A stretch of 64,000 bases of DNA from Archaeoglobales archaeon. Its GTDB lineage: Archaea; Halobacteriota; Archaeoglobi; Archaeoglobales; Archaeoglobaceae. The notes under the pieces are model-generated. The model was not told where the DNA came from. It worked only from the letters and a program-made list of their open reading frames with translations, and ran no database searches. Position 1 is the first letter of the stretch; each line of letters opens with the position of its first letter. Location of the stretch: positions 1-64,000 of the forward strand of contig JAAOZI010000012.1 in NCBI GenBank assembly GCA_011605865.1, given 5' to 3'. Position numbers and translations under genes: made by a program. Below are positions 1 through 64,000 of this stretch, piece after piece.

Positions 1-240
1 AACATTGAGAAGAGGGCTTTAAGGTTGTTGGGCCTATCTGGGGGATCTCTGACCGCCCCGACTGCCCCACAGATGACAGATGTATTCCCGAACAGATGCG
101 GGGAACCGAACCGCCCTTTCAGGGCGGGGAGGAGGTCAGCAGGCCCATTGAAACTCCAGTGCCTACACCCCAGTCTTTACACCAGCTGCGACAGCTGACC
201 AAGAAGGCTGGTGGAGGAAAGAAGATAGAGGTCGAATAAA
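1..240 (+). pseudogene. tnpB: IS200/IS605-family TnpB (OrfB) C-terminal fragment, truncated by window edge and apparently frameshifted
   Basis: Frame 1 reads NIEKRALRLLGLSGGSLTAPTAPQMTDV; a different frame then reads MRGTEPPFQGGEEVSRPIETPVPTPQSLHQLRQLTKKAGGGKKIEVE*. Both resemble the tail after the TnpB zinc ribbon. Confidence 0.65.
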
Positions 241-335
241 TTATTTTTTGTTGTATTTTTTGTCTGTGAAGAAAATACTCAGAAATTTCGCTCTGCTGTG
301 CAAATTGCGAAAGAAAAATTTAAAGCAAAATAGAT

Positions 336-1940
336 TTAAGAAAGAATGCTTTCAAAGACCTTTTCATCGACCTTGTGAATCATGGGTATTCCGGTAACTT
401 CGCTTGCAAGCGGTGACAACGCCGCGAGATCTTCTCTGCTGACTAAGTCCAGCCTGAACTTTCTCATTCCCGCGAGCAGCTGCTTCATGCCAACGCTTAT
501 TCTGTAGAGGTAGCTGTAAAGCCCAACTGCACTCCATGGAATCTCATTTCGAGCTTTTCTCCAAATTTGGCCTTGAATTCGCCACTCAAGGTAAAGAACT
601 TCTCAGGCTTGTCTCCGTATACCTCAGTAAAGCTCTTTGGCAATTTTCCTTCTTTTGCGAGCTTTACAAAGTATTCTGACTTCATTACAGCAGTCAGTGG
701 CGCTCTTGCAGTTGTTACAGTCTTAATCATTAGTCCGTCTCCGAAGTTGCTCATTGCAATTGCTTTAACAATCTGCGTTTCGTTTATGAAGCCACCGGCA
801 ATGCTAATGTCTGGAACGTATTTGTGCTTCTCCTTCAGGATTCTCGCTGCCTTTAGCACAAGGGCTTCGAGGTATACTGTTGGAATTCCCATTTCATTCA
901 TCATGGGTACTGGGCTCATTCCGGTTCCGCCGCCTGCCCCATCGAAGGTTATATAATCAACCTCAGCTTCGCTGGCAGCCCTCATTTGCCAGGCAACATC
1001 GGCTGGGCGGTAAGCCCCTGTCTTTAAAGTCACGCTCTTAGCTCCTAAATCCCTTATCTCTTCAACAAATTCGACCAATGACTTCTCCGTCGGCATTCCT
1101 ACACGGCTGTGCCTTTCAAAGCCATCAATTATTCCATCTTTAAAGGCCTGCTGAACGGTCGGATCCTCTGGATCGGGAAGAACAATGTATCCCCTCTTCT
1201 TCAGTTCTATCGCTCTCTGCAAATCCCTCACTCTTATCTCTCCACCTATCGCTTTAGCTCCCTGTCCCCATTTTATCTCCACGGTGTCGACTTCGAGCTT
1301 CGAGACGGCGTATTCGTAAACGCCAAAGCGACTGTCTTCGACGTTTACTTGCACAACTATGTCCCCATACTTTCCGTCCCAGAACTCCCTGAATTTCTTC
1401 ACCCTTCTCTCCATTTCTGGCGATCTAACGACCTTTCCGTTCTTAAACTCCGACTTTGGATCGACTCCGCAGACATTTTTCGCCAATGATTAGGATGCAT
1501 CCAGCAAGCGCCGCTCCAACAGCAAGCCCGTCCCAGTATTTTCTTGCAACATCTGTAGATCCAAAGGCACCCATGGCCAGCGGGAGCTTCACCCTTGTCT
1601 TTCCGATCTTCGATTCCAAGGTTACGTTTGGAAAGATTGCCACGTCCGGGTCGGGAGCAATTCCTTCTGCACCCCCTAAGCCTCGCAAGCAGATTGAAGT
1701 GCGACCAATCCAAGCCGTAGTCCTTCAGAGATGAAGCGGTACTTTCGCCGAAGTATCTCGTCTCCGGGTATAGGGCCTCGTTTGCCCTGAATGTCGACAG
1801 GGCTATCTCGCAGATGAAGGGCAGTCGCTTATGCAGATCGGGCACATTCCGCTCTGCGGATTCACATCTCTAACTCTCGTTCTCGTTCCGGTTGTGGACA
1901 TCGCGTTCAGATAAGCCGAATTTTTCTGAACTCTCTCCAT
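336..1940 (-). pseudogene. Archaeal FMN-binding glutamate synthase domain protein, split by about four frameshifts
   Basis: Consecutive minus-strand frames give MERVQKNSAYLNAMSTTGTRTRVRDVNPQSGMCPIC / FICEIALSTFRANEALYPETRYFGESTASSLKDYGLDWSHFNLLARLRG / GLGGAEGIAPDPDVAIFPNVTLESKIGKTRVKLPLAMGAFGSTDVARKYWDG / NVCGVDPKSEFKNGK...GAGGGTGMSPVPMMNEMG / LYSYLYRISVGMKQLLAGMRKFRLDLVSREDL...VFESILS*. Confidence 0.8.
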
Positions 1941-2111
1941 CTTTCCACCTCCGCTTCGTCGCCTGAGGCTCCAAAAGCATAAAAATTTCACGGTCATATA
2001 CATTTAATACTAACTAATACAATTATATATAGAGAGATAAGTGTCTATAGGCATATATTGCATGACTCGAAAGCTAAAAGAAAAGGCTGATTTGGTTAGG
2101 GTTGAGGAAAA

Positions 2112-2396
2112 TTGGAAAAATCAGAAAATTTTAAAAAATCAGAAAAAACTGATTACATGGAATGCAAGGTTTGGAATCTCGAAGCCCTAGTTAGCATAGA
2201 TCAGCGGGGACAGATAATTTTGCCAAAGGAGCTCAGGGAAAAGGCAGAGCTGAAAGCTGGAGATAAGCTCGCGATTCTCTCAGCCTGCGACGAAAATCAG
2301 AAAATCTGCTGTCTCATCTTCATCAAGGCAGAAGTCATCGAAAAGATCGCAGTTGAAAGACTAACCCCGATATTAAAGTCGATTTTCCAGAGGTGA
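2112..2396 (+). CDS. AbrB/MazE/SpoVT-type DNA-binding protein
   Basis: LEALVSIDQRGQIILPKELREKAELKAGDKLAIL is a typical SpoVT-AbrB swapped-hairpin sequence. Confidence 0.75.
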   Translation: MEKSENFKKSEKTDYMECKVWNLEALVSIDQRGQIILPKELREKAELKAGDKLAILSACDENQKICCLIFIKAEVIEKIAVERLTPILKSIFQR

Positions 2397-2400
2397 TTGA

Positions 2401-3448
2401 ATGGAGAAAAAGAGGCTGGGTTTAATTGAGAAGTATCTCACTCTCTGGATATTTCTCGCAATAATCCTCGGAATTGCTTTAGGCTACGTATATCCTGATA
2501 TCTCAGCCATTCTGGCAGCGATGAGCGTCGACACAACTTCCATCCCGATAGCCATCGGCCTTATTCTGATGATGTATCCGCCGCTTGCGAAGGTTAAATA
2601 CGAAGAGATGGGGTTAGTATTTCGAAATCTGAAACTTCTTGGCTTTTCTCTTACGCAGAACTGGATCGTGGGGCCAGTAGTTATGTTTCTGCTAGCAATA
2701 GCCCTCCTCAGGGACATGCCCGGGTTCATGATGGGAGTTATCCTTGTTGGTCTAGCGAGATGCATAGCAATGGTGATAGTCTGGAACGAGCTTGCAGAAG
2801 GTGACAGGGAGCTCGCTGTCGGGTTGGTTGCATTCAACGCAATCTTTCAGATACTGTTCTATGCGGTGTATATCTACATCTTCATAACTCTGGCCCTCAC
2901 GAATTTGGGGCTTGCAGAAGGTGTGAGTGCGGAAGTTTAGCATCTTAGATGCTGCCAAGACAGTCTTCATATATCTTGGTATCCCGTTCATTGGCGGTGT
3001 GGTAACAAGGTATGCAAGCTTCAGGTTCAAAGGCAGGAATTGGTTTGAAAACGTTTTGGCGCCGAAAATCAGCCTAATAACTCCAGTAGCGTTGCTTTTC
3101 ACAATTGTCGTGATGTTCTCGCTTAAGGGTGAATACATCGTCGAGCTTCCCTACAATGTCCTTAGGGTTGCCATTCCGCTCGCGCTGTATTTCCTGATCA
3201 TGTGGTTTGCAACATTCTTCATAGCCTATAAACTTGGCGTTGATTATCCGAAGACAACAGCCGTTGCTTTCACAGCAGCGAGCAACGACTTCGAACTGGC
3301 TATAGCGGTCGCGATAGCGATATGGGGCATTCAGAGTGATCAGGCCTTCGCAACGGTTATAGGTCCTTTAATTGAAGTCCCTGTGCTGATAAGCCTCGTT
3401 AACGTTGCTCTTAAGCTCAGGGCAAAGCTTTATGCTGCAGGGAGCTGA
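2401..3448 (+). pseudogene. ACR3/arsB-like arsenite efflux permease, one frameshift near 2935
   Basis: ORFs 2401-2940 and 2927-3448 join into one 10-TM ACR3-like protein ([52 protein letters not shown]). Confidence 0.75.
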
Positions 3449-4494
3449 ACTGGAAGCTTTAAAGCTTATAAACGCAGGTATTTCGGCGCTTGCTGAATAC
3501 GTGGCCTTGCACGTGCTTACATGCTTAATACCAGCGTTTCTGATAGCTGAAGCGATAATGGCGATGGTGAACAAAGAAGTCCTTCTCAGCTATCTCGGAA
3601 CTAGCGCTTCGAAGCTGAAATCATTTCCGGTCGCAATCTTCTCCTCGTTCCTTCTTGCAGTTTGCTCCTGCACAGTGATACCTATTGCTAGCGGGATCTA
3701 TCACAAGAGCAACCTCCACCGCGATGATAATTCTCTGGACGGCACCAGCGGCAAATATCCTTGCTCTTGTATATACGGGAGCAATTCTCGGAGTTGAAAT
3801 GGCACTTGCAAGGCTTTTAACCGCTATTTTAACATCTTTTGTCATTGGAATAACCCTTTTTGTCATATTCGACAAAAAAATCGCCAGCGAGGAAAGAGTT
3901 TCATTCAACGGTAAAATCTTGGAAAAAAGGGCCGTTTATCTGCTCCTTCTGCTGATCATCAGCCTTCTGATTCCAAACTATCTCGGAGTGGGCAGAAGCT
4001 ACGAATTCAAGGTCGCCATCTTTGCACCACTCATCGCTTTGGCCTTGGCTTATGCTTTCAGAGCTTTTGAAAAGGAGGGGCTCAAGCTATGGTTCATGGA
4101 AACCTGGTTTTTCGTTAAGCAGATGATACCGCCGCTTTTAATCGGCGTCTTCGTCGTGGGAGTTGTAGGGGAATTGCTGAAAGAAACCGAACTGGTTTCA
4201 ACATACTTGGGCGGAGAAGGCTTGCAGCAGAGCTTTCTGGCCTCAATAATCGGAGCCCTGAGCTATTTCGCAACACTAACCGAGGCCCCGTTTGTGAAAA
4301 TGCTTATAGAACTCGGAATGGGAAAGAGAGCTGCAATTGCTTTGCTTTTGGCAGGTCCAGGTATTAGTTTGCCGAACATGCTTGCAATAGCTAAGCTTTT
4401 TGGAGTTCGCAGGGCAGCGGTTTACGTCTCTCTTATAGTTTTATTAGCAGCCCTTGCGGGCTGGTTTTTGGGGGGTGATAGTATATGGATGTGA
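3432..4494 (+). pseudogene. Predicted permease (COG0701/DUF318-like), one frameshift near 3705
   Basis: ORFs 3405-3797 and 3685-4494 join at CSCTVIPIASGIYHKS / ATSTAMIILWTAPAANILALVYTGAILG. The CSCT motif and LTEAPFVKMLIELGMGKRAAIALLLAGPGISLPN are typical. Confidence 0.75.
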
Positions 4495-4718
4495 AGGTTG
4501 TAGGACCAGGCTGTGCGAGATGCAAGACAACTTTGGAGCTTGTTAAGAAGGTCGTGGAGAGGGAGAAGATAAACGCAAAGGTGGAATACGTAACCGACAT
4601 GAAGAGAGAGGTCGAGCTTGGGATCATGGCAACTCCTGCCGTGATCGTTGACGGAAAAATCGTGGTCCAAGGGAGAATCCCGTCCGAAAGCGAGATAGTT
4701 AAAGCGCTAAAGAAGTGA
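4485..4718 (+). CDS. Small thioredoxin/glutaredoxin-like protein
   Basis: 77 aa: MDVKVVGPGCARCKTTLELVKKVV...GIMATPAVIVDGKIVVQGRIPS. CxxC redox motif and cis-Pro. Confidence 0.85.
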   Translation: MDVKVVGPGCARCKTTLELVKKVVEREKINAKVEYVTDMKREVELGIMATPAVIVDGKIVVQGRIPSESEIVKALKK

Positions 4719-4722
4719 TAAA

Positions 4723-5094
4723 ATGGAGATAAAGGATCTTCTTCCATGCATAGCAGATCCTAACAAGTACCGCGTTATAGGGAGAATTGATGTGGAGAAT
4801 CTCAAGGAAGTGGCCCCCTATCTCGCCAGAGTGCTCCCCAATGCAAGCTACAATGCGAAGGAAGGATGGATCAGTTCTCGATGTATACAACTATCTACCC
4901 AAAACAAACTGCAAGAAATGCGGTGATGCAAGAAATGCGGTGAGCAGACCTGCATGGCCTTTGCCGTTAAGCTTTTGAATGGGGAAAAAGACATAAAGGA
5001 CTGCAAACCCCTGTTTGAGGAAAGGAAGTACATGGGCATCCGCGAGACGCTTATAGCCCTTCTTTCAGCTGCCGGCTATGACATAAACGTTTGA
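4723..5094 (+). pseudogene. 4Fe-4S domain protein (CxxCG...C type), disrupted by a frameshift and a 17-bp tandem duplication
   Basis: Joined reading MEIKDLLPCIADPNKYRVIGRIDVENLKEVAPYLARVLPNASYNAKEGW-VLDVYNYLPKTNCKKCGEQTCMAFAVKLLNGEKDIKDCKPLFEERKYMGIRETLIALLSAAGYDINV*. Confidence 0.7.
4910..4943. repeat. Exact 17-bp tandem duplication tgcaagaaatgcggtga x2
   Basis: Direct reading of 4910-4926 and 4927-4943. Confidence 0.95.
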
Positions 5095-5121
5095 ACTGCA
5101 CAAAATGTTTTCAGAAAAGTA

Positions 5122-5205
5122 CGCCGGGGGTGGGATTTGAACCCACGCGGGCAAAGCCCAGTAGATCTCGAGTCTACCGCCTTAGCCGGACTCGGCAACC
5201 CCGGC
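5122..5205 (-). tRNA. tRNA-Ser (anticodon CGA)
   Basis: Class II tRNA with long variable arm: GCCGGGG...GTAGA-CTCGAGA-TCTAC...GGGTTCAAATCCC...CCCCGGC. Confidence 0.9.
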
Positions 5206-5307
5206 AACAATTCAAACTGCAAAAAGCAATTTATAAACCTTTTGACCTTTAAAGAAAAATTGAGCCAACGCAAAAGCTCCCGAGTTTAATCATGAAGAGT
5301 TCAATAG

Positions 5308-5382
5308 CGCCCGGGCCGGGATTTGAACCCGGGGCGTGGGCTCGACAGGCCCACATGTTGGGCCGGGCTACACCACCCGGGC
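5308..5382 (-). tRNA. tRNA-Asp (anticodon GTC)
   Basis: GCCCGGG...TGGGC-CTGTCGA-GCCCA...GGGTTCAAATCCC...CCCGGGC. Confidence 0.92.
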
Positions 5383-5466
5383 TTGAAATTTGTTGCACTG
5401 ACGATTTTTAAATCTTTGCAAATGCAAGACAAAAAAATATTAATTCTCACAACATAAAGGTTTCCG

Positions 5467-6045
5467 ATGTTTAAATGTCACGTCTACAACTGGAATGATA
5501 TCGAGAGGCTTTGTAGGGAACTTGCAAGAAAAATAAAAGCTAGCGATTTTAAAGTTGATGCGATTGTCGCAATTGCAAGGGGGGGCTGGGTTCCTGCTAG
5601 GATTCTTGCAGATTTGCTTGGTGTTAGAGAATTGCACAGCGTGAAAACAGAACACTGGGGGATAGTGGCGACTGTTACCGGTAAGGCGACTATAACACAA
5701 CCTCTGAATACAAGATTTGACGGAAAAAATGTGCTCATTGTGGATGACGTTGTGGATACTGGGGAAACGATGAACATAGTCAAGGATCACGTGCTATCAT
5801 TAGGGGCCAAAGAAGTTAGAACTGCAGTTTTAGACTATAAGAAGACTTCTTCATTTGTTCCAGACTACTTCGGATCGGAGATGGAGAGCTGGAAATGGAT
5901 TGTCTATCCATGGAGTATTAGAGAAGATGTTAAGGGTCTCATAGCAAAAAAAGGTGCCAGAAACTTTGAAGAAGCTCTAAATGTTCTTAAAGAATTTGAA
6001 ATAGAAATCGAAGATGATATCCTCAGAGAGATTATCGAAGAATGA
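5467..6045 (+). CDS. Phosphoribosyltransferase (purine PRTase, COG2236-like)
   Basis: PRPP-binding loop NVLIVDDVVDTGETM; IVAIARGGWVPARILADLL. Confidence 0.9.
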   Translation: MFKCHVYNWNDIERLCRELARKIKASDFKVDAIVAIARGGWVPARILADLLGVRELHSVKTEHWGIVATVTGKATITQPLNTRFDGKNVLIVDDVVDTGETMNIVKDHVLSLGAKEVRTAVLDYKKTSSFVPDYFGSEMESWKWIVYPWSIREDVKGLIAKKGARNFEEALNVLKEFEIEIEDDILREIIEE

Positions 6046-7696
6046 GCTTAAGAGACTAATTTCTGTAGCAAGGGGAAAAGAGAGAGCAGATTTAGTAATA
6101 AAAGGAGCTGAAGTTGTCAACGTACTTACGGAGGAAATTTATCCGGCAGATATAGCAATATGCGCAGATAGGATAGCAGGAATTGGAAACTACAGTGGAA
6201 TAAAGGAGATAGATGCTAAAGGACTATACGCTGTTCCAGGGCTAATAGATGCCCATACACATGTTGAGATGAGCATGCTTACGCTTTCAGAATTTTCAAG
6301 ACTGGTCGTGCCAAGAGGAAACACGTGTATAATCGCTGACCCGCACGAAATTGCAAATGTTTTGGGTAAAAAGGGGATAATTTACCTTCTCGAAGAAGCG
6401 AGGATTGCACCAATAAGGTTCTACTGCATGGTTCCTTCATGCGTACCATCCTCTCCTCTTGAGACTTCGGGGGCATATCTGGGTGTTGAAGAACTCGAAG
6501 AACTCCTCAGCATTGAAGGTGTCATAGGCCTTGCAGAATTCATGAACTATCCGGCAGTCCTAGATCTCAGAGATGATGCAATTGAGAAGATAATAAAAGC
6601 TAAAATAGTAGACGGGCACTGTCCAAGACTTTCCGGAAAAGACTTGAATGCGTACATTTCAGCTGGAATTCTTTCCGATCATGAAAGTACAGAATTAAAT
6701 GAAGCAGTAGAGAAACTGAGGCTTGGGATGAGAATAATGATCCGAGAGGGGTCGGCAGGCAGAAATCTAAAAGCCCTAAAAAAGATTGCCGGAAATAGAT
6801 ATACGATGCTCGTAACCGACGGGGATAGAAGTGTAAAAGATTTGCTCAATGAAGGTTATCTTGACAGTGTATTCAGAAGGGCAGTTGCCGAAGGGATCGA
6901 CGAAATGAAAGCTTTGCAAATGGTTACCCTAAATCCGGCTGAATATTTCGGAATAAAAGCTGGTCTGGTCTCACCAGGAAGATTTGCAGATATAGTTCTT
7001 CTTCGGAATCTAAGAAATTTTGATGCTGAAAGGGTTTTTGTTGGAGGTAAAAAGCCAGAATTTAAGTTCTATAAATATCCAGAAGAAGCAACAAGCTCCG
7101 TTAAAGCCAGAAAAATATCAAAAGAGGATCTCATCATAAAGAGTGGAATTGCAAGAATTATTGAAGTTCTGGACGGTGAAATTATCACTGAAGAGAGCCG
7201 GGAATTCGTAGAAGGAATAAACGTTGAAAGAGATATTCTCAAAGCGGTTGTTATTGAAAGGCATAAATTTAGTGGTAGAATAGGAAAAGCCTATGTCAGG
7301 GGATTTGGATTAAAAAGGGGCGCAATTGCTCAAACAATAGCCCACGACGCTCACAACATAGTCTCAGTGGGAGCGAGCGATGAAGCGATCTGCAACGCTG
7401 TTAACAGATTAATAGATCTCGGAGGAGGAATTGTTGTTTTTGACAGAGAATTCTACGAACTTCCACTCAGAATTGCCGGACTTATGAGTGACGAAAGTGC
7501 AGAAAAAGTTGCTGAAAAGCTTGAAAAAATTGAAAAAAAGCTAAAAGATCTTGGATGCAAGCTGAAATCTCCCGTAATAACCCTATCCTTTATAGCTCTC
7601 CCAGTAATTCCGAAATTGAAGCTAACAGATCTGGGACTCGTCGACGTTGAGATGTTCAAGATTGTTGAACCCATAATCGATCAGAAGACTTATTAG
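6014..7696 (+). CDS. ade: Adenine deaminase
   Basis: GLIDAHTHVEMSMLTLSEFSRLVVPRGNTCIIADPHEIANVLG; C-terminal HDAHNIVSVGASDEAIC...GGGIVV. Confidence 0.93.
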   Translation: MISSERLSKNELKRLISVARGKERADLVIKGAEVVNVLTEEIYPADIAICADRIAGIGNYSGIKEIDAKGLYAVPGLIDAHTHVEMSMLTLSEFSRLVVPRGNTCIIADPHEIANVLGKKGIIYLLEEARIAPIRFYCMVPSCVPSSPLETSGAYLGVEELEELLSIEGVIGLAEFMNYPAVLDLRDDAIEKIIKAKIVDGHCPRLSGKDLNAYISAGILSDHESTELNEAVEKLRLGMRIMIREGSAGRNLKALKKIAGNRYTMLVTDGDRSVKDLLNEGYLDSVFRRAVAEGIDEMKALQMVTLNPAEYFGIKAGLVSPGRFADIVLLRNLRNFDAERVFVGGKKPEFKFYKYPEEATSSVKARKISKEDLIIKSGIARIIEVLDGEIITEESREFVEGINVERDILKAVVIERHKFSGRIGKAYVRGFGLKRGAIAQTIAHDAHNIVSVGASDEAICNAVNRLIDLGGGIVVFDREFYELPLRIAGLMSDESAEKVAEKLEKIEKKLKDLGCKLKSPVITLSFIALPVIPKLKLTDLGLVDVEMFKIVEPIIDQKTY

Positions 7697-7717
7697 CTCT
7701 TATAGCAATTTTTTTTA

Positions 7718-8680
7718 ATGATTGAAGAAGAAATCCTCGACATACTTGCGGAATTCGGACCTCTAAGTTCCCAAGAAATAGAGAAAGAATTGCAAAACAG
7801 AGGATTCAGTATAACATCAAGAACAGTAAGATACCACCTCAAAAAGCTTGAACAGAGAGGCCTTGTTAATAAAGGAGACCATGGAAAATCACAAATTACA
7901 CTGGAAGGAATAGATTTCCTAAAAGGACTCAAAGCCTTCGAAAGATTGGGGGAGTTTAGCGAAAGGATCGAAATAAACGTTTATTCCAGCGATTTCGACA
8001 TTTACAGAATGAAAGGAAAGGTGCCAACGAATCTGGCAATAATAAAGAAAGAAGAATTTGAAAAGTGTGTAGAAGTTTTAGCAGAAATGGAGGATTTTCC
8101 CTTCATTATCTATAACGGGGTCTTTTTTGCAGATGAGGGGGAGGAGATAGATGGCAAAAAAATCCCGAACGGTCACTTTGGCATCGCAACGATCTCAAAC
8201 ACGTTCTACGACGTCCTTTTAAAATCGGCAGGGATTAACACTTATCCCGAATACGCAGCATTGCTTAGAGTTGAGAACATGGTTCCGAGCAGGATTATGG
8301 AACTGATAAGCTACGTTGGAACAACTATGAGCCCAGGGTGGCTACTTCTTCGTTCAGGTCTGACTTCAGTTAGCTCTGTGTTGAAAAATGGTAGCGGAGT
8401 AATAATCTCGGCCGTTAGAAGTTTTAGCAGATATGCCATAGATATAGCGCTTAGAACAGTTGAAACCGCCAGCTCAAGGGGCTTTAGAGGAGTTCTTGCT
8501 GTTCTTCATCCATCAGACAGACGATTCAGTCTTCCTTTTGGAAAAAGAGCAAGAATCATCACAAGCGCAGGACTGAACCATCTAGCACCCATACATGAAA
8601 TGGGAATTGATATGGAAATAAGAGTAAACGAAGTATTACTCGAGTTCTCAAAATTTAAACCAATTAGCACTATTAAATAA
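7718..8680 (+). CDS. NrpR-like transcriptional regulator (winged helix + one DUF128/NRD domain)
   Basis: N-terminal wHTH (LSSQEIEKELQNRGFSITSRTVRYHLKKLEQRGLV) followed by about 230 aa DUF128-like domain (LLLRSGLTSVSSVLKNGSGVIISAVRSFSRYAID). Confidence 0.85.
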   Translation: MIEEEILDILAEFGPLSSQEIEKELQNRGFSITSRTVRYHLKKLEQRGLVNKGDHGKSQITLEGIDFLKGLKAFERLGEFSERIEINVYSSDFDIYRMKGKVPTNLAIIKKEEFEKCVEVLAEMEDFPFIIYNGVFFADEGEEIDGKKIPNGHFGIATISNTFYDVLLKSAGINTYPEYAALLRVENMVPSRIMELISYVGTTMSPGWLLLRSGLTSVSSVLKNGSGVIISAVRSFSRYAIDIALRTVETASSRGFRGVLAVLHPSDRRFSLPFGKRARIITSAGLNHLAPIHEMGIDMEIRVNEVLLEFSKFKPISTIK

Positions 8681-8691
8681 CATATTATTTT

Positions 8692-8705
8692 GGAGAAACA
8701 TTTCC
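8692..8705. promoter_or_regulatory. Candidate NrpR-type operator GGAG-AAACAT-TTCC (inside TTGGAGAAACATTTCCAA)
   Basis: One mismatch to the published NrpR consensus GGAA-N6-TTCC; lies between the NrpR-like gene and the TAXI gene. Confidence 0.5.
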
Positions 8706-8708
8706 AAA

Positions 8709-8720
8709 AAACTTAAATAT
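8709..8720 (+). promoter_or_regulatory. Archaeal BRE/TATA-like element (aaacttaaatat) upstream of TAXI gene
   Basis: A-rich/TTAAATAT element about 20 nt upstream of the start at 8735-8741. Confidence 0.5.
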
Positions 8721-8734
8721 ATGAAAAAACACTA

Positions 8735-9769
8735 TTGACTATGGTGAAAAAAGGGATTGTTGCTATTCTGCTAGTCGTAGCTTTAGTAGCAGTTTTTGCC
8801 GGTTGCCAACAGCCCCAGCCAGCTACTACGCCGACGCCAACCCCTACGCCAACGCCGAAAATAACTTCTCTAACAATAGCATCCGGAACCGTTGGGGGAG
8901 TATATATTTATTATTGCTCAGGGCTCGCCTCCATTTATTCAAAGTATTTGAACATTTCAGCAAATGCGGTTCAAACGAAGGCAAGTGTTGACAACCTGCT
9001 ATACGTTTACAAATCACCAAATGACACAATTGGGATTTCGCTGATCAAGTCCGTTCACGATGCTTGGCACGGGAATCTCGACGCCTTCGAGAAGAAACCT
9101 CAAAACTGGATTAGAGTACTTTGGGTCACCTATGTTACCCCAATCCATATCGTAACAACCTCTGATAGCGGAATAAAAACTGTCTACGATCTAAAAGGAA
9201 AAAGAGTTTCAACAGACGCTCCGGGAAGTGGTACTGAAATAGATGCGCTCGCAATTCTAAGCGCGGCAGGGATAGATCCTTCAAAAGATTTCGCAGTCTG
9301 GCAAAAACTAGGTGCAAAAGAATCCGCAGATGCTTTGCTTGATGGAAAGCTTGATGCTTATTTCTGGAGCGGAACGATCCCAACAGCTTCTGTTTCAGAG
9401 CTCGCAACAAACTTGAAACAGAGAGGAAAACAGATAGCCTTTGTCGCTATTCCAGATGACGTCGCAAAGAAGTTGAACGAAATGTATCCGGGCCTTTATG
9501 TCTCTGATGTTATGAAGAAGGAATACTACGACTCACCAGCTGATGTACAAACAGTTTCGACGCTCAATGTCATATTCTGCCATAAGGATCTCCCGGAGGA
9601 CTTCGTATACATGCTCGTTAAAACCACCTTCGAACATTTGGATGATTTGTACGCTGTGCATCCGGCTGCCAAGCAGACAACAATTCAAAACGCCGTGATT
9701 TACAGGGGAGATGTACCATATCATCCGGGCGCATTGAAATACTATAAGGAAAAGGGAGTGCTAAAGTAA
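8735..9769 (+). CDS. TAXI-family TRAP transporter solute-binding lipoprotein
   Basis: Signal with lipobox (VALVAVFAGC), TPTPTPTP linker, SLTIASGTVGGVYIYYCSGLASIYSKYL, DLKGKRVSTDAPGSGTEIDALAIL. Confidence 0.92.
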   Translation: MTMVKKGIVAILLVVALVAVFAGCQQPQPATTPTPTPTPTPKITSLTIASGTVGGVYIYYCSGLASIYSKYLNISANAVQTKASVDNLLYVYKSPNDTIGISLIKSVHDAWHGNLDAFEKKPQNWIRVLWVTYVTPIHIVTTSDSGIKTVYDLKGKRVSTDAPGSGTEIDALAILSAAGIDPSKDFAVWQKLGAKESADALLDGKLDAYFWSGTIPTASVSELATNLKQRGKQIAFVAIPDDVAKKLNEMYPGLYVSDVMKKEYYDSPADVQTVSTLNVIFCHKDLPEDFVYMLVKTTFEHLDDLYAVHPAAKQTTIQNAVIYRGDVPYHPGALKYYKEKGVLK

Positions 9770-10153
9770 ATGAAATTGATTTTTTTAATTATTTTTATAT
9801 TATTTGTTCTTTTATCAGAACTGGGAAAGATCATATGCCTAGAAACAAGAGATAATGTTACAAAAATTCCAACAAGCAAACTAGAACTCGAATTCAGACA
9901 TTCTATGTATGGAGGGTGCATAACTTTGTTCGTACAAGTTTCTAATAACAAACTGTTCATAGAAAAGATCTCAAGCGACGATGAAGCCTCGATTTCATAC
10001 TATACTGATCAATACTTCTTTAGAGACGGAAGGTTCTTCGCAGAGATCAAAGAGGAGAGGAGTGAAATTTTGGTAAATGATGGCTGGAAACTGAAGTTTG
10101 GAAACGAAGAGATTGTTACAAAATACTTGACAAAAATATTCATTTGCGGGTGA
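9770..10153 (+). CDS. DUF1850-like TRAP-associated protein
   Basis: 127 aa, N-terminal hydrophobic anchor, LEFRHSMYGGCITLFVQV; position between TAXI receptor and permease is typical. Confidence 0.6.
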   Translation: MKLIFLIIFILFVLLSELGKIICLETRDNVTKIPTSKLELEFRHSMYGGCITLFVQVSNNKLFIEKISSDDEASISYYTDQYFFRDGRFFAEIKEERSEILVNDGWKLKFGNEEIVTKYLTKIFICG

Positions 10154-10157
10154 TCTA

Positions 10158-12199
10158 ATGAGTTTAGCAAGATATTTTGGAGGATTACTGGCATTTTACA
10201 GTATTTTTATTCTCTTTTACCCCGATCTCATTCCATACCTAACTTGGCTTCCAACTAGCATTAGATACTGTTTCGACCAAATTCATCTTATTAGAGGCAT
10301 TCACTTAATGCTCTGCATATCTGCTCTGGCCTTTCTTGCTTACGGCAAAAAAACGAGTTTTTTAGGAAACGCCATATTATCGGTGATGTCTTTACCCTGT
10401 GCAATAATCCTCTCACTTGTAATAAAAAATCCTGCAACCTCTTTTATGATCTTTCTTCTCTGGTTCGCAACATTTCCACTCGATGCGATCTTTCAGCTAT
10501 AAAAAAGCAGGTAAACTGGAAGTTCATAATTCTCCTGCTTTATCTTCCTGCTACTATTTACTTAATAATCGATTATGAAAAAATAATATACAGAATCGTT
10601 TTTCCAACAGATCTAGATGTTCTAGTAGGATGGACAATGATTCTGCTTCTTCTATATGCCACAAACATCAAAATAGGCTGGCCTCTACCGGCAATTGTTC
10701 TAGTCTTCCTCAATTATACCCTCTTCGGTAGCAATATTCCTCCCCCTATAGGCCACAATTTTAGAGACATTCCCCTAGCAATCGGAAAAAGCTGGATGGA
10801 AACGGAAGCAGGAATATTCGGTTTGCCACTTGGGGTTTCTGCAGGGTATATAGTTTACTTTACAATTCTCGGCGGCGTTTTGCAAGCAATAGGTATAACC
10901 AAATTTATATCCGAATTTGCCTCGGCTTTTCTAGGTAGATCTCCTCAAGATGTTGGGAGAGCTACAACTGTCTATTCCGCTGTTATGGGAATGGTTTCCG
11001 GCTCAGGTGTTGCTGTCACAACTACTGTTGCAACAACGATGCTCCCCTCGTTCAGAAAGGCTGGTTATGATGACAAATTTTCCTCAGCCTTCATAGCTGG
11101 TACGGGAACGGCGGCGCTAATAACTCCGCCAGTTCTAGGAGCTGCAGCCTTCATAATGATGGAAGTGATAGGGGTAGACTACAAGACTTTAATAGTGATG
11201 ACAATTCTACCGGCTCTCCTTTATTATCTATCCCTCCAGATTTATCTCGAGCTATTCACAAAAAAGCATAGGTTAACCAAACTAAGTGATGTTGAAAAAA
11301 GAAGGAAAAAGGATGTTATAAGGGAACTTTACATGCTACTACCGATTGCAATTCTGATCTATATGATTTTCCAAGGCTACACGATCGCAATGTCTGCTGT
11401 CACAGCGATATTTGTCTCTTGTCTAATCGGTTTAGTGAGGAGAGTAAAAATTCGAGATCTCCTGAAAGGTTTTAGCGATGGAGCTCTAGATGTGATACCA
11501 GTTGCCCTAGCGTGTGCGTGCGCTGGAATAATCCTGCATTCACTCCTAGTTACGGGACTTGGGATGAAAATAGAAGAGATAGTGCGCTTCATAAGTGCTG
11601 GAAATTACTACATATCCCTACTTCTTCTTGCAATCTTTACCCTTATTCTCGGTATGGGCGTACCACCAACTGCAAGTTACGTTATAGTATCAGCTTTGGT
11701 AATTCCGGCAACTGTTAAGCTTGCAATAGCACAAGGATTTCCTGAGGTTGTTGCCCACTACAGCGTTCACGTTTTTGCCTTCTATTACGCAATCCTTGCA
11801 GACGTAACCCCTCCCGTTGCACTCGCAGCTTATGCGGCAGCAGCTGTAGCAGGACAAAATCCCCTCAGAGTTGCAGTTGTCGCAGCAAAAATTGCCATAA
11901 TAAAGTACCTAATAGCCTTTTCATTTGTATTAGCTCCTGCTGGCTCTGCTTTGCTTATCGTTCTACATCTTAACAATCCGGCAGAAATAGTGATAAGAGC
12001 AGTCCTAATATCTGTTTCTGTAATCGCAATTAACAGTGCAACAGTAGGGTACTTCAGGAGAAATCTGAACATTTTAAAGAGAACGGTTCTCTTTGTTGCG
12101 GGAATCATGCTAATAATCCCACTAACGCTCACTAATGTTCTAGGATTAATTCTAGTGGCTTTGATGCTTGTTCCAGAGTTTCGTAGAAGTCCTAGTTAA
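10158..12199 (+). CDS. TRAP transporter 4TM/12TM fused permease, reading frame broken at a 6-A run (about 10501-10506)
   Basis: ORF 10158-10502 (4TM part) and the frame that is open through 10502-10636 into ORF 10637-12199 (12TM DctM-like: GMVSGSGVAVTTTVATTMLPSFRKAGYD, GTGTAALITPPVLGAAAFIM, LGMGVPPTASYVI). Confidence 0.85.
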
Positions 12200-12267
12200 T
12201 CTATTTTTTGGTCATTCATTGCCGAAAAACTTATTAAATAAAATTCAAAAGAATCTTCGGTGAGAAG

Positions 12268-13452
12268 ATGTTTAGAGGTGTTGACTTCTACGGGATAGAT
12301 GAACTCCTCACAGAGGAGGAGAGGCTTATAAGAAATTCTGTAAGAGAATTCCTAGAAAAAGAGATAGCCCCATTGGTTGCCGAAGCATGGCATAAAGAGG
12401 AGCCGCTAAATTTTAGAGAAATTGGAAAAAAATTCGGCGAACTAGGAATGCTAGGGCCTTTTATTCCTGAAGAATACGGTTGCCCGGGAATGAACTACAC
12501 ATCCTTTGGTCTCATCTGCCAAGAAGTGGAGAGAATCGATAGTGCCCTGAGAAGCTTCGTGGCAGTCACATCTGGTCTTGTGATGTATCCAATATGGAAA
12601 TTCGGGAGTGAGGAACAGAAAAAGAAGTATCTTCCAAAACTCGCAAAAGGAGAAATAATAGGCTGTTTTGGGATGACTGAACCCAACGTTGGTAGCGATC
12701 CGGCCAGCATGGAAACAAACGCTAGAAAGGAAGGAGACGAGTGGATTCTTAACGGAACCAAGACTTGGATCAGTGAAGCGGAAATTGCAGATATAGCAAT
12801 CGTTTGGGCAAGAGATCTCGGAGATGGAAGAATAAAGGGCTTCATTGTCGAAAAAGGAATGAAAGGATTCAAACAGTCAGCTATTAAGAAAAAAGGCTCG
12901 ATGAGGGCTGGTGACGTTGGAGAGCTTTATCTGAGTGACTGCAGGGTTCCAGAAGAGAACAGGCTGCCAAATGCTATCGGCCTGAGACCCGCTCTCAGTT
13001 GTCTCGATCAGGCGAGATTTGGTATTTCTTGGGGCGCAATAGGCGCGGCAATGGATTGCTACGAGACAGCATTGAACTATGCAAAAAACAGAAAACAATT
13101 CGGGGCCCCCATCGCATCCTATCAGCTAATCCAAGCTAAGCTTGTGGATATGCTAACAGAGATAACAAAAGGACAACTCGTTGCTTGGAGGCTCGGAAAA
13201 CTGATGGATGAAGGAAAAGCAACTCCAGAACAGATATCATTTGCAAAGAGAAACAATGTAAGAGTTGCGAGATTCTGTGCACGGACAGCAAGAGAAATAC
13301 TCGGAGCTAATGGAATAAGTCTCGATTATTCGCCGATAAGACATATGGCAAATATAGAGAGCGTTTACACGTATGAAGGGACAGATGACATTCACACCCT
13401 AATTCTCGGTAGATACATAACTGGAATTCAGGCATTCAGGAGGGAGTTGTGA
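12268..13452 (+). CDS. Glutaryl-CoA dehydrogenase-like acyl-CoA dehydrogenase
   Basis: GCFGMTEPNVGSDPASMETNARKEGDEWILNGTKTWISEAEIADIAIVWAR; NIESVYTYEGTDDIHTLILGRYITGIQAF closely resembles the human GCDH C-terminus as remembered. Confidence 0.88.
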   Translation: MFRGVDFYGIDELLTEEERLIRNSVREFLEKEIAPLVAEAWHKEEPLNFREIGKKFGELGMLGPFIPEEYGCPGMNYTSFGLICQEVERIDSALRSFVAVTSGLVMYPIWKFGSEEQKKKYLPKLAKGEIIGCFGMTEPNVGSDPASMETNARKEGDEWILNGTKTWISEAEIADIAIVWARDLGDGRIKGFIVEKGMKGFKQSAIKKKGSMRAGDVGELYLSDCRVPEENRLPNAIGLRPALSCLDQARFGISWGAIGAAMDCYETALNYAKNRKQFGAPIASYQLIQAKLVDMLTEITKGQLVAWRLGKLMDEGKATPEQISFAKRNNVRVARFCARTAREILGANGISLDYSPIRHMANIESVYTYEGTDDIHTLILGRYITGIQAFRREL

Positions 13453-13453
13453 T

Positions 13454-14638
13454 TTGAAACCATTTGAGGACCTACTAATTCTAGAATTAGCACAGGCTGT
13501 AGCTGGGCCTTATATTGGAACCCTCCTTGCAGACCTTGGAGCCGAGGTTATACACATAGAAAGACCAAAGATCGGCGATCTTGCTAGGCATTGGATACCT
13601 ATAAGAGGGGATCTAAGCTTTTATTTCGCAGTCGTGAACAGAAACAAAAAATCCATGACACTAGATTTAAAGAGTAGTGAAGGAAGGGAAATTTTTCTAA
13701 AGTTAGCAGAGAAAGCAGATGTTATAATAGAAAACTTCGTACCTGGTGTCGTTGAGTCTCTCGGCGTTGGCTACGAAGTTGTGAAAAAAATAAATCCAAA
13801 AGTCATCTACTGTCACGTTTCAGGATTCGGTCAGGATGGTCCATATCGCGATCGACCTGCCTTTGATCAGCTGATACAGGGAGAGGCAGGGATAATAAGC
13901 TACACTGGTACAAAAGAGACCCCCTGCAAGATAAATGTACCAATTACAGATATCCTAGCAGCAATGTATGGAGTTTACGCCATTCTCGCCGCTCTTTTGC
14001 GCAGAGAGAGAACGGGAGAAGGGGCTGAAATAGATATTTCGCTCTTTGATTGCGCAGTTACCATGATGACCAATCTGATGAATATGGTCCTAGTAGAGGG
14101 GATGAAGGACGAGGATTTGAGAATGGAGACAAAATATTTCCTTGCAACACCCTACGAACCGTATCCAGCCGGCGACGGAAAGCTCTTAAATATAGTTGTG
14201 GCCACAGAATGGCACTGGGAAGCTTTTTGCAAATCCGTGGGTTTGGAAAACCTGCTAAAAGATGAGAGATTTAAAACAAACCAGCAGAGACTTAAGCATA
14301 GAGAAGAACTTGAGAAGATCATAATTGAAAAACTTAAGGAAAAATCAAGAGACGAATGGATAGAAATCCTTTTAAAGGCTGGAGTTCCGTGCGGAGCAGT
14401 TAACGAGATAAAAGAAGTGATAAACCACCCACAGACTATAGCCAGAAATGTAATTGCCGAAATCGATTATCCCGGACTGGGTAAGATAAAAACCTTTAAC
14501 AATCCTGTAAAGATATCTGGAATCCGATTTTCGGTCCAAAGGCCGCCTAAACTAGGCGAGCATACAGAAGAAATTCTTAAAAAGCTGGGATACTCGACTG
14601 AGGAAATAAAAAAGCTCAAAGAGAAGAATATAGTATGA
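13454..14638 (+). CDS. Class III (CaiB/BaiF, SUGCT-like) CoA-transferase
   Basis: LELAQAVAGPYIGTLLADLGAEVIHIERP...NRNKKSMTLDLKSSEGREIFLKLAEKADVIIENFVPGV...GFGQDGPYRDRPAFD. Confidence 0.93.
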   Translation: MKPFEDLLILELAQAVAGPYIGTLLADLGAEVIHIERPKIGDLARHWIPIRGDLSFYFAVVNRNKKSMTLDLKSSEGREIFLKLAEKADVIIENFVPGVVESLGVGYEVVKKINPKVIYCHVSGFGQDGPYRDRPAFDQLIQGEAGIISYTGTKETPCKINVPITDILAAMYGVYAILAALLRRERTGEGAEIDISLFDCAVTMMTNLMNMVLVEGMKDEDLRMETKYFLATPYEPYPAGDGKLLNIVVATEWHWEAFCKSVGLENLLKDERFKTNQQRLKHREELEKIIIEKLKEKSRDEWIEILLKAGVPCGAVNEIKEVINHPQTIARNVIAEIDYPGLGKIKTFNNPVKISGIRFSVQRPPKLGEHTEEILKKLGYSTEEIKKLKEKNIV

Positions 14639-14675
14639 TTATGAGGGCAAGGTATAAATAACTTCGCGACAAAGA

Positions 14676-15389
14676 GTGTCAATGGAAAAGCTCCTATTTA
14701 AGAAAGGTATATCTACTGGAATTTCTCTTCTTGACAAGAGATTAGATGGCGGGCTACCTGCTGGTAGCTTTGTATGCCTTTATGCCGATCCCATTGCAAT
14801 GCCGGAAACTTTCCTTTATCATTTGGCAAGTTCATCTAAAAGCTACTACATAACAACAAACCGCCCGGCTAAATATGTCATAAGAGATATGGAAATTTTG
14901 CGATTTAGAACGAAGGATATTACATTCATCGACGTATTTTCACAGTATTTCCTAAATGAATATGGGCAGTTTGTTGTCGAAGACAGATACAGAGACAAAG
15001 AAATCTTCGATTTTCTAGCCGATAGATTCCAAAGCATGAATAATAATGAAGACTACGTCGTCGTTCTCGACAGCCTTTCATTCTTCCTAAACCTACAAGT
15101 GGAGTGGGGCCTCAAAGAATGGTTGTTGAATAGGCTTTATTCCATCGCAAAGGAAAAAAATACTGTAGTATGTGCTTATATGATCAAAAAATTCCATCCA
15201 GAGAACATCGTTTACAGAGTCCTCGATCTATCAGACGTGGTTATGAACGTTGAAGCAGAAAGAATTGGAGAAAAAATTGTAATGAAGTTTGCTCTCCCAA
15301 AGATTAGGGGTAAAAAGCCGATAACCGAGTTCTACAGGTTCACAATCGATGAAGGAATACAGATAGATACTTCAAGAGATATTGCCTAA
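14676..15389 (+). CDS. RAD55/KaiC-like RecA-superfamily protein with degenerate Walker A
   Basis: GISLLDKRLDGGLPAGSFVCLYADPIAMPETFLYHLA aligns with the KaiC/RAD55 P-loop region but lacks GKT/S; DYVVVLDSLSFFL is Walker-B like. Confidence 0.7.
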   Translation: MSMEKLLFKKGISTGISLLDKRLDGGLPAGSFVCLYADPIAMPETFLYHLASSSKSYYITTNRPAKYVIRDMEILRFRTKDITFIDVFSQYFLNEYGQFVVEDRYRDKEIFDFLADRFQSMNNNEDYVVVLDSLSFFLNLQVEWGLKEWLLNRLYSIAKEKNTVVCAYMIKKFHPENIVYRVLDLSDVVMNVEAERIGEKIVMKFALPKIRGKKPITEFYRFTIDEGIQIDTSRDIA

Positions 15390-15409
15390 AAAGCAAGTGA
15401 GCCATCCCA

Positions 15410-15548
15410 CATTTAAAGGCGAGGCTTCCGTGTTAAGGCTTTAACGCTTCTTTATCCGGTTCAAAGCCAAGCTCCATGTCTCTGTTAAAAGGGCTACGTT
15501 GCAGCCTCATCTTGGGCAACTGAAGGGCGAGGTTTTCGGTTATAAAAA
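15410..15548 (+). repeat. Interspersed repeat copy 1 (catttaaaggcgaggcttcc...ttcggttataaaa)
   Basis: Both ends match the reverse complement of 55757-55923; 5' end also matches 27335-27385. Confidence 0.7.
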
Positions 15549-15574
15549 ACTGAGATTTTTAGAGAACCTTTTAA

Positions 15575-16321
15575 CTAGCATTCGCATTTGAAGCTGAGAT
15601 CAGCGACACTATTCTTTAGAATTCCGATCTTCTCTATTTCCACTTCGACTAAATCCCCTTTTTTAAGCATTCCAACACCGGCCGGTGTTCCGGTTGCAAT
15701 TACATCGCCCGCCTCCAGCGTCATTATTGAAGATACAAATTCCAGTAAAGTAGGGACGTCGAAAATCATACATGAAGTGCTGGATTTTTGCTTAACTTCC
15801 CCATTAACCCTTGTCTCAATTTTAAGTTTCGAGATGTCATCGATCTCCGCTATATATGGGCCTATAGGTGCAAACGTGTCAAAACTCTTAGCTCTTGTCC
15901 ATTGCCCATCTTTTACTTGCAGATCTCTTGCGGTCACATCGTTAAAACAAGTGAAACCTAGAATGTAGTCAATGGCCTTCTCTTTCGAAACATTCTTGCA
16001 CCTCTTTTTTATAACAACCGCAAGTTCACCCTCATAGTCGACTCTCTTTGCAGAATTAGGAATCACTATTGAATCCCCATCGCCTATTACTGCAGTTGGA
16101 GGTTTAAGAAAGATTATGGGTTCGTCCGGAATTGGCAATCCGAGTTCTTCTGCATGATCTGTATAATTCAAGCCAACAGCAATTATCTTGCTCGGTCTTA
16201 CGGGCGGAAGAAACTTCACAGCGCCAATTGGAAATTCCAATGATTCAAAAACAATTTTATTCTTCTGAAGCTCAAAGTATCCCTCGTAAATATTTCCATA
16301 TGCAATAAATCTGCCAATCAT
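15575..16321 (-). CDS. Fumarylacetoacetate hydrolase family protein
   Basis: KIIAVGLNYTDHAEELGLPIPDEPIIFLKPPTAVIGDGDSIVIP...VDYEGELAVVI...GDVIATGTPAGVGML. Confidence 0.93.
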   Translation of the reverse strand: MIGRFIAYGNIYEGYFELQKNKIVFESLEFPIGAVKFLPPVRPSKIIAVGLNYTDHAEELGLPIPDEPIIFLKPPTAVIGDGDSIVIPNSAKRVDYEGELAVVIKKRCKNVSKEKAIDYILGFTCFNDVTARDLQVKDGQWTRAKSFDTFAPIGPYIAEIDDISKLKIETRVNGEVKQKSSTSCMIFDVPTLLEFVSSIMTLEAGDVIATGTPAGVGMLKKGDLVEVEIEKIGILKNSVADLSFKCEC

Positions 16322-16845
16322 ATCAGCACTCCGACTTCCTTCTTAAAAGCCTCAACTTGTTCCTTGTTTATATCCACAAAGATGACTTTTTTCAGTCTAG
16401 TCCCGGATTCTATGTGTTTTCTCAACTCCTCTACCATTATCTTCGCAACCAGATCTTTCTGCAATCCACCAACTCCGGTTCCTAATGCTGGAAATGCTAT
16501 GCTCTCAATTCCAAGTTCTTCAGCTTTTTTCAGAGCGGCTTTCATTGCCAGCCTCACTTTTTGTTCGTCTGTTTTGAAGTCGAGCTCCATCGTTGGAGCA
16601 TGAATCACGAACTTTGCCTTCAATTTTCCGGCTGAAGTTACAACTGCTTCTCCAATTTTTATGGGTCCCTTTTTTACAGCTTCCTCTTCTATTTCCTTTC
16701 CCCCAGCTCTCTTTATAGCTCCTGCCACTCCTCCACCCATGTAAAGATGCGTGTTTGCAGCATTGACAATTGCATCGACTTCAAGTTTTGTTATATCCCC
16801 ATGTACGACTTCAATAGCAACCCCTCGGAACATAGAAATACTCAA
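16318..16845 (-). CDS. Macro domain protein (ADP-ribose binding/hydrolase)
   Basis: VVHGDITKLEVDAIVNAANTHLYMGGGVAGAIKRAGG; FPALGTGVGG. Confidence 0.95.
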   Translation of the reverse strand: MSISMFRGVAIEVVHGDITKLEVDAIVNAANTHLYMGGGVAGAIKRAGGKEIEEEAVKKGPIKIGEAVVTSAGKLKAKFVIHAPTMELDFKTDEQKVRLAMKAALKKAEELGIESIAFPALGTGVGGLQKDLVAKIMVEELRKHIESGTRLKKVIFVDINKEQVEAFKKEVGVLI

Positions 16846-16849
16846 TTGC

Positions 16850-18457
16850 TCAGCTAAAAAGCTTTCTCCATTCCAAATATCCGTCCCGCTGTTTTACATA
16901 GTTCAAAAATCTCGAAAGGAGTAGATTTTTACCTTCAAGATTTTTAGCATTTCCTATTGCAATAAACTTGCTCCTCGCTCTTGTTAGTGCTACATTGAAA
17001 AGCCTTTTATCAGACGGAAAATAGAAATTCTTCGTTGCTGTTATAGAATAAATTATGACCTCCTTTTCTCTTCCCTGATAACTATGGACCGTGCTTACTT
17101 CGCATCCAATTCCAAAATCCTCAAGCATCTGACTTATCAGTTCTCTTTGCCTCACATAAGGAGTTATTATTCCCACCTCGTTTTCATCCAAGACGCTGAC
17201 CAGTTCATCACAAATTTCGACCACTATTTCAGCCTCAACTTCGTTTATCTTCGAAGATCCAACTTTTCTTTCTTCACCCTCGCAATCTATAAAAACGAGG
17301 GGTCTCATGGGATCACCAATTTTCGGAATCGTAGTCTCTATTTTCGGAATTTTGATATTTCTACACCTCTCGTCAATTTCAAGTCTGCCGTATATTTCTT
17401 TAGCCGAAAAATAGATTATTTCAGAATTGCATCTATAATGTTTTCTAAGCCAAAGAGCTTTTCGGTACTTTTCGTATAAATGATTGAAAGCTGAAAACTT
17501 GTATGAATTCGGAATGTTTATTTCGTAAACGGGAGGAAGCTGGTATGGATCCCCGACTACAACCGCTTTTTTTGCCTTTTCTAGAGCTATTAGGGCTGTC
17601 GAAAGGCAAGTGTTGCTCGCCTCGTCGATTATAACCGTATCAAAATTGAAGTTTCTAACAACACTCATAGCTCCTTTTAGAATTGTCGCTCCAACCGTTA
17701 TCTTTCCCTTTTTGAGAATTTCTTCCTGCATTCTAATTATTTCCCTGTAGGCATTAGCTATCCTACTCGCAAAATCCTCGTAATTCTTAAAATCTATTTG
17801 AGAGAGAATTCTAGCTTCCAGACTATGTTTCTTAGCATCATCAGTTATCTTAGAGGGGTGGCCAATCCTTATAGCTTTTTCCAACTTTTCGAGAACATTG
17901 TCTACAGCAACATTCGTATTAGAAGTTACCCATACTCTCTCGTTCTCGGACAAGAATTTTGCACTTTCGGCAATGAACGTAGTTTTCCCAGAACCTGGTG
18001 GTCCAATTACAAGTAAAATTTCACCCTCCTCAAGCGAGCAAGCTGCCGAGTAGCATTCCTTCTGCCATTTATCTAACCAAGCAGGAGCTTCAACATTCTT
18101 TTTTCCGCTCCAGTATTCAAAATTGAGAATTTCATCCATTCTTTCTAAGGCTTCTCTCCTTAGTGCCAGACTCAGCAGGTTCTCCGCTTCGATTATTCTT
18201 TCACCCTCCATCCTCTCAAACTCCTTTACGGCCAATACAAATCCATTTCTTGTCTTCCTAGCATCTACAACAAAACCAAAAGGAAAAATTCCGTCTTCAA
18301 CCCAAGCAACAGAGTTGCCGGGTTGTATCGCTCCAGATGATAAAATAACAACTATATCCCCCTTCCTTACTATAACTTCGGCTTCATAAACTTCCTTTTC
18401 TAGCAACCTTCTTTCAATCGTTTTCTCGATTTTCTCAAGTATTTCAGAAAGATTCAT
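16850..18457 (-). CDS. IGHMBP2-type SF1 helicase
   Basis: LLVIGPPGSGKTTFIAESAKFL, TVIIDEASNTCLSTALIAL, VVGDPYQLPPV, STVHSYQGREKEVIIYS, NVALTRARSKFIAIGN. Confidence 0.92.
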   Translation of the reverse strand: MNLSEILEKIEKTIERRLLEKEVYEAEVIVRKGDIVVILSSGAIQPGNSVAWVEDGIFPFGFVVDARKTRNGFVLAVKEFERMEGERIIEAENLLSLALRREALERMDEILNFEYWSGKKNVEAPAWLDKWQKECYSAACSLEEGEILLVIGPPGSGKTTFIAESAKFLSENERVWVTSNTNVAVDNVLEKLEKAIRIGHPSKITDDAKKHSLEARILSQIDFKNYEDFASRIANAYREIIRMQEEILKKGKITVGATILKGAMSVVRNFNFDTVIIDEASNTCLSTALIALEKAKKAVVVGDPYQLPPVYEINIPNSYKFSAFNHLYEKYRKALWLRKHYRCNSEIIYFSAKEIYGRLEIDERCRNIKIPKIETTIPKIGDPMRPLVFIDCEGEERKVGSSKINEVEAEIVVEICDELVSVLDENEVGIITPYVRQRELISQMLEDFGIGCEVSTVHSYQGREKEVIIYSITATKNFYFPSDKRLFNVALTRARSKFIAIGNAKNLEGKNLLLSRFLNYVKQRDGYLEWRKLFS

Positions 18458-19458
18458 ACGAGATTTGTGAGCTTCTTACTAGCGATACTATATGCCCTTT
18501 TCATCTCCCCCACGGTCAGCCTTCTAGCGATTTCTGGGTACTCATAAGCCTTGTAAGTAGGGTAATACTGAAACATAAGGTTAAATCTCACATCCCTTCC
18601 AAGATTCTCCGAGACCCACTCAACAACCTTGCTTGTGCAACATTCTATGTGCTCTGGCATTACAAGGTGCCTTATCAGCAATTCACCATTTTCCTTTGCC
18701 CTTAAAAAGTTTCTCTGAACGACTTCCATATATCTCGGCACCTTTGAGTACCTTAGCGCGCACTTATCATTGCCATATTTGAAATCTCCGAGCCAGACAT
18801 CCACAAAGTCTTCTATTATTTCAGCAAGTTCGTTGCTGTGGTACATATTTGAGTTCCAAACAACAGGAATGTTCGACTCAACATAAAGCAAAATTTCAGC
18901 TATTGTGTGAGCGTGCTGATCAGGGTTTCCACCGACGAAATTCACATTTCTACTACCCTGCCTGTATCTTCTGTCAATTATATACGCCAGTTCCTTAGGA
19001 TCCGCGATAAAATCATCGCTGTAAACTATGTCATAGTTCTGACAAAAAACACAGGCAAAGGTGCACCTATTGAAAAAAATTGTGTGCGAAGGAATTAGCT
19101 CAGGCTCCTCACCCATGTGCAGAAACTCGCTGCTGAAATAGCTAACAACCCCACACTTGCAAAATCCTTTTTTCTCATACCTATTTACTTCGCATCTTCT
19201 CTCACAAAACTTGCATTCCTTGAGCATCTCGAAAAGTATGTCTCTCTTTAGATGAAGAAAGGAATATTCTTCGGGCCTCTCTTTAAGAATTTCAACATCA
19301 TTTAAATATTTTCTGAACTCTTTCTTCAAACTAGAATGTATTTCCATCTTCTCTTCAAAACTCTCGGCTTTTTCGGCCGGTATTCTCTTCGCTATCTGAA
19401 ATTTCGCGACAGCCTCGCCAGAATTTATCGCGGTATACCTCTCAAGTCCCCTAACCAC
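18454..19458 (-). CDS. Radical SAM protein (PflA-like, COG1313 type)
   Basis: CKFCERRCEVNRYEKKGFCKCG and radical SAM CxxxCxxC in FFNRCTFACVFCQNYDIVYSD. Confidence 0.9.
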   Translation of the reverse strand: MVRGLERYTAINSGEAVAKFQIAKRIPAEKAESFEEKMEIHSSLKKEFRKYLNDVEILKERPEEYSFLHLKRDILFEMLKECKFCERRCEVNRYEKKGFCKCGVVSYFSSEFLHMGEEPELIPSHTIFFNRCTFACVFCQNYDIVYSDDFIADPKELAYIIDRRYRQGSRNVNFVGGNPDQHAHTIAEILLYVESNIPVVWNSNMYHSNELAEIIEDFVDVWLGDFKYGNDKCALRYSKVPRYMEVVQRNFLRAKENGELLIRHLVMPEHIECCTSKVVEWVSENLGRDVRFNLMFQYYPTYKAYEYPEIARRLTVGEMKRAYSIASKKLTNLV

Positions 19459-19505
19459 GTAAAAAATTGGTTAAAATAGAGATAAATTCTTTGCCCTCTC
19501 CCTTC

Positions 19506-20384
19506 TCAATAGCCTATTTCTTTCAATCTTTCCTTAAGAATTTCTGCTGATTTTCTGAGCTTTTCTAGGTCTTCCTTGCTCAAATTAAATTCTAAAATTT
19601 CCACCCCATTCTTCCCAAGTCTAACTGGAACACCGATTGCTACATCCTTTATCCCATACTCCCCCTGAAGGACGACGCTGCAGGGCATGATTTCTTTTGT
19701 ATTTTCAACTACAGCTTTTATCATCCTGAAAATAGAGACCGCCGGGCCAAATATCGTTGCCCCTTTTCTTTTTATTACTTCAGCGGCAACTTCTCTTGTG
19801 GCCTTCTCTGCAGCTTCCAAGTCCGCTCTCTCTATTTTCGAGATACTTCTAGCTATGAACATGCTATCTCCATGTTCTCCAATAATCCAAGCTCTTTCGA
19901 ACTTCGCATTCATGTCATGCAAAACTCTTGCAAGCCTTGAGGAATCCAGAACGTTTCCCATACCAAAGACTTCATTTCTACTTTTTCCACTCTCTTTCCA
20001 AGCCACGTAGGTCATCAGATCCATCGGATTCGTCACCATTAGAATCTTACTCTCAGGAGAAACTTCAACAATCTTTTTTGATACGTCTCTAATTATTCCT
20101 GCATTCTTTGTCGCCAAGTCGAGTCTCGTCATCCCAGGTTTCCTTGCAAATCCAGCTGAGACGATGACTATTTCACTTCCTTTTAGTAGCGAGTAATTGC
20201 TACCTCCATATATTTTTGGATATTTTCCGATCGCTGAAGCCGCATGCGAGAGATCAATCGCTTCTCCAACAGCCAAATCTTCGGCTATATCAACCAGCGC
20301 AATTTCGTCGACTTCTAAATTCATTAAACAAGTAAAAGCGGTAACACTTCCGACCCTCCCAGCACCCACAAAACCTAGTTTCAT
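19506..20384 (-). CDS. mdh: Malate dehydrogenase (LDH/MDH family)
   Basis: KLGFVGAGRVGSVTAF, AGFARKPGMTRLDL, MVTNPMDLMTYV, WIIGEHGDSMF. Confidence 0.92.
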   Translation of the reverse strand: MKLGFVGAGRVGSVTAFTCLMNLEVDEIALVDIAEDLAVGEAIDLSHAASAIGKYPKIYGGSNYSLLKGSEIVIVSAGFARKPGMTRLDLATKNAGIIRDVSKKIVEVSPESKILMVTNPMDLMTYVAWKESGKSRNEVFGMGNVLDSSRLARVLHDMNAKFERAWIIGEHGDSMFIARSISKIERADLEAAEKATREVAAEVIKRKGATIFGPAVSIFRMIKAVVENTKEIMPCSVVLQGEYGIKDVAIGVPVRLGKNGVEILEFNLSKEDLEKLRKSAEILKERLKEIGY

Positions 20385-20397
20385 GACATTACCTAAT

Positions 20398-20850
20398 TCA
20401 CAAATCTTTAAACTTTACTGAATTTTCACCTCCTAAATCGCGAATATAGAAAGTTGCGGTTGCAACGGCTAGCGTTTCACCCTTCTCATCCAAAAGTTCT
20501 CCAAAACCAACAGCAACTTTGGATCCAATATAAAGCGGTCTTGCAACTGCTCTAATTCTTCCCTTTTGCAGCGGCTTTAAATAATGAATGTTTAGCTGGG
20601 AGGTAACAGCAACCTTCCCCTTAAGGACTAGTTCTCTATTTATATTAAGTCCAATTGCCGAATCTAAAACGCTCGCCGCAACACCTCCATGGGCAACGCC
20701 AAGTGCTTGCAAATGCTTTTCCTCAACTTCCAAGATAATTGCAATCCTTTCTCCTAGCTCTATTTTCATTCCGAGGAGTTTATACCAAGGTGCACTGCCA
20801 ACTTTTTCGACAAATTTTTTTATTAACTCCATAAGAAGCACTATACGCAA
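20398..20850 (-). CDS. PaaI-family hotdog thioesterase
   Basis: LGVAHGGVAASVLDSAIGLNINREL; QLNIHYLKPLQKGRIRAVARP. Confidence 0.85.
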   Translation of the reverse strand: MRIVLLMELIKKFVEKVGSAPWYKLLGMKIELGERIAIILEVEEKHLQALGVAHGGVAASVLDSAIGLNINRELVLKGKVAVTSQLNIHYLKPLQKGRIRAVARPLYIGSKVAVGFGELLDEKGETLAVATATFYIRDLGGENSVKFKDL

Positions 20851-20881
20851 ATTTTAAAAACCTTACATTTACCAAAAAACG

Positions 20882-21355
20882 ATGTCTACAAGAAACCCGA
20901 AAGCTGTCATATTGATGGGTTCAAAAGCGGATCTCGATTTCTGCAAGCAAATAGCAGAAAAGTTGAAACTTTTCAGCATAGAAAGCGATTTAAGAATAGC
21001 ATCCGCACATAAAACCCCGGAACACGTCTTAAACATTCTAAAAAGCTATGAAGAGGATCGAGTTGTTTTCATAACAGTTGCTGGAAGAAGTAACGCCCTG
21101 AGCGGTTTTGTAGATGCAAACACCGATAAACCGGTGATAGCGGCACCGCCGATAAAAGATAACTGGATAGATCTTTTCTCCAGCATCAGAATGCCTTCAG
21201 GAGTCGCTTCCATGCTCGTTCTCGAAGCCGAAAATGTTGCGCTCGCTGTTGCAAAGATCTTCGCCTTAAGCGATGAAAGAGTTCGAAGAGCTGTAATAGA
21301 TTACCAAAAAAGAAAGAAAGAGGAGATCTTAAAGTCTGATGAAGAGGTGAAATAG
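20882..21355 (+). CDS. purE: PurE-type AIR carboxylase / N5-CAIR mutase
   Basis: VILMGSKADLDFCKQIAEKLK...LRIASAHKTPEHVL...AGRSNALSGFVDANT...MPSGVASMLVL. Confidence 0.9.
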   Translation: MSTRNPKAVILMGSKADLDFCKQIAEKLKLFSIESDLRIASAHKTPEHVLNILKSYEEDRVVFITVAGRSNALSGFVDANTDKPVIAAPPIKDNWIDLFSSIRMPSGVASMLVLEAENVALAVAKIFALSDERVRRAVIDYQKRKKEEILKSDEEVK

Positions 21356-21356
21356 G

Positions 21357-22358
21357 GTGGGGAGTGTTAAGGATCTAATTGTAATAAAAGAACCCTCAGA
21401 AAAGTTAGGTGAAGGCATTTTCGAATTTTCTGATAGATTTTCCGTATTTGATTACGGTGAAATGCCGGACAAGATCGAAGGAAAAGGATGTTCCTTATGT
21501 CTTATTTCGGCCTTCTTTTTTGAAAAAATAGAAGATAAGGGTATGAAAACGCACTATCTTGGATTAATCGAAAATGAAAAGCTGAAGAGATTTGACGAAC
21601 TGGAAGGCGTCACTAACAAAATGCGTATAAGACTTGTAAGGGTGATTAGACCGAAAAAGGAGAATGGTTACGACTACTCAATATTCAAGAGAGAGAGAGG
21701 AAACTTCCTTTTACCGTTAGAAATAATATACAGAAACAAAATACCCGAAGGTTCTTCTTTGCTCAGAAGAATTGAAAAAGGGGAGGTATCACCAAAAGAT
21801 TTTGGACTTAAAGAGATAAGAGCAGGAATGAAATTAGAGAGACCTATTATCGATTTCAGCACCAAGTTGGAGGATATAGACAGATATTTGAGCTACGAGG
21901 AGGCAAAGAATATAGCGGGTCTTAGTGATTCAGAGTTTGAAGAACTGAAGAATATTACACTCGAAATAAATGAATTGATAACGAGAGAGACTTCAAAAGT
22001 TGGATTGGAAAACGAAGATGGAAAAATAGAAATGGCTTTCGATGTCGATCGGAATTTCATGATAGTTGACGCCGTTGGAACACCAGACGAGTGTAGATTC
22101 AGTTTTGATGGTTTTGAAGTAAGTAAAGAGTTTCTCAGAATCTACTACAGAAAAACTGAATGGTTTGAGAGAGTAAAGAGATACAAGGGCTTACCCAACT
22201 GGAGAGAACTCGTTGGAAGACCACCTGAACTGACTAAAGATATAAAAAGGTTAAGCTCACTCATCTACAAATCTCTCTGTAACGAGATTACCGGAAGAAA
22301 ATTTTTCGACGTTCCAAAGCTTAAGGAAATCGTTAAAGAATTTAGGGAAATGCTATGA
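21357..22358 (+). CDS. purC: Phosphoribosylaminoimidazole-succinocarboxamide synthase
   Basis: KLGEGIFEFSDRFSVFDYGEMPDKIEGKG; IDAVGTPDE-like VDAVGTPDECRF; follows purE. Confidence 0.88.
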   Translation: MGSVKDLIVIKEPSEKLGEGIFEFSDRFSVFDYGEMPDKIEGKGCSLCLISAFFFEKIEDKGMKTHYLGLIENEKLKRFDELEGVTNKMRIRLVRVIRPKKENGYDYSIFKRERGNFLLPLEIIYRNKIPEGSSLLRRIEKGEVSPKDFGLKEIRAGMKLERPIIDFSTKLEDIDRYLSYEEAKNIAGLSDSEFEELKNITLEINELITRETSKVGLENEDGKIEMAFDVDRNFMIVDAVGTPDECRFSFDGFEVSKEFLRIYYRKTEWFERVKRYKGLPNWRELVGRPPELTKDIKRLSSLIYKSLCNEITGRKFFDVPKLKEIVKEFREML

Positions 22359-23425
22359 AGGCCGCACTCGCACTTGAAGATGGCACATATGTAGAGGGAA
22401 AGGCCTTCGGGGCAGAAAAAATAGCTACGGGGGAAATAGTTTTCTGCACTTCCATGACGGGCTACGTGGAAGCTTTGACAGATCCGAGCTACAAGGGACA
22501 AATTCTAATGATGACGTATCCCTTAATTGGCAACTACGGAGTTTGCAAGGAGGACTTCGAAAGCGATGGGGTAAAAGTTGAGGGATTCGTTGTAAAAGAG
22601 CTTTGCAAAAAACCTAGCAATTATAGGAGTGAGATGACTGTAGATGAGCTTCTAAAAAGTTACGATGTCGTAGGAATTGAAGGAGTCGATACACGAATGC
22701 TAACAAAGAAGATCAGAGTTTACGGCTCAATGAAAGCCGCAATTGGCATTGATGTTGAGAAAGAGAAGCTGATAGAGATTGCAAGGAATCAACCGTTTAT
22801 ATCGGACATCGATCTCGTTGACAAGGTATGCGTAAAAGAACCAAAGAGATTAGATGTTGGCGGAAAGTTCGAAGTCGTGCTGATAGATTGTGGGGTCAAG
22901 ATGAGCATAGTCAGGCAACTCCTGAAGAGGGAGATAAATGTCACCCTAGTTCCATTCAACTTTCCGGCTAGGGAAATATTGGAAATGGATCCCGATGGTG
23001 TTTTTGTTTCAAATGGTCCAGGAGACCCGGCAAGGGTTAAAGAGTCGATCGAAACAATAAGAAATATTGCCGGAAAATTGCCACTGGCAGGAATTTGCCT
23101 CGGCCACCAGTTAACAGCCCTTGCTTTCAAAGCAAAGACCTTTAAGTTGAAATTTGGACATCACGGAAGCAATCAACCAACAAAAGATCTCGAAACAGGT
23201 AGAGTTTTTATTTCAAGCCAAAATCACAACTTTGCTGTAGACGAAAAAACGCTACCCAAGGATTTCATAGTAACACAGATAAATCTGAATGACAGAACTG
23301 TAGAAGGTTTGAAACACAGAGAACTACCGATAATAACGGTACAGTACCATCCGGAAGCAGGACCGGGGCCGCATGACACATATTTCTTTTTCGACAACTT
23401 TGTCAAAATGCTAAAGGAGTGGTAG
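22355..23425 (+). CDS. carA: Carbamoyl-phosphate synthase small subunit
   Basis: [62 protein letters not shown]. Confidence 0.97.
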
Positions 23426-23426
23426 A

Positions 23427-26400
23427 ATGCCGAAAAGAGAGGACATAAATAAAATAATGGTCATAGGAAGCGGCCCAATTGTAATAGGCCAAGCGGCAGA
23501 ATTTGATTACTCCGGAAGTCAAGCCTGCAAAGCTCTAAAAGAAGAGGGTTGCAGAGTTGTATTGGTCAACTCCAATCCTGCAACAATAATGACAGATCCA
23601 GAAATGGCAGACAGGATATATATAGAACCCCTAACCCCTGACGTCGTTGCAAAAATAGTTGAGAGAGAGACTCCGGATGCCATACTGCCCACTCTTGGCG
23701 GACAAACTGCGCTAAACTTGGCAATTCAGCTCGACGAAATGGGTATACTCGAGGAATACGGAGTAAAGTTAATAGGAGCAAACGCAGAAGCGATAAGAAA
23801 AGCTGAGGACAGAGAGCTCTTTAAGCAATGCATGCTGAAAATAGGTCTAGAAGTGCCTAGAAGTAGAAGTGTTTATGACGTCGGTTCCGCACTAGAGTTT
23901 GCTGAAGAAGTCGGATATCCTGTGATAATAAGACCGGCCTTCACTTTAGGCGGAACTGGTGGGGGAATAGCCTACAACAAAGAGGAACTTAAAGAAATAG
24001 TTTCCAAAGGGCTAAGACTTTCACTAATAGGTCAAGTACTAGTTGAAGAGAGCGTTATAGGCTGGAAAGAGTTCGAACTGGAAGTCATGCGTGATCTGGC
24101 TGACAATGTCGTAATAATCTGTTCGATTGAAAACTTCGACCCGATGGGCATCCATACTGGGGATAGCATAACAGTTGCTCCTGCACAGACACTTACGGAT
24201 TACGAATACCAGAGAATGAGAGATGCTGCGATTGCAATAATAAGAGAGATAGGCGTTGAAACCGGCGGTAGCAATATACAGTTCGCGATTAATCCGGAAA
24301 ATGGAAGAATGGTTGCGATAGAAATGAACCCTAGAGTATCGAGAAGTTCGGCTCTCGCTTCAAAAGCGACGGGATTTCCAATTGCAAAGATAGCGGCAAA
24401 ACTTGCAATTGGCTATACTTTGGATGAAATCCCCAACGACATCACAAAAGAGACTCCTGCAAGCTTCGAACCAGCTATCGACTACGTCGTTGTTAAAGTT
24501 CCGAGATTTGCATTCGACAAGTTCCCAACTGCGAATCAAGTTCTTGGTACTCAGATGAAAAGCGTTGGAGAGGTTATGGCAATTGGAAGAACTTTTGAAG
24601 AGGCTTTGCAGAAAGCCCTAAGAAGTCTAGAAATTGGAAGATACGGACTTGGTTGTGATGGAAAAGATAAAAAAGTTACAAAAGAAGAAATAATAAGAAA
24701 ACTCAGATTTCCGAGCCATGATAGGGTCTTCTACATACGCTATGCCTTTCAGCAGGGATTTACGGTGGAGGAAGTTTACAGATTGACTCAAATAGATCCT
24801 TGGTTCCTAGAAAAGATAAAAAATATAGTGGATTTTGAAGAAAAACTAAAAGAGCTTGCAAAAAAGTACAGACTAGAAGAGATACCAAAAGAAATTTTAA
24901 AAGAAGCTAAAAAGCTCGGATTTTCAGACAGACAAATTGCACATATCTTTGGTATTAAAGAGTTTGAGGTTAGGAGAATAAGGAAAGAGAAAGGTGTTAA
25001 GCCTGTATACAAAATGGTCGACACATGCGCTGCTGAGTTTGAGGCAAAAACACCATATTACTATTCAAGCTATGAAGACGAGAATGAGGCAATTCCTACA
25101 AAGAAGAAAAAGGTGATGATTCTCGGATCAGGACCGAACAGAATTGGGCAGGGAATAGAATTTGACTACTGCTGCGTCCATGCTGTATTGAGTGCCAAGG
25201 AGGAGGGTTATGAAACGATAATGGTCAACTGCAATCCCGAAACCGTTTCAACCGATTACGACACATCAGACAGACTATACTTCGAACCTATCACCTGCGA
25301 AGACGTTATGAACATTTACGAGAACGAACAACCTGAAGGTGTTTTTGTACAGTTCGGAGGTCAAACACCACTTAATATATCCAAGGATCTGGAATACTGT
25401 GGTGCGAGAATAATCGGGACTTCAGTCGATTCTATTGACATAGCTGAGGATCGAAAAAGGTTCGACGAACTTTTAGAGAGACTCGGAATTCCTAGACCAA
25501 AAGGGGGGATCGCCTTTAGTATAGAAGAAGCGAAGAAAGTCGCAAAAGAGATAGGATATCCTGTTCTCGTGAGACCTAGCTATGTACTTGGCGGAAGAGC
25601 TATGAGAATTGTTTACGATGAAAAAATGCTCGAAGAAGTTGCAAACGAGGCGATAGAGGTAAGTGAGGCGAAACCAATACTCATAGACAAATTCTTGGAA
25701 GATGCCATAGAAGTTGAAGTAGATGCAATTTGTGATGGCGAAGAAGTCTTTATACCAGCCATTATGGAGCACATTGAAGAAGCGGGCGTGCATAGTGGAG
25801 ATGCGGCCTGTGTCATCCCACCAATTTCTTTGTCGAAAGAAATAATGGAAACAATCGAAGAGTATACCAAAAAAATCGCATTAGAATTGAAAGTTGTTGG
25901 ACTGATAAATGTGCAATATGCCGTTAAAGATGGTATTGTTTACGTACTTGAGGCAAATCCAAGAGCGAGCAGAACGGTTCCATTCGTAAGCAAGGTAACA
26001 GGAATACCTCTTGCAAAGATAGCAACAAAAATAGCGCTTGGTAAAAAGTTAAAAGATTTCAACCTCAAAAAACCCGTGCTGAAGCATATTGCGGTAAAAG
26101 AGGCCGTTTTTCCTTTTGCAAAGCTTCCAGGCGTTGATGTTGTTCTTGGTCCGGAAATGAAGTCGACAGGAGAAGTGATGGGCATCGATTACGACTTTGG
26201 ACTGGCCTACTATAAAGCAGAACTAGCTGCCGGGATGCGTTTATCGTTAGAGGGGAACGTCCTGCTCAGCGTAAAGGATGCAGATAAACCAAAAATTGTT
26301 AAAATTGCAAAGAAATTCATAGAACTGGGTTTCAAGATATTCGCTACTGAGGGGACCGCTAGATATTTGAAACAGAATGGAATCGAGGCCGAGCTGGCTT

Positions 26401-26663
26401 TAAAAGTGAGTCAAGGAAGACCGAACGTCGTAGATATGATAATAAATGGTCAGATACAGTTAATAATAAACACCCCAAGCGGAAAAACAGGAAAAACAGA
26501 GGGCTATGAGATTAGAAGGACTGCAGTTGAGTATGGAGTGCCATATATTACTACAATTCCGGGTGCAATCGCAGCTGCAAAGGCGATCGAAGCCATTAAG
26601 AAAGGAGAAATAACGGTTAAGTCGATCCATGAGTACCATGAAGAAGTTCGAAGACTATCTTGA
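23427..26663 (+). CDS. carB: Carbamoyl-phosphate synthase large subunit
   Basis: 1078 aa; [32 protein letters not shown] and second-half [23 protein letters not shown]. Confidence 0.98.
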
Positions 26664-27321
26664 AAATCTCGTAAAACTCGATATAGACAGAGACTTAAGA
26701 GCTGGAAAACCTGAAGCCGTATTTGGCGAAGGGAAACCGGTTGAGGTATTAGTCAGAATAGCAGAAGAGTATAAGAAAAAAGGGAAGCCAGCGTTGTTCA
26801 CAAGACTCAGCAAAGAACAAATGACGGCCTTGAGATCGATGGGTGCCGAAATAAACGAGACGGCTAGGACGGCAACATTTGGAAAAGCTGAGAAGATTAT
26901 TGGGAAAGTTGCAATCGTAACAGCTGGGACAGCTGATATAGGTGTTGCAGAGGAGGCAAGAGTTACAGCAGAGTTTCTAGGCTTAGAAGTTCTCCGATTT
27001 TACGATGTCGGAGTAGCGGGTCTACACAGAATCGTCGAACCGGTTAGAATTATAAGGGAAAATAACGTTGACAGCGTCATAGTAGTAGCTGGAATGGAGG
27101 GTGCGCTACCATCAGTTATAGCAGGCTTGCTGGATATACCAGTTATTGCAGTTCCGACTTCAGTAGGATATGGAGTCCATTTAAAGGGCATTTCTACACT
27201 CTTTGCAATGCTCCAAAGCTGTCCTTCGGGAGTTGCAGTTGTTAACATAGATAATGGTTTTGGAGCAGCAGTCTTTGCGTATCTGATTTCGAGAGTTAAA
27301 ACAAAATCGAACATAAGATAA
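26629..27321 (+). CDS. larB: LarB-like PurE paralog (pyridinium-3,5-biscarboxylic acid mononucleotide synthase family)
   Basis: [29 protein letters not shown]...[11 protein letters not shown]...[31 protein letters not shown]. Start may be 26638. Confidence 0.88.
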
Positions 27322-27330
27322 TCAAAATTC

Positions 27331-27390
27331 GTTTAAAGGCAAAGCTTCCGGAGTTAAGGGGCTTTGCGCTTCCTTATCTGCCGGTTTGGG
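27331..27390 (+). repeat. Interspersed repeat copy 2, 5' part only (gtttaaaggcaaagcttccggagttaaggggctttgcgcttccttatctgccgg)
   Basis: Matches 15410-15460 and the reverse complement of the 55890-55923 end. Confidence 0.65.
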
Positions 27391-27521
27391 TAAAAAGAGC
27401 ATTTTCGCCAAATAAGAAAAGGAAAAGAAATTTTGGGGTCAATGGATATCGATGTTGAAATTTTAGGTCTTTGAGTAAATGAAAATTGGAAGTTGAGGTC
27501 GTTGAATAATTATAACATTGA

Positions 27522-27592
27522 GTCTGACCTCCTCCCCGTCCTAAAGTGCAAATTTTTCTGCAAGAGCAGAGAGGTTTAGGATTGCATCTCCC
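27522..27592 (-). mobile_element. IS200/IS605 right-end-like hairpin remnant
   Basis: tctgacctcctccccgtcctaaagtgc...ctgcaagagcagagaggtttagg closely matches 56650-56721; imperfect inverted repeat. Confidence 0.6.
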
Positions 27593-27619
27593 TCTTCAGA
27601 AGGCCATAAACGGCAGGCT

Positions 27620-27870
27620 CAACAGTTAGGGCTTTAGAAAGTTTCAGAGCATCGTAGACTACAAAGCAAGGCTTGCGGGATTGAACGTGAAGTATATTGA
27701 GGCCGATTACACTTCAAGCCTGTGCCCGATATGTGGGGAAAAATTAAGCCCGAATGGGTAGGCAAATGAAATGCTCCGAATGCGGATTGGAGGAAGATAG
27801 GGATGTCATAGCTGTGAAGAATACCAGATGGATGCAGGAGCTTCCGTTCACCCCGAAGGCCCTCCCATGA
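27620..27870 (+). pseudogene. tnpB: TnpB (IS605 OrfB) C-terminal remnant with zinc ribbon, several stops
   Basis: FRKFQSIVDYKARLAGLNVKYIEADYTSSLCPICGEKLSPNG / RQMKCSECGLEEDRDVIAVKNTRWM read in two frames. Confidence 0.85.
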
Positions 27871-27978
27871 AAAGAGGAGGGAAGGGATGAAAGTTAATGC
27901 TAGACCGGAACGGAAGATATCGATTGTTGGTACTTCACTAATTAAAAAATTTATATACAGTACCCAAAACAAAATTTT

Positions 27979-28605
27979 ATGAGCGAAAAGGATACGATCA
28001 GTTCTGCCCTCACTAGGCTTGTCGTTTACGTCATTGTTGCCGTTATCATACTCGGAATTCTAAACTGGATATTCCACTACTTCATCCCAGAGACTGTGGC
28101 AAGATATCCCCCATTGCGCAGTTTGGCTATGATTTCAGATTTTGCACCCTATATCTTTATAATAGTTTCACTTGCAATTGGCTGGATGATAATCTCTTCA
28201 ATTGCTTCGCTCCTATACGCTATGAGTGAACCAAAATACGGAGCATCTACGGCTGCAGCGATTAGGAGCCTAGTAAAAATCCTCGGGCTAGGAGGACTTT
28301 TTGCATCAGTAGCTGGTGGTGTCGCTGGCGGGGCGACAGGAGTTGCCCTTGGCGGCTTTATAGGCCTAGTTGTTGGGTTTGCAACTCAGCAAGTACTCGG
28401 ACAAGCAGTCGCCGGACTTTTTATACTTCTCGCAAGACCTTTCAAGATCGGCGACAATGTAGATATAGCCGGAGAAAGTGATGTAATCATAAAAGACATA
28501 GGAACGATGTTCACAGTAGTAGAGAGAAAAGATTCCAATACTGTTTTAATTCCGAGCACGATGATTATAGGGCAGAAAATAGTGATCAGGAGAAAATCTC
28601 AGTAG
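27979..28605 (+). CDS. Small MscS-family mechanosensitive channel protein
   Basis: FIGLVVGFATQQVLGQAVAGLFILLARPFKIGDNVDIAGESDVIIKDIGTMFTVVERKDSNTVLIPSTMIIG. Confidence 0.88.
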   Translation: MSEKDTISSALTRLVVYVIVAVIILGILNWIFHYFIPETVARYPPLRSLAMISDFAPYIFIIVSLAIGWMIISSIASLLYAMSEPKYGASTAAAIRSLVKILGLGGLFASVAGGVAGGATGVALGGFIGLVVGFATQQVLGQAVAGLFILLARPFKIGDNVDIAGESDVIIKDIGTMFTVVERKDSNTVLIPSTMIIGQKIVIRRKSQ

Positions 28606-28619
28606 AAATTTTTATTTAT

Positions 28620-29003
28620 TTAAAAAATTCTCAGAGCAGAATTCACTATAGCAAGTGTTACTAGGTAATCTTCACCGATTGGTTCGCAGATCACTATTTT
28701 TTTACCGTCGAAAATTCCCTCTTTTCTACCTCTTCCTTTCGGAAAACCGAGCATTTCAGGCAAATCTTCCGTCACGTGAAGTCCGTAAGATATGAACAAT
28801 GGAACCACATAGATCACATCGCTTTTCATACTCCTTATTGCCTCATCGGGCGACGGCTTTCTTTTTCGAGCGGCAAAAGCAATTCTTACTTCATCAAACA
28901 ATCCCGATCTCTCTATTCTTTCCCTATGCTTCTCCATTACTTCTCTATAATGATCAAGCTGACTGCCGTGGCCAACTATCAATAAGCCCCGCAATCTAAT
29001 CAC
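28620..29003 (-). CDS. cbiX: Sirohydrochlorin cobaltochelatase, small CbiX type
   Basis: [49 protein letters not shown]; in cobalamin cluster. Confidence 0.85.
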
Positions 29004-29538
29004 CCACGTAAATTATCACGTTGTTCGATTCTACCTTGAGATCTGAAGCCAAACCTTTCTTAATCTTTTCTCCAGAGCAAATGTCCTCAATTATTACGAT
29101 CTGCTTATCTCCAAATACGGAAAGATCGAAATTTTTGTCTGTGAGGATTAAAAGATCTCTTTTCCCAATTTCGAACCTTTTACCATGAGCGTTAACTACC
29201 AAGACCTCACAAAGGTCGATTCTAAGCTTTGAAAGCGCGAGTTGAACACTCGAAATTCCCGGCTCTATTTCTGCTTTTCTAAAGAACTTTCCTAAACCAG
29301 CAACCATGGGATCTCCAGTCGAAAGAACTGCAACATCTCTTTTCTCTCCCTCTTTCTCTATTTCAGCATAAACCTCTCTCGAGAATTTCTTTAAAAGAAC
29401 TTTTTCTCCTCTTATCCACTTTTCAGCTAATTTTAGAGCTCTCTCACTTCCATAAACAACTTCAGCACTGAAGATCATATCCTTTGCCCTTTCTGTGATC
29501 TGCCCCTCACATATCCCTACTCCAATAATCCTCAACAA
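28996..29538 (-). CDS. cbiE: Cobalt-precorrin-7 (C5)-methyltransferase
   Basis: [50 protein letters not shown]. Confidence 0.85.
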
Positions 29539-30373
29539 TCAGATCAACCTCCGCTCCAAATGATTTTGCTTTCTTAAACAAATCTTCATCTCCAGCCCAT
29601 TTCTTGAGTAAACCCGGATATCCCACAATTATCTTCTCGCCATCGTGAGCGGATAGTATCTCATCGAGGTGTAGGCCAAAGACAAAAGGCTGAAAATCTG
29701 GATATTTTTTTCTCACATATTCCCAAGCTCTTCTCCCAGTTGCAATCGCAATTTTTCTATACCTCTTCGCTATTTCGATTTTTACATTAACTAATTCCTT
29801 ACACCATGGTTCAACAAAACCCGTCGTCCCCAAAATCGAGATTCCTCCTTTTATCCCAAGTTCCTCATTCTTCGTTTCCCTTGCTACTTCTCTACCATTA
29901 GGCACTTCAATCAGAACTCCTCCCCTGTATCCGGTTAATTTACAAACTCTTTCTAAGTTTTTAATAATCTGCTCCATTGCCGATCTGCTAACAGCTTTTT
30001 TACCTTTCTTTTCTCCAATGCCCTCTCCGAACTTTATCCCATTCCCTCCTACTTTTGCAAAGAACTCCAAACCATTAGTTACGTCAAATTCATGGTCCCC
30101 AGCAAACTTCTCAGCAACCGCAAAACCGTTCTGTGCCTCAACGTCTAACCTAACGTTTATTCCAATCGGAGTTGAGACTACTACAGTATCAAAATCGTGA
30201 TTAAGGGAAGCAACAGCTGCGACAACAGCAGCAGAAGCGGTGGTTGCGGTTGTTATACCCCTTCTTATAAAACCGTCTTTTTTCAAGATAAACAGGCCGC
30301 TTTTAACAAGAGAATCTTTTCCAGCACACCATTCCTCGGGATATTCGTAGAGTTCAATCGGATCTACCAGCAT
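29507..30373 (-). CDS. cbiD: Cobalt-precorrin-5B (C1)-methyltransferase
   Basis: RRGITTATTASAAVVAAVASL; NGREVARETKNEELGIKGGISILGTTGFVEPWC. Confidence 0.93.
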   Translation of the reverse strand: MLVDPIELYEYPEEWCAGKDSLVKSGLFILKKDGFIRRGITTATTASAAVVAAVASLNHDFDTVVVSTPIGINVRLDVEAQNGFAVAEKFAGDHEFDVTNGLEFFAKVGGNGIKFGEGIGEKKGKKAVSRSAMEQIIKNLERVCKLTGYRGGVLIEVPNGREVARETKNEELGIKGGISILGTTGFVEPWCKELVNVKIEIAKRYRKIAIATGRRAWEYVRKKYPDFQPFVFGLHLDEILSAHDGEKIIVGYPGLLKKWAGDEDLFKKAKSFGAEVDLIVEDYWSRDM

Positions 30374-31730
30374 ATTCTACAAGGCAGTTCAAGATTGCAA
30401 CGCAAATGTTGCTCCCCCCTCTCGTTCCCTTTGTCGTTATCGATGGTATCTCGAGGCTTGAAATCAGTTGCTTGGATTCTTCAGCATTCACAAAACCAAC
30501 CGGTGTGGCGACGATGAATCTCGGTTTTCTAAATTTTGAAATCTCGTAAAGTGTAATCGCTGCAGAAGGGGAATTTCCTATTCCAACAACACTACCTTCA
30601 ATCAATTTTTCCAAGCTCTTGAGACCAGAAGATGTTTTGGTGTCATCTCCATTTGCAAAATCTACAGCGCAGATAGAGCTAATTCTAAGCCCAAACTTTA
30701 CCATCCTAACATCAACTATAATTCTGCTCCCTTTCTTTATTGCCTCAACACCCTCCCAAGGATCTCCGTTGAACTGTATCGCATCCTTTATACTAGGATC
30801 ACCAGTAGTAGCGATGCACCTTCGCAGAATCTCTTCCCTCAACCCGTCTCCTGGGACTATATTCTTAAGTATTTCCGAACTTCTCTCAACTATCTCCAAT
30901 GCGCCCCTAGTTATCCCACCCATCTTTTTTGCCTCATACTTTCTCGGGGTGAACATCTTTCCGTTTTTAACGATTGTTTCATAATTGGGGATTATTAGAG
31001 TCGTATTCATGTCAACTAAATCGGGGTTTTCCGTCAACTCGCTCACCCTTACTATAGAGATACTCTGCCCCTCACGAAATGCGTTTTTTACAACTCCAAC
31101 AAAAAGATCTCCCCTTTCCTCCATTACAAGCCTTAACGCCCTTCTTAGGTTTTCCTTTCTAGAATAGCTTGAAGGATTGTATATGGCTATTACGAATCCA
31201 CCACGCAGAGCATATAATAGTCTAGATTCTATCACATTCCAAGGAACTAGAAGATCGCTTAGACTTAAAACAACATGATCCCCGCTTATGGGGCAACCTA
31301 GTAAAGCGGAAGATGCACTACTCGCAGTAACTCCAGGAATAACCTCAATTTCGATATCTTCCCCCTTTTTCATCAAAAATTCAAAAACAAATGGCAGAAT
31401 TCCATAAACGCTCGGATCTCCACCGCTCACTAGAGACACAACGCTTTTCTTGGCTAGCTCGACTGCAATTTCAACTCTTTTCATTTCCTCTCTCATCCCA
31501 GTTGTGATCAGTTTTTTACCCTTCGCAAATTCTTCTATTTCTTTAACGTACTTTTCATACCCCACAATATACTCGGATTCCTCTATAGCCTTGAGAGCTT
31601 TTAGGGTTAGAAGTTCCCTTCCGGCTCCTATCCCAACCACGTAGAGCTTACCTCGCGATCGCAATAGTAACACCTCCAAAAACCCTTTTTGGCAACAAAA
31701 GCCTTTTTTCCCTCGCAAAAAACAGTGCAC
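30354..31730 (-). CDS. Fused CbiH (precorrin-3B C17-methyltransferase) - CbiC (precorrin-8 methylmutase)
   Basis: N-half KLYVVGIGAGRELLTLKALKAIEESEYIVGYEKYV...SGGDPSVYG; C-half GDPSIKDAIQFNGDPWEGVEAIKKGSRIIVDVRMVKFGL...IVATPVGFVNAEESKQLI...GTRGGSNICVAILN. Confidence 0.9.
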   Translation of the reverse strand: MHCFLRGKKGFCCQKGFLEVLLLRSRGKLYVVGIGAGRELLTLKALKAIEESEYIVGYEKYVKEIEEFAKGKKLITTGMREEMKRVEIAVELAKKSVVSLVSGGDPSVYGILPFVFEFLMKKGEDIEIEVIPGVTASSASSALLGCPISGDHVVLSLSDLLVPWNVIESRLLYALRGGFVIAIYNPSSYSRKENLRRALRLVMEERGDLFVGVVKNAFREGQSISIVRVSELTENPDLVDMNTTLIIPNYETIVKNGKMFTPRKYEAKKMGGITRGALEIVERSSEILKNIVPGDGLREEILRRCIATTGDPSIKDAIQFNGDPWEGVEAIKKGSRIIVDVRMVKFGLRISSICAVDFANGDDTKTSSGLKSLEKLIEGSVVGIGNSPSAAITLYEISKFRKPRFIVATPVGFVNAEESKQLISSLEIPSITTKGTRGGSNICVAILNCLVEYAGRSD

Positions 31731-32364
31731 AACCTTCTGCTACATTTTTAACACCTATCCTTTTCGCACTTGTTTCAGGTAGATCCATCTTGTTCAGATC
31801 ATCTTTTTTTACAAACAAAAGAGGTTTCCTTAAAGTCTCTGCCACCTTAACTATCGCACTTCCTTCCTTTCCCTCAACAGTGGCTATAACCCTTATATCA
31901 CCTACGCTCAAACCCAACTCTTCAATTGCTTTCTCAATCGCATTCATTATATCATTTTCATTCGCATTTTTCCTAAATCCCACGCCCACGCAAACGCCAT
32001 CCCCAAACTCCATCGAAGTAGTTATAACTGGCTCGATCCCAAGTTGGGACAAAAAGATTGCAACCTCATTCCCATATCTATGACCACCCAGTAAAACGAT
32101 AGCATGCTTCAGAGGTTTATCCAAAACTACCACAGCCGGATCTAGCCACTTGCTTCTTAGATGTTTTGATATTCCACGGATGATAATCCCGGAAGCTATG
32201 TAGGCTACAATACAATCGAATTTCATTAATTCTCGCCATATATCTCTTCTGTAAGTCACAAATTCCACATAATATGCCTTTCTTAGAAAATCAACAATAT
32301 TTTTCAGCTTATCAACATCCTTCTCGAAGCAAAGAACCGCTATACAAATGCGATCTGCCTTCAT
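31648..32364 (-). CDS. cbiG: CbiG-like cobalt-precorrin-5A hydrolase
   Basis: DCIVAYIASGIIIRGISKHLRSKWLDPAVVVLDKPLKHAIVLLGGHRYGNEVA; GVGFRKNANENDIMNAIEKAIEELGL. Confidence 0.9.
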   Translation of the reverse strand: MKADRICIAVLCFEKDVDKLKNIVDFLRKAYYVEFVTYRRDIWRELMKFDCIVAYIASGIIIRGISKHLRSKWLDPAVVVLDKPLKHAIVLLGGHRYGNEVAIFLSQLGIEPVITTSMEFGDGVCVGVGFRKNANENDIMNAIEKAIEELGLSVGDIRVIATVEGKEGSAIVKVAETLRKPLLFVKKDDLNKMDLPETSAKRIGVKNVAEGCALFFAREKRLLLPKRVFGGVTIAIAR

Positions 32365-33040
32365 ACCCTAGCAAAGCTTTACCTATTATTATCACTGCCG
32401 TTCTTCTTATCCCTTCGCTCTTCATCCTATCCACCAATTCTCCAAGCTTGCAGAAGAATTTCTTTTCGTTTTTTTGAGTTGCTCTATAAACAACTGCACA
32501 AGGTTCCTCGAACCCCCTAACTTTCCCTACCTTTTCAACAATGTAATCAATTTTTCCGGCCCCGAGAAGTATCACCAAAGTTAGGGGTAATTTTGCAAGC
32601 TCTTCAAGATAATCCTCTTCGAGGGTGTCTCCCTTTGGTCTTACTATAGCAATCCCGGCAAGATCTGGAGAAGTAAGCTCAACACCCAAACACGCTGAAG
32701 CTGCAAAAACACTGCTGACTCCGGGAATTATCTCGGATTCTATACCTCTTTTTTTCAGCTCTCTTATCTGTTCCCAAAGTGCTCCAAAAACGCTCGGATC
32801 TCCGCTTTGAAGTCTCACAACAGTTTTTCCATCTCTAACAGCTTTTTCGATCAAGTCAATAATTTCTTCTAAACTCATTCCATGGCTGTCAATTTTTTCA
32901 GCCTTAAAGTCATCTAAGGCCTCTCTTTCTATTATAGAGCCAGGATATATTATTACGTCTGCACTTTCAAGCAATTTCCAGGCTTTCACAGTCAAAAGTT
33001 CCTTGTCCCCAGGACCGAATCCCACAAAGTACACTTTCAT
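32312..33040 (-). CDS. cbiF: Cobalt-precorrin-4 (C11)-methyltransferase
   Basis: VYFVGFGPGDKELLTVKAWKLLESADVIIYPGS; VVRLQSGDPSVFGALWEQI. Confidence 0.9.
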   Translation of the reverse strand: MKVYFVGFGPGDKELLTVKAWKLLESADVIIYPGSIIEREALDDFKAEKIDSHGMSLEEIIDLIEKAVRDGKTVVRLQSGDPSVFGALWEQIRELKKRGIESEIIPGVSSVFAASACLGVELTSPDLAGIAIVRPKGDTLEEDYLEELAKLPLTLVILLGAGKIDYIVEKVGKVRGFEEPCAVVYRATQKNEKKFFCKLGELVDRMKSEGIRRTAVIIIGKALLGYEGRSHLYSGSLLREGC

Positions 33041-33624
33041 AATTTCGCAACTACTATGCTGAAATAATCAGCCTTTTCAGGTAATTCTCTTTCTGTTCTT
33101 TCTTCTTCCATGAAAAGTCTTTCGAGAAACCAGAAATTCCTGAACCCCTCACTAACGAGTCTCTCTCCAATCTCTCTTGGATTTTTAGCCTTCATAACAA
33201 CAACAACATCAGGTTTTTTGAATTCTGGAGTTGTTATAAGCATACCTCTCTCTACAAACACTTTTGCCTTTGCCAATGCACTTGAAACACTTGTAATACC
33301 CGGGACTATCTCAACATCATAGTTTGGGTCAAGCCTCAAAACTTCGCGGTACAAATGATGAAACGTGGAATACAGCATCGGATCTCCCAAACAGCAAAAG
33401 GCAACATCATTCTTTTTTTCCACGATTTCTTTTGCAAGATTTTTAGCAACGTCGGAACCTTTTCCCATTTGGAATTCCACGATTCTCGAATTTTTTATGT
33501 CTTTTATCAGTTCATAAGCCATTTTTCCAGGAACTATCACCTCCTCAACCTCCTTAATCACTTCCACAGCCTTGAGGGTGAGCAACTTCTTGTCCCCAGG
33601 ACCTAAACCGACCGCATATAACAT
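33037..33624 (-). CDS. cbiL: Cobalt-factor II (precorrin-2) C20-methyltransferase
   Basis: LYAVGLGPGDKKLLTLKAVEVIKEVEEVIVPGK; FCCLGDPMLYSTFHHLY. Confidence 0.88.
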   Translation of the reverse strand: MLYAVGLGPGDKKLLTLKAVEVIKEVEEVIVPGKMAYELIKDIKNSRIVEFQMGKGSDVAKNLAKEIVEKKNDVAFCCLGDPMLYSTFHHLYREVLRLDPNYDVEIVPGITSVSSALAKAKVFVERGMLITTPEFKKPDVVVVMKAKNPREIGERLVSEGFRNFWFLERLFMEEERTERELPEKADYFSIVVAKL

Positions 33625-33718
33625 GCTACAAATTGCCCTTACGCTAATAAAATTTTTTGTAGTTTTTGTTCCGAAAAGTTTAAATAAAATTACTTTGAAG
33701 TCAAGTCAAGGTGATTGG

Positions 33719-34363
33719 ATGCACATAGCCGAGGGTTTCTTACCTCCACAATGGTGCGCTTTTTGGTACATTTTCTCGACGCCTTTCCTAATCTACGGGG
33801 CGATGAAAATTAAGTCCAAAATTACCAATAGGACGGACAAAGTTCTCCTTGCAGTATCAATCGGGTTTATCTTCGTCTTGTCCGCCATGAAAATGCCCTC
33901 AGTCACCGGAAGTTGTTCACATCCAACTGGGACCGGAATAGCCGTTGTTTTGTTCGGACCGGCGATTACAGCAGTTCTTTCTGCTATAGTTTTACTTTAT
34001 CAAGCTCTACTTCTGGCCCACGGGGGAATAACAACACTCGGAGCAAATATAGCTTCAATGGGAATAATAGGCCCGTTCTTTGGATGGATTGTATATAGAA
34101 TTGCAAAAAAGAATAGGAAAATAGCTGTTTTTGCAGCAACTGCTGTTGCTGACGTGATGACATACGTTGTTACGTCCATACAGCTCGCGTTGGCATTTCC
34201 AGCAACTCAAGAAATTGGAGGTATAATGGAATCTGCAATTCGGTTCCTCGCAGTATTTGCAATCACTCAAATTCCCATTGCAATTCTAGAATCTTTCTTA
34301 GCTGTAGCGGTCTTTGATCAAGTGGTTAAAAGACTTGAAGCAGGAGAGGTGAGTAGGGCTTGA
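33719..34363 (+). CDS. cbiM: Cobalt ECF transporter component CbiM
   Basis: MHIAEGFLPPQWCAFWYIFSTPFLIYG...MKMPSVTGSCSHPTGTGIAVVLFGP. ORF extended to 33572 but the conserved start is MHIAEG at 33719. Confidence 0.95.
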   Translation: MHIAEGFLPPQWCAFWYIFSTPFLIYGAMKIKSKITNRTDKVLLAVSIGFIFVLSAMKMPSVTGSCSHPTGTGIAVVLFGPAITAVLSAIVLLYQALLLAHGGITTLGANIASMGIIGPFFGWIVYRIAKKNRKIAVFAATAVADVMTYVVTSIQLALAFPATQEIGGIMESAIRFLAVFAITQIPIAILESFLAVAVFDQVVKRLEAGEVSRA

Positions 34364-34563
34364 TTTTTGCTCTTTTGAGCTGGATCGGTGCAGATGAGAT
34401 TGCACAGGAGGTAATAAAAGAGATAAATCCAAACTTCGAACCCTGGTTCAATCCAATATTTGAACCAACAGGAGAACTCGAGGGCTTTCTTTTCAGCGTT
34501 CAGGTCGCAATTGGCGCCCTGATCCTAGGATACATCATCGGACGCTTGCATGGAAGACCTTGA
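34360..34563 (+). CDS. cbiN: Cobalt transport protein CbiN
   Basis: 67 aa: GADEIAQEVIKEINPNFEPWFNPIFEPTGELEGFLFSVQVAIGALILGYIIG between cbiM and cbiQ. Confidence 0.92.
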   Translation: MIFALLSWIGADEIAQEVIKEINPNFEPWFNPIFEPTGELEGFLFSVQVAIGALILGYIIGRLHGRP

Positions 34564-35260
34564 GAGAATACAAATTAGGGCTAGAAAACTCATATCGGGA
34601 AATATCAACGTTTACTTTTCTCTTTCAGCCCTTTTGATTGCACTGATTTCTGAAAGAGTTCAGCCAATCTGTATAGTAATTTTTTCACTTCTCTCAGTTT
34701 ATGCGGTTGGAAGAAACTATTTAAAAATTGTTGAAATACCGTTTTTATTTATTTTACCGGGAATTCTAGTTATACTCTTTACCATAGACGGTAAAACTGT
34801 TATCGAGCTATGGATTCTAAGAATCACAGATAAGTCCATCGAATTAGCTATTTCCACGGCTCAGAGAACCGTCGCAACTTTAAGCGTTCTATTCTATCTG
34901 ATTTCAACAACTACGATGCCGGAATTCGTTTCTGCTCTGCGAAAAATTAGGTTACCAAAATTCTTGGCAGAACTGATGTTTCTAAGTTACAGAACAATTC
35001 AAATCCTCTACGGAGAATTGAAAAGATTCGAAACTTCAGCAAAAATTCGACTTGGCTACTCAAACTTTAGAATCTCACTTTTAACGACTTCTTTGTTAGC
35101 AAAAACTTTATTCATAAGGGCAATGGAAAGAGTAGAGAAAACTTCCCTCGCGATGGAACTGAGAGGCGAAGAATTTCCAGAAGTAAATACAAAAAGCAGA
35201 GGATTCTTGCTATCGCTTCTTCTGATTTCTCTAATGGTGTCGATTGCATGCTTGAAGTGA
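34550..35260 (+). CDS. cbiQ: Cobalt ECF transporter T component CbiQ
   Basis: Multi-TM; MFLSYRTIQILYGELKRFETSAKIRLGY...AMELRGEEFPE. Confidence 0.9.
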   Translation: MEDLERIQIRARKLISGNINVYFSLSALLIALISERVQPICIVIFSLLSVYAVGRNYLKIVEIPFLFILPGILVILFTIDGKTVIELWILRITDKSIELAISTAQRTVATLSVLFYLISTTTMPEFVSALRKIRLPKFLAELMFLSYRTIQILYGELKRFETSAKIRLGYSNFRISLLTTSLLAKTLFIRAMERVEKTSLAMELRGEEFPEVNTKSRGFLLSLLLISLMVSIACLK

Positions 35261-36441
35261 AAGATCTTTGGTTTAAGTACGAAAAAGACTACGTTCTCAA
35301 AGGTATAAGCTTCAAGGCAGATAGGGGCGTTACGGTTATAATGGGAAGAAATGGTTCGGGAAAAACGACGCTTCTCCTAAATCTAATTGGGATACTGAAA
35401 CCCGATAGAGGGAAGATTATAATCGACGGGAAAGAACTCAAATATGACAGAAAGAGTCTGAAAGAGTTGAGAAAAAAGGCTACTTTGGTTTTTCAAAATC
35501 CCGATGACCAAATAATCGCCCCAACAGTCTGGCAGGAAGTAGCTTTTGGAGCAAAAAATGCAGGAAAGGATTTTGAAAGACTTTCAAAAGAAGCGATAGA
35601 GATTTGTAACCTAAAAGGATTGGAAAATTTCCCATGCTCGATTTTAAGTGGTGGAATGAAAAAATTACTCACAATAGCTTCAGCTATCGCAATGGACCCC
35701 GAGATAATCCTCATGGATGAACCTACAGCCGGACTCGATGGTGTTGCATTCAGAAAATTAGTAAATATTATAAAAATTCTAAAAGAGAAAGGGAAAACCA
35801 TCCTAATCTCCACCCATGATTACGATCTTGCGAGAGAAGTTGGAGACAAGTTCATTTTCCTAAACGATGGAAAAGTTGTTTACGAAGGTAAAGGGATCAG
35901 AAAAGATATTGCTAGAAAGATAGGCGTGAGGTTGGGGGAGATGGAAGTTAAAAAGACAAAAGATGAAATAATAGGAATCGTATTCTCTAAGTTTAAACCA
36001 AAGGGTGATGAAGTATTTGCAGACATTGGTTGCGGAACTGGAAGCGTTTCTGCATTCTTTGCAAGGTTTGTTAAAAAAGTATACGCTATAGATGAGAATA
36101 AAGAAGCCTACGAGCTTGCTAAGGAAAAATTGAAGAACCTCGAGAACGTTGAAGTGCTCCAAATGAAAGGAGAAGACTTTTTAAAGAAATACGATTGCGA
36201 TTTTGTCTTTTTTGGTGGAACAAGAGATATAGATAAAATGCTTGAGGTCTGTAGAGCCAAAAAGATCGTTGTAAACGCCGCTAGGATTGAAGTAGCGATA
36301 GCTGTAATGAACAAAATGAGGGAACTCGGAATCTTCAAGGAAATGATAATAGCAAACATTTCAAGAAGTTACGAACTGGCAAATGCAACTGCATTTAAAA
36401 GCGAGAACCCCGTATTCATAATCTTTGGCTCAAGAGAATGA
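35248..36441 (+). CDS. Fused CbiO (ECF ATPase) - CbiT (cobalt-precorrin-6B C15-methyltransferase/decarboxylase)
   Basis: N-half Walker A GRNGSGKTTLL, LSGGM, ILMDEPTAGLD; C-half KPKGDEVFADIGCGTGSVSAFFARFVKKVYAIDENKEA is CbiT-like; one continuous 397-aa ORF. Confidence 0.92.
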   Translation: MLEVKDLWFKYEKDYVLKGISFKADRGVTVIMGRNGSGKTTLLLNLIGILKPDRGKIIIDGKELKYDRKSLKELRKKATLVFQNPDDQIIAPTVWQEVAFGAKNAGKDFERLSKEAIEICNLKGLENFPCSILSGGMKKLLTIASAIAMDPEIILMDEPTAGLDGVAFRKLVNIIKILKEKGKTILISTHDYDLAREVGDKFIFLNDGKVVYEGKGIRKDIARKIGVRLGEMEVKKTKDEIIGIVFSKFKPKGDEVFADIGCGTGSVSAFFARFVKKVYAIDENKEAYELAKEKLKNLENVEVLQMKGEDFLKKYDCDFVFFGGTRDIDKMLEVCRAKKIVVNAARIEVAIAVMNKMRELGIFKEMIIANISRSYELANATAFKSENPVFIIFGSRE

Positions 36442-37413
36442 TACTGATACTCCACCGTCAAAGTTAAACTTTGGAAAGTTTCTTCTTTTTGTGTTCATCA
36501 ATCCATGCGCTAAAATTGGTAAAGCTATTGTTGCATCAACGAAAACTTGTACCTTCTTGCTTCTGCAGCTTATCTTACCCCAGCTTATACCTTCCTCAAA
36601 CGTGCAACCACTAAGTCCGCCGAATTGTGGCGAATCCGTTGTTATTTGAATTGCATATTCGTGCCCAGCAACCTCATAGTTTTTGAGTCTCGCAACTACT
36701 TCTGTTTGCTGTATAAAGTTTTTAGGAACTCCGCCACCTATATAGATAACGCCGGTTTTACCTGATTTCGCTACGATCTCCGTTAATTCTTCCACATCTT
36801 TTATTGTATCCACTATACATCTCCTTGATGCTAGAGATGCACCTATACCGATGGAACTGTCAGCAATTGCAGGACAGAAAATCGGCACACCTACATCATA
36901 GGCGGAAATTACGATAGAATCCTCCTTTGCAACTTTTCTTATCTTCTCAGCTATTCTTTCTATTATCTCTCGTGAGGAAAGAACTCCTTCGGTTTCCTCA
37001 AATATCCGGCTAATCATGAAATCTATTTGGTTAAACTCTCTCTCATGGGCAAAAATGTCATATATCCTGTCTATACCTTCCCTAAAAAGTTCCACATCAT
37101 TTGCAAACTCGCTTCCAATGTAGTGCTTGAACCCAAGGGCCTCATGGATATCATGAAAGAGATTGGCTCCGGTCGAAACTAGAACATCAATAAATCTGTT
37201 TCTTATAAGCCAGGATATCACTCTTCTCATTCCTGCTGGAACCATTGCTCCAGCAAGACCCATTAAAATTGTTATCTTTTCTTCTTCAAGCATTTCAAGC
37301 CAGATCTCAAATGCTTCGCCAAGTTTTCTACCTTGAAATCCGGTCTTGCTCATTGACTTTAAAAGATCAAAAAAATTTCTGTCTTTAACTTCTATCGGAG
37401 TTGTAGGAATCAT
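36430..37413 (-). CDS. dys: Deoxyhypusine synthase
   Basis: GLAGAMVPAGMRRVISWLI; VLVSTGANLFHDIHEALGF; YIGGGVPKNFIQQTEVV; EEGISWGKI retains the active-site Lys context. Confidence 0.92.
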   Translation of the reverse strand: MIPTTPIEVKDRNFFDLLKSMSKTGFQGRKLGEAFEIWLEMLEEEKITILMGLAGAMVPAGMRRVISWLIRNRFIDVLVSTGANLFHDIHEALGFKHYIGSEFANDVELFREGIDRIYDIFAHEREFNQIDFMISRIFEETEGVLSSREIIERIAEKIRKVAKEDSIVISAYDVGVPIFCPAIADSSIGIGASLASRRCIVDTIKDVEELTEIVAKSGKTGVIYIGGGVPKNFIQQTEVVARLKNYEVAGHEYAIQITTDSPQFGGLSGCTFEEGISWGKISCRSKKVQVFVDATIALPILAHGLMNTKRRNFPKFNFDGGVSVSFS

Positions 37414-37973
37414 ATAACGAATACAGCTGCTGCCAAGACAGTTGTGTATTCATTTTTACCAACTTCCGCGCTTACAGTAACGTTGAAAGTTTTCGCAGGT
37501 TCGATATCGAATGCTGTCCTTAGCATGTAGGCCGCCATTTCTTCGGCATGTTTCCCCTCTTCGCCATTGCAGAAACCGTGGTACTCTGTAAGGTATCCGT
37601 TTAAATTCGGATTGTCAGGGATTGCAACACCGACGCTTGCAAAGATTCTTTTTCCCGTCTCACAGCTAGTCATTCTTGACATAACACAGAAAACGATCTG
37701 CCCGGGATATAGATCCTTTAATCCTTCCTCCTTTGATACTATCTCGCATCTAGGTGGATAGATACTACTGACTGTCACTAAGTTGAACTTCTCTATTCCT
37801 GCATCCCTTAGTGCGAGTTCAAAGCTCACAAGTGGATCTGGATGTCTCCCAACTCCGCAGGTAAAGAAAACCTTCCTTGGCACTAATCTACTCTCACTGA
37901 CCAATCCAAAGCCCGAAAACTTCATCCCATTATGTTTATACCTATCCAGACTCGACTCAGACATCTCCAACAT
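37410..37973 (-). CDS. pdaD: Pyruvoyl-dependent arginine decarboxylase
   Basis: VSSIYPPRCEIV contains the Ser cleavage/pyruvoyl site; GQIVFCVMSRMTSCETGKRIFASVGVAIP. Confidence 0.92.
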   Translation of the reverse strand: MLEMSESSLDRYKHNGMKFSGFGLVSESRLVPRKVFFTCGVGRHPDPLVSFELALRDAGIEKFNLVTVSSIYPPRCEIVSKEEGLKDLYPGQIVFCVMSRMTSCETGKRIFASVGVAIPDNPNLNGYLTEYHGFCNGEEGKHAEEMAAYMLRTAFDIEPAKTFNVTVSAEVGKNEYTTVLAAAVFVI

Positions 37974-38374
37974 GTCTGTTCACAGAACACTTTAGTATTA
38001 AATGAGTATTTAAGCTTTTCTATTGTCTCTCGCGTGCAAACAGAATCATCTTGCATAAAAGTCATTTAATTCGAAAAAATCCTGTTTTAAACTAAATTGG
38101 TTTTTTTTATTTAATTAAAAAATAGTAATTTAATGTCTCATTTAAATGAACCGAGTTATCCGCAACTCATTTTAAAGCGAAGCAAATTCCAAAAGACTTT
38201 GCTTTTAAAATTTTTTTAAGGAAAGTCCTATAAAAAATCATTCGCTCGGACTTCCAGCCCTCATGAACCCCCCAAATAAAGATTGGATGCAGAATTTCGA
38301 TTTTCTTGAGCTAGAAATTTTGATACTTCGATTCAAAGCAAAAAAATTATATCTTCAAGATTTTCATAACTTTA

Positions 38375-39241
38375 GTGATTGAGAGTTGGGAAGAATATTT
38401 GCTGTTTGAAAAGGAACTGAAATGTTTCGTTGAAAAAGTTGAAGCTAACTCTAAAATAAAGAAAGCCCTAGAGTACGTAATCTACGCTGGAGGTAAGCGA
38501 GCAAGGCCGCTAATAGTTTTAATAAGTGGCAAGATGTGCGGCGGAAATTATGATAGACTAAAAAATCTTGCAATTGCAGTGGAACTGATACATACCGCAA
38601 GCCTTGTACATGATGATATTATTGACCGAGCAAAAAGTAGGAGGAATAGAAAACCATTGCATATAGAATACGACACCGCTTTAGCTCTAGTTTTTGGCGA
38701 TTGGCTTATTTCGAAATCTGTAGAACTTACATCAGTCTATGGTGAAGAAGTAGTTAGGGAATTGGCCAGAGCTGGGGCGATGATGAGTGAAGGCGAAATA
38801 ATGGATTACTATAGCACTAAGGAAGACTTTACCGAAGATGACTATTTTGAATGTATAAAGAAGAAAACTGCTATGCTCTTTGCATATTCAGCAAAAATAG
38901 CCTGCAAGGTTGTATCAAGAGACTCAAAAGCTGCTGAGAAGCTATACGAATATGGTTATAATCTCGGAATAGCTTATCAACTTGTTGACGATCTTCTAGA
39001 GTATCTTAGAGCCTTGAAAGATAAGAGCTCCGAGATAGAATCCATAACTTTGCCACAGATATACGAGAAAAACTTTGGAAAAGATGCTGCAGTCGAAAAA
39101 GTTCTTTCAAAGATAAGAGAGTTCTCAAAAAGAAGTCTCTCTAGTTTGGAATATTTTCCAAACGTCAATGAAAGGAAAAAACTAGAAAAAATAGTTCAAT
39201 ACATGACTGAAGATATTCTAAAAAGCTGCCTACTTTCTTAG
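38375..39241 (+). CDS. Polyprenyl (geranylgeranyl-type) diphosphate synthase family
   Basis: GGKRARPLIVLISGKMCGG, HTASLVHDDIIDRAKSRRNRKPLH, YQLVDDLLEY. Confidence 0.88.
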   Translation: MIESWEEYLLFEKELKCFVEKVEANSKIKKALEYVIYAGGKRARPLIVLISGKMCGGNYDRLKNLAIAVELIHTASLVHDDIIDRAKSRRNRKPLHIEYDTALALVFGDWLISKSVELTSVYGEEVVRELARAGAMMSEGEIMDYYSTKEDFTEDDYFECIKKKTAMLFAYSAKIACKVVSRDSKAAEKLYEYGYNLGIAYQLVDDLLEYLRALKDKSSEIESITLPQIYEKNFGKDAAVEKVLSKIREFSKRSLSSLEYFPNVNERKKLEKIVQYMTEDILKSCLLS

Positions 39242-39865
39242 CTTTTTAAAAAGCCTTTCATTGTTCTTAAGGACATATTGGTAATTCTTAACTCCGGCTC
39301 CCTTTAATATTCTAACTGCGGTCTCGTTCTCTATTATGTCAGAAGGAGAATGCATATCCGTGTTTATAACCAAATCGCAGGAGAATTCCTCTGAAATTCT
39401 CGCAATATGCCCATTCGTTAAACAATGGCCTTTTCTTGCGGAGATTTCTAGATATATACCATTCTCTCTAGCTTTCTCAGCTTCTTCCTCGCCAATAATG
39501 CCCGGATGGGCCAATATATTTATCTCCTCCTCAAGAGCAGAAGAATTCGTACCCGGCAATACCGGTTCGGCAATCGTCTCTCCGTGTACAATCACTATCT
39601 CTGCACCCTCCTTCCAAGCTAGTTCAACGGCTTTTCCTATTAGTTTTGGGGGTACATGGGTAATTTCTACACCTATCAGAAAATCTATCTCGTATTCAAA
39701 CTCTTTAAGCTTCAATAAATTTTTTAGAATTAGCGGTATGGTTGAAAAATCTGCATGGTCTGTAATCGCAACTCCTTCGTTCCCTTTTGCAGCCATTCTT
39801 CTTATTATCTCAGAGGGAATCAATTCTCCGTCGCTGAAAACCGAATGGGTGTGTAGATCGAACAT
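39230..39865 (-). CDS. PHP-domain histidinol-phosphatase-like phosphoesterase
   Basis: MFDLHTHSVFSDGELIPSEIIRRMAAKGNEGVAITDHADF; NTDMHSP. Confidence 0.9.
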   Translation of the reverse strand: MFDLHTHSVFSDGELIPSEIIRRMAAKGNEGVAITDHADFSTIPLILKNLLKLKEFEYEIDFLIGVEITHVPPKLIGKAVELAWKEGAEIVIVHGETIAEPVLPGTNSSALEEEINILAHPGIIGEEEAEKARENGIYLEISARKGHCLTNGHIARISEEFSCDLVINTDMHSPSDIIENETAVRILKGAGVKNYQYVLKNNERLFKKLRK

Positions 39866-39901
39866 GAGAAAAAATTAATACAGAGATAATAATCTTTTCC
39901 C

Positions 39902-40189
39902 ATGGGAAATATCAGAAGACTCGTCCTTGATGTCTTAAAACCTCATTCACCGTCGGTTGTCTTCTTCGCTTCAAAGCTCAGCGAACTTCAGAATGTTGAA
40001 GGTGTAAACATAAGTCTCTCAGAGTTAGACGTTGAAACAGAATCGGTAAAGATAACCATAGTCGGAACCGACCTCGATTTTGAAGAGATAAAGAGAATGA
40101 TTGAAAGTCTTGGAGGTGTTGTCCATAGCGTTGATGAGGTCGTAGCTGGCAAAAAGATTGTAGAATCCGTTAAGACCGAACAGGATTGA
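39902..40189 (+). CDS. DUF211 family protein
   Basis: IRRLVLDVLKPHSPSVVFFASKLSELQNVEGVNISLSELDVETESVKITIVG. Confidence 0.88.
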   Translation: MGNIRRLVLDVLKPHSPSVVFFASKLSELQNVEGVNISLSELDVETESVKITIVGTDLDFEEIKRMIESLGGVVHSVDEVVAGKKIVESVKTEQD

Positions 40190-40225
40190 GCAAAAATTTT
40201 TTTATTATGACCACAACTTCGTACA

Positions 40226-41494
40226 ATGGCCCTAATAGAGGATGCAAAAAAGGGAAAGAAAGACGAGTTCGTTAAAAAATGCGCAGAAGAGGAAGGATTA
40301 GAAGTTGAAAAACTTCTCAGACTGATCGCTAAAGGTCAAGTTGTAATCCCGAGAAATGTTTTGCGTGAAATAAAACCTAAGGCCATAGGTTTCCTTTGCT
40401 CCACAAAAGTGAACGCAAATGTTGGTACATCTGAAGAGTACATCAACGTTGAAGAAGAAATCGAAAAAGCCATAATTGCCCAGAAATACGGCGCAGATGC
40501 GGTAATGGATCTCTCAACTGGTGGAGACCTGAGAGAGATAAGAAAAAAGATAATGAAAGTTGTTAAGGTTCCTTTTGGAACCGTACCGATTTACGAGGCT
40601 GCTAGAGATTGCAAAAGAATTGGTGACATCAGCGAAGACGACTTTTTCAGAGTTGTTGAAGAGCATGCAAAAGATGGCGTTGATTTCATGACAATCCATG
40701 CCGGGGTAAATTGGACCAGTCTAGAGACGCTCAAAAAATCTAAAAGAATTCTCGGCGTGGTGAGCAGAGGAGGTGCGATAACGATAGGCTGGATGCTCCA
40801 AAACGAGAAAGAGAACCCATACTATAAAAATTTCGATTACTTGTTGGATATTCTCAAAGAATACGATGTTACTATAAGCCTAGGTGATGCCTTTCGACCA
40901 GGATGCATTCACGATGCAGGAGATAGAGCAAAATACATGGAGTTCATCGTTCTTGGAGAACTAGTAGAAAAATGTCGAGAGAAAGGAGTCCAGTGCATCG
41001 TCGAAGGGCCTGGACACGTTCCATTAGACTTGATAGAGCCTTCGGTAAAAGCGATGAAAAGTGTGACGAATAACGCTCCCCTCTACCTTCTTGGTCCCTT
41101 AGTAACAGATATCGCAGCGGGTTATGACCACATAGCTGGAGCAATAGGAGCCGCAATAGCAGGAATGGCTGGAGCCGACTTCATCTGCTATATAACACCT
41201 TCAGAGCATCTTGGACTTCCTACGGTTGAAGACGTAAAGGAAGGAGTAATAGCAGCAAAAATTGCTGCACATGCCGTAGACTTGATCAAGGAGGGTCAGA
41301 AAGAGAGAGCGAGAGCCTTGGATTATGAAATGTCAATTGCTAGAAAAAAGCTGGATTGGGATAGACAGTTTAAACTGTCCCCGGATGAAGAAAGAGCTAG
41401 AAAAATTTGGGAAAGAAGAAAAGCTAGGGGAGATTACTGCAGCATGTGCGGAAATCTCTGCGCTATAAAACTAGTTGAAAGTTTTTTCAAATAG
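40226..41494 (+). CDS. thiC: Phosphomethylpyrimidine synthase ThiC
   Basis: GADAVMDLSTGGDLREIRKKIM; VEGPGHVPLDLIEPSVK; C-terminal CSMCGNLCAIK cluster motif. Confidence 0.97.
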   Translation: MALIEDAKKGKKDEFVKKCAEEEGLEVEKLLRLIAKGQVVIPRNVLREIKPKAIGFLCSTKVNANVGTSEEYINVEEEIEKAIIAQKYGADAVMDLSTGGDLREIRKKIMKVVKVPFGTVPIYEAARDCKRIGDISEDDFFRVVEEHAKDGVDFMTIHAGVNWTSLETLKKSKRILGVVSRGGAITIGWMLQNEKENPYYKNFDYLLDILKEYDVTISLGDAFRPGCIHDAGDRAKYMEFIVLGELVEKCREKGVQCIVEGPGHVPLDLIEPSVKAMKSVTNNAPLYLLGPLVTDIAAGYDHIAGAIGAAIAGMAGADFICYITPSEHLGLPTVEDVKEGVIAAKIAAHAVDLIKEGQKERARALDYEMSIARKKLDWDRQFKLSPDEERARKIWERRKARGDYCSMCGNLCAIKLVESFFK

Positions 41495-41566
41495 CGGGCT
41501 CGCCGGGAGTCGAACCCGGATCTGGGGTTCCGGAGACCCCAAGGATATCCGCTACCCCACGAGCCC
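41495..41566 (-). tRNA. tRNA-Arg (anticodon CCG)
   Basis: GGGCTCG...GGGGT-CTCCGGA-ACCCC...CGGGTTCGACTCCCG...CGAGCCC. Confidence 0.9.
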
Positions 41567-41586
41567 CCTAAGTTTATTCTCGCATA

Positions 41587-44205
41587 GTGCAAAAATGTTT
41601 TATCCTTTCTGTAGAAATTCCATTGGTGGATGAGAAGCTGAAAAAAGCCTTGGAGTCTGTCGGTATCTACGAGTTAACAGAACTCCAGCAAAGGGCATTT
41701 GATACGATCTACTTCGGAAAAAATACACTTATTGTCGCTCCAACTGGTAGTGGTAAAACCGAAGCTGCCATGATTCCAATATTTCAGAAGATGCTTGAAA
41801 AAAGAAATCCTGGATTCTGCACGATTTATATAACCCCGCTAAGAGCTTTAAACAGGGATATGCTGAGAAGGTTGAAAAAAATCGCTGAAATGCTTGAAAT
41901 GAGTGTAGACGTTAGGCATGGAGACACAAAGGAGAGTGAAAGGGCAAAACAGAGTAAAAAACCTCCAGAGATACTTATAACAACACCAGAAACGTTTCAA
42001 ATTCTATTTCTCGGTAGAAAACTAAGAAATGCTTTAAAAAATGTAAAATTCATTGTAATCGATGAAATACACGAACTGATAGATACCGAACGCGGTGTCC
42101 AGCTTCTAGTTGCAATAGAGAGACTAAAAGAGATTGCAAAATTCCAAATAGTGGCTCTATCCGCAACAATAGGCGAGCCGGAAAAAATAGCTGAAATTGT
42201 TGGCTGTTCGGAAGTAATTTCAGGGGGAACAGAAAAAGAGTACGAGTTCAAAGTTCTAAAGCCTGAAAACGAACTTGAAACGATAAAGAACATAGTCGAT
42301 TCACATAACTCTACGCTGATCTTTGTAAACACCCGTCAAACCGCTGAAGCGCTGGGGCTGCAACTGAAAAAGATTCTGAAAGTAGAAGTTCACCATGGAA
42401 GTCTTTCAAGGGAGGCAAGAGTTTCTGCAGAAGAAGCGTTCGCAAAAGGGGAGTTGAAAGCCCTGATATGCACTTCTTCCATGGAACTAGGAATCGACAT
42501 TGGACACGTTGACGCAGTAATACAGTTCAGTAGCCCCAGACAGGCGATAAGACTGGTTCAGAGAGTTGGCAGAAGCGGACATGGGCTGGGAAGAAAATCT
42601 GTAGGGTATATAATAGCGAACTCCTTCGATGATATTCTTGAATCTGTTGCAATAATTGAAAGAGCCAAAAAGGGAGAACTCGAAAAGCCAGATCTTCACA
42701 TCAAAAGTCTTGACGTCCTTGCAAACCAAATATGCGCAATCGCAATTGAATATGGTAGAATCAGAGTCGAAAAAGTATATGAAATAGTAAAGCGATGTTA
42801 TTTCTATAGAAATCTCAGCTTTGAGGAGTTCAACGAAGTTTGCAGATACCTGTCCGAAATATGGAGGATATTTTATGACGGAGAGGAGATAGCTCCGAGA
42901 GCGAGAACGAGGAAGTATTTCTATGAAAACATATCCATGATTCCTGATGAAAAAAGCTACCGCGTCATAGACGTGACCACCGGAAAGATGATCGGTAATC
43001 TGGATGAGAGTTTCCTTTCAACTTTTAGCGGGGAAGTTTTTGCGATGAAAGGTGAATTGTGGAGAATCCTAGGCGTCGATAAAGAAGTTGTAAAAGTTGA
43101 ACCGGCTAATTTGGAGGGTGAAATACCATCCTGGACCGGGGAAGAAATACCCGTACCATTTGAAGTTGCTCAGGAAGTTGGAAGGCTAAGAAAGCTAGTC
43201 CTTGAAGGTTTTTCTTTGTCATTTTGTGATGAAAACTGTAGAAAGTTTGTCACAGAAAAAATTGCTGAACACGGAGAGAAATTTGCAGTTCCGAGTGGTG
43301 ATCATGTGGTAATCGAAGGTTCTGGCAAAAATGTTGTGATCAATGTTTGTTTTGGCCACAAAGCGAATGAAGCTATAGGGAGAATTTTAGCCCTAATCCT
43401 CTCCCTAAAAAAGGGAACAAACGTTTCAATAGAGATAGACCCTTATAGAGTAAAGATATACCCAGCAAACCCTGAAGAAGTAAAAGAGGCAATCTTAAAA
43501 GTTGATGACGTTGAGAACCTTGCTGAAAGAGCTATAATAGACACGAGGCTAATGCAGTGGAAAATTGTAAAGGTTGCGAGAAAATTTGGTTTCTTTGACA
43601 AAGATGAAGACCTGAGCAGAATAAACCTGAGAAACCTCATAATAAAACTTAGAGGGACACCAATTTACAAAGAAGCACTAAGGGAGATCTTCGTTGAAAA
43701 CCTAGACATTGAGAGGGCCAAACTTTTCTTTAGGGAATTTGGAAAAAAAATAAAATTTTCGGTCTACAACACTTTTACTCCCATCGGAGTCGAGTCTAGA
43801 GATAGATTTCCGGACATTCTGCTTACAAGACCCTCAGAAGCCGTTTTGAAGGCATTTAAAGAAAGGTTAATGAACGAAACTTGCAGAGTCCTCTGCGTAA
43901 ACTGCGGAGCAAATTACAGAGAGCTGGCCAAGAATTTGACTTTAAAATGCATAAAATGTGGAAGCAGCATGATTGCAGTAGTAAGCGAAAAGAAAAAAGA
44001 GATGAAAAAAGAGGAGATATTCAGAATCGCAAATCTCATTGCAAGTTATGGAATGCGGGGAGTATTCGCAATGCTGACTTATGGAATTGGTTTTGAAACT
44101 GCAAAAAGAATCCTCTCAAAATTCTTCGAAAACGAAGATGACTTCTTTAAAGCTCTCCTTGATGCAGAAAGAAACTATATAAGAACAAGAAAATTTTGGG
44201 ACTAA
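41587..44205 (+). CDS. Lhr-like SF2 DEAD/DEAH helicase with C-terminal zinc ribbon
   Basis: LIVAPTGSGKTEAA, VIDEIHELIDTERG, VALSATIGEPEKIAEIVG, RLVQRVGRSGH; CVNCGANYRELAKNLTLKCIKCG. Confidence 0.92.
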   Translation: MQKCFILSVEIPLVDEKLKKALESVGIYELTELQQRAFDTIYFGKNTLIVAPTGSGKTEAAMIPIFQKMLEKRNPGFCTIYITPLRALNRDMLRRLKKIAEMLEMSVDVRHGDTKESERAKQSKKPPEILITTPETFQILFLGRKLRNALKNVKFIVIDEIHELIDTERGVQLLVAIERLKEIAKFQIVALSATIGEPEKIAEIVGCSEVISGGTEKEYEFKVLKPENELETIKNIVDSHNSTLIFVNTRQTAEALGLQLKKILKVEVHHGSLSREARVSAEEAFAKGELKALICTSSMELGIDIGHVDAVIQFSSPRQAIRLVQRVGRSGHGLGRKSVGYIIANSFDDILESVAIIERAKKGELEKPDLHIKSLDVLANQICAIAIEYGRIRVEKVYEIVKRCYFYRNLSFEEFNEVCRYLSEIWRIFYDGEEIAPRARTRKYFYENISMIPDEKSYRVIDVTTGKMIGNLDESFLSTFSGEVFAMKGELWRILGVDKEVVKVEPANLEGEIPSWTGEEIPVPFEVAQEVGRLRKLVLEGFSLSFCDENCRKFVTEKIAEHGEKFAVPSGDHVVIEGSGKNVVINVCFGHKANEAIGRILALILSLKKGTNVSIEIDPYRVKIYPANPEEVKEAILKVDDVENLAERAIIDTRLMQWKIVKVARKFGFFDKDEDLSRINLRNLIIKLRGTPIYKEALREIFVENLDIERAKLFFREFGKKIKFSVYNTFTPIGVESRDRFPDILLTRPSEAVLKAFKERLMNETCRVLCVNCGANYRELAKNLTLKCIKCGSSMIAVVSEKKKEMKKEEIFRIANLIASYGMRGVFAMLTYGIGFETAKRILSKFFENEDDFFKALLDAERNYIRTRKFWD

Positions 44206-44516
44206 GATTTGAGCTTTTTTCTAATTTCCTCTATCTCTGTCTCCAACTGAGATAACTCTACAAATTTAAACTCCTTCTCCGGTACCCCAGCTAACCTCCA
44301 AAAAAGCCTTGCAATCACAGGCATAAGTTTTCCTGCGTATCCCGGACTATGAGGAAGAAGTTTTGCAGATAGATCTCCGAGAAGCTCGAGTTGTTCTCTT
44401 TCAAGTTGCTCCAGTTTTAGACTCGCTTCTCCAAGTAAATATATAGCCGAACCCAGAATTTTTTCTCTGAGAGCGTAATACTTAGCCGCCTCGCTCGAAA
44501 TTCTATGAACCCCCAT
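44202..44516 (-). CDS. Small hypothetical protein
   Basis: 104-aa ORF opposing the helicase, coding-like composition; no family recognised. Confidence 0.6.
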   Translation of the reverse strand: MGVHRISSEAAKYYALREKILGSAIYLLGEASLKLEQLEREQLELLGDLSAKLLPHSPGYAGKLMPVIARLFWRLAGVPEKEFKFVELSQLETEIEEIRKKLKS

Positions 44517-44704
44517 AATAATTTTTTATTACAAGATATTTAAAAGTTTCGAGTCTTCCCCATTACCTTAAATTTTAAATTGGATATAACAAAAAAGTTA
44601 TCCGCTTAGGCTAGAGTTACCTATCCAAAGGCGAGCTTTCAGTAGAAAATTTTGGTGGCTCAAACTTATAGAAAGTTTTAAAATTTCTGAATATTAATTA
44701 TTCT

Positions 44705-45364
44705 GTGATAATAGTTGATGTTCATGAACCGGAATTTCTTAAAGGAGTTGCCGACAAAGTACAGGATTTGGTAATCGATTACTGGATAATCGGAAACAGA
44801 TGTCACTATGTAGTAGAAAGAAAGACTTTTTCTGATCTAATAAGCAGCCTACTCGGCAGAGCAGAAACAAAAGTAAGAGAAAGAATTTTTGAACAGTTAG
44901 AAAGATTAAAAGAGTTCAAAGAAAAGCTAGAGAGTCAAGGAAAAAAAGTATGCCCAATTCTAATCATCGAAGGAGAATTAGATAGCAGAATAACCCTCGA
45001 GCAATGGTTCGGAATCCAAGCGAAAGTTGCAGAAATGGAAATTGGTCTGATCAGAACAGAATCGATTAACGAGACCATGATTTGCCTCAAAACACTTGAA
45101 AAAAGGGCCGGAAAAGATTTAGTAGACTTACCGAAAATTCCGATCTCCAAAAGCCTAAGAGACTTGAAAACAGAAGCTTTGCATGTTCTAATGGCAATAA
45201 GCGGAATCGGGGAAAAGAAGGCTATTAAACTACTTGAAAGATTCGGGAGTCTTAAAAACGTTTTCAATTCGAGCGAGAGCGATTTAAAGAGAGTAGTTGG
45301 AGAGAAACTGGCGAAACATATGAAAGAGCTATTTGAACAAAGATTCTCATCTGGATTTGACTAA
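44705..45364 (+). CDS. ERCC4/XPF-type nuclease with HhH domain (short form, no helicase)
   Basis: VIDYWIIGNRCHYVVERKTFSDLISSLL (ERKxxxD nuclease motif); LMAISGIGEKKAIKLLERFGSLKNVF (HhH). Confidence 0.88.
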   Translation: MIIVDVHEPEFLKGVADKVQDLVIDYWIIGNRCHYVVERKTFSDLISSLLGRAETKVRERIFEQLERLKEFKEKLESQGKKVCPILIIEGELDSRITLEQWFGIQAKVAEMEIGLIRTESINETMICLKTLEKRAGKDLVDLPKIPISKSLRDLKTEALHVLMAISGIGEKKAIKLLERFGSLKNVFNSSESDLKRVVGEKLAKHMKELFEQRFSSGFD

Positions 45365-46383
45365 TCTAGTATCCTATAAAGAGTGTCCCTCTGCTTTGGA
45401 ATTCTCCCGGCTCTTCTTATCAGTTCTCTGAGCTCATCCGGAGTTAGGAATTCGCCTGAAGTTGCTCCTGCAGATTTTGATATGTTTTCCTCTATTAAAG
45501 TCCCTCCCAAATCATTAGCACCAAAGTTAAGAGCCGCTTGTGCAAGCTTTATGCCGAGCTTTACCCAAGATGCCTGGATGTTCTTGATCTCTGGATAAAG
45601 AAGAATTCTCGAAATCGCTATCACAAGAAGATCTTCGAATCCGCTAGCTCCTTTTGCCCTCAAACCAAGTTCATTGTTTTTCCACATAAAAGATAGCGGA
45701 ATAAATTCCGTAAATCCTCCGGTCTCCTGCTGGATCCTCTTAATAAGAAGTATATGCTCTATTCTCTCCTTCCAGCTTTCCACATGTCCGTACATCATTG
45801 TTGCAGTAGTTGGAATACCCACACTGTGAGCCTCCTTTATTATTTTAACCCATTCAGCTGTTTTCAGCTTTTTTGGACATATTTCGCTTCTCACATAATC
45901 GTTCAAAATTTCAGCTGCTGTTCCTGGCATCGAATCTAGACCCTCCCTTTTGAGCATTTTTAGAACTTCAATTGTTTCCATTTTACTGTTCCTTGCCATA
46001 TGATAAATCTCCATTGGTGAAAAAGCATGGATATGAATACTTCGAGAGACTTCTCTCACGGCTTCCAGTATAGAAATGTAAAAATCTATCCCCGCATTCG
46101 GAAGTAAGCCTCCTTGGATGCAAACTTCTGTGCAACCGAATTCAACAGCCTCCTCTACTTTTCTCTTTATTTCTTCCAGTGAGAGTCTGAATCCCTTCCT
46201 GTTTCGGAAGGCGCAAAACTTGCAATCATTTATACAGACGTCTGTAAAATTTATGTTCCTGTTTACAACAAAAGTAACAAAATCCCCAACCGCTTTTTTT
46301 CGGAGTTCGTCCGCAATCTTGAAAGTCTCATATGGATTCTCTAAGAGCTTGAACGGATCTAGAACGAGCATATCCATTTTCAT
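45361..46383 (-). CDS. cofH: FO synthase subunit 2
   Basis: NRNINFTDVCINDCKFCAFRN; EVCIQGGLLPNAGIDFYISILEAVRE; GHVESWKERIEHI. Confidence 0.92.
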   Translation of the reverse strand: MKMDMLVLDPFKLLENPYETFKIADELRKKAVGDFVTFVVNRNINFTDVCINDCKFCAFRNRKGFRLSLEEIKRKVEEAVEFGCTEVCIQGGLLPNAGIDFYISILEAVREVSRSIHIHAFSPMEIYHMARNSKMETIEVLKMLKREGLDSMPGTAAEILNDYVRSEICPKKLKTAEWVKIIKEAHSVGIPTTATMMYGHVESWKERIEHILLIKRIQQETGGFTEFIPLSFMWKNNELGLRAKGASGFEDLLVIAISRILLYPEIKNIQASWVKLGIKLAQAALNFGANDLGGTLIEENISKSAGATSGEFLTPDELRELIRRAGRIPKQRDTLYRILD

Positions 46384-47359
46384 CAGAATACACCTCTATT
46401 AGCTCATTCAAAGCACTTCCATACAATTTAAGCTTTACGAATTTTGGATATACAGGCAATCTTTCCCTAAGAACAAATTCTTGACCTAATTTTTTCTTTA
46501 AGCTTTCTATCGACGGCCACGGTGCTTCGGGGTTAATATAATCTGGCGTAACTTCTGAAATTCCCCCAAGATCATTTGCACCAGCCTTCAAAAATGGATA
46601 AACATCTTCAACCAGATTTGGAGGAATCTGAATCGCTATATCATCTGGTAAAATTTCCCTCGCTAGCTTTACGACTTTCAGCATCTCCTCCAAGCTTGGT
46701 TCCTTCCAATTCTCCATTTTTGTCCCTTTTTTAGGCTTAAAGTTCTGTATTATTACCTCCTGTATATGCCCAAATTCATCATGCAGATCCGCGATGACTT
46801 CAAGCGAATAAGCCCTATCGTATTCTTTTTCCCCTATTCCAACCAAAATACCAGTTGTAAATGGAATGCAAAGTTTTCCAGCTTCTTTTATCGTTTTTAT
46901 CCTTTTCTCCGGCTTTTTTCCAGGACTCTCAGAGTGACATTCGAGTTCTACTGCCTGCTCAAGCATAAGTCCTAGACTGGCGTTCACGGGCTTAAGTTTC
47001 ATTAGTTCCTCTCTATCCAAAACTCCAGCATTAGTGTGGGGAAGAAGGCCGTGTTTTATCGCAATTCTATTCATTTCAACCACATAATCTATAAAGCTTT
47101 CATAACCCATTAATTTCAGAATTTTTCTAAAACCTTCATAAACGTCCGGTTTTTCCCCAAATGTGAACAGAGCTTCTTTTGCATCCTTTACCATAGAAAA
47201 AAGCTTTTCAACTTCTTCTCTTTGCATAATATCTACTTTATCTCTCCTAAAACCACAATACCAGCATTTATTTCTGCAAGTTCTGGTCAGGGGCACGAAA
47301 ACGTTTTTTGAATACGTTACGATCACATAACTTGATCTATTCCCGACTAAAAAAATCAT
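46328..47359 (-). CDS. cofG: FO synthase subunit 1
   Basis: NVFVPLTRTCRNKCWYCGFRR; LPHTNAGVLDREELMKLKPVNASLGLMLE. Confidence 0.92.
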   Translation of the reverse strand: MIFLVGNRSSYVIVTYSKNVFVPLTRTCRNKCWYCGFRRDKVDIMQREEVEKLFSMVKDAKEALFTFGEKPDVYEGFRKILKLMGYESFIDYVVEMNRIAIKHGLLPHTNAGVLDREELMKLKPVNASLGLMLEQAVELECHSESPGKKPEKRIKTIKEAGKLCIPFTTGILVGIGEKEYDRAYSLEVIADLHDEFGHIQEVIIQNFKPKKGTKMENWKEPSLEEMLKVVKLAREILPDDIAIQIPPNLVEDVYPFLKAGANDLGGISEVTPDYINPEAPWPSIESLKKKLGQEFVLRERLPVYPKFVKLKLYGSALNELIEVYSDENGYARSRSVQALRESI

Positions 47360-47439
47360 CGGAATGATTTGGAATAATTTTGTATCCAGTGAAAATCAAA
47401 CGAAAGTTATTTTTACTACATATTAGAACTACATATAAT

Positions 47440-48423
47440 ATGGAGATAGAAACAAGAAAACTGCAGCTAATCGGTGGTTCAAGCTACATGATCAGTCTAC
47501 CAAAAGACTGGGTAAAAGCAAATGGACTTAAACAGGGTGATGAAATCGTACTAGAAATCGAAGATAGTGTAATAACGCTCTACCCAAAAGGTTTCAAAGA
47601 AGACATCAAAATTTCAAAAGTTGAAATAACAGATTTAAAAAGATATGATGAAAAGTTCCTAAAAAGGTTCCTCTACGCCCTCTACATCCAAGGAATTGAT
47701 GAAATAGTGATAAAAGATAAAAGAGTGACCCCAAAATTGATAGCGAAGATAAGCGAAATCGTGAAATCCATAATAGGCATTGAAATAATAGACACCAGAG
47801 ACAAGATCGTATTAAGATGCCTTACAATCACAGATTTCGACGTCTACGGTGTCGTCAAAAGAATGAGCCAAATAGTGCAGACGATAATAGAGACGATAAT
47901 AGATGCTATAGTAAAACGAGATTATTCATTCCTCTCCGAGCTCAAAAACCTAGAGGAAGATACCGACAGGCTCTACCTTCTAGCAGTTAGACAGGAGCAC
48001 AGACTCGTTAAGGAGTTTTCAAGTCCAGCAAAATGGAATGAATTGAGGCTGATTCTAGGAATAAGAACGGTGGCAAAACTAATAGAGGAAATAATTGACA
48101 ATTTAGAAGATTTTTCAAAACTTCTGGCAAAAATGAACGAAGTTGAGCTTGAGCTTTCTAAGCAGTTTCTAATGGAGCTTAATAATGCATTCGAGCTAGT
48201 ATCCAAAGCGTATTTTGAATCCAATGTAGAGCTTTCGGAGGATTCTATACAGCTCCTAGAGGATCTGGAGAACAGAATTATTGACAAAATGAAGACAAGT
48301 CCGCAAATGAGCATATATCTTTTGAGCATATGCAGACACATAAAGTCTATAGGTGAAATAGCGCTCAACAAATCTGTAAGAGAGTCTCTAGAAGAAATCA
48401 AAGAAAAGGAGCAAAAAGCTTAA
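47440..48423 (+). CDS. AbrB-N-terminal / PhoU-like domain regulator
   Basis: METRKLQ-type start MEIETRKLQLIGGSSYMISLPKDWVKANGLKQGDEIVLEIEDSVITLYPKG, then PhoU-like helices. Confidence 0.85.
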   Translation: MEIETRKLQLIGGSSYMISLPKDWVKANGLKQGDEIVLEIEDSVITLYPKGFKEDIKISKVEITDLKRYDEKFLKRFLYALYIQGIDEIVIKDKRVTPKLIAKISEIVKSIIGIEIIDTRDKIVLRCLTITDFDVYGVVKRMSQIVQTIIETIIDAIVKRDYSFLSELKNLEEDTDRLYLLAVRQEHRLVKEFSSPAKWNELRLILGIRTVAKLIEEIIDNLEDFSKLLAKMNEVELELSKQFLMELNNAFELVSKAYFESNVELSEDSIQLLEDLENRIIDKMKTSPQMSIYLLSICRHIKSIGEIALNKSVRESLEEIKEKEQKA

Positions 48424-48446
48424 TTCTTTAAGGTAGAGAAAACTTT

Positions 48447-49415
48447 ATGGGAGAAGAAGTTCATGATCTCGAAGATATTCCTGGAGTTGGCCCTGAAACA
48501 GCAAGAAAGCTAAGAGATGCAGGATTTACGACGATCGAAGCTATTGCTATTGCATCCCCTGCCGAAATTTCTTCAATTGCTGGAATTGGTGAATCGAGTG
48601 CAATGAAGATAATACAACATGCGAGAAAGATGGCAAGCATTGGTGGCTTCGAGAGTGGTGAGAAAGTCCTCGAAAGGAGAAGGAACGTGAAGAAGATCAC
48701 AACTGGAAGTCGAGAATTGGACAGCCTTCTTGGCGGAGGAGTAGAGACGCAAGCGATAACGGAATTTTTTGGAGAGTTCGGTAGTGGAAAAACCCAGCTC
48801 TGTCATCAACTAGCTGTAAATGTTCAGTTACCTGAAGAGAAGGGTGGTCTAAACGGCTGCGCAATTGTGATTGACACAGAGAATACATTTAGGCCAGAAA
48901 GGATAATTCAAATGGCTCAAGCAAAAAATCTAGACCCGAACGAGGTTTTGAAGAATATCTATGTAGCCCAAGCCTATAATTCAAGCCATCAAATGCTCCT
49001 AGTTGACAACGCGAAAGAGTTAGCTGAAAAGTTAAAGAAAGAGGGAAAGCAAGTGAGACTTCTTATAGTGGATTCTCTCACATCTCACTTCAGAGCAGAA
49101 TACGTTGGAAGGGGAACCCTAGCCGACAGACAGCAAAAACTAAACAGACATATGCACGACCTCATGAAGTTTGGCGAGCTCTTCAACGCAGCCGTCGTCG
49201 TTACGAACCAGGTCATGGCAAGACCAGACGTACCCTTTGGAGATCCAACAAAACCGGCGGGCGGGCACATCGTTGCGCACACAGCAACTTATAGGGTATA
49301 TCTTAAGAAGAGCAAGGGAGACTTGAGAATTGCTAGACTTGTTGATTCTCCGCATCTACCCGAGGGAGAGGTAGTCTTTAGAGTCAGTGAAAAAGGAATA
49401 GAAGATCAAAAATGA
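48447..49415 (+). CDS. radA: DNA repair and recombination protein RadA
   Basis: HhH N-domain; [59 protein letters not shown]. Confidence 0.98.
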
Positions 49416-49551
49416 TCTTTCCCATGTTAAAACATAGTCTTAGGCCCGCATCATTTTCATTACTCAAAATGAACTCCAGGATTTGCTGATTGGGTTCAAC
49501 TAAAAACACCAAAAAACTGAAAATACTTATATTTTCGCACCAAATGGGGTC

Positions 49552-50115
49552 ATGGAATTCTACAGCGAGAGGAGGCTACAGAACTGGGTGGATAAGATAA
49601 ACGAGCTAAAGGTTAGCGAAGAGGATCCTACAACACTTTTAGTATTTGATCAAATGCTCGAAGATGTAATCATCGCCTGCTTCAATATTATAAACGCAGT
49701 TAAGAGAAGGGAAATTAAGAAAACGGAAGCTTTGAACGAGATTAAAAAAATTAAAAATATATTCAATAAAAATTTTGAATTTAATTCTGAGCTGAAGGAA
49801 GATTTATTCTTCCTCACAAAAGAATCCGTTAAAGCTGTACTTGCATCCTTTGAATACTTCCTCGAAGGAAAATTCAGCAAGAAAGACCTAAAAGAGCTCA
49901 TAAAAGATGCAATTGAGAGTGAAAAAAAAGGAAATCTCGATTTAGCATTCGACATGATTGCTCGAGCTGGCGCAAAAATTATCAAAGGAGAAAGTCTTCC
50001 CGAGCTCAACATACCGGACGATAGCGAGATAATTGGCTGGATAGACGGAATCGATGCAATATCAACAACTTTAGAGCTTTCGAGGATCGATGTCTCACAA
50101 ATTTCTGAAGAGTGA
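49552..50115 (+). CDS. DUF2150-like archaeal protein
   Basis: 187 aa helical, acidic; overlaps downstream SWIM-domain ORF by 26 bp; family from recognition only. Confidence 0.65.
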   Translation: MEFYSERRLQNWVDKINELKVSEEDPTTLLVFDQMLEDVIIACFNIINAVKRREIKKTEALNEIKKIKNIFNKNFEFNSELKEDLFFLTKESVKAVLASFEYFLEGKFSKKDLKELIKDAIESEKKGNLDLAFDMIARAGAKIIKGESLPELNIPDDSEIIGWIDGIDAISTTLELSRIDVSQISEE

Positions 50116-50425
50116 GGTAATCGAAGCAGCAAAGAAAGGGGTTGGATACGAACTCTACAAGGCCCTATTCCTGAACTATGGAAAAAGAGGAGAGAAAGCT
50201 TTCCATTATATCTATCAACGAAGGGTAAAAAAATATCTAGACTTCTTCGTGGTCGTTGGCAGAGAAGAGTACATAGTCGAGGAATTCTTTTGCACATGTC
50301 CTGATTTCCAGATAAACCTGAAAAGCAGGAGTCCCTGTGCCCATATAATTGCGGTTGAAGTTGCGAAGCTGCTAAAGTGTTATGATGAAATAGATACCTA
50401 CTATATGGATTTCCAGAAAATTTAA
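50090..50425 (+). CDS. SWIM zinc-finger protein
   Basis: CxCxnCxH: EEFFCTCPDFQINLKSRSPCAHIIAVEVAKLL. Confidence 0.88.
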   Translation: MSHKFLKSEVIEAAKKGVGYELYKALFLNYGKRGEKAFHYIYQRRVKKYLDFFVVVGREEYIVEEFFCTCPDFQINLKSRSPCAHIIAVEVAKLLKCYDEIDTYYMDFQKI

Positions 50426-50447
50426 AATACTATCTCACATTTCCACT

Positions 50448-51566
50448 GTGGATGTTATAGTCGCGGGAATTGGTATTGCGGGCGCTTTTGCTCTGAGAAG
50501 TCTTTCGAGATCACTAGAAGTCTTGGGTATTGACAAACGTGAAAAACTCGGATATCCTGTTAAGTGCGGAGAAATTATACCCACAAAAAGGGAGATGAAA
50601 AGACTTCTGCCAAACTTGGAGGACTACAGCCTTTTTGATTTACCGAAGAGATTCGAAAGTAACAGAACCGATACCATCTCATTTTTCTTACCCAACGGAA
50701 AAAGTTACGAAATCGACTTTGAGTTTCACGTTGTCAGGAGAGATGAGATGATACAAACAATTGCTGCAGAAAGCGGACACAGAATTGAAAGAGAAGTCAT
50801 CCTAGGTTATAAAAATGGCACTCTAATAACAAACAGAGGAATGAAGAACCCGAAGGTTTTGATAGCATGCGATGGGGCAAACTCAAGAATTGCAAAAGAT
50901 CTTAATCTCTGGAGCTACGAGATATCTTCTGCCAAACAGTATGTTATGAGAAACGTTGAGTGCGATGAAAAAACAGTATACATGTTTCTTGGAAAAGCTA
51001 TAAGTCCAGGGGCCTATGCTTGGATAATACCCAAAGGAAACGGAGTTGCGAATGTCGGAATCGGTTTTAGGCAGAAATATTCAAATGAAAGTATTCACAA
51101 GGTCCTTGACAGGTTTGTAAAGGATTTCCCTTATTCCTCACAATTCCTAAAAAAAGCGGAAATTATCAGCAAAGTCGGTGCAATTGTTCCGATAGACAGA
51201 CCATTTGAGAGAGCTGTGCATGGAAAGGTAATCTTCGCAGGGGATTCTGCAAGCATGATAATAAGCCATACCGGAGGTGGAATTCCAATCTCGATGATAG
51301 CCGGTGACTTAGCTGGGAAGGTAGTTAATAATTTTTTTGACGGAGGAAAACTTGAAGAATACGATTTTCTCTGGAAAAAATATCTCGGAAAAAGACTTTC
51401 GACTGCTTATCTTTTCAGAAAACTATGGGATCTATTTGCCGAAAGAGATGAACTGTTTATAAAGGCCGCAAAATTTCTGAGCAACAAAGACTTAGAAAAA
51501 ATATTGCACTGTGAGGTGCCTTGGAAAATAAAGCTTTTTTACCCATTTCTACGTCTCTTCACTTGA
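50448..51566 (+). CDS. Geranylgeranyl reductase-family FAD-dependent oxidoreductase
   Basis: [62 protein letters not shown]. Confidence 0.88.
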
Positions 51567-52920
51567 TCTTCGGTTTTATTTTCTGCCAAGGCGAAATATC
51601 CTGAAATGCCTTTGAAATCTGGAGAACTCTAAGATCCTCATACTTCCTTCCGGTTATCTGCATACCTATAGGCAGCCCATCTTTGCTGAAGCCCGCCGGA
51701 ATTGAAGCGGAAGGTTGTCCGGTAAAGTTAAAAGGATACGTGAACGGCATCCAGCCTATCGGAGTTGTCGGTTTCCCCGCAATCTCATCCGGGCCTATTT
51801 TTCCAATTTCAAACGGTTTTACAGCAGTAGTTGGTGTTATCAAAAAATCATAACGTTCAAAAACCTTTCTAAGCTCTCTCCATAGTTCAAGCCTCTTTTC
51901 CTCTATTTTGATGTAGTCTCTATAACTGAAAACTTCAGCCATCGGCAAAAAGGATAAATAAGGCGGATAAGCAACTTTCCTCCATTCATCGAGCTTATCG
52001 GAAATAAAGGAGACAAATTCCAAGACAACTTTCATTGTCAATTCGGTCTCCAAACACGGAACATTTATCTTCACTTCTTCAACTTCTCCAAATTTCTCGA
52101 GCCTGAATGCAGCTTTTCTCACAACTTCTTCAACTTCAGGATCCACTATGGCATAGCCGAGATCCGAGGAGTAAGCTATTTTCACGTTGTCAATTGGCTC
52201 TTCCAAGGCCTTAAAATAACTTATTCCATCGTCTGGTAGCGAATTTATATCTCTAGAATCCCACCCTTTCACGAAATCAAGCATTAATGCTGTGTCTTCA
52301 ACGAATCTCGTAAGAAAACCTTCACATACTAAAGAATTGAACACAGGCAAAGAAGGATACCAGGGGATTCTTCCAAAGGTTGGTTTCAGACCATAAAGCC
52401 CGCAGAAGCTCGCTGGAATTCTTATACTACCCCCACCATCGTTTGCCGTTGCAACTGGAATCATTTCGGAAGCGACCGCTGCCGCACTTCCACCGCTTGA
52501 ACCGCCAACGGTCTTTGTAAGATCCCAAGGATTTCTAGTGACACCAAAAAGAACATTATCCGTATAAGCTATTAGACCGAATTCGGGAAGATTTGTCTTA
52601 CCCAATATAATAGCTCCAGCTTTTTTAAGCCTTTCAACAAGTACAGAATCTTCCTTTGGAATATAATTTTCCAGTAACTTTGAACCATAAGTCGTCCTAA
52701 GACCTTTTGTGTCTGTATTATCTTTTACAGCAATCGGTAAACCTCCCAACGGTTTATCTTTCGCCTCCTTTGCTTCTTCAATTGCCTTGGGATTCAGGGT
52801 GACAAATGCGTTTATTTTTGGATTCAACTCTCTTATTCTTTCCAGACACATTCCAACGAGTTCATCAGCTCTCATTTCCCCTCCTTTAAGCTTCTCTACC
52901 AATTCGACAAGTCTCTCCAT
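51559..52920 (-). CDS. Amidase signature family protein
   Basis: [74 protein letters not shown]. Confidence 0.95.
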
Positions 52921-52976
52921 AAAATCACCTTAAATAATTGAAAAGAAATCTTTAAAAGTTTTTCCAAATTGATTGT

Positions 52977-54398
52977 ATGCTTTCGAGAATTGAAGCCGAA
53001 GTACTAGCAAAAGCTGAAATTGGAAAAGTCTACAGCATCGAGGAATTTTCAAAAATTACCGGCTTGAACAGAGATGCCGTTATGAAAGCCGTGTATCTCC
53101 TCAAGGAAAAAGGTTTTGCAGATGTTTTCGAGACTACAAAGAAAAGTTTAAAATTGACTGCTGAAGGGAAAAAATACCTCTTGCAAGGCTTTCCAGAAGA
53201 AAAACTCTTTAACTTGCTTTCCGAAGTCAATGAAATCGAAGAGCTAAAGAAGAGGTTCGGAAAAGACTTCGAAATTGCAATCGGATGGCTAAGAAGAAAG
53301 AAATCCGTAGAAATAGTAAATGGAAAAGTGATAGCAACTGGAAAATTGAGTCTAGATGAGAAAAATGCATTAAGTTCAGTGGAAAGGGGGGAGGAAATAA
53401 GCGAAGAAATGAAAAAGATACTTGAAAAAAGAAAGCTCATCGAAACCGAAGAAAGAAAAGTTCTCAGTTTTGTAGTTCTGAAAAAACCCGAACTTGAGGT
53501 TAGAGAGCTTATTGGAGACCTAACCCAAGAGATTATCGCCACCGGATCCTGGAAAGGAAAAGAATTTGCAAAATACGATATAAAAGTTCCATCAGCTGAA
53601 ATCTACGGCGGAAAAAGTCATCCATATGAAAGAATAATCCAAGAGTGCAGAAAAATATTTCTTGACATGGGCTTCAAAGAAATAAAGGGGAACTATGTTC
53701 AGCTTGCCTTTTGGAATTTCGATGCCCTTTTCCAACCACAAGACCATCCTGCAAGGGACATGCAGGACACATTTTATCTAGACCGATATGAGGAAATAGA
53801 TTTCGAGAACGTCGAAAAAGTCAAGAGAGCGCATGAAGATGGATGGATTACAGGATCAACCGGCTGGAGAGGTAGCTGGAGCATAGAAAAGGCAAAGCAA
53901 CTTGTCATGAGGACGCACACCACAGCAATAACCATAAAATATCTTGCAAAAAATCCAAAACCCCCTCAGAAAGCCTTCTGTATAGACAGAGTCTACAGGA
54001 GAGAGAGTATAGACGCAACGCACCTTCCAGAATTTGATCAGCTTGAAGGCGTGGTTTTAGATAAAGATATTGGATTCAAACACCTTCTAGGCTTGCTAAA
54101 AACGTTCTTCGCTAAAATGGGCTTTGAAAACGTTCGTTTCAGACCCGGATATTTCCCCTACACCGAACCCAGCGTCGAACCTGAGGTTTACGTGGAGGGC
54201 CTAGGATGGATAGAACTGGGGGGTGCAGGAGTTTTCAGAAAAGAAGTAACGGAACCTCTTGGCATTGAAGGAAAAGTCCTTGCCTGGGGCCTAGGTATTG
54301 GCAGGCTCGCAATGCTCAGAATTGGATTAAAGGATTTGAGAAAACTTTACCTTCCAGATCTGAATTGGCTCAGAAGTTTTCCAGTAATAAGAAAATGA
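52977..54398 (+). CDS. pheS: Phenylalanyl-tRNA synthetase alpha subunit
   Basis: GGKSHPYERIIQECRKIFLDMGF; LFQPQDHPARDMQDTFYL; VFRKEVTEPLGI...LAWGLGIGRLAMLRIGLKDLRKLY. Confidence 0.97.
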   Translation: MLSRIEAEVLAKAEIGKVYSIEEFSKITGLNRDAVMKAVYLLKEKGFADVFETTKKSLKLTAEGKKYLLQGFPEEKLFNLLSEVNEIEELKKRFGKDFEIAIGWLRRKKSVEIVNGKVIATGKLSLDEKNALSSVERGEEISEEMKKILEKRKLIETEERKVLSFVVLKKPELEVRELIGDLTQEIIATGSWKGKEFAKYDIKVPSAEIYGGKSHPYERIIQECRKIFLDMGFKEIKGNYVQLAFWNFDALFQPQDHPARDMQDTFYLDRYEEIDFENVEKVKRAHEDGWITGSTGWRGSWSIEKAKQLVMRTHTTAITIKYLAKNPKPPQKAFCIDRVYRRESIDATHLPEFDQLEGVVLDKDIGFKHLLGLLKTFFAKMGFENVRFRPGYFPYTEPSVEPEVYVEGLGWIELGGAGVFRKEVTEPLGIEGKVLAWGLGIGRLAMLRIGLKDLRKLYLPDLNWLRSFPVIRK

Positions 54399-55048
54399 AC
54401 TCTACTTCTATTTTCGACACTCACTTTTTCTGAACTACTCCTCTTCCTGTTTTCGCTAATTTCTCCCAAGTTTTTATCAAACTTCCAACTCTTCCTACTC
54501 TAAATTTTATAATAAAAATTTTAAAAATATCATAATAGTACCGAAATATACTGTATGGCCAAAAATAAATTCTAAAAAAAATAATATTAGAATATAGAAT
54601 TTATTTCTTTTATTTTATTTGAAAATTTAATTTAATAAACTAATTTATTATATTTTAATTTAAAAATTAAGTTATCTTAAAAAATTTATTCCAGATATTT
54701 TGTAACAAAGATAATGGATTGCCCCCTTCAACTCGTGATCCCCATGACTTTTTGCAGTTAACCTTGGGTAAATTCGCGAAAGTGGCCTTATTCCTATAAT
54801 TTTTGGAATAAACGAATCGCCGAATCCGGGGATTTTAGGATAACCTAAATCAATTATTACAAAAATACTGTAATAAATACATTAGAGCTTAAAATTAAAA
54901 ATCATTTTACATATCATTTTAGACTATATCTTTTAAAAAAATTAAAAAAATTAGAAATTCAATTTTTTAATTTAAAATTGAATTTTAATTAATTGAATTA
55001 TAAATTAAATTGCAAAATGTTTTATAATCCAAGTAATGATGAAAGTGC

Positions 55049-55747
55049 ATGCTAGTGAAAGTTGTAAAGGTGGAAAAACACAGTAAAGATATAGCAACTA
55101 TACACATAAACGCGAATTTCAATGCGCTTCCAGGGCAGTTTGCAATGGTTTACGTCCCAGGATACGAGGAAATACCCCTTAGCTTCTCCTCCGAGAAAAC
55201 TTTCACCGTGAAAGCTGTGGGAGAGACCACTAGGGCATTAGTTGAGATCAAAGCCGGTGAGTGGATCGGGGTCAGAGGTGCATTTGGGAGAGCTTTCCGG
55301 CTCAAAGATAACGCACTTATCATCGCCGGGGGCATAGGAATGGCACCGCTAAGGTTTCTGTACATGAAACTTTTGAATAACAATTACAAGGTGCGAGTGA
55401 TATACGGGGCTAAGAGCGTGGATGAGCTTATCTGGAGAGACTTTGAGAACGCCAGCTATGCGACTGAGGATGGTAGTTTCGGATTTGAGGGGACAGTTGT
55501 AGACTTAGTCGAGCAAGAGGTGCTTGAAAAGTACTCCGCAATATATTGCTGTGGAAAAAGTGAGTTATTGAAAAAGCTTTATAGAATTTTTGAGAAAAGA
55601 TTAAAACCGGATACGATCCAATTTTCATTAGAGAAGTATATTAGATGCGGAATTGGCATTTGCGGATCTTGTGTTCTTAAAAACGGACTGCGAGTCTGCA
55701 AAGATGGCCCAGTTTTCAGTATGAGTGAAGTTCAGTCAGAATTTTAA
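55049..55747 (+). CDS. pyrK: Dihydroorotate dehydrogenase electron transfer subunit
   Basis: LPGQFAMVYVPGYEEIPLSFS; LIIAGGIGMAPLRFLY; YIRCGIGICGSCVLKNGLRVCKDGPVF (2Fe-2S). Confidence 0.9.
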   Translation: MLVKVVKVEKHSKDIATIHINANFNALPGQFAMVYVPGYEEIPLSFSSEKTFTVKAVGETTRALVEIKAGEWIGVRGAFGRAFRLKDNALIIAGGIGMAPLRFLYMKLLNNNYKVRVIYGAKSVDELIWRDFENASYATEDGSFGFEGTVVDLVEQEVLEKYSAIYCCGKSELLKKLYRIFEKRLKPDTIQFSLEKYIRCGIGICGSCVLKNGLRVCKDGPVFSMSEVQSEF

Positions 55748-55756
55748 GTGAGCGAC

Positions 55757-55923
55757 TTTTATAACCGAAAACTTGCCCTTCAGGACTGGATGAGAAAAGC
55801 TTAAATAAATAAACATGTAAATTGCAAATACGGCATGTTGGCCCAAGTAGAGGCCATGCCCTAACGGAAAGAATGGGGGAGAGAGAGAAAGCCCCTTAAC
55901 GCCGGAAGCTTCGCCTTTAAATG
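55757..55923 (-). repeat. Interspersed repeat copy 3 (full-length on minus strand)
   Basis: Reverse complement begins catttaaaggcgaagcttccggcgttaagg and ends ctgaagggcaagttttcggttataaaa, matching both ends of 15410-15548. Confidence 0.7.
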
Positions 55924-55983
55924 CTGGATAGCCCCACAGTTAATGGCCTAAAATTAATTAATTAAAAAATGAGGTGATTAGAA

Positions 55984-56592
55984 ATGGCAGTCGTTTTCCC
56001 TTCCAAAGAGTGGATGAGTGAGTTGTTGAAAAAAGTAAATAGCGACGAGCAATACAAAAAGGTCGCAGCAAATTGGGAGGGGGACTATTTGGTATCTGTG
56101 CAGCTGGATTCAGAAGCTCTAAAGGATTTCCAAAATGTAGAGAAACTAAAGGGGTTTCTTGAAATGCTGAACACAATACCAAAGGAAAAAAGAGCTGAAT
56201 TCAAGGGAAAAGCCGAGGAGAGATTTTTAAATAAGCTTGGACTTGATATAAACGATGATTTCTCCAAACTTGACTTCAACGTGATAGCCAAAAAGGTTGC
56301 TGGTATAAAGCCTGAGGAAGTTAGTGGTGCAGCTCTTTACATGTGGATGGACTTCTGGCATGGACAACTAAGAAACCTACTTGTAGTTACACCAAGCGAG
56401 AGAGCAAATGCAAGATTTAAGCTCTCTGGGCCGTATGCCGTATTCAAACAGCTGGTATCCGGAAAAGCAGATGCTATAACTCTCATAGTGGGAGGCAAGT
56501 TAAAACTCCAAGGTGATCTAGCATACATGATGAGAAACATGGCAGCTGTTAGGAGATTTACGGAATTAATGGCATCTATCCCCATCATTTAA
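55984..56592 (+). CDS. SCP2 (sterol carrier)-like protein
   Basis: FKLSGPYAVFKQLVSGKADAITLIVGGKLKLQGDLAYMMRNMAAVRRFTELM. Confidence 0.75.
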   Translation: MAVVFPSKEWMSELLKKVNSDEQYKKVAANWEGDYLVSVQLDSEALKDFQNVEKLKGFLEMLNTIPKEKRAEFKGKAEERFLNKLGLDINDDFSKLDFNVIAKKVAGIKPEEVSGAALYMWMDFWHGQLRNLLVVTPSERANARFKLSGPYAVFKQLVSGKADAITLIVGGKLKLQGDLAYMMRNMAAVRRFTELMASIPII

Positions 56593-56649
56593 ATATTTTT
56601 GGCAAAAAGTTTTTGATTCGCTGAAATATTCTCCTACCATCTTTGCAGT

Positions 56650-56870
56650 TCTGACCTCCTCCCTGCTCTAAAGGGCGAATGTCGCTGCAAGAGCAGGGAG
56701 GTTTGGGATTACATCTCCCCGTTTTCGGGATTTAGTCCCTGGCCATTCTTGGCCAATTACCCCTATCCTTTTCAGGACTCGGGGTGAACGGACGAAGCCT
56801 CCACATCCATCTGGTACCTGCTTCACTGCTATGACATCCCTATCCTCTTCTAATCCGCATTTTCTATAAA
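56650..56870 (-). pseudogene. tnpB: IS605 TnpB 3' remnant plus right-end hairpin
   Basis: Minus strand KCGLEEDRDVIAVK (TnpB tail) followed by 12-bp perfect stem cctccctgctct (56658-56669) / agagcagggagg (56690-56701). Confidence 0.8.
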
Positions 56871-56878
56871 ACTTTACG

Positions 56879-57700
56879 CTAGAAAGAAGCAGTTTCTAAC
56901 CCTACCTTTTTCAACACACTCACAGCATAGAAGGTATCTTCAAATGTTGATATACCGATTTCCGATCTGGAAAATCCTCCATTCGAATTTTGACATCTCA
57001 GAACAAATTCGACTGTTTGTTTTGGATATCTTAAACGTTCCCCAAACAAAGCGAGCGTTGACACACCATAGTACACGTGCTCCATATAGGGTCTAGTACC
57101 CTCAGGTACAGACGTGAAACCTCCATAAGGCTTTTCACATTCTCGTACGTATTCAACGGTTTCCTTAAGCGAATCAACCTGATAACCCAAATTGTACAAT
57201 GAGGCAACAGCATAATAAGTTGAATTTAAATTCGAACGACCACGCATACTAAAACCCCCATCATCGTTTTTAAAACTCAGCAACCAATTTGCAGTTCTTT
57301 TACAGTCGATCTCAATTCCAGCTATCCTTACAAGCTCCGTGAGCATGAATATAGAGAGAAACTCTGAAGGGACTTCGAAATAAATGTCCTCGATTCTGAG
57401 CTCGCCTCTAGTAGCTGGTAGAGAGAGGATGAAATCCCTAAGAAGTTTTTTGTCTGGTTCCCTTTTGCAGATTTGAAGAGCTTTGACCACGTAATAATAC
57501 TGATAGAGCCCCTCCGGAACAAAATTCTCCAGCCATTTTATAGTTTTTTCAACATTAGGTAATCGAGCTCCAAGCATCTCCAAAATGCTTAGGCCATAAT
57601 AAGTATCTTGAGCATTTGATTCCGTACCTTGGCAAAATGTATAACCGCCATCTTCGTTCTGCCTTCGGATGATATATTCTACAACTCTCTCAGCCCACAA
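56879..57700 (-). CDS. Prenyltransferase-beta / squalene-cyclase-like alpha-alpha barrel protein
   Basis: Repeated GGF/GGY-type motifs: RQNEDGGYTF, FKNDDGGFSM, CEKPYGGFTS, CQNSNGGFSR, each followed by T-Y-Y-[AG] helices. Confidence 0.8.
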   Translation of the reverse strand: MWAERVVEYIIRRQNEDGGYTFCQGTESNAQDTYYGLSILEMLGARLPNVEKTIKWLENFVPEGLYQYYYVVKALQICKREPDKKLLRDFILSLPATRGELRIEDIYFEVPSEFLSIFMLTELVRIAGIEIDCKRTANWLLSFKNDDGGFSMRGRSNLNSTYYAVASLYNLGYQVDSLKETVEYVRECEKPYGGFTSVPEGTRPYMEHVYYGVSTLALFGERLRYPKQTVEFVLRCQNSNGGFSRSEIGISTFEDTFYAVSVLKKVGLETASF

Positions 57701-57796
57701 GCTAAACGTTTGACATCAAAAGCTGTTTATTAGTTTTTTCATTCAAAAGCCAAAAACACTTCAAGAAGAAATCAAAGAAAAGAAAACAAAAAATAA

Positions 57797-57869
57797 TAGC
57801 CCCGGCCGGATTCGAACCGGCGTCGCGGGATCCAGAGTCCCGCAGGATTGACCACTACCCCACGGGGCT
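57797..57869 (-). tRNA. tRNA-Gln (anticodon CTG)
   Basis: AGCCCCG...CGGGA-CTCTGGA-TCCCG...CGGTTCGAATCCG...CGGGGCT. Confidence 0.92.
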
Positions 57870-57870
57870 C

Positions 57871-58020
57871 TCTGTTAACCTGAATCAGGTCCCATCAGCA
57901 GATTTCGTTGCTTTCGAGGCGAACGATAAAGTCAATCTATCGATAGCATAATCCTGTAAATCACAGCTAGCCTTTTCCCTCCTGCGCATAGGGCTGAAGT
58001 TACCCTGGTTTTTAGAGGTG
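57871..58020. ncRNA. Possible structured ncRNA (GC-enriched intergenic island)
   Basis: No ORF; short inverted repeats including acctga-a-tcaggt and ctatcgatag; GC appears higher than flanks. Confidence 0.25.
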
Positions 58021-58178
58021 ATATATTTATTTAAACTTTTCTCATCTCCGAGGTTTTTCAGTTGTAAAGTCTACACTTGAATACTCTCAAGCAAATTAGT
58101 ATCAAATATCAAATACATACGCACATTATCAAAATTCATCCAACATAAATTTTTTAAGCCCAGTAATCAACTTTTTTT

Positions 58179-59189
58179 ATGCTCCTAATCTTCGATCCGC
58201 TATATCTGGTATTAGCTATCCTCGGATACGCAGTAATGTTCCTATTGGCAGGTACAGTAGCACCAAAAGTAGCTGGGAGAGTTGCTGGAGTTTTTTCATT
58301 GTACACATCAATGATACTGCTACTACTGCTGATTGTGGGTGTGTCTGCAGGAATCATCTACGCCATAATAAGCTTTGCAAACATTACAGTAGACATCCTA
58401 GCTCTAGTGATATTCGTAGTTCTCGTGAACCTTATAATCTACTTTATATCCCCCTACATGATCAACATCAGCTATGGAGCAAGGCCTAGCACCGAATTGC
58501 AGGAGATCGTAAATAGAGTTGCATCTAGACTTGGAGTAAAAGCTCCAAAGGCCGTTGTTGTCAGCAGTCCTCCAAATGCGTTCGCATATGGAAACATACT
58601 CACAGGGAAATACGTTGCCGTCTCGGATTCGCTTTTGAACATGCTCTCAAGGGATGAAATTGAAGCCGTTGTCGGGCATGAGATAGGGCATCACAAACAC
58701 AGAGATAATCTATTCATGCTTTTCCTAGGGATTCTACCCTCTATTATCTTTTACTTGGGCTACATGCTCATTCACTCCGCTTCCTCTTCACGCAACGAGA
58801 ATAGGGGAGCTCAGCTTGCGATATTAGGCATCGCAGCTGTGGTCGTATCCTTTGTCATTCAAGTTCTTGTTTTGGCGTTCAGCAGGCTAAGGGAGTACTT
58901 TGCAGATACTGAAGGTGTCAAGGCAACTAGCAAGGACTCCATGCAGAGAAGTCTTGCAAAGATTCACTTCTTCTATCACCGCTATCCCTCCGCAAGTGAG
59001 GTATTGGCTGAGAGCAAACTGAAGGCTCTATTCATTTATGCGCTCGTCAACACGATAGCGAGCCCGTTTGTTACGAGAGCCGACATTGAAAGACTAAAAA
59101 GAGAGAAAGTGTCTCCAATCGAAGAATTTCTCTCTACACATCCACCAATTCCGAAAAGGTTAGCCTTTATAGATAGCTTAAGGTTTTAG
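58179..59189 (+). CDS. M48 (HtpX-like) zinc metalloprotease
   Basis: AVVGHEIGHHKHRDN (HEXXH) within a TM protein; FADTEGVKAT. Confidence 0.92.
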   Translation: MLLIFDPLYLVLAILGYAVMFLLAGTVAPKVAGRVAGVFSLYTSMILLLLLIVGVSAGIIYAIISFANITVDILALVIFVVLVNLIIYFISPYMINISYGARPSTELQEIVNRVASRLGVKAPKAVVVSSPPNAFAYGNILTGKYVAVSDSLLNMLSRDEIEAVVGHEIGHHKHRDNLFMLFLGILPSIIFYLGYMLIHSASSSRNENRGAQLAILGIAAVVVSFVIQVLVLAFSRLREYFADTEGVKATSKDSMQRSLAKIHFFYHRYPSASEVLAESKLKALFIYALVNTIASPFVTRADIERLKREKVSPIEEFLSTHPPIPKRLAFIDSLRF

Positions 59190-59757
59190 CCTCCCCGTTC
59201 TTTTTTTGAGTTAGTTTTTTAACTGCCCCAATTCTAACAAGCTCAACAGCATTTGCGATTTCCAAGAGATCTTCAAAGCTCTTACTCCTTATCCTAAACT
59301 CCCTCCCATAATCTACGGTTATTGCCAAAAAGTAAGATCTAGTAAGCTTCCACCAGTAGATGAGCAGAAACGAGATTCCAAGCATCGCAACTGGTAAAAC
59401 AAAAAATATCATGGCTGAGAGAAAAGAATCAATCCTCGGAACGAATGAGAGTAGGAGAGATGATGCGGCAAGCAATATCATTCCGGATAATAGGTAGCCA
59501 ACTTTGTTATCTTTCTGTATTTTTAAGTTTTTTATCGCCGATACGTGGGTTATTTTCACTTCCTCCGAACTCTCAAATAAAATTCGCTCTTCAGTTATCC
59601 TCACCCTGCCTTTTTTTGCTTTCAAATCATTTTCGACAGTATAAACATTTGTCTCGAAGAGAACCTTCTCCGGTACAACAATCTCCATACTACGAAAAAA
59701 TTTGGCAAGATAAAATTTTTTTCTTGTAAAAATGGAAGTCAAATTCTGAAATAGCAA
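59167..59757 (-). CDS. Membrane protein of unknown function, PH-like N-terminus
   Basis: Likely start MEIVVPEKVLFETNVYTVENDLKAKKGRVRITEERILFES, two central TM segments. Confidence 0.65.
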   Translation of the reverse strand: MLFQNLTSIFTRKKFYLAKFFRSMEIVVPEKVLFETNVYTVENDLKAKKGRVRITEERILFESSEEVKITHVSAIKNLKIQKDNKVGYLLSGMILLAASSLLLSFVPRIDSFLSAMIFFVLPVAMLGISFLLIYWWKLTRSYFLAITVDYGREFRIRSKSFEDLLEIANAVELVRIGAVKKLTQKKNGEAKTLSYL

Positions 59758-59785
59758 AGTTTTAATCCACCAAAAGAGCCTTGAA

Positions 59786-61819
59786 TTGATGAAAGCATTT
59801 TTTTATCCTAAAAAAGTCGCGGTCGTTGGAGCTTCCGCAAAAAAAGGTTCAGTGGGCAATGAAATACTCAAAAATTTAAAAGCCTTCAAAGGAAGTCTAT
59901 ACGCCGTTAATCCAAAATATTCCGAGATAGAGGGAGTTGAATGTTATCCCTCAGTTTCTTCTCTTCCAGAGACAGTTGATCTGGCTATAATCGCCATACC
60001 AGCCCGAACAGTAGCAGACGTTGTTGACGAGTGTGGAAGAAGGGGAATAAAAAACATTATTGTTATCTCAGCAGGCTTCAAAGAAACTGGAGTTGAAGGT
60101 GCAAGGTTAGAAGAGAAATTGATAGAAGTTGCAAAAAAATATAATATAAAACTCCTTGGACCGAATTGCCTTGGAGTGATGAACCCTGAAATAAATCTGA
60201 ATGCAACATTCAGTCCATTCATGCCGAGAAAAGGGAGAATTGCATTCCTAAGCCAATCAGGCGCCTTTATCCTTGCAGTAACCCTTTGGGCTCAAAAAAC
60301 CAAGTTTGGATTCAGCAAAATAGTCAGCATGGGCAATAAAGCTATACTAGATGAGGCAGACTTCCTAGAATATTTTGCTGAAGATGATAGAACAGATGTG
60401 ATCATGCTTTACATTGAGGGCGTTAAAAACGGCAAGAGGTTTATGGAGGTTTCGAAAAAAGTAGGAAAGGATAAACCGATAGTTGTACTAAAGGCTGGAA
60501 AAACTGAAAGTGGGGCTAGAGCTGCTTCAAGTCACACCGGTAGTCTTGCCGGGAGTTACGAGGTATATAAGACGGCATTTGAGCAATGTGGAATTGTAAC
60601 TGCCGAAAACGCCGAAGAGCTCTTTGATTTCTCGTTCGCCTTATCAAAATACAGGAAGATCGGAAAGGTTGCAATAATTACAAACTCTGGAGGACCTGGA
60701 GTTATGGCCTCGGACGCTGTCGAAATATATGGTCTTGAGATGTCAAATTTTAGTATCGAAACCATAAAAGCTCTAAAAGAGCTTCTCCCACCTTCTGCAA
60801 ACTTCTATAACCCTGTTGATGTTCTCGGCGATGCCGATACTGAAAGGTTCATAAAGACACTAAAAATTTTATCCGAAGACCCTAACGTGAACTCTATTAT
60901 CTCCATTCTGGCTCCGACTGCACAAATAGATTTTGAAAGAGTTGTAGATGAAGTTTTAAAGGTAAAAAAACCTATTTTCTGTTGCTTTATGGGATTGGAT
61001 AGCAAAAATGAGGACAGATTAATAGAGAACGGAATTCCAAACTTTTTTGATCCTTCAAGGGCTGTGAGGGTGATGTCTTCTGTCGAAAAATATTCAAAAA
61101 TGAGTTTCGAAAAGAGAGAGGTTCCGAAGTTTGATGTTTCCGAGAAATCAAGAGAAGTTTTCGAGAAAATAAAGAAAAAGTTTGTCGGTATTGAGGGTAT
61201 GGAGCTTCTGGACTGCTATGGAATAAAGATTGCTCCCTTCGGAATTGCTAGGAATGCTGAAGAGGCGCTAGAAATAGCTGATAGAATAGGTTATCCGGTC
61301 GTCTTGAAAATCGTTTCGCCAGATATAGTCCACAAAAGTGATATAGGCGCTATAAAACTCAACGTTACTAGAGAGAACATAAAAAGGAGCTTCTATGATA
61401 TAGTTTCAAGGGTTGAAAGTCTAATGCCTGAAGCAAGAATAGAAGGCGTTATGGTTCAGAAAATGATCTCAGGAGGGAGAGAGGTGATAATAGGATTAAA
61501 GAAAGACCCACAATTTGGTAAAGTTGTGATGTTCGGTCTTGGTGGTATTTATGTCGAGGTTTTCAAGGACGTGTCTTTCAAGATTGCACCGTTGAGCTGG
61601 GATGATGCCTATGATATGATAAAAAAGGTTAAATCCTACCAACTCCTAAAAGGTGTAAGAGGTGAAAAAGGCGTGGATATAGATGCAATTGCGGAAACTA
61701 TTTTGAGATTCACCCAACTGGGGATGGATTATCCAGTTCTTGAAATGGAAATAAATCCACTGAAAGTTTTTGAAAAAGGTTGTGTTGCTATCGACTTTAG
61801 AATGTTTTTGGAGGTGTGA
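59786..61819 (+). CDS. ADP-forming acyl/acetate-CoA ligase (fused alpha-beta)
   Basis: KKVAVVGASAKKGSVGNEIL; ARAASSHTGSLAGS; ATP-grasp PVVLKIVSPDIVHKSDIGAIKLNV. Confidence 0.95.
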   Translation: MMKAFFYPKKVAVVGASAKKGSVGNEILKNLKAFKGSLYAVNPKYSEIEGVECYPSVSSLPETVDLAIIAIPARTVADVVDECGRRGIKNIIVISAGFKETGVEGARLEEKLIEVAKKYNIKLLGPNCLGVMNPEINLNATFSPFMPRKGRIAFLSQSGAFILAVTLWAQKTKFGFSKIVSMGNKAILDEADFLEYFAEDDRTDVIMLYIEGVKNGKRFMEVSKKVGKDKPIVVLKAGKTESGARAASSHTGSLAGSYEVYKTAFEQCGIVTAENAEELFDFSFALSKYRKIGKVAIITNSGGPGVMASDAVEIYGLEMSNFSIETIKALKELLPPSANFYNPVDVLGDADTERFIKTLKILSEDPNVNSIISILAPTAQIDFERVVDEVLKVKKPIFCCFMGLDSKNEDRLIENGIPNFFDPSRAVRVMSSVEKYSKMSFEKREVPKFDVSEKSREVFEKIKKKFVGIEGMELLDCYGIKIAPFGIARNAEEALEIADRIGYPVVLKIVSPDIVHKSDIGAIKLNVTRENIKRSFYDIVSRVESLMPEARIEGVMVQKMISGGREVIIGLKKDPQFGKVVMFGLGGIYVEVFKDVSFKIAPLSWDDAYDMIKKVKSYQLLKGVRGEKGVDIDAIAETILRFTQLGMDYPVLEMEINPLKVFEKGCVAIDFRMFLEV

Positions 61820-61821
61820 GA

Positions 61822-62859
61822 ATGAAGAAAATATTTGTATCTTCAACGGAAAGCTATTCCGGAAAAAGCGGTGTTGCGATTTCCCTTATGATGATCTTAA
61901 AAGAAAGGGGGTACGAAGTCGGTTATTTCAAGCCATTTGGCCTAAATCCGCTTAAGCTGAAAGATGAAACTTGTGACGAAGACGTTCATTTCATAAAGAA
62001 TGATCTAAATATAGAAGTCTCTTGCCCAATACTTCTAGATAAACCATACATTGATTTCGCTGTTTCAGAAGATCCCCTCAGATTGAAGAAAGAAATACTC
62101 GACGCTTTTTCAAAACTTAAAAAAGATGTTGTTATCATTGAAGGATCCCAAGACTATCAAACCGGGACATCGCTTGGAATCTGCGATATCGAATTGGCAG
62201 AGCTACTCGACTCAAAGGTTTTAATGGTTGCAAAATATTCCAACGATTTTGTGATAGACAAAATCCTCATTGCAAAAAAACTCTTTGATGAAAGGCTTCA
62301 TGACGTCATTCTGAACCAAGTTTCGGGTTATAAAAAGTCCTATATCAAAGCCTTGGCCGAGAACGTTTTTAAAAAGTTCGATCTTGAGATTCTAGGTATA
62401 ATTCCAAAAGATCCATTCCTCATGAGTTTAAAGGTTTCAGAAATAGCCAAAGCCATAGATGGAGAGTTTCTAGTAAAATCGGAGAAGGATGAGGATATAG
62501 AACAGGTAATAGTAGGTGCGATGAGAAGCGAGTCAGCATCTCAACAACTGAGACGGGCGAGAAACTATGCTCTAGTAGTTGGCGGGGATAGAGATGAGAT
62601 CATAAACCTAGCAATTCAAAGTGGAGCAAAGTGCGTAATTGCGACTGGCAACCTGGAACCCTCCGCCATGATTTTGGCTTTGGCCGATAAAAACGGAGTT
62701 CCAATCATTCTTTCAAAGACAGATACTGCAACTACAATGGCAAAAATTCATGAAAACTTCGGAAAAATAAGACTGAGGGGGGAGAAAATAAGGAGGATGA
62801 GAAAACTAATTGAGGAAAACGTAAACTTGGAAAGACTATTCAGAAGCTTCGGGCTTTAA
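61822..62859 (+). CDS. BioD-like + DRTGG domain protein (phosphotransacetylase-type N-terminal region)
   Basis: KKIFVSSTESYSGKSGVAISLMMILKERGYEVGYFKPF; GAMRSESASQQLRRARNYALVVGGDRDEIINLAIQSGAKCVIATGNLEPS (DRTGG-like). Confidence 0.85.
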   Translation: MKKIFVSSTESYSGKSGVAISLMMILKERGYEVGYFKPFGLNPLKLKDETCDEDVHFIKNDLNIEVSCPILLDKPYIDFAVSEDPLRLKKEILDAFSKLKKDVVIIEGSQDYQTGTSLGICDIELAELLDSKVLMVAKYSNDFVIDKILIAKKLFDERLHDVILNQVSGYKKSYIKALAENVFKKFDLEILGIIPKDPFLMSLKVSEIAKAIDGEFLVKSEKDEDIEQVIVGAMRSESASQQLRRARNYALVVGGDRDEIINLAIQSGAKCVIATGNLEPSAMILALADKNGVPIILSKTDTATTMAKIHENFGKIRLRGEKIRRMRKLIEENVNLERLFRSFGL

Positions 62860-63313
62860 AGGTAGCTCCATATATATCTCATAGCTCGCCAAGACAGTTT
62901 TAAAACCGCATTTTTTATAAACCCTTATAGCCCTCCAATTAAGTCGGTCAGTAACCAAGCTTATCTTCTTATAACATACTCTCTTACAGTACTCCACTAT
63001 CGCTTTGACCATTTCGGTCCCTATTCCCTGATTCTGGTAGCTCCTAGTAAGGTAATTGCCAAATCGACAACACCTTTATTACTTTCATCTTCTACTATTG
63101 TTAGGTGACCAACAATATTTCCATTATGTTCTGCAACAATCGAAAAACCTTTTTGCTCGAGATACCTGAGCCAAGTTTCTATCGCAAACCTACCAACCGG
63201 CGGAAGCCCAAGAGATCGATCTTCAGGCTCATAGTTCAAATACATGTTCACGAGTTTTTCCATGTCTTCCGGTTTATAGGCCCTTATTTTAATCTCTCTT
63301 CCAAGCTTATCCT
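62836..63313 (-). pseudogene. GNAT acetyltransferase interrupted by one frameshift near 63040
   Basis: REIKIRAYKPEDMEKLVNMYLN...IVGHLTIVEDESNKGVVDLAI / SYQNQGIGTEMVKAIVEYCKRVCYKKISLVTDRLNWRAIRVYKKCGFKTVLASYEIYMEL; 5' end approximate. Confidence 0.75.
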
Positions 63314-63551
63314 TAAAAATAATTGTTTCAAAATTTTTATCTAAAATCGTACATCACCCACCATTTTTTAGACTCACAGGCTTCGCAACTGGGAAGAAAC
63401 CCTACCTCCAGATCCCGATTCTTTTTTTTGAATTATCCTGCAAATTTCTCTAACCTTTGTTGCATAATCAACCACAACAACGTTTTTAGTCATAACTTCA
63501 CCAATTTTCATAAGTAACATTGCCCAAAACATTATATTATACTTGCGCTTT

Positions 63552-64000
63552 TTATTCTTCTCTGATTAATTTAGCTACAAAGAAACCGGCACAGCGGTGA
63601 ATGTGGGGATAAAGTCTCCTAGCCTTGCTTACGTCAATTTTTGTAAGATTTAGAGCTTTTTCTCCATATTCTATTTCTAGGAGTCTTGCTTTTCTCTTCG
63701 AAAGCAAATACTCGATTACAAATTCATTTTCTTCTGGGGTAAGTGAACAAGTTGAATAAACCAAGATTCCTCCTGGCTTCAAACAGTCAAAAGCTGCAAT
63801 TATTAGTTCTTTTTGTAAATTTGAGCAAAAGACGATATCTCTAACACCTCTATCTGTCTTCCTCGTTGGATCTTTAAAAATTATCCCCTCGCCCGTGCAA
63901 GGGGCATCAAGAAGAATCTTATCGGCCTTTATACCGTATCTTGGGAAGCTCCTAGCATCAATATTCATAATCGCAACGTTCATCGCCCCCATTCTGTTTA
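63552..64000 (-). CDS. NOL1/NOP2/Sun RNA m5C methyltransferase, C-terminal part (truncated by window)
   Basis: ILLDAPCTGEGII; KPGGILVYSTCSLTPEENEFVIEYLL; RLYPHIHRCAGFFVAKL. Confidence 0.93.
   Translation of the reverse strand, partial: NRMGAMNVAIMNIDARSFPRYGIKADKILLDAPCTGEGIIFKDPTRKTDRGVRDIVFCSNLQKELIIAAFDCLKPGGILVYSTCSLTPEENEFVIEYLLSKRKARLLEIEYGEKALNLTKIDVSKARRLYPHIHRCAGFFVAKLIREE

Follow-up and report, generated by a model that had tools for sequence, protein, structure and literature searches.

The palindrome between an NrpR-like gene and a TAXI promoter in an Archaeoglobales archaeon: likely operator of a local switch for glutarate uptake and breakdown

What is the role of the palindrome that separates the gene of an NrpR-like protein from the promoter of a TAXI gene in this Archaeoglobales archaeon, and which genes, if any, does it serve? 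The palindrome, TTGGAGAAACATTTCCAA, the putative operator O1, occupies positions 8690-8707 (+ strand) of the window, as we call the whole 64,000-nucleotide stretch of DNA that was analysed. There the letters read ttggagaaacatttccaa and contain GGAG-N6-TTCC at 8692-8705, beginning 11 nt downstream of the stop codon that ends the NrpR-like ORF (7718-8680). Directly on the 3′ side follows aaacttaaatat (8709-8720), within the BRE/TATA-like element aaacttaaatatat of the TAXI promoter (8709-8722, + strand), which was recognised from the sequence and from the string CCAAAAA.CTTAAATAT common to the window and to G008, the one congener in which the regulator was found. With the TAXI start codon (ATG) at 8741, the transcript would be nearly leaderless. 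The outer pairs of O1 (TTGGA/TCCAA) are perfect and the fourth pair of its GGAA/TTCC half-sites is broken (G/T), which leaves it one position off GGAA-N6-TTCC. A preliminary description of this DNA had given the same coordinates, spacing, TATA-like neighbour and single mismatch, and had read the site as an NrpR-type operator through which the neighbouring gene product directly represses the downstream operon.

The letters of O1 by themselves are weak evidence. The window has 15 copies of GGA-N8-TCC where shuffles give 15.3, and GGAA-N6-TTCC occurs 51 times in the genome, nearly all of the checked copies being inside ORFs; counting these patterns was rejected as proof of O1, since the matches are at chance level and mostly coding. 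Such frequencies are what would be expected of a palindrome arising by chance in A+T-rich intergenic DNA. Of the longer TTGGAR-N6-YTCCAA the 1.27 Mb genome has four copies, compared with one of the reversed control, three of the four (i.e., all except O1) lying inside ORFs, and a genome search returned the exact 14-mer of O1 as a single copy. It is comparison across genomes that provides strong evidence: the site is kept at the same position in at least 15 genomes and correlates with the regulator, so that, barring artefactual homologous loci, conservation already refutes an accidental origin, which retains hardly any probability.

In G008 the TAXI promoter has TTGGCAATGCACTTCCAA at the place equivalent to O1, and elsewhere the site belongs to the gene of a glutaryl-CoA dehydrogenase homologue (GCDH). 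The NRD proteins (i.e., the NrpR-like proteins) of site-bearing genomes have the recognition-helix motif RT[VI]RYH, and wherever a protein of this type is encoded, all GCDH promoters examined carry GG-N10-CC 58-74 nt before the start, abutting the BRE/TATA. The site was seen in the GCDH promoters of G000, G008, G016, G018, G021, G022, G023 and G010, also in those of G051, G052, G053, G054, G056, G061 and both G068 copies, and further in G013, G066 (L042) and a contig of the MAG JdFR-43 (L043); in the promoters compared it always precedes an A-rich block, followed by a TATA-like stretch. Outside the window and G008 (in G016, G018, G010, G022, G021, G023, G051-G054, G056, G061 and G068) no TAXI genes lie ahead and the site stands immediately 5′ of GCDH, G018 and G061 being divergent cases. 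The comparison of this intergenic region across genomes, which the preliminary description had proposed as a check, has thus borne the site out, in one TAXI promoter and in many GCDH promoters. The JdFR-43 contig, from a MAG named Thermoplasmatales, has an Archaeoglobales-type GCDH with the site, and the regulator 2 kb off, a combination due to transfer or misbinning.

Conversely, the site is absent from all GCDH-bearing genomes without an RT[VI]RYH-type protein. In five of them (G002, G004, G005, G007 and G009), whose GCDHs are 82-88% identical, no GG-N10-CC was found in 260 nt of GCDH promoter and no NRD protein was found in the genome; G057 (54% complete) has no GG-N10-CC near its GCDH promoter. 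In G055 (L139) what precedes GCDH looks like a short piece left over from the 3′ end of the regulator gene, the site is degraded and the NRD protein has the recognition helix RTVRKYV, an apparent case of natural joint loss of regulator and site, with misassembly possible in such a MAG. A Fisher test of site against regulator (17/0 against 0/7) gives 2.9e-6, a value that counts kin genomes as independent and therefore overstates significance: the site-less genomes are confined to few lineages (G055, G057 and five members of one genus), which leaves perhaps two or three independent gains or losses, not fifteen.

It could be argued that GG-N10-CC binds some other protein or represents an extended BRE, the NrpR-like gene being a mere neighbour, as the element abuts the BRE/TATA and CC(G/A)AAA falls within the conserved block. 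The five regulator-less genomes speak against this, their GCDH promoters lacking the element in spite of the similarity of the gene, and so does its match to the published operator of the regulator's own family (PMC2723118). Moreover, the site is still present in G051, G053 and G056, whose regulator and GCDH genes are widely separated or lie on separate contigs, just as control by the NrpR-like protein predicts, so a common neighbourhood is no explanation. We regard a different binding partner or a BRE extension as very unlikely. Direct control of the operon by the neighbouring NrpR-like protein, the central claim of the preliminary description, is strongly supported by a site whose position is kept and whose presence tracks the regulator across Archaeoglobales. 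The regulator encoded close to GCDH in G021 and G023 is a deeper paralogue, at 32% identity. In G023 (L123, 2685-10885) its gene shares a cluster with those of an AtuA-like protein and a divergent permease, with SucC/SucD-like genes and with GCDH; GG-N10-CC sites precede the AtuA-like gene and GCDH, and also occur between the genes of regulator and permease.

A second palindrome of the O1 kind, missing from the preliminary description, is found in the same operon. This putative operator, O2 (TTGGTCATTCATTGCCGA, 12208-12225, + strand), lies upstream of the GCDH gene, and the GCDH promoter of G008 has TTGGTTATTGATTGCCGA at the equivalent position, -58 from the start. When all positions on both strands of the 64-kb window are ranked with a weight matrix built from 16 sites in promoters of other genomes, the sites of the window itself being left out, O1 comes first and O2 second, with 0.075 and 0.175 matches expected per shuffle at their respective scores. 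Without G008 in the matrix O1 moves to rank 2 and O2, which is also the weaker of the two against the consensus, drops to rank 7, so that the case for O2 depends mainly on its position and on G008. The position then scoring above O1 belongs to an operator-like sequence (59732-59753, ATGGAAGTCAAATTCTGAAATA) before an acyl-CoA synthetase-like gene (59786-61819), a doubtful candidate whose right half is TTCT and not TTCC. The subfamily consensus of the 16 sites, GG(A/C)AA...TTTCC, agrees with GGAA-N6-TTCC, from which O1 departs at its position 4 (G, not A), binding being predicted.

The loose pattern GG-N8-TNCC-RAAA has 46 matches in the whole genome against 31 for the reversed control. Nearly all of the 46 are inside ORFs, and since those that are both well-scoring and promoter-placed are O1 and O2 only, the regulator looks local. 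The top loose match beyond the window (C4:2928, score 21.5) was rejected, as it lies inside a 181-aa ORF resembling a methyltransferase gene. The preliminary description had warned that many equal matches in non-promoter DNA would speak against the site; the short pattern does have such matches, at a chance-level count.

The regulator itself (7718-8680, + strand, 320 aa) consists of an N-terminal winged helix and one NRD domain (Pfam NRD1_2, E=1.1e-59; HTH_12, E=9.1e-18), scoring 202 bits with PF01995 (cut-off 25) and 64 bits with PF08461 (cut-off 21.4), and it matches the profile of PDB 3nek (MJ0159) at E=3e-27. It has, therefore, the NRD domain and N-terminal winged helix that define the NrpR domain family, and it is the sole PF01995 protein detected in this 84%-complete genome. 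In a midpoint-rooted tree of 41 NRD proteins it does not group with methanogen NrpRI, falling instead into a 28-row Archaeoglobales clade with support 100/99. The regulator, although NrpR-like, thus stands outside the methanogen nitrogen-repressor group, something that the preliminary description did not contain. Members of a separate NRD clade, among them those of G019 and G022, also precede a TAXI gene (L013, L024), with another recognition helix and a different shared promoter element, ATCGCAAATTTTAWATACCT. In G019 and G022 the TAXI-linked NRD proteins (31% identical) were rejected as parallel cases, having the helix KETVQYYL and no GG-N10-CC before TAXI.

The same observations bear on the classical interpretation, in which the palindrome would be an NrpR nitrogen operator and 2-oxoglutarate-sensing repression of the TAXI operon would serve nitrogen scavenging (uptake of glutamate or a similar compound). 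The domain family is the same and the operator is nearly identical to GGAA-N6-TTCC (PMC2723118), and one TAXI protein is described as glutamate-specific (PMC11574862). On the other hand, the clade of the regulator is separate from NrpRI, the target kept across genera is GCDH and no nitrogen gene, and GG-N10-CC is absent from the promoter of glnA, the nitrogen gene inspected in this incomplete genome. A role in nitrogen control is, in our view, quite unlikely.

The genes of the operon, all on the + strand, point to carbon catabolism. The first (8741-9769) encodes a TAXI-family TRAP solute-binding lipoprotein (TIGR02122, E=2.2e-80), whose nearest solved chains are TAXI proteins, including the GluR0-type core 1us4. 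It is followed by a small protein (9770-10153) without a Pfam match, kept in G008 at 39% identity, a small membrane protein of 114 aa (10158-10502), 69% identical in G008, and a TRAP fused permease (DctM; 10637-12199; TIGR02123, E=2.7e-122; PF06808). As the TRAP_fused model matches the permease only from model position 101 and a separate membrane ORF lies ahead, the permease may be split, the small ORF being possibly its detached N-terminal part. Downstream of O2 come GCDH (12268-13452), whose best PDB matches are glutaryl-CoA dehydrogenases (2eba on top, E=1.4e-139) and which has the E..R..S and YEGT motif residues, its decarboxylating activity being predicted from homology, and a CaiB/BaiF CoA-transferase (13454-14638). 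The best NCBIfam model of the latter is succinate--glutarate CoA-transferase (NF052585, E=7.4e-92, with 308 bits, under the cut-off of 750), and its top PDB match is 9br6, a succinate--hydroxymethylglutarate CoA-transferase. A KaiC-like ATPase (14676-15389; PF06745/PF23442) follows the operon and is kept in G008, its link to the system being uncertain. With the substrates of GCDH and the CoA-transferase assigned by homology, the operon reads as one whose products take up and oxidise glutarate or a closely similar C5 dicarboxylate, an aspect, like O2, that the preliminary description had missed.

Taken together, operator and regulon seem well supported, and we would give odds of about four in five (0.8) to the palindrome being the operator of a local NrpR-family switch, likely a repressor of glutarate uptake and breakdown that is relieved by glutarate or glutaryl-CoA. 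What the computation shows is the site, its position, its conservation, its co-occurrence with the regulator and the family of each protein; binding by this protein, repression and the ligand are inferred, as follows. The NrpR-like protein would bind GG-N10-CC palindromes with the consensus TTGG(A/C)AA-N4-TTTCC(G)AAA at two promoters of the operon, adjacent to the BRE or overlapping it, O1 governing TAXI-TRAP uptake and O2 governing GCDH and the CoA-transferase. The bound dimer would hinder TFB/TBP and so repress, as for NrpR (PMC2723118). The regulator would be released by a C5 dicarboxylate acting as signal, with glutarate or glutaryl-CoA as the most likely candidates, and uptake, CoA activation and oxidative decarboxylation would be switched on. 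Whilst the direct control claimed by the preliminary description is upheld by conservation and co-occurrence, its repressive sign is deduced from the sites abutting or overlapping the BRE. Some archaeal activators bind immediately upstream of the BRE, and O1 is upstream of the TATA and not on it, so the same regulator and operator could serve activation instead, the protein recruiting TFB from beside the BRE. Two points are against this: canonical NrpR is a repressor (PMC2723118), and the survival of GCDH in the five related genomes without regulator or site suits a repressor better. Activation appears rather unlikely, and repression remains the preferred reading.

Glutarate is 2-oxoglutarate minus the keto group. 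In Pseudomonas putida both GcdR, the regulator of gcdH, and CsiR have glutarate as their effector (PMC6667623), and NrpR responds to 2-oxoglutarate (PMC9765008); it is on these grounds that glutarate is proposed as the ligand. GCDH-linked NRD proteins have invariant or nearly invariant residues unlike those of methanogen NrpRI (SNT at 160-162, against CSI, as well as T203, S205, S235 and S237), changes that would suit an altered ligand without showing one. That the NrpR fold was recruited in Archaeoglobales from nitrogen control to glutarate or glutaryl-CoA sensing, with the pocket changed and the operator kept, is thus a tentative proposal, with chances just short of even.

If true, this would possibly be the first regulator in archaea to respond to glutarate, and the first of the NrpR family to act in carbon catabolism; in the open-access literature searched we found no paper on NrpR-like control of glutarate genes. 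A clade that keeps the family operator whilst controlling glutarate genes would mean that a 2-oxoglutarate sensor was re-used for a nearly identical metabolite. The system offers an operator and a regulon that are both defined, together with a natural series of presence and absence in which to follow the co-evolution of regulator and operator, and it predicts that uncultured Archaeoglobaceae have a pathway in which TAXI-TRAP takes up a C5 dicarboxylate.

Among known systems, the closest are NrpR of Methanococcus maripaludis and NrpRI of Methanosarcina, which share the winged helix and the NRD domain and whose palindromic operator near the promoter, GGAA-N6-TTCC, resembles the sites described here (PMC2723118). 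The regulator described here differs in its separate Archaeoglobales clade, its single NRD, its local target (uptake and GCDH/CoA-transferase, not nif/glnA) and its relaxed third operator base (A or C). The MJ0159 structure has the same NRD domain at low identity, and the differences from methanogen NrpRI in SNT 160-162, S235 and S237 apply to the protein of the window. GcdR (LysR family) and CsiR (GntR family) of P. putida likewise control glutarate catabolism, with gcdH-gcoT encoding the pair of activities predicted here (PMC6667623), but these are bacterial proteins of unrelated families, and GcdR is an activator.
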